In this document: positions 1 through 42,967 of the stretch, in pieces | Layout: each line of letters opens with the position of its first letter | Numbering within the stretch: the stretch's first letter is position 1 | DNA from: Fusobacteriota bacterium | Lineage (GTDB): Bacteria; Fusobacteriota; Fusobacteriia; Fusobacteriales; JAAYPW01 | DNA length: 42,967 bases | Reading direction: 5' to 3' | Assembly (NCBI GenBank): GCA_012519615.1 | Contig: JAAYPW010000130.1 | Location: 1-42,967 of the forward strand | Made by a program: the position numbers and the translations under genes | The notes under the pieces: generated by a model | Told to the model about the DNA's origin: nothing | What the model saw: the letters and a program-made list of their open reading frames with translations, nothing else | The model's database searches: none

Positions 1-2075
1 CCAACTATTGATAACGCTTTCTCTTTTACAAGCATATTATCATCTTTAATTAATGGTAAAATTTTTGTAATCTCATCTTTTAAAAGCTTTTCTCCCTCAA
101 TTAAATCAAGTATTGCATTTTTTATTTTCCAAGATTCACTTGTTAACATACGTAATATTTTATTTCTAATATCTAAATTATCTTTTATAAATTCTCTATA
201 ACAAGTTAAAACTACAGCAACTACATCTTCATCATCATTATTTAAAAATTTATTAATATATTTTTCATCCTCTAATAACAAATTATATTTATTTAGACTG
301 TATAAGATTTCAATTATAACATGATTTGTTTTTTCCACTTGTAACTTGTTAAGAAATTTTTCTTTAATTATATTATCGTTAAAATTATTTAAAGCACTAA
401 TTGTAAAATATCTAACCCATGAATCCTCGTCATCAAGCATTTCTAATAATTTTGGAACAGCACTTTTACAATTTATTTTTCCTAATGCATCAGCAATCAA
501 TTTTTTTATAACTACATTTTTATCATGGATTTTATTCAACAAATATGATAAACTTTTATCATTTTGTAAATTTCCCAGTGCAGATATACCAATTTCTATT
601 ATATTTTCATTATTTTCAATAAGCTCTATTATATATTCACTTGCTGATTCAAGCCGTAATTTACCAGTAATTTCTATAATCAACTTAACATAATCCTCAT
701 TATAGTCGTTTTTTTGTAATTGAAGTTCTTTAAGGATTTTATTATTGTACTCACTATTATTTAATTTAATTATATAATTTGCCGCAGCTTTTCTAACATC
801 TGGATACATATCACATAATCTTGCTTTAATATCATCAAAATCTATTTGTATTTTAAACATTGCTAAAATTTCTAATACCGTTCTTCGTACATTTCCACTA
901 TTATCATCTACGTAATATTTTATTATTTCACTACCTTTTTCACGTGAAATTCTTATTATAGACTGTATCACTACATCCCTTATTTCCTCTTCTGGTCTAA
1001 TAAGATACGCTGTTATATAATCAAGTATATCATTGTTATCTCTTACTATTTCCCCAATAAGGTATAATATTCCAACTTCTAATTCAAATTCATCATCCTC
1101 TATAGTTTTTAATTTATTCATTAAAGTTGGAATAATATCATCGCCAAAACTTATAATAGAATCAATTGCAATATCTGATATTTCCTGATTAGGGGATACT
1201 ATTTCATATAGTATATTTTGATAACAACAGCTTAATTTAAAATAAGAAGCTACTCTAAGTATAGATTTCTTCAAGTCTATATTTATTGTATTTGTGTAGA
1301 TCCCTTTTAATTTATCTGCAATAATATTTAAATTGTCAATATTAAGTTTCTCTTTTGGTAAAATATTTGAATGTAGTATTATTTTTTCAATACTAAAAAA
1401 TATCCCATTTATAATCTCATCATTTTCTGTATTTAATTCATCGATTAAATATTTTATTGCCATCTCATTTTTCATATTTCCTAGTGCCTCTATTGCCACA
1501 TATTTAATCCAGTCATTTGAATTTTTCATAATTTTAACAATATCTGGTAAAGCTTTACTATTTCCAATTTTTCCTAATGCTTCTATTGCAGAAAATTGTT
1601 TCCATTCGCTATCATATATTGTATCTATTAATTTATCAACAGCTTTTGCTGATCCTATTTTACCAAGACTTTCACATGCACCTTGTGATACATTGTCATC
1701 ATCATCATCAATCATTTTCATTAAATAAGGTACAGCTTCTTCACTTTTTATAATACCTAATACATCTACAATAAATTTACGAACATCTTTGTCTTCACTA
1801 TCTAATTCACTAATAAGAAAAGGAACTACTTTTTCTCCCATTAATATTAAAGCTTCAATAGCACTATTTCTATAATTTGGATCATCAGTTGCAACTGCTT
1901 TTAATAACTCTTCAATTGTAGCATTGTTTTCAAAAAATACAATTGCATTTGAAGCTTTTTCTCTTACTTCAAAGTTTTCATCTTTCATTAGCTCCATAAG
2001 TTCTGGAATTCTTTCATTAAGTCTATTTTCTAGAATATCACTAATTTTATTAAGCTTTTGTACTACAATGTCCAA
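1..2075 (-). CDS. HEAT-repeat protein (3' end beyond window)
   Basis: The frame is open for 691 codons from a TTG at 2075 to the left edge, so the C-terminus is missing. The start is set by GAGGAGG (2090-2084), 8 nt upstream of the TTG, with an in-frame TGA just before it. The translation is a run of about 30-40-residue helical repeats of HEAT type, with motifs such as VRKFIVDVLG, AIEALGKIGN, AIEALGNM and LLEMLDDEDSWVRY, and many D/E residues at the turns. I see no signal peptide or membrane segment. HEAT solenoids are scaffolds for protein binding, so no enzymatic function can be assigned. It follows the purine nucleoside phosphorylase gene by about 20 bp and is probably co-transcribed with it. 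Confident in the fold; the role is unknown. Confidence 0.9.
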   Translation of the reverse strand, partial: MDIVVQKLNKISDILENRLNERIPELMELMKDENFEVREKASNAIVFFENNATIEELLKAVATDDPNYRNSAIEALILMGEKVVPFLISELDSEDKDVRKFIVDVLGIIKSEEAVPYLMKMIDDDDDNVSQGACESLGKIGSAKAVDKLIDTIYDSEWKQFSAIEALGKIGNSKALPDIVKIMKNSNDWIKYVAIEALGNMKNEMAIKYLIDELNTENDEIINGIFFSIEKIILHSNILPKEKLNIDNLNIIADKLKGIYTNTINIDLKKSILRVASYFKLSCCYQNILYEIVSPNQEISDIAIDSIISFGDDIIPTLMNKLKTIEDDEFELEVGILYLIGEIVRDNNDILDYITAYLIRPEEEIRDVVIQSIIRISREKGSEIIKYYVDDNSGNVRRTVLEILAMFKIQIDFDDIKARLCDMYPDVRKAAANYIIKLNNSEYNNKILKELQLQKNDYNEDYVKLIIEITGKLRLESASEYIIELIENNENIIEIGISALGNLQNDKSLSYLLNKIHDKNVVIKKLIADALGKINCKSAVPKLLEMLDDEDSWVRYFTISALNNFNDNIIKEKFLNKLQVEKTNHVIIEILYSLNKYNLLLEDEKYINKFLNNDDEDVVAVVLTCYREFIKDNLDIRNKILRMLTSESWKIKNAILDLIEGEKLLKDEITKILPLIKDDNMLVKEKALSIV

Positions 2076-2095
2076 ATTTCACACCTCCTCTATTT

Positions 2096-2905
2096 TTAAA
2101 TTGCTTTTATAATCTCCTCAATCCATATTTTTAATTTATTAACACTTTTCTCTGCATTTTCCAATACATCTAAGTGATTATGTTTTATATCTAATATTCC
2201 TGTTGCCATATTACTAATAAATGAAATTCCCAATACTTGTATTTTCAGATAGTGCGCCATAATTGCTTCAGGCACTGTTGACATACCTACCATATCTGCA
2301 CCGATTATTCTAAAAAAATCAATTTCCGACTTAGTCTCATAACAAGGGCCTGTTACACCAATATATATACCTTCATGATAATTTATATTTAATTCATTTG
2401 CTTTATTTTTTGCAATTTTAATCATTTCTCTATTATAGAGTTCAGAAACATCTAAAAAATTATCCTCTCTTCCAATAAGGTCCATTCCAATAAGTGGATT
2501 ATTATTAAAATGATTAATATGATCATTTATAATTACAAAGTCACCGACACTATACCCTTTATTAATGGCACCTGCAGAATTAGTTAATATTATTTTTTCA
2601 ACACCTAATTCCTTAAATACTAAAATAGGATATACAATTTCATCCATTTTATATCCCTCATAATAATGTATTCTTCCCTTCATTACAACTATTTCAATAT
2701 CACATATTGTCCCAAAAATAAGTTTACCTTCATGACCTTTTACTGTTGATATAGGAAAATTGGGTATATCACCATATTGAATTTCAATCTTATTCTTCAT
2801 AGATTCTACGACTTTATCAAATCCTGAACCTAATATAATCGCGATTTTAGGGATGTTTTCTGTTATACTTTTAATATATTTAATAGTACTTTCGATTTTA
2901 TTCAA
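2096..2905 (-). CDS. punA: purine nucleoside phosphorylase (trimeric PNP/MTAP family)
   Basis: Phosphorolysis of purine nucleosides to base plus ribose-1-phosphate in cytosolic purine salvage. Family motifs in order: GSGFD near the N-terminus (phosphate loop), KGHEG, GRIHYYEGY, TNSAGAIN, GPCYET (purine-contacting Glu), GMSTVPE and ISNMATGI. The Asn in the last motif is typical of enzymes that use 6-oxopurine nucleosides. The frame can be opened at a GTG at 2914, but that GTG is part of the AGAGGTG Shine-Dalgarno sequence (2918-2912). The TTG at 2905 lies 6 nt behind it and is the better start, giving 269 residues, a normal length. First gene of the unit with the HEAT-repeat protein. Confidence 0.9.
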   Translation of the reverse strand: MNKIESTIKYIKSITENIPKIAIILGSGFDKVVESMKNKIEIQYGDIPNFPISTVKGHEGKLIFGTICDIEIVVMKGRIHYYEGYKMDEIVYPILVFKELGVEKIILTNSAGAINKGYSVGDFVIINDHINHFNNNPLIGMDLIGREDNFLDVSELYNREMIKIAKNKANELNINYHEGIYIGVTGPCYETKSEIDFFRIIGADMVGMSTVPEAIMAHYLKIQVLGISFISNMATGILDIKHNHLDVLENAEKSVNKLKIWIEEIIKAI

Positions 2906-2935
2906 TTTATGCACCTCTAATTTATTTTATTCACT

Positions 2936-2963
2936 ATTATATAATACAATGTAAAATTGAAAA
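2936..2963 (-). promoter_or_regulatory. promoter of punA-HEAT unit
   Basis: A TATAAT -10 box (2941-2936) is preceded after 16 nt by TTTTCA (2963-2958), about 30 nt upstream of the punA start. Good -10, moderate -35; read from sequence only. Confidence 0.5.
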
Positions 2964-3010
2964 ATCCTTTTTTATTATTCCTAATTATTATTAAAATTGT
3001 ATTAAAATTA

Positions 3011-3039
3011 TTATATTTTATATGATTTTATGTTATAAT
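3011..3039 (+). promoter_or_regulatory. extended -10 promoter of phosphotransferase gene
   Basis: TG-T-TATAAT (3031-3039) is a consensus extended -10. The -35 position holds only TTATAT (3011-3016), as is common for extended -10 promoters. It lies 18 nt before the AAGGAGGT Shine-Dalgarno sequence and is divergent from the punA promoter. Confidence 0.5.
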
Positions 3040-3071
3040 AGATCTTATTCTTTAAAAAGGAGGTAATATTA

Positions 3072-4040
3072 ATTAATAATCAAAATATAAATAAAATTAT
3101 TACTGAAAAACTGCAATGTAAAAATATTATTTCTAAAAATAAACTACAAAACTTGTGGGATAATTACGGAGAAATAATTCGTTATGAAATTGATGGTTCT
3201 ATTAAAAATATTGTTGTAAAATATATAAATCCTGACAAATTAGTAAATAGCAATAAATTTAATAAAAATGTATCACATAATAGAAAAATTAAGTCATATA
3301 ATATTGAGATAAATTGGTATAAATATTATAACTATCTTTGTAATGATGAGTGCTATACACCGAAAATGTACTATGGAAATAGCTCTTCAAAAGAGAAAAT
3401 ACTTATTTTAGAGGATTTATTCTATTCAGGTTTTAATAATACGAGTAAAAATTATAATATCTCACAAATTAATATATTATTAAAGTGGCTAGCTAATTTT
3501 CATGGAATATTTATTCATGATAAAGCAAATAATTTATGGGAAAATGGTTCCTATTGGCATCTTTCTACACGTTTAGAAGAACTAAATCTAATAAAAGATG
3601 AAAATATTAGGAAACAATCTTATAAAATTGATGAAGCCTTAAATAATGCAAAATATAAAACCATTATTCATGGAGACGCTAAAATAGATAATTTTCTTTT
3701 TAATAAAAACAAGACAAAAGTTGCAGCTTTTGACTTTCAGTATGTTGGGAAAAGTATCGGAATGAAAGATGTTATATATCTTTTAGATAGTTTTTTACCA
3801 CAAGATATCATTAAGAAAAATGAATCCTATATTTTAAATATCTATTTTCAGGAATTAAAACTTGCACTTGAAAAATATAATAAAAATATTGATTTTGATG
3901 AATTGGAAAGCGAATGGAGATCTCTATACACATTTGCATTTGCAGATTTTTATAGATTTTTATTAGGTTGGGCTCCTTGTTATGCAAAATCAAGTAGTTA
4001 TATTGGGGAAATTTTTAGAAATACTATAAATAAAATTTAA
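3072..4040 (+). CDS. APH/EcKinase-like phosphotransferase, apparent AUU start
   Basis: Small-molecule kinase-fold protein of the aminoglycoside phosphotransferase / choline kinase / ecdysteroid kinase-like group. The Brenner motif HGDAKIDNF is followed by AFDFQYVGKSIGMKD, supplying the catalytic Asp, the Asn and the metal-binding Asp. LILEDLF matches the hinge region. The first ATG/GTG/TTG in frame is a TTG at 3153 with no Shine-Dalgarno sequence, and it would cut into the conserved LWxNYGEI block. A near-perfect AAGGAGGT (3057-3064) lies 8 nt before an in-frame ATT at 3072, and the frame is open from 3042. I therefore place the start at ATT 3072 (322 residues, with NKIITEKLQ and similar before LWDNYGEI). 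Substrate unknown. An upstream frame error is the alternative explanation. Confidence 0.75.
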   Translation: MNNQNINKIITEKLQCKNIISKNKLQNLWDNYGEIIRYEIDGSIKNIVVKYINPDKLVNSNKFNKNVSHNRKIKSYNIEINWYKYYNYLCNDECYTPKMYYGNSSSKEKILILEDLFYSGFNNTSKNYNISQINILLKWLANFHGIFIHDKANNLWENGSYWHLSTRLEELNLIKDENIRKQSYKIDEALNNAKYKTIIHGDAKIDNFLFNKNKTKVAAFDFQYVGKSIGMKDVIYLLDSFLPQDIIKKNESYILNIYFQELKLALEKYNKNIDFDELESEWRSLYTFAFADFYRFLLGWAPCYAKSSSYIGEIFRNTINKI

Positions 4041-4078
4041 ATATATTATATTATTTTAGCAATTTATTCAATTAACAC

Positions 4079-4107
4079 TTGACAAAATCAATTAATTATG
4101 GTAAAAC
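4079..4107 (+). promoter_or_regulatory. htpG promoter
   Basis: Consensus TTGACA (4079-4084), a 17-nt spacer, then TAAAAC (4102-4107). The CIRCE operator begins 3 nt downstream, so the two act as one regulated promoter. Confidence 0.75.
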
Positions 4108-4109
4108 TA

Positions 4110-4136
4110 TTAGCATACAAGCCTAATGAGTGCTAA
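4110..4136 (+). promoter_or_regulatory. CIRCE operator (HrcA site)
   Basis: TTAGCATAC, 9 nt, then GAGTGCTAA. The right arm is identical to the CIRCE consensus. The left arm departs from TTAGCACTC at two positions. The 9-nt spacer is exact, and the site covers the expected start of transcription of htpG. In the known system HrcA binds here and represses until heat stress titrates GroEL. HrcA itself is not in the window. Confidence 0.88.
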
Positions 4137-4172
4137 TTTGTTAATATATGAATTTTAAGGAGGTTATTACTT

Positions 4173-6113
4173 ATGTCAAAAGAAACAAAAAGCTTTCAAG
4201 CTGAAACAAAACAGTTATTAGAACTAATGATTCACTCAATATATACTCATAAAGATGTTTTTTTACGTGAATTAATATCGAACAGTTCTGATGCTATTGA
4301 TAAAATTAAATTTAAATCATTAACAGATGTATCAATATTAAATGGAGACGATGATTTTCATATTTATCTAAAACCAGATAAAAATGTTAATACACTTTCA
4401 ATTATTGATAACGGTATTGGTCTTACATATGATGAATTAGTTGAAAATCTAGGTACAATTGCAAAATCTGGTTCAAAAGCATTTGTGCAACAGTTAAACG
4501 AGATGAATGAAACAAGTAAAAGTGATATTGACATTATAGGTCAATTTGGTGTTGGATTCTATTCTGCATTTATGGTTGCAAATAGAGTTACTGTTATTAC
4601 AAAATCTGCATATTCAGATAAAGCTTATAAATGGGAATCTACTGGTGATGGTACTTATACAATCGAAGAAACAAACAGAGATTCACGTGGTACCACAATT
4701 ATTCTTGAATTAAGAGAAAATGATGCTGATAATGAGACAACATTTGATGAATATACTGAAGAATATAAATTAAGAGAGTTAATTGGTAAATACTCTGATT
4801 ATGTGAGATATCCTATTAAACTTGACATTGAAAGAGAAGAGATTCCAAAAGATGAAAATGGAAAACCTATAGATGGTGCTACTGCTGAAACAGTAATTAC
4901 TACTGAAACACTTAACTCTATGGTTCCTTTATGGAAAAAAGATAAAAACAGTATAACTGATGAAGAGTATAATAATTTTTACAAATCAAAATTTCATGAT
5001 TGGATTGATCCTCTTGATAAAATTCACTTTAAAGTTGAAGGAAATATTGAATATACAGCATTATTATATATACCATCAAAAGCACCATTTAATTTTTACT
5101 CAAAAGATTTTACTAAAAATATTCAATTATACACAAAAAATATATTTATAATGGATAACTGTGATGAATTAATTCCTGATCATTTTAGATTTGTAAAAGG
5201 TTTAGTAGATTCATCTGATTTTTCATTAAATATATCAAGAGAGATTTTACAACAAAATAAACAATTAAGGGTAATTAGTAAAAATCTTGAGAAAAAAATT
5301 ATCTCTACACTGAAAGAATTTCAACAAAACAACCTTGATAAATATGCTGAATTTTGGAAAGAGTTCGGTGAAGCTATTAAAGGTGGAATTTATAATGATT
5401 TTACATCACAAAATAAAGAAAAACTTGAAGATCTACTAATTTTTTCTACCTCTGATTCTGATAAATTTTCTACTTTAGAAAATTATCTATCACGAATGAA
5501 AGAAGGACAAGAATTTATATACTATGTTGCAGGTGAAAATAAAGAAGCTTTAGAAAAATTACCTCAAATGGAATTAGTAAAAGATAAAGGCTTTGAAGTT
5601 ATATTCCTTTTAGATAGAATTGATGAGTTTATGATAGATAGAATGAATGAATATAAAGATAAAAAATTCAAATCAATTACAAAAGGTGATCTTGATTTCG
5701 TAGATAATGAAAAAAAAGAGGAGATTAAAGGGATTGAAACAGAAAATAAAGATCTATTAGATAGAATAAAAAAATCTCTTGATAATAAAGTTTCAGGAGT
5801 TAAAATTTCTAGTAGACTTAAAACAAGTCCTGTTTGTATAGTTACAGATGAAAACGGATTAAGTCTAGAGATGGAAAAAATTATGTCTGAATTACCAAAT
5901 ATGAGTAATGCAAAAGCAAATAAAATATTAGAAATTAATCCTTCTCACAGTATTTTTACAAAATTAAAATCAATTTATAACGAAGACCAAAATAGTCCTT
6001 TATTAGATGACTTTAGCTATATTTTATACAATCAAGCACTATTAATTGAAGGCTTTAAAATAGAAGATCCTGTTTTATTTTCAGAAAAACTTACAAAAAT
6101 AATGGTTGGATAA
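4173..6113 (+). CDS. htpG: molecular chaperone HtpG (Hsp90)
   Basis: Cytosolic Hsp90 ATPase chaperone, 646 residues, slightly longer than E. coli HtpG (624). The N-terminal GHKL ATPase domain shows ELISNSSDAIDK (Asn and Glu for Mg-ATP), DNGIGL, GQFGVGFYSAF and RGTTIILEL. The middle domain follows, with NFYSKDF and ISREILQQNK (conserved Arg contacting ATP). The C-terminal dimerisation domain ends near KIMVG, and no eukaryote-type MEEVD tail is present. Start is the ATG 9 nt after AAGGAGG (4157-4163). It is preceded by its own promoter and CIRCE element and followed by a terminator, so it forms a monocistronic heat-shock unit. HrcA control of htpG is less usual than control of groESL or dnaK. 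Confidence 0.98.
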   Translation: MSKETKSFQAETKQLLELMIHSIYTHKDVFLRELISNSSDAIDKIKFKSLTDVSILNGDDDFHIYLKPDKNVNTLSIIDNGIGLTYDELVENLGTIAKSGSKAFVQQLNEMNETSKSDIDIIGQFGVGFYSAFMVANRVTVITKSAYSDKAYKWESTGDGTYTIEETNRDSRGTTIILELRENDADNETTFDEYTEEYKLRELIGKYSDYVRYPIKLDIEREEIPKDENGKPIDGATAETVITTETLNSMVPLWKKDKNSITDEEYNNFYKSKFHDWIDPLDKIHFKVEGNIEYTALLYIPSKAPFNFYSKDFTKNIQLYTKNIFIMDNCDELIPDHFRFVKGLVDSSDFSLNISREILQQNKQLRVISKNLEKKIISTLKEFQQNNLDKYAEFWKEFGEAIKGGIYNDFTSQNKEKLEDLLIFSTSDSDKFSTLENYLSRMKEGQEFIYYVAGENKEALEKLPQMELVKDKGFEVIFLLDRIDEFMIDRMNEYKDKKFKSITKGDLDFVDNEKKEEIKGIETENKDLLDRIKKSLDNKVSGVKISSRLKTSPVCIVTDENGLSLEMEKIMSELPNMSNAKANKILEINPSHSIFTKLKSIYNEDQNSPLLDDFSYILYNQALLIEGFKIEDPVLFSEKLTKIMVG

Positions 6114-6118
6114 AAAAG

Positions 6119-6150
6119 AAACCCAATGGTTTTTACCGTTGGGTTTTTCT
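6119..6150. terminator. bidirectional terminator between htpG and murJ
   Basis: AAACCCAATGG (6119-6129) pairs with CCGTTGGGTTT (6136-6146) through a 6-nt loop. A U-rich tract follows on the plus strand and another lies on the minus strand. It serves both convergent genes and overlaps the last codons of murJ. Confidence 0.85.
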
Positions 6151-7692
6151 TTTTTTTATATAATTTATACAAAGATCTAATATCATTCTAAATTCTTCTA
6201 TCTTAAAAAAATAGATTAATAAAAGATATACTATTCCCCCTACTACTGTAGATATCATAAAAGAAATTATTATGCTTAATTTCAATTTTATTAACAATAT
6301 ATTAAATAAACAATGTATAATTACTCCCATTATAATTGAACTGAATAAGCATTTCACTGTACAAATTAATGATTTTGATAATCCTAAAGAACCAATTTTT
6401 CTTTTTAACAAGAATAATATCATAAAAGAAGAAAAAAATGCCGATATTCCAGTTGCTAATGCAATTCCACGATGTTCCATAGGGCCTATTAAAATAAAAT
6501 TAAATGATACGTTAATAACTACACCTAAACTACTTATTATTAAAGGGGTCTTTGTGTCTTGTAAAGAGTAAAAAACATTTTGTATTAAATGACGTATTGA
6601 TGAAAAAGTCATCCTCATTATTGTATATACAAGCGCTCCACATGTCATTAGAGTAGCTGTTTCGTTAAATTTTCCCCTCTCAAATACAATTTTTATAATT
6701 GGTTCGGATAAAATTATTATAGCGATTGTTGATGGAATTGTAATTATTAATATTATATTTATACTATGTATTATTAACTTTTTTAAATTAATAAAATTAG
6801 ATTTTGAAACTTCCTTTGAAAAAATTGGATATGTAACCGTTAAAATTGCTCCTATTAATATTCCCCTAAAAGAAACTGCAAGTTGTTCTGCATAATTTAA
6901 AGCTGAAATACTTCCATCTTTCAATGTTGATGCCATTGATTTATCAATAACTGTATTCAAATCAGTTATCCCTATACTTAATAATATTCCTGGGATTAAA
7001 TACATTATTTTCTTTATATAATTACTTTTAAGATTTATATATAGTGAATATTTAAACTTAAATTTATTTATACTATAAATTTGTAAAAATATTTGTGAAC
7101 CAGTTGCAATTACAAATGCAATCATTAAACCTTTAACTCCAAAAATAGTTGAGTACACAATTAAAAATATAATTTGAATTAGATTAAATGGATAACTAAT
7201 AACAGATGTTTCCTTAAAGCTCTCCTCGCTTTGCAAATAACCTCTTAAAACACCTTGAATACTTGCAAAAAATATAGTTGGTAGTCCGATTCTCATAAGC
7301 GTTATACCTAATTCATACTGCTCTTTAGATTTAAATCCTATCCCTACGATTTTCATTATATATGGTGACATAAAATAAGATATTACTATTAATAGTAACG
7401 ATACTAACATAAATATATTTAATATATTATTTGTTTCCCTTATTTTTGACAACTTTCCATCTTTTTTCTCTATATCTGATAAAATAGGAATTACAATAGT
7501 ATTTAAAGTATTTGTCACCATAACTGTAAATAAGCTAATAGATGCTATTGCTACAAAATAAGTATCTGTTTTGGCATTTGATCCAAATTTTGATCCTATT
7601 AATAGTTCTCTAAAAAAACCTAAGATCCTTCCAAAAAATCCAAGAATTATCATTATGGCAATAGTCTTTGCTGTTTTTCCTTTCTTAGACAT
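6133..7692 (-). CDS. murJ: lipid II flippase MurJ (MviN/MOP family)
   Basis: Polytopic membrane protein of 519 residues with about 14 hydrophobic segments, the size expected for MurJ, which moves lipid II across the cytoplasmic membrane for peptidoglycan synthesis. The N-terminus has the family signature GFFRELLIGSKFGSNAKTD and TNTLNTIVIPI, a Gln/Arg-rich loop near SIQGVLRGYLQ, and a basic C-terminal tail. The frame can be extended to 7746, but GGGGGA lies 6-7 nt before the ATG at 7692 and MSKKGKTAKT is the usual kind of N-terminus. A glycosyltransferase lies upstream on the same strand, so a role in exporting another polysaccharide precursor cannot be excluded. Confidence 0.85.
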   Translation of the reverse strand: MSKKGKTAKTIAIMIILGFFGRILGFFRELLIGSKFGSNAKTDTYFVAIASISLFTVMVTNTLNTIVIPILSDIEKKDGKLSKIRETNNILNIFMLVSLLLIVISYFMSPYIMKIVGIGFKSKEQYELGITLMRIGLPTIFFASIQGVLRGYLQSEESFKETSVISYPFNLIQIIFLIVYSTIFGVKGLMIAFVIATGSQIFLQIYSINKFKFKYSLYINLKSNYIKKIMYLIPGILLSIGITDLNTVIDKSMASTLKDGSISALNYAEQLAVSFRGILIGAILTVTYPIFSKEVSKSNFINLKKLIIHSINIILIITIPSTIAIIILSEPIIKIVFERGKFNETATLMTCGALVYTIMRMTFSSIRHLIQNVFYSLQDTKTPLIISSLGVVINVSFNFILIGPMEHRGIALATGISAFFSSFMILFLLKRKIGSLGLSKSLICTVKCLFSSIIMGVIIHCLFNILLIKLKLSIIISFMISTVVGGIVYLLLIYFFKIEEFRMILDLCINYIKKRKTQR

Positions 7693-7943
7693 TTTATTCC
7701 CCCGTTTGATTATAAAACAAATTGTTTTATCTTCACTAATATTCATAAAAATATTATTAATTCAATATAAATTTATAATTAATAATATTAAAATCATACT
7801 TAATCCATATATATTTTCTGCGTTTTAACCAATTCTAAAACTACCACAATAAATGGATATAACATATTTAAAATTTATATAAAAGAATAATTTAAAAACT
7901 GATGAGCTCTAATTTTGTATAAATTTTACTACAATTTATATTT

Positions 7944-9209
7944 TTAAATATTATTCTCTATATCTTTTATTATTTCTTCCAATTTATCTGTTAAAATTTT
8001 AAAATCAAAATCCTTTGCAAGTTTTAGGCTATTTTTTGAGTATGTATCATATTCTTTTTTATCCATATTATTAAACCTTAGTATCCCTTCATATAATGCT
8101 TCCACAGAACCAGATTTAACAGTAATGCCAACTTTATTCTCCTCAAGCATATCATAACCAGAATCAAAATTTGATAATGTAGGAATTCCTGATGCGAAAT
8201 AATCAAACATCTTATTTAAACTAAGACCATATTTATATAACGGTATATTTTTCCCTGTATATATATTTAAATTGGATTTTGTTAATATATTTGGTATATA
8301 TTTTTTTTCAACTAACCCTTTAAATTTGACATTTTTTAAATTATTTTCTTCCACATATTTTTCTAATTCTGGTTTTTTATATCCATCACCAAATAATATA
8401 AATTTAATATTATTGTATCCATTATCTCTAAACATTTTAGCTGTTTCTACTATATAATTCAATTCATTTGCAACACCCATTGATCCTGTATAAACAATTT
8501 TATAATGATAGTTATCATCTAAATCAATATCTTCATATATATTATTTTCCTTATTATAATTAAATTCATCTATATCAATACCATTATTAATATAGTTTGC
8601 TTTACTCGGATCAATTCCAATTTCCTCGAGATAGTCCTTTCCACCTTCCACAGTAAATACAAGTTTATCAGCTTTATTATATATAAATTTTTCCAATTTA
8701 AATAATAGAGTTGCAATTAAGCCTTTCCTTTTCAATCCCCCCATATGTATAAGTACTTCTGGCCATAAATCTCTTGTTTCAACAATTAATTTTACTTTAT
8801 AACGTTTAGCTAAAAAATACCCAGCTAGCCACGTTAATGGATGCGGCGAGGTTGCAAATATTACATCTGGTTTTTCTATATTGATTTTTTTTGTTAATTT
8901 TATAACTTGCTTAAAATACTGATACATATTAATTATCCTTTTTTTACCATTTCCATAATAATTATTGGTTTTTAAAAATATAAATGGTACATTAGAATAT
9001 TTTTTTACAATATAATCCTCATTTGTGGTTATCATATTCTCATTTGTATAATGTAATGCACTTGATGCAAAAATTGTTGTGTTATATCCTCTATTATTTA
9101 GATTTTTTGCAAACATATAATGCCTATTTAACGGGCCTAACTCTGGTGGAATCCCATAATGATTTAACATCCATATATTTTTTATTTTATTTTCTTTTTT
9201 GCTATTCAT
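7944..9209 (-). CDS. glycosyltransferase family 4
   Basis: GT-B fold retaining glycosyltransferase, 421 residues. The N-terminal acceptor domain begins WMLNHYGIPPELGP, with the Gly/Pro-rich loop and HY pair seen in WbuB/WcaI-like enzymes. PDVIFATSPHPLT follows. The C-terminal nucleotide-sugar domain has VYTGSMGVANEL, FILFGDGYKKPEL and SLNKMFDYFASGIPTL, the usual sugar-nucleotide binding region, although the first Glu of the classical EX7E is not obvious. No membrane anchor. ATG start with AGGGGT upstream. Probably acts at the inner face of the membrane in polysaccharide or glycolipid assembly; donor and acceptor are unknown. It sits 250 bp upstream of murJ on the same strand. Confidence 0.88.
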   Translation of the reverse strand: MNSKKENKIKNIWMLNHYGIPPELGPLNRHYMFAKNLNNRGYNTTIFASSALHYTNENMITTNEDYIVKKYSNVPFIFLKTNNYYGNGKKRIINMYQYFKQVIKLTKKINIEKPDVIFATSPHPLTWLAGYFLAKRYKVKLIVETRDLWPEVLIHMGGLKRKGLIATLLFKLEKFIYNKADKLVFTVEGGKDYLEEIGIDPSKANYINNGIDIDEFNYNKENNIYEDIDLDDNYHYKIVYTGSMGVANELNYIVETAKMFRDNGYNNIKFILFGDGYKKPELEKYVEENNLKNVKFKGLVEKKYIPNILTKSNLNIYTGKNIPLYKYGLSLNKMFDYFASGIPTLSNFDSGYDMLEENKVGITVKSGSVEALYEGILRFNNMDKKEYDTYSKNSLKLAKDFDFKILTDKLEEIIKDIENNI

Positions 9210-9780
9210 ATTTTACCCCTTTATTTTTTATTTAATTATATCCTATTATACAATATATCTGCTTAAATTTCTAGACTATTTTTCTATTTATTATATAAAT
9301 GCTAAAATAAAATTGTTTTTTCTAGTACTTAGTATTATTCAATAATATTTTTTAATTAAATTTTAGCTTTACCATAATTCATTGTAAATGTATGCCATAT
9401 TCTACCATAAATAAATTGATATTCTAAATTAAAACATTATTTCATCACGTTCTTTCGCTTCGAACAGATTTTTTTTAAGTTCATACAGCAGGATTTTTTA
9501 TAAATCAATTATATAAACCATAATTCTATATAAATAGTTAGTATATTAATACTATGATGAAATAAAAATAGCAGATAAATATAAAAATAAAAAATCCTTC
9601 TCCTATATTTGGATTGAGACTATCTTAAATAATATTATAATTATATTTTATCCAGTATTTAATACAGCATTTATTTTTATGATAAATTAAGTCATAATTT
9701 TTTATACAAAAATATATTAGCTTTTATAATATCTAGTTTCACTTGAAATTTTTTTCATAAAATAATTTTACCTTATATTA
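9210..9780. other. gene-free AT-rich stretch
   Basis: No credible gene. It holds an inverted repeat TAGTAT-ATTA-ATACTA (9539-9554). It also holds a short minus-strand patch (about 9429-9497) of distinctly higher GC that reads as a C-terminal coding tail (ELKKNLFEAKERDEIMF then stop) with no start, possibly the remnant of a lost gene. Confidence 0.5.
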
Positions 9781-9818
9781 AAAAGACTTGCCTATTAAAT
9801 AGACAAGTCTTTTTTTAT
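9780..9818. terminator. terminator after the amylase gene
   Basis: AAAAGACTTG (9781-9790) pairs with CAAGTCTTTT (9804-9813), with a further CTAT/ATAG inside after one mismatch. U-tracts of five (minus) and seven (plus) flank it. It begins right after the amylase stop codon and could stop transcription from either side. Confidence 0.85.
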
Positions 9819-9819
9819 A

Positions 9820-12660
9820 TTATTCTACTAATAAATATCTTCCTTGTAATTTTCCCATTGGAACTTGGAATGACCCGCTTCCTGTGAAAGATTGCCCTGT
9901 TAGTAAATCTGTTAATTTTGATCCGCTTACAGATACATTAAATGTCTCATCAGATGTTCCTATATTTAAACAGAATACAATTTTTTGTCCGCCATCTTCT
10001 TTTAAGTCAATATATTGATTTCCTGCAGCTTTAAGGTTAGTTCTTTTCCCACCCCATAATGCTTTATATTCTGATCTAGTAGACATAACTTTATTTGTAT
10101 AGTTAATTAAATCTTGTTCATCGCTTGTAAATCCACTAATTTTACCATCATTTCTTGCAACGTGCATAGATTTTAAATCTGAATTTCCAGTTTTAGAACC
10201 CCACTCTTCACCATAGTACATTGTTATTGGTCCTGTAAATGCACCTAGATAAGCAATGGCTGCTTTATGTCTTTCCCAATAGTTATTATTTTTATTTGAA
10301 AAGTTAACTAGGTCTCCAAATCTTGCAACGTCATGGTTTCCAATAAATAAGTTTGGATGTGCCCAACTAGGATACATGCTATGATCATAATTTAAATTTG
10401 ATGCGTCATTTACTTCTTTTCCATATTCTTCACGTGCTAATGTTTGTACAATTCTATATCTTGTAGGGAAATCGAACGCTGAATGAATACCTTGCACACC
10501 TTTACCATACGTGTTTTCTACAATACCGTCTTCACCTTCCCAGTCTTCTCCTACTTGATAACCTAAAATACCCCATGTATCTCCATTTGCTTTATTCTCT
10601 GCTACCGCTCTTTCTATCTCTATTCTTATATCATCCCAATAGAAATTACCTGCTCCTTGCCCTTGATGTCCTGCATTTCCTGGTCCTAATTGGTATGATT
10701 GGTCAAATCTCCATCCATCAATTTTATATTCTTTTATCCAATAATATACAACATCTTTATAGAATTGTAGCGTATTTCCACCATCTTGATAGTTTACCGG
10801 ATTACTTCCTGAAGGAGTTTTTCCGCTAATTGGTGATGGTGCAAGATTACTACCTGCATTATGCCCAAGTACTCCATCTAATATTACATATATCCCTTTA
10901 TCATGTGCTTCATTTACAAGTCTTCTAAATGTTTCATTTGATCCAAAATGTGGGTCAATATTAAAATAGTCATTTGCAAAATACCCATTATGTGCTTGTT
11001 GCCCGCTATATGTATTGAAAATCGGTGTCATCCATATAGCATTCATTCCTAACCCTTTTATATAATCAAGCGAGTTTATTACACCTTGTAAATCTCCATT
11101 TGCTCTATATCCTGCCCATTGCCAGTCATATCCTATTGATGGATCTCCGTCCATAAATGAACAAACCATTATTTGGTATATTCTTAAATTATCTATATCA
11201 TTTACTACTACTGGTTCAGAGTCATCTCTTTTAATTTGTAAAGTCTTTGTTTCTGGTCCATCTTCATTTGTAGCTGTAACAGTTAATGTAGCTGTACCTT
11301 GATCATTTACATAATCTCCTACCATTATTGTAGCTGTATTTCCAGTGAAATTTATATCTTTACTTCCAATTTTTGCAGTTTTCGATGATATTGTTCCCCC
11401 GGATACACTAATTGTAATTGTATCTGTACCTTTATATTTAGCTTTTTCTGGACTAATTGTTATTTTAACCATTGTATCAGATACTGGTTTACCAGAACTT
11501 TTATTTCCATTTGCATCCCAAGTTACATCACCAATTGTAGCAGTCTGATCATCTGCAACTACTTTATCACCATTTTTTATTGGTAAATATAGAATACTGT
11601 CTTTTCCCTCAACTATAACTTCATAATAATCACTATTTTTTGAATATTTATCTGTTATTGTTTTACCTGGCCATGCTCCAAATAATTTTGTATTTGCATC
11701 TACCCAAGCATATATTCCTGTTGCAAAATCTTTATGAAAATATATATTAATTGTATTTTTAATAACAACTTCTTTTGTAACATTTATTGTAACATTATCT
11801 TCTAACGCCCCTGAATATGCAGTTAGTACAACGCTATTATCCCCTTGTATCCCTTTAACACTTACTCCATTAGAGGTTGCTGTATATGTAACAACACCTT
11901 CTTTTGATACTTTCCAGCTAACATTACTATCAGTTGTATTATCAGAATAAGTTGCAATAGCTTGTACATTTATATTATTTCCCTCTTTTACTTCAAGATT
12001 TTTTGATCCTACAATCTCTATTTTTGTAAGAGTTTTAGCAGCAATTGGACCACTTTTCCCATAATTATTTGTAAATACTATAAAATCAAATAAATTAACT
12101 TTTCCATCTTTTGAAACTTGACTATATATACCACTCCATGTTCCTGTTCCTAATGCTGCAGGAGCAATATCATAGTTTGTATCATTAGAACCATATTTTG
12201 ATTTTAATAAATTTAAATCTGTTAAATCAACTTTATTATCATTATTATAATCTCCTAATAAAATATTTGTATCATTTCTTTTTACATTTTTAGATAATAA
12301 TATTTTTTCTGATATTGAATCTGTTAATTTCACATTTACGTTGTTTTCTGTATTATTAATTGTAAAAAGATTATCACCTTTTTTAATACCATCTTTTTTT
12401 GCAATTACTACTAGTATACCATTTTCAGTTTTCTTTACAATTGAAATTTCACTATTTACTTTTAAATTATCTGTATTAATTTCGTGATTAAGTAGAATTT
12501 CTACCCCCTCATAATTATCTTCTGCTATTATACTAATATTATCCCCATTTCTTACAAGTGTTACACCATCTGCACTATCTTTTTTATCTTTAACATTTCC
12601 AACACATGCTGTAAAGGTAAACATTATTGCCAACATTAAAAACAATACTATTTTTTTCAT
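9820..12660 (-). CDS. modular extracellular alpha-amylase lipoprotein (GH13)
   Basis: 946 residues. Lipoprotein signal peptide with lipobox FTAC (Cys19), so anchored outside the cell. Domains: a beta-rich region (about 30-125); two dockerin-like calcium repeats (GDYNNDNKVDLTDLN at 136-150 and SKDGKVNLFDF at 183-193); a bacterial Ig-like domain (about 210-295); a CBM26-like starch-binding module (about 303-395, with YFHKDF, YAWV and FGAWPGK); another Ig-like domain (about 397-477); the GH13 barrel (about 490-860); and a C-terminal beta domain. Catalytic residues are present: nucleophile D653 (GWRFDQ), acid/base E705 (VGEDW) and D777 (GNHDVARF); the first GH13 block reads DGVLGHN. Predicted to hydrolyse alpha-1,4-glucans at the cell surface. 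AGGGGG precedes the ATG. Monocistronic, between its terminator and a long upstream gap. Confidence 0.93.
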   Translation of the reverse strand: MKKIVLFLMLAIMFTFTACVGNVKDKKDSADGVTLVRNGDNISIIAEDNYEGVEILLNHEINTDNLKVNSEISIVKKTENGILVVIAKKDGIKKGDNLFTINNTENNVNVKLTDSISEKILLSKNVKRNDTNILLGDYNNDNKVDLTDLNLLKSKYGSNDTNYDIAPAALGTGTWSGIYSQVSKDGKVNLFDFIVFTNNYGKSGPIAAKTLTKIEIVGSKNLEVKEGNNINVQAIATYSDNTTDSNVSWKVSKEGVVTYTATSNGVSVKGIQGDNSVVLTAYSGALEDNVTINVTKEVVIKNTINIYFHKDFATGIYAWVDANTKLFGAWPGKTITDKYSKNSDYYEVIVEGKDSILYLPIKNGDKVVADDQTATIGDVTWDANGNKSSGKPVSDTMVKITISPEKAKYKGTDTITISVSGGTISSKTAKIGSKDINFTGNTATIMVGDYVNDQGTATLTVTATNEDGPETKTLQIKRDDSEPVVVNDIDNLRIYQIMVCSFMDGDPSIGYDWQWAGYRANGDLQGVINSLDYIKGLGMNAIWMTPIFNTYSGQQAHNGYFANDYFNIDPHFGSNETFRRLVNEAHDKGIYVILDGVLGHNAGSNLAPSPISGKTPSGSNPVNYQDGGNTLQFYKDVVYYWIKEYKIDGWRFDQSYQLGPGNAGHQGQGAGNFYWDDIRIEIERAVAENKANGDTWGILGYQVGEDWEGEDGIVENTYGKGVQGIHSAFDFPTRYRIVQTLAREEYGKEVNDASNLNYDHSMYPSWAHPNLFIGNHDVARFGDLVNFSNKNNNYWERHKAAIAYLGAFTGPITMYYGEEWGSKTGNSDLKSMHVARNDGKISGFTSDEQDLINYTNKVMSTRSEYKALWGGKRTNLKAAGNQYIDLKEDGGQKIVFCLNIGTSDETFNVSVSGSKLTDLLTGQSFTGSGSFQVPMGKLQGRYLLVE

Positions 12661-13282
12661 TTTTCTTTATTCCCCCTTATATTAATTATATTTTAAATTG
12701 CATATTATTAATATAGCAATATTCTTTCTAATTTTTAATTAAATTATTTTTTTTATGCAATTTATTATTTTTTTACTATTAATTCAGTAATTTAATAAAA
12801 TATTATTATTATTTTCTTCTATACAAGTTTTTAATATGGATAAATATAAAAAAATTATATTATAAGTTACAATTTTATTTATATGCTATTATTTAAATCT
12901 AAAAATTTAAGTTCATAATTAAATCCCATGTTCTATTTTAGGTATAAATATCATTATTGTTTTTATTGATATTATATATTTTTATAAATATTAAAATTAT
13001 TACTAACAGCACAATAAAAAAAATTGTTAAAACTTTAACCACAGTAGATATAGACATAATTATGTCATTATTTTATATTTATGATTATATCTTCAAAATC
13101 CATATAAAAAATATCTTACATTTAATTTTTTTATTACTAAATATTGTAAATTAAGTTTTATTTACAAATATCTTTTTATATTACGTTTTTCTAGTTATAA
13201 TTATATAATAAATAAAAGTTTGATTAAAATATCTAATGTGTAATTAAAAAATCCTATATAATTTAATTAACATATACGCATA
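12661..13282. other. gene-free AT-rich stretch upstream of amylase
   Basis: Over 600 bp without a convincing gene. It must hold the amylase promoter: a TATAAT lies at 12690-12685 on the minus strand, but no good -35 matches it. One hydrophobic plus-strand frame (12957-13154) looks like chance. Confidence 0.4.
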
Positions 13283-13326
13283 AAAAAACTACCTATAAAT
13301 CTTATTTGAAATAGATTTATAGGTAG
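13283..13326 (-). terminator. serA terminator
   Basis: A perfect 14-bp stem, CTACCTATAAATCT (13289-13302) with AGATTTATAGGTAG (13313-13326), 10-nt loop, followed on the minus strand by a run of Us. It starts 6 bp after the serA stop. Confidence 0.9.
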
Positions 13327-13331
13327 AATTA

Positions 13332-14933
13332 TTAGCAGTATATAATTTTTATATCTAATATTTCTGGAAACTCTTTTAATTTTGCAATTAATTCACTTGG
13401 TACATTATTATCTACATTTAAAATCATCATTGATGATACATCTTTCGCATTAGAAACAATCATGTTTGATATATTTACATTATATTCACCCATAGCAATT
13501 CCTACTTTACCAATTACGCCTGGTACATTTTTATGTGGTGCAACAAGTAGTTTTCCTTCTGGAATTAGATCAACATTATATTCACCGATTTTAACTATTC
13601 TTATATGTTTACCTTCAAGAACTGTTCCCCATATTTCATTATATTTTCCATCTTCTTGATACACTTTCAACTTAATTAAGTTACCATAATCTCCACTTTC
13701 CATATCAAGAGTTTCTTTTATTTTTATCCCTTTTTGTTCGGCAATTAAATTAGCATTTACAAAGTTCACAGTCTCTGGAACACTTGTATCTAATATCCCT
13801 TTTAGAGCTAATAATGATAATAATTTTAAATCAGATTTATCAGTAATCTCTTTACCTGCAAAACTAATTTCAATTTTTTCAATATTATCATTATGTAACT
13901 GTGCATAGAATTTACCAATTTTTTCTGATAATTCAATTAATTTACTTAATTTTTTAAATGTTGTTTCAGATACACTTGGAATATTTACAGCATTTTTTAC
14001 CATTTCACCTTTTAGCCCCGATATTACTTCACTAGCAACTTCAATTCCAACTCTTAATTGTGCTTCAAATGTCGATGCTCCTAAATGTGGTGTCCCTATA
14101 ACATTATCAAATTTATAAAGAGGATGATCTGTTTGAGGTTCATTAACCCATACGTCAATACCCACAGATGCAATTTTACCGCTTTCTATACCTTTTACAA
14201 GAGCTTCTTCATTGTATAATCCACCTCTTGCAACGTTAACCAGTCTAACTCCATCTTTCATAAGAGCAATCTCTTTATCAGAAATTATATTTTTTGTTTC
14301 TTCTGTTCTAGGTGTATGTATTGTAATATAATCCACCTCTTTTAAGAAATCTTCAAAGTTTTCTTTTCTTTCTACACCATATTTATCAAATCTATCTTTT
14401 GTAATATATGGATCATATGCAACTATTTTTTTAGGTGAGAATCCTTTTACTCTTTCAGATACAAGTCCACCAATTCTACCTAATCCAATAATTCCAATTA
14501 CTTTATTATATAATTCACTTCCATTAAATCTTTTTCTATCCCAATTTCCAGATTTTATAAATTTATCTGCCCAAGAAATATTTCTGCTTGTAGCTAGTAA
14601 CATACCCATTGTATGTTCAGCAGCAGATACAATATTACTTTCAGGCGTATTTGCAACAACTACCCCTTTTGTTGTAGCATATGGAATATTTATATTATCA
14701 AGTCCTGATCCTGCTCTACCTACAATTTTCATATTTGTAGCTGTATTAAGAAATTCTTCGTCAACAAGCGTCTCACTTCTTATTACAATACCATGATATT
14801 CTGGTATAATTTTTAGTAATTCTTCTCTACTAAGCTTATATTTTACATCAACGATACATTCATTTTTTAATACTGCAATTGCTTCATCATCTAAAAGTTC
14901 TGCCACTAAAACTTTCATATTTTTTATACTCAT
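13332..14933 (-). CDS. serA: D-3-phosphoglycerate dehydrogenase, long form with ACT domain
   Basis: Oxidises 3-phosphoglycerate to 3-phosphohydroxypyruvate with NAD, the first step of serine synthesis. 533 residues, the long type. Substrate domain, then the Rossmann domain with GLGRIGG near residue 150 and DPYI as the NAD-binding acid. Catalytic residues appear in VNVARGG (Arg), a Glu-containing segment, and GTPHLGAST (His). An intervening allosteric substrate-binding region and a C-terminal ACT domain follow (VPGVIGKVGIAMGEYNVNI), the usual site of feedback by serine. AGGAGG lies 10 nt before the ATG, in the 14-bp gap after the aminotransferase gene, so the two are one operon. Confidence 0.95.
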   Translation of the reverse strand: MSIKNMKVLVAELLDDEAIAVLKNECIVDVKYKLSREELLKIIPEYHGIVIRSETLVDEEFLNTATNMKIVGRAGSGLDNINIPYATTKGVVVANTPESNIVSAAEHTMGMLLATSRNISWADKFIKSGNWDRKRFNGSELYNKVIGIIGLGRIGGLVSERVKGFSPKKIVAYDPYITKDRFDKYGVERKENFEDFLKEVDYITIHTPRTEETKNIISDKEIALMKDGVRLVNVARGGLYNEEALVKGIESGKIASVGIDVWVNEPQTDHPLYKFDNVIGTPHLGASTFEAQLRVGIEVASEVISGLKGEMVKNAVNIPSVSETTFKKLSKLIELSEKIGKFYAQLHNDNIEKIEISFAGKEITDKSDLKLLSLLALKGILDTSVPETVNFVNANLIAEQKGIKIKETLDMESGDYGNLIKLKVYQEDGKYNEIWGTVLEGKHIRIVKIGEYNVDLIPEGKLLVAPHKNVPGVIGKVGIAMGEYNVNISNMIVSNAKDVSSMMILNVDNNVPSELIAKLKEFPEILDIKIIYC

Positions 14934-14947
14934 TTTAACAAGGCCTC

Positions 14948-16099
14948 CTATTTATTTAATAAATATTTTTGTATTGCTTTTAAACTATCTCCAGGTTCGA
15001 AATTTTTATATCCTAATTCACTTAAAACTAACTCAAGTGCCGAAAAAGTAGTTACTACATCTAAAGGATCAAGATCTCCTAAATGACCTATTCTAAATAT
15101 TTTTCCTTTATAATTTCCTTGTCCACCTGCAATTGTAATCCCATATTTTGATGCCATTATTTTTGCTATTTTTCCTCCATCTACCCCTTCAGGTACTACA
15201 ACTGTTGTAACTGTATTTCCTCTATCATTTTCATTTTTTATAAAAAAGTCTAGATTAAGTGCTTTAACTCCTTCACACACTGCTTCTTTCATTGTTTTAT
15301 GCCTTTCAATAGTTTTGTCAATACCCTCTTTTTTTATTAATTTACATGATTCATATACAGACATAATTGTTGTAATTGCAGGTGTAAATGGAGTTTGATT
15401 ATCTTCGTACTCTTTTAGAGCTTTTTCAAAACTAAAATAAAATTTAGGTATATCAGATTTTTTACACGCTTCAATTGCCATATCACTTAATGAAACAAAT
15501 GCAAGTCCTGGAGGAGCCATAAATCCTTTTTGTGAACCTGATACAGCACAGTCAATAAGCCATTTATCATTTTCAAATTCATTCGCACTTAAACCACTTA
15601 TTGCATCTACAACAAAAAGTATATCTTTATTTTTATCTTTTATTGCTTTTCCAAAACTTTCTATATCATTTAATACTCCTGTTGATGTTTCGTGATGAGT
15701 AATTAAAACACCTTTAACATCAGAGTTTTTATCTAAAATATCCATTAAATCAGCAACTTTAGCTGATTGACCCCATTCATATTCTATATCAATAATGTTT
15801 AATCCGAATGTTTTTCCTAATTGTGCAAATCTTTTTCCAAAATTACCTACACTAACTGCAATAACTTTATCTCCTTTTGAAAATAAGTTCACAACTGCAG
15901 CTTCCATCGCACCTGTACCAGAGCTAGTTAATGTTAAAACTGGATTTTTCGTTTTAAAAACATATTTTAATCCATCGGATACTTCCTTAATTATTTCTGA
16001 AAATTCTTTTGTTCTGTGATGAATTATCTCTTTTGCCATTACTAATCTTGATTCTTCCGGTACTGGTGTTGGTCCCGGAGTCATAAGTAAATTTCTCAT
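14948..16099 (-). CDS. class V aminotransferase (AGXT / serine-pyruvate type)
   Basis: PLP enzyme of 383 residues. Starts NLLMTPGPTPVPEE, the classic N-terminus of alanine-glyoxylate / serine-pyruvate aminotransferases. LTSSGTGAMEAAV is the cofactor phosphate loop, VDAISG holds the PLP-contacting Asp, and SGSQKGFMAPPG holds the Schiff-base Lys. The C-terminal domain has GGQGNYKGKIFRIGHLGD with the carboxylate-binding Arg. Because it is followed after 14 bp by serA, it most likely transaminates phosphohydroxypyruvate or hydroxypyruvate in serine synthesis in place of SerC. That is an inference from context; serine or alanine-glyoxylate exchange is the alternative. AGGAGG and ATG start. Confidence 0.88.
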   Translation of the reverse strand: MRNLLMTPGPTPVPEESRLVMAKEIIHHRTKEFSEIIKEVSDGLKYVFKTKNPVLTLTSSGTGAMEAAVVNLFSKGDKVIAVSVGNFGKRFAQLGKTFGLNIIDIEYEWGQSAKVADLMDILDKNSDVKGVLITHHETSTGVLNDIESFGKAIKDKNKDILFVVDAISGLSANEFENDKWLIDCAVSGSQKGFMAPPGLAFVSLSDMAIEACKKSDIPKFYFSFEKALKEYEDNQTPFTPAITTIMSVYESCKLIKKEGIDKTIERHKTMKEAVCEGVKALNLDFFIKNENDRGNTVTTVVVPEGVDGGKIAKIMASKYGITIAGGQGNYKGKIFRIGHLGDLDPLDVVTTFSALELVLSELGYKNFEPGDSLKAIQKYLLNK

Positions 16100-16146
16100 T
16101 ATAGATTGCCTCCTAATATATTGTTATATTAATTACATTTAAGTCA

Positions 16147-16175
16147 ATTATATCATTTTTTTAGTTTTTTTTCAA
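16147..16175 (-). promoter_or_regulatory. promoter of the aminotransferase-serA operon
   Basis: TTGAAA (16175-16170), 17-nt spacer, TATAAT (16152-16147) with an upstream TG (TGATATAAT), so it also has an extended -10. The start of the aminotransferase gene is about 48 nt downstream. A very strong match to the housekeeping sigma factor. Confidence 0.85.
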
Positions 16176-16195
16176 CTACAATTATGAATATATAT

Positions 16196-17439
16196 TTATA
16201 AATCTTCTCTTAATGGGTCTGTATGTATAGTTATTCCTGCAATATTATCATGTTTTGTACGTATTTTTAGTACAATTTCATCAATAATTATATGTGACGA
16301 CTCTATTGTAAGCAATTTATCTACTCTTATATGGAAATATAAAAAAATTTTATTTCCAGAAGATTTCATCATTAAATTATGAACATTATATACTCTTTTA
16401 TCATTCATTACAATGTTTTTTATATCACATAATAATTCGTCATCTTGTTTGTCCATGATCTTATTCGATGTATCAAATATTATACCTACACCCTCTTTAC
16501 CAATTAAAAGAGCTACAATTATTCCCGCTATTATATCAAATATTGGATTGATTTTAATAGCTAAAAAGATCCCAATCAGTACTCCTGTTGATGAGATAAC
16601 ATCACTTTTATGATCTTTAGCATCTGCAATTATTGCAATATTATTTAATCTAATGCCCATTCTAATTTTATAAATATATAGTATTGATTTAATTATAATA
16701 GATATTATTACAACATATATTGTAGATACATTTGGAACAATTAGCTCTTTTCCTTTGAAAATAGAACTTATATTTTCGTGTAATAAAAGTACAGAAGTTA
16801 TTACAAGAATAAGTCCGATACTATTACCTGATATAGCTTCTAATTGACCATGACCGTATGGGTGATCTTTATCCGGTGGTTCACTTGCATAATATATACT
16901 TATTAGAACAATAATAGATGTAATTACATCTGAAAAGGAATTTAAACCATCTGCAATAAGCGCTTTACTTCTACCTATTATTCCAAAAAATATTTTAATA
17001 ATTGCTAAAAATACATTAACCATCATGGAAATAATTGTTCCTTTTAGACCTTCCTCTTTTCTTTTTTTATCTTTTAAAATATTTTCTTTAATTAAAAAAT
17101 TGTTTTTAAAATGAAACCCATTTGAAATAAAAAAATACTCAGAAAACTCATCTTTTTTAACAAAAATTCTATCTATATTTTGTCCTTCTGCCCAATATAG
17201 TATAAAATTAAGTAATGCTGTTCCATTACTTTCGTATCTATACTCTTTTCCAATAAATATCCGTTTTAAATATACTTTTTCCCCAGCATAACTAACAATC
17301 CCATAACCACAAACTTTTTTATCAATTGTTGCAATAAAATATACATAATTTTCACTAAATAAAAAACCACTATCTAGCTTATTTAATATTGTTGTATATT
17401 TACTAATATCTTTAAATTCAATTTTTTTATTTTTAGCAT
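16196..17439 (-). CDS. GNAT acetyltransferase-CDF cation transporter fusion, frameshift at A7
   Basis: The C-terminal 276 residues (from ATG 17026) form a cation diffusion facilitator. TM2 has ADGLNSFSD (NxxxD), then DHPYGHGQ, and TM5 has DAKDHKSD (HxxxD); a cytoplasmic domain follows. The Asn in TM2 recalls manganese-type CDFs. The same frame stays open upstream for about 130 codons and reads as a short GNAT domain: VCGYGIVSY, RIFIGKEYRYESNGTALL and YFFISNGFHF. No ATG, GTG or TTG starts that frame. A good AAGGAG (17453-17448) sits 8 nt before an ATG at 17439 in another frame, whose codons ATA AAA AAA cover an A7 run (17428-17422). A -1 slip there joins MLKIKK to IEFKDISKY, a natural GNAT start, giving 414 residues. 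Could be programmed slippage, phase variation, decay or a base-call error. Confidence 0.7.
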
Positions 17440-17480
17440 ATTTAATACTCCTTAAATATTAATATTTTTCATATAACAAT

Positions 17481-18212
17481 CTATTTAAAAATAATAAAAC
17501 TAAATAATACCGTTATGTTATTTAAAACATGACAAATTAATGTAGGATATATTGATCTATATTTCAAATAGTAGGCTGCATAAAATGCACTATAGATAAA
17601 ATAAATAAGTAAATTATTTATCTGTAAATGAATTAATGCAAATATCAAACTAGAATATATTATTATAGATATATTACTGTTTTTTTTTAATAATCCTTCT
17701 ATTAATAAATATCTAAAAACAATTTCTTCTAAAATTGGTATAAATACACCTAAAATCATAAAAAATAAAATTTTAAAATAAATATTTTTTTCGTAAATTA
17801 AAATATTTTTAATAAAATTACTACTATTCATATTATATTTAATTAAAAATACAATAATATAATTAAATATAGATGTAATTATAAATAATTCTATCCCCTT
17901 TAAAATAAGAAAACTATTTATTTTAGTAAATATCTTGTTTAATAGTTCTGTTTTAATAATAACAAAAATTGAAAACAAAAATATAAATAATTGAAATATT
18001 ATATAATGTCTACTATTTATAAAAAAACTATTAAAAAAAGAAATTTTTCTTAAATAATTAAAAAAAATTAAATTAATTATTGGAAAACTAATTATATAAA
18101 TTATAAAAATTAAATAATATCTGTTTAAATATCTATTTTTCAATTTATCATTTTTAAAGAATATAATTATTTGTACAAAAAATAAAAAAAGAGTTACAAT
18201 CAAATTATTCAT
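17481..18212 (-). CDS. CPBP-family intramembrane glutamic protease
   Basis: Polytopic membrane protein, 243 residues, about eight hydrophobic segments, very Ile/Phe/Asn-rich. It carries the three CPBP (Abi/Rce1) motifs: EEIVFRYLLIEGLL (catalytic Glu pair and Arg), FALIHLQIN and CHVLNNITV. In Gram-positive bacteria such proteins often act in bacteriocin maturation or self-immunity, but nothing nearby supports a specific role. ATG start with AGGGGA. It begins 29 bp after the rpsI terminator with no clear promoter, so it may depend on read-through. Confidence 0.88.
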   Translation of the reverse strand: MNNLIVTLFLFFVQIIIFFKNDKLKNRYLNRYYLIFIIYIISFPIINLIFFNYLRKISFFNSFFINSRHYIIFQLFIFLFSIFVIIKTELLNKIFTKINSFLILKGIELFIITSIFNYIIVFLIKYNMNSSNFIKNILIYEKNIYFKILFFMILGVFIPILEEIVFRYLLIEGLLKKNSNISIIIYSSLIFALIHLQINNLLIYFIYSAFYAAYYLKYRSIYPTLICHVLNNITVLFSFIIFK

Positions 18213-18240
18213 AATTTCCCCTTATAACTAAAATATAACT

Positions 18241-18269
18241 TAAAAACGAGCTGTCGTAATGACAGCTCG
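18241..18269 (-). terminator. rplM-rpsI terminator
   Basis: A 9-bp GC-rich stem, CGAGCTGTC (18247-18255) with GACAGCTCG (18261-18269), 5-nt loop, then five Us on the minus strand, 15 bp after the rpsI stop. Confidence 0.92.
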
Positions 18270-18284
18270 AATAATGAAAATGTA

Positions 18285-18683
18285 TTATCTTTTTGAAAAT
18301 TGTGGACTTCTTCTTGCTTTTTTTCTTCCGTATTTCTTTCTTTCAACCATTCTTGAGTCTCTTGTAAGAAATCCAGCTTCTCTTAAAGCTTTTTTATATG
18401 ATTCATCATTTTCTAATAATGCTCTAGCTATACCATGTCTTATTGCTCCAGCTTGACCACTATTTCCTCCACCATATACATTTACTCTTACACCAAATTT
18501 TCCAAGTGTTTCTGTAAGCACTAGTGGTTGTTCAACAATTGTAGATAAAATTTCTCTTCCACCAAAGTATTCATGCATCTCTTTATTATTAATTATTATC
18601 CCTTTTTCTCCAGGAATTATTCTTACTCTAGCAACACTTGTTTTTCTTCTTCCTGTTCCTAAATTTTGCTCTTTATTTGCCAC
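18285..18683 (-). CDS. rpsI: 30S ribosomal protein S9
   Basis: 132 residues, full family length. Begins with [13 protein letters not shown], has [21 protein letters not shown], and ends in the basic tail RRSPQFSKR whose terminal SKR reaches the P-site tRNA anticodon loop. Follows rplM after 14 bp in the conserved L13-S9 operon. Confidence 0.98.
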
Positions 18684-18697
18684 TTATACTTCCCTCC

Positions 18698-19129
18698 CTA
18701 TATATCCATTTTTTCTGGTTTTTGTGCTGTGTGTGGATGAGTTTCGCCAGTATAAACTCTTAATTTTGTTAACATTTGTCTACCTAATCTATTCTTAGGA
18801 AGCATTCTTTTAACAGCTAATAAAATAATATCTTCTGGTTTTTTATCAAGCATTTCAGAAAGGTTTCTTTCTTTTAACCCTCCTGGAAATCCACTATGTC
18901 TATAGTACATTTTATCGCTCATTTTTTTCCCAGTAACAACTATTTTTTCAGCATTAAACACAACAACAAAGTCACCATTATCTACATGAGGTGTGTAATT
19001 AGGCTTTTTTTTACCCATAAGTACCATTGCTATTTCTGTACACATTCTACCTAGTATTTGTCCTTCAGCATCAACTTCAAACCATTTTCTGTCAACGCTC
19101 TCTTTTTTTAACATTGAAGTATATTTCAC
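18698..19129 (-). CDS. rplM: 50S ribosomal protein L13
   Basis: 143 residues. Family features: [55 protein letters not shown] and [13 protein letters not shown]. Early 50S assembly protein that binds 23S rRNA. The start is GTG at 19129, 7 nt after AAGGAGG; the next ATG, five codons in, is too far away. First gene of the L13-S9 operon, transcribed from the promoter at 19228-19200. Confidence 0.97.
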
Positions 19130-19199
19130 TTTCTTTCCTCCTTATAATATTCACATTTTAACGGGTTTAAAACATGGGAAAGGTTTTAATCTTAGTAAT

Positions 19200-19228
19200 T
19201 TTACTACATTTTTTAAGTTTTGTCAATA
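19200..19228 (-). promoter_or_regulatory. promoter of rplM-rpsI
   Basis: Consensus TTGACA (19228-19223), 17-nt spacer, TAAAAA (19205-19200). The -35 box overlaps the stop codon of the leucine-rich repeat gene. It leaves a leader of about 65 nt before rplM. Confidence 0.72.
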
Positions 19229-20110
19229 TATAATTTCAATATTTTTATTTTCTAATTCTTTTATAACTTCACGACCTCTTGCTTCTGAAAATATATTCTG
19301 TGTTCCCTTTAAATGTATATTTTTTAAGTTTTGTAATTTTAGTAATACATCTAGATTATCTATTTTTAGCTTACCTATATTAAGATATTCCAAATTAGTA
19401 AGTACTTCTAATTTAGATAGATCTGTTATCTTTGTAGAACTAATATCTAAATATTGAAGATTAACAAGTTTATCTATAAAATTTAAATTTGAAATCTCTG
19501 TTGAAGATATATTTAAATATTGTAAATCTTCTAAATCAATTATAGATTCTAAATCTACAATAGGAGTATTTTCCATATTAATATATTTAAGTTTTTTCAA
19601 TCTTGATAATATTTTAACATCTACAATTTCTGTTTCTTGAATATATAGATACTGTATAGAAGTTAAATATTTAAGAGGCGATAAGTCAACTACTTTCGTA
19701 TTCCAAAGAGATAATTTTTTCAAAAAAAGTAATCCTTGTATAGGTGTAATATCTGTAATTTTAGTTCCCCAAATATCTAATTCCTCTAATCTTTTAAGAT
19801 ATTCTATCCCCTCTATAGATTCTACATCTTTATATTTATCAAACTTTAGATTTTTTATATTTTCTACATCAGATACATATATTATACCTTCCTGTTTATA
19901 TATTGCATCTCTTACACATTTTTCCGCATTAATATCTAAAAACATATTTTCTCTTTTACTTTCTTTTATATTTTGAGATTTATTAATTAGTTTTGATGTT
20001 TTATTTAGTTTATACAAGAAAATAACCGCAATTATAAAAAAAACATAATGTAAATAATTTAACGAATATTTAATTAATAAATCGCTATAAAAAAATTTAA
20101 TATAAATCAA
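19223..20110 (-). CDS. membrane-anchored leucine-rich repeat protein, possible A11 frameshift at start
   Basis: The body is about eight 21-22-residue leucine-rich repeats of internalin type (LEELDIWGTKITDITPI, LQYLDISSTKITDLSKL and similar), preceded by a hydrophobic segment (HYVFFIIAVIFLYKL). The repeats should form a protein-binding solenoid outside or at the membrane. A TTG at 20110 with AGGA 6 nt before it is the first standard start. The same frame is open further upstream (GYIIFSIIFFVIGFIL), which looks like a first membrane segment, back to an A11 run (20171-20161). A TTG at 20174 just before that run would give MKKKIIGYIIF if the run were ten A's. The true start may therefore be 20174 with slippage or a length variant. 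It directly follows alr. Confidence 0.75.
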   Translation of the reverse strand: MIYIKFFYSDLLIKYSLNYLHYVFFIIAVIFLYKLNKTSKLINKSQNIKESKRENMFLDINAEKCVRDAIYKQEGIIYVSDVENIKNLKFDKYKDVESIEGIEYLKRLEELDIWGTKITDITPIQGLLFLKKLSLWNTKVVDLSPLKYLTSIQYLYIQETEIVDVKILSRLKKLKYINMENTPIVDLESIIDLEDLQYLNISSTEISNLNFIDKLVNLQYLDISSTKITDLSKLEVLTNLEYLNIGKLKIDNLDVLLKLQNLKNIHLKGTQNIFSEARGREVIKELENKNIEIIY

Positions 20111-20176
20111 TATGAATCCTATTACAAAAAATATTATAGAAAATATTATATAACCTATAATTTTTTTTTTTCAATT

Positions 20177-21298
20177 TTACTTTATTTTTTTCCAAATAGT
20201 ATCATCCCCTTTGTAGAGTCTAATAATTTCTTTATTAATTGTTGCAGTGATATTATCAGGGACACATTTAGTTTTTTTAGAAATCTCTCGTATTGTAATA
20301 TTTTTTCCTAATAAGTATACAACATCAGATATTGATACATCGATATTTGTAATATCAATAATAATCTGTTCCATAGATATTTCTCCAATAATTTTACATT
20401 TATTATTATTGATAAGTACATAATTATCTTTATAATAATAACTGTATCCATCAGAATATCCAATTGGAACTATTGCAATCTTCATATCTTTATCTGCGAA
20501 ATTAATATTCCCATACCCTATATTTTCATTTTTTTTAACATAAAGTATATTTGAAACCACACTTTTCCATGATAATATCTCTTTTAAACCTTCTATTATA
20601 TGTTCTTTATAGGGTTGCAATCCATATAATGACATCCCAATCCTTACTTCATCTAAATGATATTTTTCATCTAAAAAAAAACCTCCACTATTTGATATAT
20701 GTTTTTTTGGAATATAAAAATTAAATTTATTACATATTTCTAAAAAATAATTATATTGTTCTTCTGTATTTATTTTAGAATTTGTATTATAAAAATGAGA
20801 AAAAACACCATTAAGAAGATTATTGTTTTCACTAAAATATTTATTTAAATATGATATGTCTTCACTAGTTGATACACCAAGTCTATTCATTTTTGTATTA
20901 ATTTTAATCTCAAATTTTAATTTATATATAGATTCTCCTAATATTTCAATATATTTTTTTAAAATATCAACTGAATAAACTGTGAAAATAAAATTATCTA
21001 TTTTATTTTTCATTAAATATGTTTTAATAAAATTCGGGTCAACATAATTTAAAATAAGTATTTCCCCTTTTTCTACAATTTCATTAATAATTACCGCTTC
21101 TTCAAAAAATGCCACAGCAAATTTGTTTACTCCAAATTTATTTAAATAATAAACAATTTCTTTTATACCATGTCCATATGCATTTGCTTTTACAACAGCT
21201 CTAATATCTGAATCAGTTTTGCTTTTAATGAATTTATAATTTTCATAAAGACAATCAATATCAATTTCTACATAAGAACAACGACTACTAAGCGACAT
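20177..21298 (-). CDS. alr: alanine racemase
   Basis: Interconverts L- and D-alanine for peptidoglycan. Fold-type III PLP enzyme, 373 residues. The PLP Lys is in AVVKANAYGHG near residue 40, MNRLG contacts the substrate side, RIGMSLYG lies in the barrel, and the catalytic Tyr is in GYGNINF at the start of the C-terminal domain. The frame opens at GTG 21307, but that codon is part of GGGGTG; ATG 21298, 8 nt downstream, is the better start. It lies just downstream of a small unknown gene (17 bp gap) and 2 bp before the possible TTG start of the leucine-rich repeat gene, so these are likely co-transcribed. Confidence 0.95.
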   Translation of the reverse strand: MSLSSRCSYVEIDIDCLYENYKFIKSKTDSDIRAVVKANAYGHGIKEIVYYLNKFGVNKFAVAFFEEAVIINEIVEKGEILILNYVDPNFIKTYLMKNKIDNFIFTVYSVDILKKYIEILGESIYKLKFEIKINTKMNRLGVSTSEDISYLNKYFSENNNLLNGVFSHFYNTNSKINTEEQYNYFLEICNKFNFYIPKKHISNSGGFFLDEKYHLDEVRIGMSLYGLQPYKEHIIEGLKEILSWKSVVSNILYVKKNENIGYGNINFADKDMKIAIVPIGYSDGYSYYYKDNYVLINNNKCKIIGEISMEQIIIDITNIDVSISDVVYLLGKNITIREISKKTKCVPDNITATINKEIIRLYKGDDTIWKKIK

Positions 21299-21314
21299 TG
21301 ATTTCACCCCGTAA

Positions 21315-21767
21315 TTATTGTTTTTTTCCTAACATTCTAAAGGTATTTACTTCAGAGTCTTCATTTTCTTTATAATAATAATTATTATCTAGAAGATACT
21401 CTAGTACTTCTTTTATTTGTGATTCATCTATTTGAATCATTACTGTGAATTCTGCCACTTTTGTATCTGAATATTTTTGATTTAATTCTGTTTCTATTGA
21501 TAAACTAGAATCAATTTTGTATGGCATCCCTACAATATCTCTTGAAGAAAATGTTTTAAATGTGTATGATACAACTTCCGTTAAATTTACATTTGACATA
21601 AATTTAACTCCTAATTTTTCTTTTAATTTTAAATACCATTCTTTACATTTTTTTCCAATTTCCTCTTCAATTTCACTTTCAAATAGATTGTCTGGTACTT
21701 TAAAATCGATTCCGTAGACACCAATAACTAAATATGGATAATATTGTCCAATAATATATTCTTTCAT
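21315..21767 (-). CDS. unrecognised 150-residue protein
   Basis: I do not recognise the family. Mixed alpha/beta composition with no signal peptide or membrane segment. Begins MKEYIIGQYYPYLVIGVYGIDF, is acidic in the middle and ends FRMLGKKQ. The earlier in-frame ATG at 21782 overlaps the GGGGGA ribosome binding site, so the ATG at 21767 is preferred. It lies between the Nif11-like small gene (25 bp) and alr (17 bp) on the same strand, so the three are probably one transcript. Confidence 0.75.
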   Translation of the reverse strand: MKEYIIGQYYPYLVIGVYGIDFKVPDNLFESEIEEEIGKKCKEWYLKLKEKLGVKFMSNVNLTEVVSYTFKTFSSRDIVGMPYKIDSSLSIETELNQKYSDTKVAEFTVMIQIDESQIKEVLEYLLDNNYYYKENEDSEVNTFRMLGKKQ

Positions 21768-21792
21768 TTTAAAATCCCCCATTTATTATATT

Positions 21793-22077
21793 TTATTCAA
21801 CATATTTTTCAAACAGATCAATTAAAAATAGTATATCGTCTTCATTTTCTTTTCCTGTATCTTTATTATTTTGTTTTTCCTGATTTTTGATTTTAACCTT
21901 TAAAATTTCAATTGCATTTTCTATCTCTTCAATAGATAACTCGTAATCCACTTGTTTAGATATTTTCATTGCAAGTTTAAATGCTGCAGCTTTTGAATCT
22001 GTATTTAAAAATTGTTTTACTAGCTCTTCTTCCTCGTTTAATTTTTCTAGTAATAATTTAGTTTCTTCTGTCATCAT
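21793..22077 (-). CDS. small Nif11-like protein
   Basis: 94 residues, acidic, no membrane segment. Residues about 6-60 (LLEKLNEEEELVKQFL, then AAFKLAMKISKQV, then ELSIEEIENAI) follow the pattern of Nif11-type leader domains: a FLxKLxxDEEL helix, an alanine-rich helix, and a final xxSxEEL. In RiPP precursors that domain leads a core peptide after a Gly-Gly cleavage site. Here there is no Gly-Gly site and no Cys, Ser or Thr-rich core, only a charged tail ending LFEKYVE, and no RiPP enzyme is nearby. The likeness is by pattern only and may be convergent. ATG with GGAGAGG upstream. Confidence 0.7.
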   Translation of the reverse strand: MMTEETKLLLEKLNEEEELVKQFLNTDSKAAAFKLAMKISKQVDYELSIEEIENAIEILKVKIKNQEKQNNKDTGKENEDDILFLIDLFEKYVE

Positions 22078-22138
22078 TTTTAGTCACCTCTCCTTGGTTA
22101 AAATTTAATAATTGAAAATTATTTTTAAATAGAATATA

Positions 22139-23947
22139 TTAGTATTCAAAACTGTCTATAAACATAATCTCATTATTTAATTTATTTTTGGTAATTTTCT
22201 TAATAAGTTTATAGTTTTCATAGAAATATTCAATATCCATAACAATGTTTTTATTATAATAATGTTCTTCTAAGATAATAGAACCATCTTTATTATAAGT
22301 TTTTTTAATTATATTTACTCTATCAAATGTGCTTAATTTATTTCCTATATATATCTCATTATTATAGGATACTGCACTCTCTTTGTTATGAACTTCATTT
22401 GGTTTTAGAATAGAAATAATCTCATTTTTATTATTTTTTGTTGTTATTGCATGAATATTAAATTCATTGTCGTAATCATAGTATTTTGTAGATATTAGAT
22501 TTCCATTAGAATACTTATTATCCTCCTTTAATATTAAATTGTTATAATATATATATTCTGTGTATTTTTCTATTTTCTTATTAATATTTTCATATTTTAT
22601 CTTTTCTAAAATTCCTAAATTATTATATTCATAATAAGCTGTATGAATTAAATTTCCTACAACATCATATTTTTTACTTTTTTTTATTAAATCCTTTTCA
22701 AGAAAATATCCAGCTATTTCTTTATTTTCGTTCATAATAATTGTAGAAAAATTTATATCATTAGAATTTTTTCCAGACCAATTTATAAATTTATATTTAT
22801 CTGTTTCAACAACTTTTAATGTTACTTTTTCGTTTTGGCAGTATTCGGATTTACTTGGAATTTTTATAATTAAATCTTTCAATTCTCCTAAAATATTAAG
22901 ACTATATTTCGTAATATTTTCTTCTTTTTCAAAGATAGCTGTTATATTTTTATTATAATCTATAAAAATTTCATTATTCTCAATTTGATTCGAATTTTTC
23001 CCTTCCCATCCTTTAAATACATAACCACTATTAGCAATTGGATATAATTTTATACGTGACCCATATTTGTAATCACCATAAATTGGATTCACAATACCTA
23101 ATCCTATTACTGAAACTTTAAGATTAAATTTCATATCCTCTAAATCATTATAAAAATATTCAACTTTTTCTATTATTTTTTCATTAATATCAGTTTTTTC
23201 TTTTTTTACAATACTATTTTTTTCATAAGTATAATTTATTACATATTCAAGTTTTCCTTTAAAATAATATTCCTCTTTTAAAATAATATTATTTACATAG
23301 TAATATAACATTATTTCGTCATTATTTAGTATTTCTTTTACTATATTTTTTTCTTCAATTTCATAATGTATTGTTTGAGATAAATTACCATTGATTTTAA
23401 TATTCTTATATTCTAAATCATAATTATCGTTATAAATATAATTAGACAATATCTTGTTTTCATTATTATCTATTTCAACTGATTCAGTAAGAAAATTATT
23501 AGTATAAAAATACTTAATTGACTTTAGTTTTAAATTATTCTTATACCAAAGCTCTTCTTCTAAAAATAGCTCTTCATTATATCTGTATTTAATTATATTA
23601 ATCTCGTTATTTTTTGTATATATCGCATAATTTGGCATATCTATTTTTTCATATATAATATCAAAGTTAATATTATTTTCAATTATAATTTCGTTGTTAA
23701 TATCAAAGCTTTTATTATTTACTAAAATATCTTTTACAATGTATCCATTATTTTTAATTATTTTAATTTTAACTTTATCGCCACTACTATATTTATTTTT
23801 ATTTGGATATATTACAAACAGATTTTTATTTTCTAAATTTGATTTAATTGTAATTATATAATCCTCATTTTCTTTTGAATTATTATTTTTTGTTCCACAA
23901 GACAACATAAATATAGTTAGCAAAAAAAATATCCATATTTTTTTCAA
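22139..23947 (-). CDS. lipoprotein with InlB-B-like and YD-like repeats
   Basis: About 602 residues. Lipobox MLSC near residue 17 shows membrane anchoring outside the cytoplasm. Near the N-terminus and again at about 275-345 and 350-420 are beta repeats of the divergent InlB B-repeat type (for example PIYGDYKYGSRIKL, then GYVFKGWEG, then ITAIFEK). Between and after them run Tyr/Asn-rich strands (YYYVNNIILKEEYY, YEYNNLGILEKIKYE) resembling YwqK/YD-type sheets. The frame opens at GTG 23956, which is inside GAGGTG; the TTG at 23947, 8 nt downstream of GAGG, starts MKKIWIFFLL, a proper signal peptide. Function unknown; probably a surface adhesin or scaffold. Confidence 0.82.
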   Translation of the reverse strand: MKKIWIFFLLTIFMLSCGTKNNNSKENEDYIITIKSNLENKNLFVIYPNKNKYSSGDKVKIKIIKNNGYIVKDILVNNKSFDINNEIIIENNINFDIIYEKIDMPNYAIYTKNNEINIIKYRYNEELFLEEELWYKNNLKLKSIKYFYTNNFLTESVEIDNNENKILSNYIYNDNYDLEYKNIKINGNLSQTIHYEIEEKNIVKEILNNDEIMLYYYVNNIILKEEYYFKGKLEYVINYTYEKNSIVKKEKTDINEKIIEKVEYFYNDLEDMKFNLKVSVIGLGIVNPIYGDYKYGSRIKLYPIANSGYVFKGWEGKNSNQIENNEIFIDYNKNITAIFEKEENITKYSLNILGELKDLIIKIPSKSEYCQNEKVTLKVVETDKYKFINWSGKNSNDINFSTIIMNENKEIAGYFLEKDLIKKSKKYDVVGNLIHTAYYEYNNLGILEKIKYENINKKIEKYTEYIYYNNLILKEDNKYSNGNLISTKYYDYDNEFNIHAITTKNNKNEIISILKPNEVHNKESAVSYNNEIYIGNKLSTFDRVNIIKKTYNKDGSIILEEHYYNKNIVMDIEYFYENYKLIKKITKNKLNNEIMFIDSFEY

Positions 23948-23977
23948 TACTAACACCTCTATACTAAAATAGATTTT

Positions 23978-24021
23978 AAAAAAACTAAGATAGTAATATA
24001 AACTATAGCATCTTAGTTTTT
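23978..24021 (-). terminator. terminator after the 207-residue gene
   Basis: AAAAACTAAGAT pairs with ATCTTAGTTTTT around an 18-nt loop that has a further short pairing; a U-tract follows on the minus strand. It separates the upstream gene from the lipoprotein gene. Confidence 0.75.
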
Positions 24022-24043
24022 AAATTCATTTCGTTATTTAATT

Positions 24044-24667
24044 TTAAGCTTCATCAATATAACTAAATACACTTGATAAGAAAAGTATTACTAAAAACGG
24101 ATTTTCATGTTTAGGAAAATTATAAAAGCAAAATAAAATTACTTCGATAATCTCTAAGTCCTCTTCATCAATAACTTCACACATATTATAGATTTTTTTC
24201 TCTAAAATTATAATGATCTCCTTAACAAAAATATTTGCAATTCCCTCATGTATAATATTATTTAAGTCAGAATTTGGATCCTCTTTTAAAATATTTTTTA
24301 TCTTTAAAATATATGGAGTTAGTTTGCTATCATTTGTTATCATTAAATCATTATATTTTTTAATAAAATAATCAAATTCCATAAGCATTTCATCTATCTC
24401 TTCAGATGTAAAAACTTCAGATAATTTTGTTTTATATTCTAGAAAATCAAGTGTTATTATATCGTTTTGATTCTCTTTAACTTTTAAAATCTCATATTTT
24501 TCTAATTTGTATATGTTTTCTGCAATTTCTGATTTCTCAATGTTTATTTTTTCTGACAATTCAACTAAATCAATTACAAAATTTGTTGCATATTCATTTA
24601 AACTTAGATTTAATACAGTACTTAAAATGTTAAAAAATGCAATTTCTTTAGAATAGTATCTATTCAA
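24044..24667 (-). CDS. unrecognised 207-residue protein, possible N-terminal winged helix
   Basis: No family recognised. Mostly helical and acidic, without a signal peptide. Residues about 30-75 (ELSEKINIEKSEIAENIYKL, then YEILKVKENQ and IITLDF) could be a small winged helix-turn-helix. The C-terminal part is hydrophobic (IEVILFCFYNF, FLVILFLSSVF) but broken by charges, more like buried helices than membrane spans. TTG start, with AGGTG 7 nt before it. Followed by its own terminator. Confidence 0.75.
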   Translation of the reverse strand: MNRYYSKEIAFFNILSTVLNLSLNEYATNFVIDLVELSEKINIEKSEIAENIYKLEKYEILKVKENQNDIITLDFLEYKTKLSEVFTSEEIDEMLMEFDYFIKKYNDLMITNDSKLTPYILKIKNILKEDPNSDLNNIIHEGIANIFVKEIIIILEKKIYNMCEVIDEEDLEIIEVILFCFYNFPKHENPFLVILFLSSVFSYIDEA

Positions 24668-24774
24668 TCCTGTTCACCTACTTTATAAATTCAATTAATT
24701 TAGTATAAAATACTAATTACTAGATATATACTATTTTTTTATTAATTTCCTTTTTTTATTTTATATTTTATTTG

Positions 24775-25527
24775 TTATTTATACAATTTTAAATATTTAT
24801 ATAATATTACTCCTGCAGCTACAGAAACATTTAAAGATTCCGCATCTCCAATTATTGGGATTTTTATTAAATAATTACTATTTTCTTGTATAAATTTACT
24901 AATTCCATTACCTTCGTTTCCAAAAATAATTGCATTTTTATTGCTTAGTATCATTTTGTCATAATTAATACTTTTATCTGATAATGTAGTTGCAATAATA
25001 TTATAATTATTATTAATTAGATTATTTACTGCCTCATCTTCTTCGAAATATACACAATTTATTTTAAATATAGAACCCATAGTTGCTCTTACTGTTTTTT
25101 CATTATAAATATCTCCTGTTCCCTTTATCATTATAAAATCATGTACTCCAATAGCATCTGCTGTTCGTATTATAGTACCAATATTACCAGGATCTTGTAT
25201 TTTGTCTAGAACAATTACAGTATTTTTAAATTTATTCACATTAGAATAATTGTAATTGTATACTATAATTACACCTTGACTGTTTTCATGCGAACTTATC
25301 TCATTAAACAGCTCTTTTGTTAGAATAATTAGTTTATCTAAATCAATTTTTTCTTTATATTTTTCATAATATTCTTCATTTATTATATAATTTACTATAT
25401 TTTTTTCATAATTTAAAAATTTATCTCCTTCTGCTAGAAATTGTTTCTCAATATCTCTATATTTTTTTTGTTTTAATTTTTTTATTTTTTTAAAAATTTC
25501 ATTTGATCTACTTGAAATATTAATCAT
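24775..25527 (-). CDS. TrmH/SpoU-family RNA 2'-O-methyltransferase
   Basis: SAM-dependent ribose methyltransferase with the SPOUT knot, 250 residues. The three SpoU motifs are present: LDKIQDPGNIGTIIRTADA (motif 1), IFGNEGNGIS (motif 2) and IPIIGDAESLNVSVAAG (motif 3). The N-terminal substrate-binding extension (FLAEGDKFL) is of the RlmB/YsgA kind, so 23S rRNA is the likely target, but tRNA cannot be excluded. Its start overlaps the end of the HIT gene by 8 bp, which implies translational coupling. Third gene of the rpiB unit. Confidence 0.92.
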   Translation of the reverse strand: MINISSRSNEIFKKIKKLKQKKYRDIEKQFLAEGDKFLNYEKNIVNYIINEEYYEKYKEKIDLDKLIILTKELFNEISSHENSQGVIIVYNYNYSNVNKFKNTVIVLDKIQDPGNIGTIIRTADAIGVHDFIMIKGTGDIYNEKTVRATMGSIFKINCVYFEEDEAVNNLINNNYNIIATTLSDKSINYDKMILSNKNAIIFGNEGNGISKFIQENSNYLIKIPIIGDAESLNVSVAAGVILYKYLKLYK

Positions 25528-25867
25528 TGGATAATAGCCCTTTTAATTTTTCCCCACCTAATATATGAAAATGCAAATGATAAACTTCTTGTCCACCATA
25601 TTCATTACAGTTTGTAATTACACGATAACCATTATCATAAATATTAAATTTTTTAGCTATCTCCTGTATAACAATAAATATTTCACCTATAAGATTTTTA
25701 TCTTCATCTTTTATATCATTTACGTTTTTTATCTCTTTTTTAGGGATTACTAAAATATGTACAGGTGCTTGTGGATTTATATCTTTAAAAGCTAATATTT
25801 TATCTGATTCAAATACTATATCTGCTTTTATTTCTTTATCAATAATTTTTTTAAAAATAGTACTCAA
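25520..25867 (-). CDS. HIT-family nucleotide hydrolase (HinT-like)
   Basis: 115 residues. Complete histidine triad YHLHFHILGG near residue 100, and the upstream signature FKDINPQAPVHILVIPK. HinT proteins cleave purine nucleoside phosphoramidates and aminoacyl adenylates. TTG start with GGAGT upstream. It lies 14 bp after rpiB and overlaps the methyltransferase gene. Confidence 0.94.
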   Translation of the reverse strand: MSTIFKKIIDKEIKADIVFESDKILAFKDINPQAPVHILVIPKKEIKNVNDIKDEDKNLIGEIFIVIQEIAKKFNIYDNGYRVITNCNEYGGQEVYHLHFHILGGEKLKGLLSND

Positions 25868-25881
25868 TTTTATCTCAACTC

Positions 25882-26310
25882 CTATTCTTCTATTAAATTT
25901 ACCCTATTTATATGTCTTCCACCTTCAAATTCTGTATTTAAAAATGTTTTAACCATCTCAATTGCTAGTTCTTTCCCAATAATTCTACCACCAATTGCAA
26001 GAATATTGGCATCATTATGTTCTCTTGTTAATTTCGCTGTAAATACATTATGACAAAGACCAGCTCTAATACCCTTTATTTTATTTGCTGCAATTGAAAT
26101 ACCTATTCCTGTACCACAAAATATTACTCCATAATCAGCTTCTTTATTTGCAACCATTTTACCTGCTTTTTTCCCATATAAAGGATAATCAACCGATTCC
26201 TCGCTATTTGTACCGATATCTATAACATCGTATCCTTCATTTTCAAGATATTCTTTTACATACTCTTTTAATTTAAATCCACCATGATCTGCTGCTAAAA
26301 CAACTTTCAT
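25882..26310 (-). CDS. rpiB: ribose-5-phosphate isomerase B
   Basis: Interconverts ribose-5-phosphate and ribulose-5-phosphate. 142 residues, the family length. ADHGGFKLK at the start (substrate phosphate and proton-transfer residues), IFCGTGIGISIAANK with the catalytic Cys, and HNDANILAIGGR. The frame extends to 26367, but GGAGGT lies 8 nt before ATG 26310 and MKVVLAADHGG is the standard N-terminus. Head of a three-gene unit with the HIT and SpoU genes. Confidence 0.95.
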   Translation of the reverse strand: MKVVLAADHGGFKLKEYVKEYLENEGYDVIDIGTNSEESVDYPLYGKKAGKMVANKEADYGVIFCGTGIGISIAANKIKGIRAGLCHNVFTAKLTREHNDANILAIGGRIIGKELAIEMVKTFLNTEFEGGRHINRVNLIEE

Positions 26311-26355
26311 AAAATATACCTCCGTATTCTTATTTAATTTATGATTTTCAATTTT

Positions 26356-26384
26356 ATTATACCACAATGATAATATAAATACAA
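26356..26384 (-). promoter_or_regulatory. promoter of rpiB unit
   Basis: TTGTAT (26384-26379), 17-nt spacer, TATAAT (26361-26356) with TG one base upstream (TGGTATAAT). About 46 nt before the rpiB start. Confidence 0.8.
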
Positions 26385-26538
26385 CAAAGTATAAATATTT
26401 TTAAGAAATATTATATAAAATACTCTGTTCCTTAAATTATATTAAAATATAAATATTAGATTAGTAGAATTTTTCCATTAAATCTGTTTTCATTATTAAA
26501 TCACAATAATTTCTGTCTATCTTTATATTATATATATA

Positions 26539-27660
26539 TCAATTATCTTCAATTTCATCAAATTGTAATGAAAAATCATCTACTTTAATTGTTGTTAACT
26601 CTATATATCCGGGTTTATCTATATTAATTACTCTTTTTGCATGATTCATAACAAAATTATCATAAAGATTTCTTATTAATCTTCCATTAGCAAAATTTTT
26701 ATTTTTTATAAATATTTGTTTTTCTAAATATATACGTACTTTTTTTATTACTTTTTCATCCATTGTATAATCATTTTTCTTACACATAGATAGTAGAATT
26801 TCTTCTAGTTCATTTGAATCATAGTCTTCAAACTCTATAAATGTATTAAAACGAGATCTCAACCCCGGATTAGATTCAAAAAAATTATTCATTAGATCGG
26901 TGTATCCAGCTACAATAACAACTAAATCATCTCTATGATCTTCTAATGCTTTTGTAAGTTCTGTTAAGCATTCTTTCCCATACGAATCAGAATTATCATT
27001 TTCTGTAATGCTATAAGCTTCAGCAATAAATAAAACTCCGCCTATTGATTTTTCAATAACAGACTTTACTTTTAATGCCGTTTGTCCTTGATACCCAGCT
27101 ATCAGATCCGTTCTAGACACCTCAATAAAATGCCCTTTTGACAACAATCCAATTTGCTTATAAATTCTACCAACAATTCTTGCCACAGTAGTTTTCCCCG
27201 TACCAGGATTTCCTGTAAATGCAAGATGTAATGTATTTTTTGTCGAATACAATCCATTTTCTATACGTAATTTTTGGATTTTTTGATATGCGATTAGATC
27301 ATTAACTTTTTCTTTTATAGTTCGAAGCCCGATAAGAGAATTTAATTCACCCAATAAATCTTGAAGTGTTCTTGTATCATCATCAATATCTTTTTTTTCT
27401 TTATTACATATATCCAGAAGTTTTGCATATCCATAATAATTTATTATACAATTTTTTAAAGATATTGCAACCTTCTTAATCTCTTTTGAATTTAAATTTG
27501 ATTCTGTAATACTTGTAATTTGTTTTAACAACGTAATTGTTAATTTATCATCATTATTTTCAGTTATGCCACTAGCAAGTTTTGTTATTTCCCCGCCAGA
27601 AACTGTTAAAGCATCCAGTATAGAAGCTGTATTGTTTAATGCTTTTATGTATTTTTCCAT
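26539..27660 (-). CDS. CbbX/SpoVK-type AAA+ ATPase with altered Walker B
   Basis: 373 residues. The first 100 residues are helical with no recognised domain. The AAA+ core begins at GELNSLIGLRTIKEKV, the usual lead-in of the CbbX/SpoVK group. Walker A is GNPGTGKTT (150-158). Walker B reads GGVLFIAEAYS, where this group has FIDEAYS: the Mg-coordinating Asp is Ala213 (codon 27024-27022, GCT), while the catalytic Glu214 stays. Sensor 1 region VIVAGYTDLM, arginine finger NPGLRSRFN, sensor 2 NGRLIRN. Such ATPases form hexamers that remodel proteins. Last gene of the unusual operon: its ATG shares a base with the stop of the preceding coiled-coil gene, so the two are translationally coupled. No strong terminator follows it. 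Confidence 0.93.
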   Translation of the reverse strand: MEKYIKALNNTASILDALTVSGGEITKLASGITENNDDKLTITLLKQITSITESNLNSKEIKKVAISLKNCIINYYGYAKLLDICNKEKKDIDDDTRTLQDLLGELNSLIGLRTIKEKVNDLIAYQKIQKLRIENGLYSTKNTLHLAFTGNPGTGKTTVARIVGRIYKQIGLLSKGHFIEVSRTDLIAGYQGQTALKVKSVIEKSIGGVLFIAEAYSITENDNSDSYGKECLTELTKALEDHRDDLVVIVAGYTDLMNNFFESNPGLRSRFNTFIEFEDYDSNELEEILLSMCKKNDYTMDEKVIKKVRIYLEKQIFIKNKNFANGRLIRNLYDNFVMNHAKRVINIDKPGYIELTTIKVDDFSLQFDEIEDN

Positions 27661-28448
27661 TATATCTCCTTCGCAAAAAGTAATATCATCTCAATAATTA
27701 CTAATCCAATAGCTATACCAGAAATCCAGTAAGCATATTTAATTTTTTTTGTTAATAATGTAATATGCTCTTTATTTTTTACTGTAAGTTCTTTTATTTT
27801 AAATTTATCTTGAATTATCGTATTTAACCTCGCGGTATATTTTTCATTAAATTGATCGATTTTTTCTAAAAGTAGTTTTTGTTCTTTAGCAGTATGTAAT
27901 ATTATTTCATTATTTGATAAAATGATATCAATATTAGAAAAATACTTATAATTATCAATTTTCTCCTTATTGTTTTTTATCTTCATCACTATTTTTTTTA
28001 TATTATCAAAATTTTTATTAATTTTAATTTGGTGAGCATCCAATTTATTCTGTTGTATTCTAAGTTTATTATTATGTTCATTTATTATTCCTTGTTGAAT
28101 TCTTACATCGTTACTTGTTTTTTCTACCGATTTGATAGTAATCATGATACTTGCCAAATACTCTTTATCTAATGCTTCAAATGTATTGTATATTTCTCCA
28201 AACTCGCTAATTATATTATTATTTGTTCTATTTATATTATTTAAAAATCTCTGAATAGCATTGATTCTATTATTTAATTCTACGCCACTTACTTTATGGT
28301 CGAACAAATTAAACAATCCGCCTTTAGCCTCTACACCTTCAATCGTTAATTTTAAAGATTCATTTTCATAAAATTTTTTAATCCTATTTTTTGCTAATTT
28401 AAAATTATTTCTTTTAATTTCAATTTTCTTCACTTTACTTTCCCCCAT
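27660..28448 (-). CDS. coiled-coil membrane protein, paralogue B
   Basis: 262 residues, long helices rich in K, N, E and I (coiled coil about 60-225), and one C-terminal membrane span (YWISGIAIGLVIIEMILLFA), so a tail-anchored cytoplasmic coiled coil. It matches the preceding gene product almost word for word in its core: EFGEIYNTFEALDKEY, SVEKTSNDVRIQQ, QNKLDAHQI. Unlike that paralogue it lacks an N-terminal hydrophobic region. Family not recognised. ATG with GGGGGA-like upstream sequence. Lies between its paralogue (52 bp) and the AAA+ gene (1 bp overlap); it is a plausible substrate or anchor of the ATPase. Confidence 0.82.
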   Translation of the reverse strand: MGESKVKKIEIKRNNFKLAKNRIKKFYENESLKLTIEGVEAKGGLFNLFDHKVSGVELNNRINAIQRFLNNINRTNNNIISEFGEIYNTFEALDKEYLASIMITIKSVEKTSNDVRIQQGIINEHNNKLRIQQNKLDAHQIKINKNFDNIKKIVMKIKNNKEKIDNYKYFSNIDIILSNNEIILHTAKEQKLLLEKIDQFNEKYTARLNTIIQDKFKIKELTVKNKEHITLLTKKIKYAYWISGIAIGLVIIEMILLFAKEI

Positions 28449-28500
28449 ATGCTAATATAAACTTTTATGATTTCTCTAAACCATTGTCCGTATTTATATG

Positions 28501-29499
28501 TTATTTGGTTAAAATTAACACTAATCCAATAATAGCACATCCTATGGCTCCGCCAGAAATTAAATATGCATATTTAGTCTTCTTTTCTAAATATTCAATT
28601 GTATTGTATTTTTTTGTTGCATCTTCAGTAATTTGTTCCTCCTCATTAATTAGAAAATATAATGAATCTAATTTACCAGTATTTTCCGCATTATTCATTT
28701 CGATATCCTGTAAATGTTTTTTTTGTTCTTCGATCACATTTAACATTGCTTTATAATCTGAATATATTTTATCAATCTCTTCAAAAGAATCATAACTATC
28801 CATTTTTTCTTTATATTTATGTAATGCCGTAATAATTTTGGATATATTATCTATACTTTTTTCTATTTCTATTTGATGAGCATCTAATTTGTTCTGTTGC
28901 ATTTCAAGTTTATCATTATGTTCTTTCAAAGTATCTTGTTGAATTCTTACATCATTACTTGTTTTTTCTACTGATTCAATAGTAGTAAGAATACTTGCTA
29001 TATACTCTTTATCTAGTGCTTCAAATGTATTATATATTTCTCCAAATTCGTTAATTACATTATTATTTTTGATATTTAAATCAATTATATAATCTTGAAT
29101 AATTTTTATTTTATCATTTAGTTCTTCACCAGTAACTTTATGCGAAAAAAATATATCTTGTGTTTTTACATTTCCAATCTCTAATACTGCTGTTTCTATT
29201 TCTGAAAATTCTTTAAGACGATTTTTTGCTAATTCAAAACTCTGTCTTTTGATTTGCATATTTTTGAATGATTTTTTCATTACAGCCCTAACTATTTGAA
29301 ATCTATTAGAAACATTTTCTACATAATCAAGATTATCATTTCTAATAAAATTTACAATATAGATAATCCCGTTTACAATAGAAATTAATCCATATTTTAT
29401 AATTGTCCAAATCGATCCCAAAATTATCATAATTAACTCTATAATAATAGTCAAAATAATTAAAATAATATTCCCTATAATATTAAAAATTTTTTTCAT
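28501..29499 (-). CDS. coiled-coil membrane protein, paralogue A
   Basis: 332 residues. A long hydrophobic N-terminal region (about 1-50, two likely spans), a coiled coil from about 80 to 300, and a C-terminal span (YAYLISGGAIGCAIIGLVLIL). The central block EFGEIYNTFEALDKEY, SVEKTSNDVRIQQ and QNKLDAHQI is shared with the next gene, so the pair arose by tandem duplication. The long coil between membrane segments suggests a membrane-tethered assembly or sensor. Family not recognised; remote likeness to long coiled-coil toxic-anion (TelA-like) proteins is only an impression. Starts 10 bp after the preceding membrane frame. Confidence 0.82.
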   Translation of the reverse strand: MKKIFNIIGNIILIILTIIIELIMIILGSIWTIIKYGLISIVNGIIYIVNFIRNDNLDYVENVSNRFQIVRAVMKKSFKNMQIKRQSFELAKNRLKEFSEIETAVLEIGNVKTQDIFFSHKVTGEELNDKIKIIQDYIIDLNIKNNNVINEFGEIYNTFEALDKEYIASILTTIESVEKTSNDVRIQQDTLKEHNDKLEMQQNKLDAHQIEIEKSIDNISKIITALHKYKEKMDSYDSFEEIDKIYSDYKAMLNVIEEQKKHLQDIEMNNAENTGKLDSLYFLINEEEQITEDATKKYNTIEYLEKKTKYAYLISGGAIGCAIIGLVLILTK

Positions 29500-29509
29500 A
29501 ATTCCCCCC

Positions 29510-30166
29510 TTAATTCCAACTTTTTAGTAAATCGTCTAAATCTTTACTTGCTTTATCAATCTTTTCATTTGTTTTTATATCTTCTTCATCAATTATTATT
29601 TTATTTTCTTTATCTGAAAAATCGCCAACGAAATCCTCCATAATATTACTTAACGATTCTTTCATTATTTTAGCAGCTTCTCGATGTCTGCTAGAAATAT
29701 TCTCTAGAGTATTCGTTTTTGTATTTTCAAACTTAACTTCATTTAAAATTTGTAGTTTATATTGAGTACACAATACTTCATTACCTTTATCAATTTGTGC
29801 CTTATCATTTTCTCTTAACATTTTCTTTTCAATCAATTTATCTATTAGATACATTACTATTGCACCTATTACACCAGAAACAACAGTTCCTAAAAAAAGC
29901 CCTACAATATTTGCTAAACTTCCTAGTAATGGAATTTCAATTGCAAAAGCTGGTATTGCCATTAATCCTTTTTCTATTACTTCTCCTAGAACTAATGCTC
30001 CTCCTGTAACTAAAGCACCCATAATTATTTTACCAACTTGTGCTACTTTAATACTAAAAGGTTTATTTGCATTCTCTTTATTTGTTAAATATTTAAATGC
30101 ATCAACAAAAGACGAAAAACCCTGTTTAATAAAACTAATAAGTTTTTTAAATGGTCTAAGTACTAT
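29510..30166 (-). pseudogene. C-terminal membrane half of the HNH-membrane protein, cut off by a TGA
   Basis: This frame continues that of the HNH protein directly after its TGA (30169-30167): 48 open codons (beginning IVLRPFKKLISFIKQGF) run into the ATG at 30022 with no further stop. It encodes a glycine-rich membrane segment (VTGGALVLGEVIEKGLM, EIPLLGSLANIVGLFLG, VSGVIGAIVMYLI) and a charged tail ending KDLDDLLKSWN. The ATG at 30022 has only a poor ribosome binding site, so independent translation looks weak. As one chain with the upstream part the protein would have 565 codons. A single G-to-T change (GGA to TGA) would explain the break. From memory, unverified, uncharacterised proteins of this size carry both halves with Gly near this point. 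Confidence 0.75.
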
Positions 30167-31207
30167 TCAAAATATTTCTGTAATAATAGTTCCACCTACT
30201 GATTTTGCCCCTGATTCTATGAAACTTCGTATTTTTGAACAAAAATTTTTAAAAGCCTTTTTCATCTCATCCATAAAATTAGTTAAAGATTTTTTCTTAG
30301 ACTTAAAGTACCTTACAAGTGCATTCATAATCTCTTTAAGCATAGCTGATAATGCTTGTATAGACATTACTTTTAATGCGTCATGACCAGCTTTTTTTGC
30401 TGTTTCCTTAGCCACCCCTTTATATATTTCTTGATTTATTGCTCGTCGTGCTTTTTTATCAACTTTTTTCATTAAATTTGGGTCAGCATCTAGTTTATCT
30501 TGTAATCTCTTGTCATTTTTTTCTCTTGCATTTTTTTTATCTGTTTCAGACATATTTGATTCATCGATTTTCTTATTAGCATGTTCATTTTGTTTCCTTA
30601 AATCTTTTTCTCTTTGTTCGCTATTTTTATTATAATCATCGACACTTTTTGCACCTTTACTTTTATTTAAGGATTCATTTGTAGCATTTAGATTTTCGTC
30701 TTTATTCGCTAAAACTTCTGTTTTAATATTAGCTTGTTTTCTCCTTGTGTTCTCGTAAATTTCCTTTCTGGAAACTGTATGATCCAAATTTGCCTTATCA
30801 TTTTCACCTAAATTTTTACCAGTATATTCATCCTTTAATATACCTCTCCCGTGCTTTTCCCTTATTTTATTATTTGCATCCCTGTATTTTTTGTCTTGCA
30901 TTATAGTTGTAGCTACTTCATCATATGTTTCTGGATTTTCTCTATCATATTTTTGAATTAAAGACTCCTCGGTAACGTCTAAACCAATTTGGTTAGTGAA
31001 CTGTTTCCAAACCTCGTCTATTACTACTTTACTGAGAGCATCTGGATTTCCAATTTTATCTCTTTCTTCTTTAAGAAGTTCTAAATCTGCTAATTCTGCT
31101 TCCAATTCAATTTCTAGTTTATCATTTAAAGCTTCTAAATCGTCTAATTCAAATGAATCTTCATTCAGATTTTCATTATTATTCATAACTGCATTTTCGT
31201 TTGCCAT
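30167..31207 (-). CDS. HNH-nuclease-like protein, N-terminal part up to in-frame TGA
   Basis: 346 residues to the TGA. Acidic helical N-terminus (about 15-55, with ELEAELADLELLKEERDKIGNPDAL). The nuclease-like region follows: DEYTGKNL, then NLDHTVSRKEI (D142, H143), and after 28 residues ENLNATNESLNKSKG, which is the DH...N...N-x-x-KG layout of HNH/beta-beta-alpha-metal endonucleases. The usual zinc-binding Cys pairs are absent. A very charged linker (190-255) leads to amphipathic helices (270-340). Expected to be a cytosolic nuclease head on a membrane stalk encoded past the TGA. First gene of the unusual operon. ATG with GGAGG 7 nt upstream. The nuclease assignment rests on motif spacing only. 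Confidence 0.8.
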   Translation of the reverse strand: MANENAVMNNNENLNEDSFELDDLEALNDKLEIELEAELADLELLKEERDKIGNPDALSKVVIDEVWKQFTNQIGLDVTEESLIQKYDRENPETYDEVATTIMQDKKYRDANNKIREKHGRGILKDEYTGKNLGENDKANLDHTVSRKEIYENTRRKQANIKTEVLANKDENLNATNESLNKSKGAKSVDDYNKNSEQREKDLRKQNEHANKKIDESNMSETDKKNAREKNDKRLQDKLDADPNLMKKVDKKARRAINQEIYKGVAKETAKKAGHDALKVMSIQALSAMLKEIMNALVRYFKSKKKSLTNFMDEMKKAFKNFCSKIRSFIESGAKSVGGTIITEIF

Positions 31208-31260
31208 ATTTTTTCCTCCAATTTTATTTATCCTAATCTAAATAATTTAAAATAAATTAA

Positions 31261-31276
31261 TAACCATATATAGTTA
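31261..31276. promoter_or_regulatory. palindrome over the probable start of the HNH operon transcript
   Basis: TAACCATATATAGTTA is a 16-bp palindrome with one mismatched pair. It begins 8 nt downstream of the -10 box at 31289-31284, where a repressor would block initiation. A candidate operator, inferred from symmetry and position. Confidence 0.4.
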
Positions 31277-31283
31277 CAAAAAA

Positions 31284-31313
31284 AGTATAGTTTTTCCTGT
31301 TTTTTTTATTAAA
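31284..31313 (-). promoter_or_regulatory. candidate promoter of the HNH/coiled-coil/AAA+ operon
   Basis: TATACT (31289-31284) preceded after 18 nt by TTTAAT (31313-31308). Moderate match, about 77 nt upstream of the first gene of the operon. Confidence 0.45.
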
Positions 31314-31382
31314 TTCTTGTTTTTTATATAATATTTTCTTTACTCAAAATAATATATATTTTTCTTTTCAATTACAATTTTA

Positions 31383-31414
31383 TAAAAAAAAGATTACTCA
31401 TTAACTGAATAATC
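31383..31414 (-). terminator. terminator between mnmA and the HNH operon
   Basis: GATTACTCA (31392-31400) pairs with TGAATAATC (31406-31414) with one mismatch and a 5-nt loop, followed on the minus strand by eight Us. About 245 bp after the mnmA stop; it isolates the next operon from mnmA transcription. Confidence 0.7.
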
Positions 31415-31442
31415 TCGTTCATGTTTCATTTATTTTATATTT

Positions 31443-31465
31443 TAATCCGTGTCCATCTATGGTAA
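31443..31465. repeat. decayed decamer-periodic element, block 1
   Basis: TAATCCGTGTCCATCTATGG stands out by its GC content from the surrounding AT-rich DNA. It reads as roughly 10-bp units of the kind seen in block 2. Between genes, no coding sense. Confidence 0.4.
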
Positions 31466-31554
31466 AATTATATTTTTTTGATTTTTCAATTTTTTATAAG
31501 TTATGAAATCTAAGCACTAAGTTCTAATAAATAATCTTAATTCATTTACTTTCA

Positions 31555-31584
31555 TTTGCGTTAATTCGCGTTATTGGTGGTTAA
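31555..31584. repeat. decayed decamer-periodic element, block 2
   Basis: Three imperfect 10-bp units in tandem: TTTGCGTTAA, TTCGCGTTAT, TGGTGGTTAA. Together with block 1 it resembles, from memory, dispersed TTCGTG/GCGTTA-type decamer elements found in unrelated bacteria. No open frame covers it. Confidence 0.5.
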
Positions 31585-31659
31585 AATTATGTTTTGATTT
31601 TGATTTAGATTTTTTTATATTTCATCTTAATTTAAAAATATAATCTAATCTTATTTTAA

Positions 31660-32700
31660 CTACATAATATATCCACTTCCAATAATTTTATTGTCATAAT
31701 CATACATAACAGCAAGCTGTCCTGGTGTAATAGCTCTCACATTATCAATAAATTCTAATTTTATTTCATTATTCTCGTATTCTTTTATTATTACTTCATG
31801 AAAATTATCTCTTGAACGTGTTTTGACTTTACAATTTAAATTTAGCATATCTTCTCTACTTATATTCTGTATTAGGTTAATTTTATTTATAATAAGATTT
31901 TTTTTAAACAGATCGCTGTTTTCTCCAACAATTACCTGATTTTTTTCTATATCTACACCTATTACATAAAGTGGGGTTTTATGTGCAATCCCTAGACCTT
32001 TTCTCTGACCAATTGTATAAAATGAATACCCCTTATGTAGCCCTAAAACTTTTCCATTCTTATAAATAATTTCACCTTCTTTTTCTATCTCTCCATTTGT
32101 GTTTTCTATTAAAAATTTTTTATAATCATCATCTTTTATAAAACAAATTTCTTGACTTTCACCTTTTGCATATAATTTAATCTCTTTCTCTTTTGCAATT
32201 TCTCTAATCCTGTCTTTTGTATAATTTCCTAATGGAAATAATATTTTATCAATATTTTTTATATTAATTTGTGCTAAAAAATATGCTTGATCTTTTTTAG
32301 AATCCTCTCCAATATATATATTTCCATTTTTTATAATAGCATAATGACCAGTTGCGAAATAATCTGCACCTAATTTCATTGCTTCTTCATATAATTTTCC
32401 AAGTTTAATATATTTATTGCATTTAACACATGGATTAGGTGTTCTACCATTTTTATATTCTTCTATGAAATCATCAATTACATATTTCTTAAATTCATTA
32501 ATATAATCAACAATATAATGTTTTATTCCTAAATCTTCACAAACTTTTTTTGAATTTTCATAAATTGTTTCATCTCCATTGGAATCAAAAACTCTCATTG
32601 TGATACCAAAAACATCATATCCTTCATCAATTAATAGTTTCGCTGCTACTGTACTATCAATACCACCTGAAAGTCCAATTCCAACCACTTTTTTTTTCAT
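31660..32700 (-). CDS. mnmA: tRNA-specific 2-thiouridylase MnmA
   Basis: Thiolates U34 of tRNA-Lys, -Glu and -Gln using ATP and a relayed sulfur. 346 residues. P-loop SGGIDST (commonly SGGVDS), first catalytic Cys in TPNPCVKCN, the ATGHYA signature, second catalytic Cys in SQEICFI, and GQRKGLG and ITPGQLAVMYD in the C-terminal domains. The frame can open at TTG 32712, but that codon is part of TTGGAGGAG; ATG 32700 follows it and starts MKKKVVGIGLSGG. Single gene between the YbaB terminator and its own distant terminator. Confidence 0.96.
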   Translation of the reverse strand: MKKKVVGIGLSGGIDSTVAAKLLIDEGYDVFGITMRVFDSNGDETIYENSKKVCEDLGIKHYIVDYINEFKKYVIDDFIEEYKNGRTPNPCVKCNKYIKLGKLYEEAMKLGADYFATGHYAIIKNGNIYIGEDSKKDQAYFLAQINIKNIDKILFPLGNYTKDRIREIAKEKEIKLYAKGESQEICFIKDDDYKKFLIENTNGEIEKEGEIIYKNGKVLGLHKGYSFYTIGQRKGLGIAHKTPLYVIGVDIEKNQVIVGENSDLFKKNLIINKINLIQNISREDMLNLNCKVKTRSRDNFHEVIIKEYENNEIKLEFIDNVRAITPGQLAVMYDYDNKIIGSGYIM

Positions 32701-32753
32701 AATCTCCTCCAAAATACATTATTTAGTTTTAAAGTCAATATCTTATTATTATT

Positions 32754-32793
32754 AAAAAAAAACATATGAACCAAAATAAATTCATATGTTTTT
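32754..32793 (-). terminator. ybaB terminator
   Basis: AAACATATGAA pairs with TTCATATGTTT across a 10-nt loop, followed on the minus strand by seven Us. Begins 6 bp after the ybaB stop. Confidence 0.85.
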
Positions 32794-32798
32794 CTCTT

Positions 32799-33149
32799 CT
32801 ATATTAATCCAGGTATATCTATCCCACCTGTAACTTGGTTCATCTCTTTTTCAGCTAATTCTTCTGCCTGTCTCATAGCTTCTTTAACCGCTGATAATAT
32901 TAAATCTTCCAACATCTCTTTATCGTTTTCTTCTACAGCTTCTTTAATGATATCCTCTTTAATTGTTAGGCTTAATATTTCTCTTTGTCCATTAGCTTTT
33001 ACAACAACAGCTCCTCCACCAACTGATGCTTCGACCTCTTTTTCTTTAAGCATATCTTGAACTTCCATCATTCTTGTTTGCATCTCTTGTGCTTGTTTAA
33101 TTATATCTCTTGTACCTGATGACCCTTTACTTTTTATTTTTCTTACCAT
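32799..33149 (-). CDS. YbaB/EbfC nucleoid-associated protein
   Basis: 116 residues, a DNA-binding tweezer-like dimer. Family features: long first helix (IIKQAQEMQTRMMEVQ), central sheet with EVEASVGGGAVVVKANGQREI, and C-terminal helix ending GGIDIPGLI. The N-terminus is slightly longer than usual (KIKSKGSSGTRD). There is no clear Shine-Dalgarno sequence; the region before the ATG is taken up by a hairpin arm (see the leader entry). Usually next to dnaX or recR, neither of which is seen here. Flanked by its own promoter and terminator. Confidence 0.93.
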   Translation of the reverse strand: MVRKIKSKGSSGTRDIIKQAQEMQTRMMEVQDMLKEKEVEASVGGGAVVVKANGQREILSLTIKEDIIKEAVEENDKEMLEDLILSAVKEAMRQAEELAEKEMNQVTGGIDIPGLI

Positions 33150-33161
33150 TTTACTATATAT

Positions 33162-33209
33162 ATCTGCTAACTTAATATATTTTAAGAAATTGACAAAATG
33201 TCAGCAGAT
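33162..33209 (-). promoter_or_regulatory. structured 5' leader of ybaB
   Basis: On the transcript, ATCTGCTGAC (33209-33200) can pair with GTTAGCAGAT (33171-33162), ten pairs with one G-U, just upstream of the ATG. An alternative hairpin TGACA-TTT-TGTCA (33203-33191) uses part of the same arm, so the two exclude each other. No other gene occupies 33150-33476. Confidence 0.45.
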
Positions 33210-33226
33210 TTTTCACCACCTTTCAT

Positions 33227-33254
33227 ATTCTATTGTAGTATAAACTGTAGTCAA
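33227..33254 (-). promoter_or_regulatory. ybaB promoter
   Basis: TTGACT (33254-33249), 16-nt spacer, TAGAAT (33232-33227). Gives a leader of about 70 nt that begins near AAGGTGG and contains the hairpins. Confidence 0.7.
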
Positions 33255-33476
33255 TTTCCTTTTAAACTAACAATGTATTATAACATATTTTAATCAATTC
33301 TTCAATAATTAAATTAATATATTTAATCTATTATTACATCATCAGACTCTTATTTATTAAATTTTTCATCTTTTTATGCTTTTCTAAATTTAAACATAAT
33401 TTTTTATGTATAATATAATCTGTTTTATACAATTTTTTCTTAATTAAACGATTTAGAAATATTACTATTTAATTTT

Positions 33477-34385
33477 TTAAATAATAAATATTACATAAAA
33501 TATATTTTCTTTAAGTGTATTTAGGCAAACATTATTATATTTACTAGTATTATAATTTTCTCTATTATTTAATATATTAAATTTTTTTTCAATTACTTTT
33601 TTGTTTTTTTTACTTAATTTTATCATATCTATAATCGGATATACCGATTCATCTTCTGTTGATAAATAATTACCTAAAGAACTATTATCTCCTAGCATAT
33701 CAATAACATTTGGATTTCCAAAATAATCACTTCCACCACCAAATCTCCATTGACTATTAAATTCATTCACCTTTCTTACATAAGTATACAATGCGTCTGG
33801 ATAAGCATCGGTTCCCATTACAAAAACCTGTATTGCAGTTAATTTTCTCATATCTTTTAATTTATCTTTATTTACTTTTGCAAAAAGCTTATTTTCTTTT
33901 ATTTCAAATATTTCAGGTGTTATTATCCCGTCTAAAATATTTTCTGGATTATAGATATCATCACCAACAAATTCATTTTTTCCACGTATTTCTTTTTCCC
34001 ACATTTTCTCGTTATCTTCAGGACTTACTACTATTACTTTATCCCATCCATCATTAAATTTAACATTTCTTCCTGCTACAGCCTGTGTATATCTACCTTC
34101 ATCAAAATTTAAATACACATCAAACATTTGAATATCCCATCCGTTTTTATTTTTCCAATTATTTTTAAAATTTGAATCAACTTCAAAAACAAATACATAA
34201 TTATCCTCTTCTAAATAAATAGAAAATGTTTTTAAGTCAAAACTACCTGTTTCAAAAATAGGATCTAAGGGATAAGTATACATTCCAGGACCATTATCAT
34301 CTCCTACAATATCTTTGTAAGTAAAAATCAATTGACCAAATACCACATTTGAAATCAAAACCATAAACAATAAACATCTTTTCAA
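33477..34385 (-). CDS. secreted glucodextranase-C-like protein
   Basis: 302 residues with a signal peptide (MKRCLLFMVLISNVVFGQ). The mature part matches the C-terminal module of glucodextranases and related glucanases: DIVGDDNGPGMYTYP (calcium-binding start), then GSFDLKTFSIYLE, GWDIQMFDVYLNF and MGTDAYPDALYTYV, with WRFGGGSDYFGNPNVIDML near 225. Such modules bind polysaccharide or the cell surface; no catalytic domain is attached. The last 50 residues are Asn/Lys-rich and end in a short hydrophobic stretch (IFYVIFII), which is odd. TTG start, 7 nt after GGAGAG. It follows queA by 37 bp but is probably unrelated to its function. Confidence 0.8.
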   Translation of the reverse strand: MKRCLLFMVLISNVVFGQLIFTYKDIVGDDNGPGMYTYPLDPIFETGSFDLKTFSIYLEEDNYVFVFEVDSNFKNNWKNKNGWDIQMFDVYLNFDEGRYTQAVAGRNVKFNDGWDKVIVVSPEDNEKMWEKEIRGKNEFVGDDIYNPENILDGIITPEIFEIKENKLFAKVNKDKLKDMRKLTAIQVFVMGTDAYPDALYTYVRKVNEFNSQWRFGGGSDYFGNPNVIDMLGDNSSLGNYLSTEDESVYPIIDMIKLSKKNKKVIEKKFNILNNRENYNTSKYNNVCLNTLKENIFYVIFII

Positions 34386-34422
34386 AACAACTCTCTCCTT
34401 TTGTTTAAATAAATTTTATAAA

Positions 34423-35448
34423 TCAATATATAAACATTGCATCACCAAAACTGAAAAACTTATAATTATTTTTTACTGCCTGTTCATATGATTTAAACAC
34501 ATATTCTTTACCTGCAAATGCTGATACTAGCATTATTAATGTAGACTGTGGTAAATGAAAATTGGTTATCAAACCATCAACTAACTTAAAATTATATCCC
34601 GGATAAATAAATATGCTTGTTTCACCTTTATGTGCCATAATTTTTCCATCTACTAATTCAGACGACTCTAAGCATCTAACAGATGTTGTTCCAACAGCTA
34701 TTATCCTTCTATTTTCTAATTTTGCTTTGTTTATTTTATTTGCAGCGTCTTCAGCAATTTCATACTTTTCTGTATGCATCTTATGTTCTAATATATTATC
34801 TACTTTTACTGGTCTAAAGGTACCGAGCCCTATTTCTAAAAATACTTCTGCTAACTCAATTCCTTTTTTACTTATTTCTTTAAGAAGTTCCTCTGTAAAA
34901 TGTAATCCGGCTGTTGGCGCTGCAACAGATGCACCTTTTTTAGCATATACGGTTTGGTATCTTGTACTCTCTTTTAATTCAGATTTAATATAAGGCGGAA
35001 TCGGCATTTCTCCTAATTTATCAATTATTTCTTCAAAAATTCCTCTATATGTAAACTCTATTACTCTATTTCCATCATCTTTAACTTCAATTAAATTAGC
35101 TTCTAATTCACCATTTCCAAATATAATTGTACTATCTTTTTTCATTTTTTTTGCCGGTTTAATAAGACATTCCCAGTTATTTAAATCTAATCTTTTTAAT
35201 AGAAATATCTCTACAACTCCACCTGTAGTTTTTTTACCAATAAGTCTTGCAGGTATGACTTTTGTACTGTTTAATACAAGTAAATCACCTTTATTTAAGT
35301 AATCTACTATATTATAAAAATGTTTATCAGTAATAGTTTGATTATTTCTATCTAAAATCATTAACTTAGAATGATCTCTTTCTTTACACGGAGTTTGTGC
35401 AATTTGTTCTTCTGGTAAATAATAATCATAATCAGATACTTTTAACAT
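34423..35448 (-). CDS. queA: S-adenosylmethionine:tRNA ribosyltransferase-isomerase
   Basis: Transfers the ribosyl moiety of SAM to preQ1-tRNA, forming epoxyqueuosine. 341 residues, full length. Motifs: DYYLPEEQIAQTP, LVLNSTKVIPARL, GASVAAPTAGLHFTEELL, GLGTFRPV, TTSVRCLE, FHLPQSTLIMLVSAFAG. Its ATG lies inside the 3' end of prmC (17-bp overlap), with AGGAGA 7 nt upstream. Fourth gene of the DUF1385-prfA-prmC-queA run. Confidence 0.97.
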   Translation of the reverse strand: MLKVSDYDYYLPEEQIAQTPCKERDHSKLMILDRNNQTITDKHFYNIVDYLNKGDLLVLNSTKVIPARLIGKKTTGGVVEIFLLKRLDLNNWECLIKPAKKMKKDSTIIFGNGELEANLIEVKDDGNRVIEFTYRGIFEEIIDKLGEMPIPPYIKSELKESTRYQTVYAKKGASVAAPTAGLHFTEELLKEISKKGIELAEVFLEIGLGTFRPVKVDNILEHKMHTEKYEIAEDAANKINKAKLENRRIIAVGTTSVRCLESSELVDGKIMAHKGETSIFIYPGYNFKLVDGLITNFHLPQSTLIMLVSAFAGKEYVFKSYEQAVKNNYKFFSFGDAMFIY

Positions 35449-36289
35449 TTTTTTCTCCTAATATAATTCTATTAATTTTTTCATAATCTTTCTCGATTAA
35501 TATATTAGAAAAATTGTTTTCTAACATATATTTCTTCACTATCTCATCCTGTCCAATACCTAATTCAAAAACTAATATTCCTCCATTTTTTAAAAAATAA
35601 TTTGCATTTTCTGTAATTTTTTTATAAAAATAATAACCGTTGTCTTCTGCGACTAATGCTAATTTTGGTTCGTGCTTTACTTCTAACATTAAATTTTTAT
35701 AGTCTTCTTCGATTATATATGGTGGATTAGATATAATAACATCAAATTCATTATATTTCACATTTGAAAAAATGTCACTTTGCATAAATTTTATATTTTT
35801 TACATTATTATTATTTTTATTTTTTTCAGAAATTTCTAATGCCTTTTCTGATATATCTACACCTAAAACAACGCTATCTTCTCTCTCTAGTGCTATTGTT
35901 ATTCCAATAGCGCCACTTCCACATCCAATATCTAATATTTTAGGAGATTCTATATTTTCAATTTTTTTTAAAACTAGTTCTACTAGTAATTCTGTTTCAG
36001 GTCTAGGAATTAAAACATTTCTATCTACTTCAAATTTATAACCATAAAATTCTTCATAACCTAAAATATATTGAAAAGGTTCTCTATCTTTTGCACGTCT
36101 AATCAAATTTTTTCTGATTTTATCTATTTCCTCTTTTTTTATCGGTTTATCAAAATTTTGATACAATTCCATTGGTTTCATTTCTAATACATTACCTAAT
36201 ATATATTGAGCAGTTAATCTTGGAGAATCAATTTTATATTTTTCTAAATAATCTATACTCATATTTAAAATATCAATTAATTTTTGCAT
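35432..36289 (-). CDS. prmC: peptide chain release factor N5-glutamine methyltransferase
   Basis: Methylates the Gln of the GGQ motif of release factors; its substrate RF1 is encoded just upstream. 285 residues from ATG 36289. Helical N-terminal domain, RPETELLVE linker, SAM motif DIGCGSGAIGI and catalytic NPPYI. A longer frame reaches TTG 36328 inside prfA but has no ribosome binding site; ATG 36289 lies one base after the prfA stop (TAATATG), typical of coupled translation. Confidence 0.95.
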   Translation of the reverse strand: MQKLIDILNMSIDYLEKYKIDSPRLTAQYILGNVLEMKPMELYQNFDKPIKKEEIDKIRKNLIRRAKDREPFQYILGYEEFYGYKFEVDRNVLIPRPETELLVELVLKKIENIESPKILDIGCGSGAIGITIALEREDSVVLGVDISEKALEISEKNKNNNNVKNIKFMQSDIFSNVKYNEFDVIISNPPYIIEEDYKNLMLEVKHEPKLALVAEDNGYYFYKKITENANYFLKNGGILVFELGIGQDEIVKKYMLENNFSNILIEKDYEKINRIILGEKNVKSI

Positions 36290-36290
36290 A

Positions 36291-37367
36291 TTATTGTACG
36301 CTATTTTGTAATTTCTCTGCTTGATCAAATGTAATTAGTGCATCTATCATCTCATTTAAATCACCATCTAGCATATACTCTAATCTATATATTGTTAGAC
36401 CGATTCTATGATCTGTAACTCTCCCTTGTGGAAAATTATAAGTTCTTATTTTTTCACTTCTCGCTCCTGTTCCAACTTGTAATTTTCTATCTTGATCAAC
36501 TTCTTTTCTTTGCTCTTCCTGCTCTAATTCATATAATTTTGCCATTAAAACTTTCATTGCTTTTTCACGATTTTTTATTTGAGAACGTCCATCTTGACAA
36601 CTAACAACTATACCTGTAGGTAAATGTGTTATACGTACTGCAGAATCGGTCATATTAACGTGTTGTCCGCCTGCTCCGCTTGAACGATAAGTATCTATTT
36701 TTAAATCTTTTGAATCGACAGATTTTAACATCTCAACATCCTCTATTTCAGGTAAAACTGCAACTGTTGTTGTTGAAGTATGTATTCTACCAGATGCTTC
36801 TGTTTCAGGTACTCTTTGTACTCTATGTACTCCGCTTTCAAATTTTAATTTACTATAGGCACCTTTTCCAGCAATACTAAATATTACTTCTTTTAATCCA
36901 CCAACACCAATTTCGTTTATGTCCATAATTTCTAATTTCCAATTATTTCGTTCTGCATAACGCGAATACATTCTAAATAGATCATTCGCAAATAAAGCTG
37001 CTTCATCTCCACCTGCTCCACCTCTAATCTCCATAATAACGTTTTTATCATCATTAGGATCTTTTGGAAGTAATAAAATTTTTAATTCAGCTTCTGTTTT
37101 TTCAATATCATCTTCTAGTATACCCATTTCTTCATGAATCATATCAAGCATATCTTGATCTTTCTCTTTTCTTTGTGCTTCTTTTGCGCCTTCATATTCT
37201 TTTGTAATTTTTTTGTAATAATTATATTTTTCAACAATATCCTCTAATTGTGATAAAGCCTTATTATATTCCATCATCTTTTTAGGGTCAGAAGCAATTT
37301 CTGGTTGTGATAGTTTTTCTGTAATATCATTAGATTTTTTTACAATTTCTTCTAGTTTTGAAAACAT
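36291..37367 (-). CDS. prfA: peptide chain release factor 1
   Basis: Reads UAA and UAG. 358 residues. The stop-codon tripeptide is PET in [14 protein letters not shown] (PxT class, so RF1 rather than RF2), and the catalytic GGQ is in [18 protein letters not shown]-terminal coiled domain with [14 protein letters not shown]. The ATG has no good Shine-Dalgarno sequence. Lies 41 bp after DUF1385 and directly before prmC, a common arrangement. Confidence 0.97.
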
Positions 37368-37408
37368 TTTAGTAAAAAGTCAATAATAAATTATAATTTA
37401 TAATTTAA

Positions 37409-38389
37409 TTAACTTTTTGCCACCTCCTCATTTTTAGTGTGTTTTATTACTTTATCTTCATTATACTTATACGAAATATCAACAGCATTGTCAACTGTTT
37501 CTCCTAAAGCTACTTTTAATGCAACGATACTCACTTCTAATTGTGATTCATCCGGTTCTTTTGTTGTGATTTTTTGTAGATAAAGTCCCGGTGCTGCTAA
37601 TATTTTTATAAATTTATTATCAATATATTTACCTGTAAATCTTTGAAATTCATATGCAATCCCTGCAACCACCGGTAATAATACTATTCTAAGTATAAAT
37701 TTAATTCCTATTGTTTGTAAAAGTGTAGTTTCTGATGTAAGAAATATATCAGGTATAGAAAATACTAAAATACTAATAACCATTACCATAATTAGAAAGC
37801 TTGTCCCACATCTAGGGTGTAATGTAGTATAACCTTTAACATTTTCAATACTTAACTCTTTTTTGTCTTCAAACGCATATATAGATTTATGCTCTGCACC
37901 GTGATATTGAAATACTCTTTTCATATCTGGCATATATGATATTCCAACTATATATACTAAGAAAAATACTAGTCTTAAAATTCCCTCAATAATATTTTCA
38001 ATAATTTTATCTTGTGCAAAAATCCATTTACCTAATAATGATGCAATTAATGAAGGTAATAGCATAAATAAACCTATACTAATAGCAAATGCAAAAATTA
38101 AACTTAATCCTATTTGAAAATCTGTAATTTGTTCCTCTTCCTCTAATTCCGCTTCTTTTGAAGAAAAATTAAGCTCTTTTACTCCCATTAGTAAACTTTG
38201 TATAAGTACAAAAGTGCCTCTTATAAAAGGTATTTTATTTAATGTAGAACTATTTTCTAATACTGTTTTCTTTTTATATACAATTTCTCCATTAGATTTT
38301 CGAACTGCAGTTGCTAAATATTTAGTCCCTCTCATCATTACACCTTCTATTACAGCTTGTCCACCTACATTTACTTTTTTCTCTTTCAT
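37409..38389 (-). CDS. DUF1385 family membrane protein
   Basis: 326 residues. Family signature GGQAVIEGVMMRG at the N-terminus, FIRGTFVLIQSL, several membrane spans (IGLSLIFAFAISIGLFMLL and on), then YHGAEHKSIYAFE, GYTTLHPRCGTSFLI and YEFQRFTGKY. The conserved His/Glu/Cys residues suggest a metal site, but the function is not established. Its position before prfA-prmC is a long-conserved neighbourhood in low-GC bacteria. ATG with AGGGGTG. Confidence 0.95.
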   Translation of the reverse strand: MKEKKVNVGGQAVIEGVMMRGTKYLATAVRKSNGEIVYKKKTVLENSSTLNKIPFIRGTFVLIQSLLMGVKELNFSSKEAELEEEEQITDFQIGLSLIFAFAISIGLFMLLPSLIASLLGKWIFAQDKIIENIIEGILRLVFFLVYIVGISYMPDMKRVFQYHGAEHKSIYAFEDKKELSIENVKGYTTLHPRCGTSFLIMVMVISILVFSIPDIFLTSETTLLQTIGIKFILRIVLLPVVAGIAYEFQRFTGKYIDNKFIKILAAPGLYLQKITTKEPDESQLEVSIVALKVALGETVDNAVDISYKYNEDKVIKHTKNEEVAKS

Positions 38390-38550
38390 AATTTCACCCC
38401 TTTTTATAATAGTGAATATCCATTTAAAATATGATTGTTTTTTATAAATTATACAATTTATCCACTTTTCTTACACTATAAAATCTTTTAAAATTATATC
38501 ATATTTTCATATATTTTTCAAGAAATAATATTTTTATCTAAATTTTATTA

Positions 38551-38579
38551 TAAAAAAAGAGTTTATAAATATAAACTCT
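38551..38579 (-). terminator. terminator overlapping the nadD stop codon
   Basis: AGAGTTTAT and ATAAACTCT (38558-38579) form a 9-bp stem with a 4-nt loop, followed on the minus strand by seven Us. The stop codon of the Nudix-NadD gene is inside the stem. Confidence 0.85.
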
Positions 38580-39726
38580 CCTCTAATATATATTTTTCTA
38601 TTTTTTCTGATATTAATCCATATGTTGTTATTTTATTTTTAATATAATCTCTTACCATAGATGACGAAATATTATTTACAAAATTATCGTGTATTATTTC
38701 GATATTTTTATTATATTTTAATAATAAATTGTCTTTTGCTATTATTTCATTATTTATATTTTCATTTTCCCTTGCATATACTGCAATTTTATATTTTGAT
38801 AATATCTCTTCAGATTTTATCCAGCTACTTACAGTTTTAAGATTATCAGAACCACATATAAAATAAATTTCAGCATCTCCATATTGTTCTTTATAATAAT
38901 TTAATGTATCTATAGTTGGACACCTATTTATTTTATCATTAAAATTACTAATATCATAATTTCCAATGATAATTTTTTCATATCTATCTACCTCAAGTTT
39001 AAGCATATTAATTCTATGTGTCACCGGTAAAATATCTGTTTTATCTTTATACATATATTTATCACTTACAGGTTCAATATATAGTTTGTCAAGTTTTAAA
39101 GAATTAATTGTATGTAACATTATTCTTATGTGGTAATTTGTCACAGGATTAAATGTTCCGCCAAATATTCCAATTTTTTTCTTAGGTATTTGTCTATATA
39201 ATTCGTATGCAAGCAATGTTTTGGCATCTAAAAATGCACCTATTTCTTTTGCTTCTTTATATGAAAAAAATCCCTCATCGATAATTATCTCATTTTCATC
39301 GAGTTTTTTCTCTTTTTTTACAGCATCTTTTTTAAGTCTTCCAGAAAAATAGTGTATTTTTTCTGTACTATATCCAGGTGATACATACGAACTACCTAGA
39401 TCAATAATATTAGTAATATCATCTTTATTATAACCAACTTCCTCCTCTAGCTCTTTTAGGGAATTTTCTAATGGAGTAAGATGATCCTCCAATATCCCTG
39501 CAGGAATTTCCCAAATCTCATCCATTACACCAACTCTAAACTGTTTTACAAGATAAAATTTTGTATAGTTATAATTAAATAAAATTATTGCAGTTGCATC
39601 TTTTTTATTAATATACTCATATTTAAAATTGTCATTTGGATGATTTTTATCTCTTAAATAGTTTATTTTTAAAAATCCCTCATTTACTTTTGTAGTAATC
39701 TCAAATCTTTGCTCTTTATTACACAT
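38563..39726 (-). CDS. Nudix hydrolase-NadD adenylyltransferase fusion
   Basis: 387 residues, two domains. Residues 1-180 are an ADP-ribose-pyrophosphatase-like Nudix domain: FYLVKQFRVG, WEIPAGILE, Nudix box 77-99 with KELEEEVG. The metal-binding EE is kept, but the box has Leu83 for Glu and Lys91 for Arg. Residues 184-387 are nicotinate-nucleotide adenylyltransferase: GIFGGTFNP, then TNYH where NadD has HxGH (Thr196 for the first His, His199 kept), IEPVSDKYMYK, FICGSDNLKTVSSW and ISSSMVRDYI. Links NAD synthesis with breakdown of ADP-ribose or a related nucleotide in one chain. ATG with GGGGGG upstream. Last gene of the DUF896-YdjC-NadD run. Confidence 0.92.
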   Translation of the reverse strand: MCNKEQRFEITTKVNEGFLKINYLRDKNHPNDNFKYEYINKKDATAIILFNYNYTKFYLVKQFRVGVMDEIWEIPAGILEDHLTPLENSLKELEEEVGYNKDDITNIIDLGSSYVSPGYSTEKIHYFSGRLKKDAVKKEKKLDENEIIIDEGFFSYKEAKEIGAFLDAKTLLAYELYRQIPKKKIGIFGGTFNPVTNYHIRIMLHTINSLKLDKLYIEPVSDKYMYKDKTDILPVTHRINMLKLEVDRYEKIIIGNYDISNFNDKINRCPTIDTLNYYKEQYGDAEIYFICGSDNLKTVSSWIKSEEILSKYKIAVYARENENINNEIIAKDNLLLKYNKNIEIIHDNFVNNISSSMVRDYIKNKITTYGLISEKIEKYILEESLYL

Positions 39727-39754
39727 ATTCCCCCCCTTTTTTTTATAATTTATA

Positions 39755-40510
39755 TTAATGTATCCATTTAAAATAGTTATAATTTACAATATTATTCTTT
39801 ATACTTTTATAGAAATCAGTTTGAGTTACTTCAATTAATGCTTCTAACTCTTTCTCTCTCATGTAAGAATATGTAGAATTTTTAATTAAATCATCTGTTA
39901 CATATCCTGGATGTACCATAAATTCGATAATAGATTCTCTATTTTTATATTTATTTATATACTTTTTAAATACTTCTATCGATGGATTATTGAAAAAATC
40001 AGTTATAAGGACATCTGGAGTTTTAATATTTTGAAGACTTGCTTCTAATTTATGCATCTCCGAATTAATTCTTATGGGTAAATTATTTTTTTTTGCAAAA
40101 TTAAAAAATATCTGTTTAAATTTATCCATTGTATGTATATGATGGTGTGAATCAATATGTGATGGTAGATAATTAAAAGAATCTATAAATTTTTTTAATT
40201 GTAAGTTTAATTCATCTATTACTTCATTTAAATCAATTATAGAGCCTATCTCCTCTTTTGATTTAAACTCTCTATATTTATTTGTAATATCAATATAGTT
40301 TTTTCCAATTGGAACTCCTTTTGTTAGATTAAAATGTATACCTATACTAATATCTTTTGCATTTTTAAATAGCTTCACTGCATTATCAAAACCAGGCATA
40401 TTTGTCATTATAGTTGTCGATGATACAATACCTTTTGTATATGATTCATAAATCCCTCTATTTATTTCCTCATTATATCCTAAATCATCCGCATTTATTA
40501 TAATTTTCAT
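39755..40510 (-). CDS. YdjC/ChbG-family carbohydrate deacetylase
   Basis: 251 residues. Metal site: Asp pair in INADDLGYN, GIHFNLTKG, and His cluster in SHIDSHHHIH. HPGYVTDDL near the C-terminus is the usual closing motif. The family deacetylates N-acetylated oligosaccharides such as chitobiose; the substrate here is unknown. GGAGGGGG precedes the ATG. It lies 20 bp after the DUF896 gene and 28 bp before the Nudix-NadD fusion. Confidence 0.93.
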   Translation of the reverse strand: MKIIINADDLGYNEEINRGIYESYTKGIVSSTTIMTNMPGFDNAVKLFKNAKDISIGIHFNLTKGVPIGKNYIDITNKYREFKSKEEIGSIIDLNEVIDELNLQLKKFIDSFNYLPSHIDSHHHIHTMDKFKQIFFNFAKKNNLPIRINSEMHKLEASLQNIKTPDVLITDFFNNPSIEVFKKYINKYKNRESIIEFMVHPGYVTDDLIKNSTYSYMREKELEALIEVTQTDFYKSIKNNIVNYNYFKWIH

Positions 40511-40529
40511 AAATATCCCCCTCCTATCT

Positions 40530-40709
40530 TTATTTTGAAGGTTCGTCTACAAATTCTATATTATCAAGTTGATTTTTAAAATTATTTCTAAATATTTCTA
40601 AATATTTCTTACGTAATTCTGCTTGTCTTATTTTCTCCTCGTCAGTTAATCCCTCATTTGATTTAGATTTTTTTGATAAATAATTTATTTCATTTAATAA
40701 TTCGTCCAT
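40530..40709 (-). CDS. DUF896 (UPF0291/YnzC-like) small protein
   Basis: 59 residues, ATG at 40709 with AGGAGGAG 3-4 nt upstream, TAA at 40532-40530. Starts MDELLNEINYLSKKSKSNEGLTDEEK and continues with RQAELRKKYLE, FRNNF and a FVDEP end, the full pattern of DUF896: a two-helix hairpin with the GLTxEE turn. Function not established; the family includes small SOS- or stress-related proteins in Bacillus. First gene of the YdjC-NadD run. Confidence 0.93.
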   Translation of the reverse strand: MDELLNEINYLSKKSKSNEGLTDEEKIRQAELRKKYLEIFRNNFKNQLDNIEFVDEPSK

Positions 40710-41167
40710 TTCTCCTCCTGTTTTTTATATTAAATTATAAAACATTAAAATCTTCCTTACTTTTTATAATTATTTTTAAAATATATTGATACATATAATA
40801 ATCTTACTCTACTGTTTTTGTTAATAAAAAAATTGTTAATAATTTAATTCCCTGTTTTGAGAATTATTTTACAATGTTCTATTGCTTGATATTTTACTTT
40901 TTTTTAAAATCATATATGTGCGTTTTACTAGAGATATTATCACTATTTTTCAATTTTATTTTCATTTTATTTTCATTTTATTTTTTAAAGTAAGATTCCA
41001 TAAATGTTCTTTATGTATTTAATTATTATTCGTATGTATCATAAATTTTATTTATAGATTTTATTATTTCTATTCAGATATTTATATATTTTTCAATGAA
41101 ATTACTACTATTAATTGTTTTATAATAGAGTTTTTTTACTTTTACTATTTATTTAAAATAAATATTT
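40710..41167. other. gene-free AT-rich stretch with an 11-bp tandem repeat
   Basis: No gene seen. At 40953-40987 there are three copies of ATTTTATTTTC (the last with T in place of C). A TATAAT on the minus strand near 40739 could serve the DUF896 gene, with no good -35. Confidence 0.5.
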
Positions 41168-42403
41168 TTATTTTTTTAAATTTTTAAAATCTTCCCCACT
41201 TGGATTTTGGAAAACACTTAAATCAAATTCATTTATTATTGATAAAATATGATCAAAAATATCGGATTGAATATTTTCATAGTTTGCCCATGCAGTATCT
41301 GATGTAAATGCATATACTTCAATAGGTATCCCATTTTCAGTTAGCTCTAATTGTCTTACTAATAATGTCATATTTTGATTAATAAGAGGATGATTTTTAA
41401 GATATCTAAAGATATATGCTCTAAATGTCCCTAAATTTGTAAGTCTTCTACCATTTACAAAACTACTCATATCAATATGATAATCTTCATTATATTTTTT
41501 TATCTCCTTTTCTTTTTCATTAATATACTCTTTTATATATTCAATTTTTTTAAATCTTTTAAGCATCTCATCATCACAGAATTTTACAGAATGCATATCT
41601 ACTTTCACAGATCTTTTTATTCTTCTACCACCAGATTCACTCATTCCACGCCAGTTTTTAAATGATTCTGTTGTTAAAGCATATACTGGTAATGTTGTTA
41701 TTGTTTTATCCCAGTTTTGAACCTTTATATTTGTGAGGTTTATCTCAATTACATCTCCGTCAGCACCGTATTTTGGTACTTCTATCCAGTCTCCTATTTT
41801 CACCATATTATTTGCAGAAATTTGTATACCAGCCACAAATCCAAGTATAGAATCCTTAAATACTAATAATAATACAGCTGTCATAGCTCCTATTCCACTT
41901 AATAATTTCCATGGTGATTTCCCTATAACATCACCTATAATTATAATTGATCCCAATATTATTATAAACATTTTTAAAACTTGTATATAACTTTTAATCG
42001 GTTTATCTTTTGAAACAGGATATAGATTATATATATCTTCCACAACAGTTAGTAGTGTATTTATTATTATAATTATTAGTAATAATACATATAGATACGA
42101 TACTTTTTGTAAAAAAAGTTGTAATCCACCTTCAAAAAAAAACGAAAAATAGTAAATTATCATTGTTGGTACAATATGACCTATTTTTATAAAAATACCT
42201 CTTTTAAAAAGAATATCATCCCATCTTGTTTTTGTTTTACTAACTAATTTTTTAATATAATTATTTACTAAAAATTTAAAAATTATATTAAATAATATTA
42301 TACTAAATAACATTATAAAAATTACAGTTGCCATTGATAAATAACTAATTACTTCATCACTAAAACTAAATTTATTATACAGTTCACTAAAAAAATATAT
42401 CAT
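41168..42403 (-). CDS. YbdG-type mechanosensitive ion channel (MscS superfamily)
   Basis: 411 residues. Five hydrophobic segments, then the pore helix and beta domain of MscS: LSGIGAMTAVLLLVFKDSILGFVAGIQISANNMVKIGDWIEVP, here given in the order pore, loop and beta entry. NWDKTITTLPVYALTTESFKNWRGM and GGRRIKRS follow. The C-terminal cytoplasmic region has the loop insert (YIKEYINEKEKEI) and LPIEVYAFT-like motif typical of E. coli YbdG (415 residues). Releases solutes at hypo-osmotic shock. ATG with AAGGAGA. Follows the flotillin gene after its terminator. Confidence 0.92.
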   Translation of the reverse strand: MIYFFSELYNKFSFSDEVISYLSMATVIFIMLFSIILFNIIFKFLVNNYIKKLVSKTKTRWDDILFKRGIFIKIGHIVPTMIIYYFSFFFEGGLQLFLQKVSYLYVLLLIIIIINTLLTVVEDIYNLYPVSKDKPIKSYIQVLKMFIIILGSIIIIGDVIGKSPWKLLSGIGAMTAVLLLVFKDSILGFVAGIQISANNMVKIGDWIEVPKYGADGDVIEINLTNIKVQNWDKTITTLPVYALTTESFKNWRGMSESGGRRIKRSVKVDMHSVKFCDDEMLKRFKKIEYIKEYINEKEKEIKKYNEDYHIDMSSFVNGRRLTNLGTFRAYIFRYLKNHPLINQNMTLLVRQLELTENGIPIEVYAFTSDTAWANYENIQSDIFDHILSIINEFDLSVFQNPSGEDFKNLKK

Positions 42404-42425
42404 ATGCTTCTCCTTTTTTTTAATA

Positions 42426-42456
42426 TAAAAAAAGGGGATCTTGAAATCATTCCCCT
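42426..42456 (-). terminator. flotillin gene terminator
   Basis: AGGGGA (42433-42438) pairs with TCCCCT (42451-42456) around a loop that can add AT pairs; a run of seven Us follows on the minus strand. 13 bp after the flotillin stop. Confidence 0.8.
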
Positions 42457-42469
42457 AATTTACATAAAA

Positions 42470-42967
42470 TTATTTTTTATTTGATGTATTAAAGATATCT
42501 TGCTTTCCTTTTAACTTATCTTCAGGGTTTTCTTCTACAACTACTATGTTACTATCTAATTTCTTTTTTCCTAAATAATCTGGTAAATTCATACCCGCCA
42601 TTCCGAATAAATCTTCTAAAGGTGGAATAGATTTTGCAATACCAGATAAGAAGTTTGCTGTAGATGTTTTTTGATTGTCTCCACCGTTACCATTTCCATC
42701 CCATACTGTTACTTTATCAATTTTAATGTTTTTAATTGCTTCTACTTGTGTTTTTACTAATTCTGGTAACTTATCAGCAATCATTAATAATACTGCATTT
42801 TTAGGGTCTGATCCTCCTGCTTCTACTAATTTTTCAAACCCTTCAGCTTGTTTACTTAAAACTTCAAAAATTCCTCTTGCTTCTGCTTCCATTTTAAAGT
42901 AAGTTGCATCTGCTTCCCCTTTTGCATGACGTCTTATTTTTTCAGCTTCAGCTTCTGCATTTATCTC
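42470..42967 (-). CDS. flotillin-like protein, C-terminal part (5' end beyond window)
   Basis: 165 residues to the stop; the frame is open to the right edge, so the start and the SPFH domain are missing. The visible part has the flotillin heptad region (AEAEAEKIRR, KGEADATYFKMEAEARGIFEVLSKQAEGF), LPELVKTQVEAIKNIKIDKVTVWDG, GGDNQKTSTANFLSGIAKSIPPLEDLF and a charged tail ending FNTSNKK. Flotillins organise membrane microdomains. An ATG at 42892 is internal and not the start. Confidence 0.9.
   Translation of the reverse strand, partial: EINAEAEAEKIRRHAKGEADATYFKMEAEARGIFEVLSKQAEGFEKLVEAGGSDPKNAVLLMIADKLPELVKTQVEAIKNIKIDKVTVWDGNGNGGDNQKTSTANFLSGIAKSIPPLEDLFGMAGMNLPDYLGKKKLDSNIVVVEENPEDKLKGKQDIFNTSNKK

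Follow-up and report, generated by a model that had tools for sequence, protein, structure and literature searches.

A minus-strand operon at positions 26,539 to 31,207 of the window, the whole stretch of 42,967 nucleotides of a Fusobacteriota contig that was analysed, encodes a predicted membrane-associated HNH-type nuclease, two related coiled-coil membrane proteins and a CbbX/SpoVK-type AAA+ ATPase; it probably represents an ATPase-controlled form, as yet undescribed, of a candidate anti-virus system. The operon and the specificity of its gene association are well supported by sequence, and its role in defence, which we infer, is moderately supported. On balance, and with only a little more confidence than doubt, we read the locus as a decaying mobile operon of an anti-phage or anti-element system, in which a membrane HNH nuclease held in a complex would be kept off, or reset, by an ATPase that grips its tail. 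The features on which this reading rests are as follows.

31380..31425, minus strand: probable terminator of mnmA, a hairpin with a trailing U-run (-12 kcal/mol, z -4.7)
29510..31207, minus strand: HNH-membrane nuclease gene when read through, 566 codons with the stop counted, pseudogene-like
30591..30848, minus strand: HNH segment, residues about 120-205, with DH143, N172, N181 and K184
30167..30169, minus strand: in-frame TGA stop, at a position where homologues have glycine
29828..30046, minus strand: hydrophobic, glycine-rich stretch at residues about 388-460, a membrane region by hydropathy and conserved in relatives
29510..29560, minus strand: acidic-leucine tail at the C-terminus (...IDKASKDLDDLLKSWN), a putative tag for recognition by the ATPase, with a motif linked to the ATPase
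28501..29499, minus strand: coiled-coil membrane protein 1, 332 aa, with an N-terminal hydrophobic helix (1-43) and a C-terminal transmembrane segment (310-332)
27660..28448, minus strand: coiled-coil membrane protein 2, 262 aa, with a C-terminal transmembrane segment (238-262)
26539..27660, minus strand: CbbX/SpoVK-type AAA+ ATPase of 373 aa, whose N-terminal domain (about residues 1-95) is specific to the operon
27022..27024, minus strand: Walker B aspartate changed to alanine (GCT) in VLFIAEAYS; 15 relatives keep the aspartate

A preliminary description of this DNA had listed five minus-strand frames in tight order, and these were recovered as open reading frames (ORFs) at 31207-30167, 30022-29510, 29499-28501, 28448-27660 and 27660-26539, with the same intergenic gaps of 10, 52 and -1 bp when re-measured. 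The terminator that it had placed between mnmA and the operon corresponds to the strong hairpin with a U-run at 31380-31425, which was not picked up by a rule-based terminator scan and probably terminates mnmA, setting that gene apart from the operon. The single candidate promoter was not supported, since promoter-like matches occur at the level of chance (49 observed versus 48.2 +/- 7.5 expected).

The first two frames had been described as a nuclease and a membrane segment in the same frame; the shared frame is correct, but they make up one protein rather than two. Only a TGA separates them, and both pieces are collinear on the profile of the candidate defence component PDC-M40B, the first matching profile positions 74-225 (E 1.5e-12) and the second positions 400-452 (E 7e-5). 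With the TGA read through, the gene encodes 565 residues, and intact relatives are single uninterrupted ORFs of about 541-600 aa. Since relatives have glycine at the TGA site, a change from GGA to TGA would be enough to create the nonsense codon. Reading of TGA as tryptophan was ruled out, because TGA ends 5 of the 37 ORFs in the window, TGG is used 72 times and the relatives carry glycine. As predicted from the sequence, the truncated product would retain the HNH segment and lack the membrane region and the tail. The ATPase carries a second lesion, overlooked earlier, with IAEAYS in the window versus [IV]DEAYS in 15 relatives, and has probably lost normal ATP hydrolysis. Given the nonsense codon and the missing Walker B aspartate, the window copy is probably non-functional, and two lesions within one operon suggest decay, with the qualification that the assembly is a draft of 158 contigs in which an error is possible at either site.

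The HNH-like layout seen in the nuclease (LDH...NL...NKSKG) is supported by its conservation and by weak profile matches. The motif D/E-H...N...N-x-x-K is kept across 33 divergent relatives of about 20-50% identity, in which H143, N172, N181 and K184 are near-invariant and among the few conserved positions; the sole exception is the locus L177, with H changed to E. An alignment of 13 isolated HNH segments shows no variation at the H, N, N, S and K positions, and the only recurrent Pfam matches of these segments are to two HNH nuclease families, HNH_4 (5 of 13, weak, best 1.5e-4) and GmrSD_C (5 of 13, weak, best 0.0073). The window's own segment had no HNH match in Pfam, and the HNH segment had no match among PDB sequences. 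AlphaFold models built from shallow alignments were uninformative for both the nuclease (pLDDT 44) and coiled-coil protein 1 (pLDDT 55), and with such poor values they support no fold or complex.

The two coiled-coil proteins are related, as had been noted, with 52% identity between copies 1 and 2; other loci have one copy of this gene. Matches of the coiled-coil proteins to models of ZorA, JetC, LmuB, SNARE and apolipoprotein were treated as composition effects. The assignment of the ATPase to the CbbX/SpoVK type agrees with its match to TIGR02881 (E 1.6e-80) and to CbbX structures (E about 6e-71), and it has the AAA domain and lid of this subfamily. It falls short of both curated thresholds, scoring 270 bits against 423 for SpoVK and 236 against 459 for CbbX. 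Its N-terminal domain is matched over the full length only in operon-linked relatives (four near-full-length proteins among 80 loci), and alignments to the remaining relatives mostly begin at residue 79 or later.

The association of the three genes is specific to these full-length ATPases. A scan of genomes with the ATPase as query recovered 80 loci, comprising 4 full-length and 76 ATPase-domain-only relatives. A profile search of all ORFs placed a coiled-coil gene upstream in 4 of 4 full-length relatives, and a nuclease gene is present in all three of those loci with enough contig. Neither gene was found in a profile search of the ORFs neighbouring the 76 ATPase-domain-only relatives. The co-occurrence of homologues anticipated in the preliminary description is therefore strong and restricted to full-length ATPase relatives. 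The order nuclease, coiled-coil, ATPase recurs in Fusobacteriota and Bacilli, with the genes directly adjacent in Fusobacteriota, on Lactococcus plasmids, in Lysinibacillus, in a number of Streptococcus-order genomes and in one more genome of the Lysinibacillus order. Ten regions (L177-L186) have the three genes in order, with L186 stopping inside the coiled-coil gene. A search with the nuclease profile found strong copies in 3 of 98 Fusobacteriota. Among 398 genomes of the Streptococcus order 10 had a strong copy, as did 3 among 261 of the Lysinibacillus order, both counts taking in the centre genomes themselves; none of 391 genomes in the class of the locus L022 had one. A first scan of genome contigs with a single window protein as query found no relative. 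The HNH fragment on a contig from Scybalomonas (L113) was considered as the missing half of L022 and is a different protein.

The operon is a discrete accessory unit, judging from two Leptotrichiaceae-like genomes (G014 and G020) in which it lies between rnhB and yraN, whereas a pair of sister genomes from that genus lack the insert and have these genes side by side. Some copies are on plasmids or beside integrase- or recombinase-like genes. The neighbours of L023 include Tiamat TmtA (1.8e-102), a bSEFIR-like protein, PDC-S02 (3e-129) and PDC-M26A (2e-47); L024 adjoins AbiEi/AbiEii, and L003 adjoins a type I restriction enzyme. Linkage to defence islands, for which a survey had been suggested, is found for these three loci and for two-gene relatives in E. 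coli, but not for the window copy and several others, which sit among core genes outside such islands. The core-gene setting of certain copies would suit a housekeeping operon for membrane remodelling or the envelope, with a vestigial HNH motif. We regard this as very improbable, because the operon is sporadic in every group sampled and missing from closely related species, occurs on plasmids and next to integrase- or recombinase-like genes, and keeps its HNH residues almost unchanged between proteins about 20% identical. A toxin-antitoxin-like operon, or one that maintains a plasmid or other element, would account for the plasmid copies, for an HNH effector paired with a partner and for the recurrent loss of the effector. 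That reading also seems improbable, given that many copies are chromosomal, that three genes are conserved, one of them encoding an AAA+ protein, and that defence genes are among the neighbours.

Unexpectedly, the HNH segment has been exchanged as a cassette between operons that are otherwise about 95% identical. The nuclease proteins of L178 and L181 are 90-100% identical except at residues 121-280 (27-47%), and those of L182 and L183 show nearly the same pattern. Across the two different backbones, L178 and L182 are 67-95% alike in the cassette versus 32-72% for most of the rest, and L181 and L183 are likewise more alike in the cassette than in most of the remainder of the protein. At the DNA level, the swapped stretch covers about 480 bp at roughly 31-56% identity, with flanks mostly above 90%. 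The coiled-coil protein and the ATPase keep 93-96% identity whichever cassette is present. These identities indicate two cassette types on two backbones with no partner changing with them, and such a swap, with the backbone unchanged, offers a natural experiment on the features under selection by phages or inhibitors.

An exchangeable nuclease cassette would also suit a polymorphic toxin or secreted competition system, in which the HNH cassette would be the toxin domain and the ATPase would aid export. EccA is the ATPase of ESX secretion, and its model (TIGR03922) matches the operon ATPase at E 1.6e-62. However, SpoVK and CbbX match better, the cassette lies in the middle of the protein rather than at its C-terminus, and no secretion genes were recognised near the operon. 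With the coiled-coil and ATPase proteins so similar across cassette types, no gene varies with the cassette, so the operon contains no cognate immunity gene. A toxin or competition system of this kind is accordingly rated unlikely.

The nuclease ends in a charged C-terminal tail, and an acidic-leucine motif within it follows the presence of the ATPase. The motif is found in 15 of 16 ATPase-linked nuclease copies (e.g. FDEIDSLLQELLD), some of which come from close relatives of one another, and the sixteenth nearly conforms; it is found in none of 18 nuclease relatives without the ATPase and in 0.3% of random truncation points. Because the pattern was written after the tails had been viewed, this result describes the tails strongly but is not an independent test of them. 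A small membrane protein that shares the tail of the nuclease precedes the coiled-coil gene in Lactococcus, L184 and L022, and all three of these proteins have the acidic-leucine motif. AAA+ rings are known to recognise tails, as CbbX does with Rubisco and Vps4 with ESCRT-III. The motif is a putative recognition tag to which the ATPase may bind, a candidate role suggested by the sequences.

In the mechanism that we favour, the nuclease and the coiled-coil protein would form a complex at the membrane. A ring of the ATPase would grip the C-terminal tail of the nuclease and remodel or disassemble this complex, maintaining the nuclease in an off state or resetting it until infection. Infection, through DNA entry or a disturbance of the membrane, would upset the balance, and the nuclease would then cut DNA near the membrane. 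The ATPase might instead act in the opposite direction, as an activator that unfolds the nuclease or extracts it from the coiled-coil complex upon infection, a possibility that we hold only tentatively. CbbX/Rca-type ATPases activate inhibited targets, the tail motif correlates with ATPase linkage and the two-gene relatives do without an ATPase, all of which would suit activation. On the other side are the repeated lesions of the nuclease gene, which elsewhere comprise two stops in S. ovuberis and the His-to-Glu change in L177. Recurrent damage to the nuclease with ATPase frames left open fits a costly effector in need of restraint, and it is still compatible with activation. It is conceivable, although we would not count on it, that the operon represents a new class of membrane-anchored immune nuclease with an exchangeable HNH cassette, gated by a dedicated CbbX-like ring that reads a C-terminal leucine tag.

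Relatives of the nuclease family without the ATPase are present in 377 of 5,426 E. coli genomes, where the glycine-rich partner PDC-M09A and a regulator of HTH/WYL type accompany them. These two-gene relatives are annotated as 'chemotaxis protein' and 'cobalamin adenosyltransferase'. The three E. coli islands examined place them beside a type I-E CRISPR system, a DNA methyltransferase flanked by helicases, and Dpt genes, and two of the three adjoin a tRNA gene and an integrase. Two phages of Aeromonas, LAh10 (listed twice) and D9, also carry two-gene relatives. Scans of viral contigs returned no ATPase-type relative and one partial relative of the two-gene type, so a phage-borne form is supported for the two-gene relatives only. 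The coiled-coil protein was considered as a homologue of the PDC-M09A-type partner and rejected (hhalign probability 0.9%).

The component matched in the candidate systems is PDC-M40B (E 2.2e-17 for the protein P0001), which matches 28 of 33 members of the nuclease family; PDC-M09B matches a few. With E values allowed up to 1, PDC-M40A matched neither the coiled-coil proteins nor the ATPase, PDC-M09A had no match among the window proteins, and the coiled-coil protein and the ATPase matched none of the PDC models. The PDC entries are described as unpublished candidates in PMC11811056. A literature search found no paper on PDC-M40 or PDC-M09 and none describing the present gene set. The statement that no described system has this set thus stands as far as the literature search goes, but the nuclease family is already catalogued as the PADLOC candidate PDC-M40B, so the operon is not free of precedent. 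This match, together with the relatives that lack the ATPase, makes the operon a variant, fitted with an ATPase, of a candidate system that is uncharacterised. If it is protective, PDC-M40, PDC-M09 and the ATPase variant would become one family, of which about 7% of the complete genomes of E. coli have a relative and whose testable parts are the cassette, the tail and the ATPase. Protection against phage would also link AAA+ remodelling of the Rubisco-activase type to the control of a membrane-bound nuclease.

The operon family has in common with PDC-M40/PDC-M09 the homologous HNH-membrane protein and, for some copies, the defence-island setting. In those relatives, however, the partners are PDC-M09A plus WYL/HTH regulators or YkgJ proteins, with no ATPase. 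CbbX and SpoVK share the AAA+ domain and lid with the operon ATPase, which differs from them in its extra N-terminal domain, its neighbours and its sub-cut-off scores. An ATPase that reads a nuclease tail would be a bacterial arrangement recalling Vps4 acting on ESCRT-III tails, and the HNH cassette may be likened to the exchangeable specificity domains of type I restriction systems. Zorya has a ZorA/ZorB membrane complex and, in type II, the HNH protein ZorE. Its likeness to the operon would be one of working principle only, a membrane-tethered coiled-coil component plus a nuclease, since no MotA/MotB homology was seen and the ZorA matches are weak coiled-coil matches (E 0.0009; 2e-4). The HNH region has weak similarity to SspE (E 0.0018 over the SspE C-terminal domain) and to GmrSD (through the GmrSD_C matches); unlike these, the operon nuclease has no detected DUF262 half or modification-sensing partner and carries a membrane domain instead.

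Some copies of the three-gene operon in other genomes carry variant catalytic motifs. In locus L177, the HNH histidine of the nuclease (4288-6000) is replaced by glutamate (MDETVS) while the remainder of the operon is intact, and this copy is therefore predicted to be nuclease-dead. The ATPase of locus L185 (4803-5942) has the Walker A sequence GNPGTAKT rather than GNPGTGKT. In locus L184, an integrase-like ORF (4666-5838) lies immediately ahead of the operon, near an rpsI-like gene (4188-4580), and the operon is possibly carried there by a small integrative element. Within the window, a 243-aa ORF (17481-18212) has a G+C content of 13%, far under that of the rest (mostly 19-34%).

Two-gene relatives, which lack the ATPase, occur in several settings. 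One is present in the 260-kb Aeromonas phage LAh10 (4850-7446), which might conceivably employ it against rival phages. Another, in locus L016 (4263-9684), lies close to a GTPase gene, and a YkgJ-type cysteine-cluster gene follows immediately downstream; this genome shares its genus with two carriers of the operon. In E. coli and on Klebsiella plasmids (L005, L006, and L108), the HNH-membrane family and its partner are annotated as "cobalamin adenosyltransferase" and "chemotaxis protein", respectively, names that the family searches did not support.

From Proteobacteria to Bacilli, the partner contains a near-invariant glycine/alanine-rich stretch, ASTGTAISALSGAAATNAALAALGGGSLAAGGGGMAGG, found in:
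L006, 5689-6783: two-gene partner
L106, 8860-9936: two-gene partner
L187-L193: two-gene partners

By eye, a protein of L016 (10133-10732) has a stretch resembling it. The stretch of the two-gene partner looks like a membrane-inserting hairpin.
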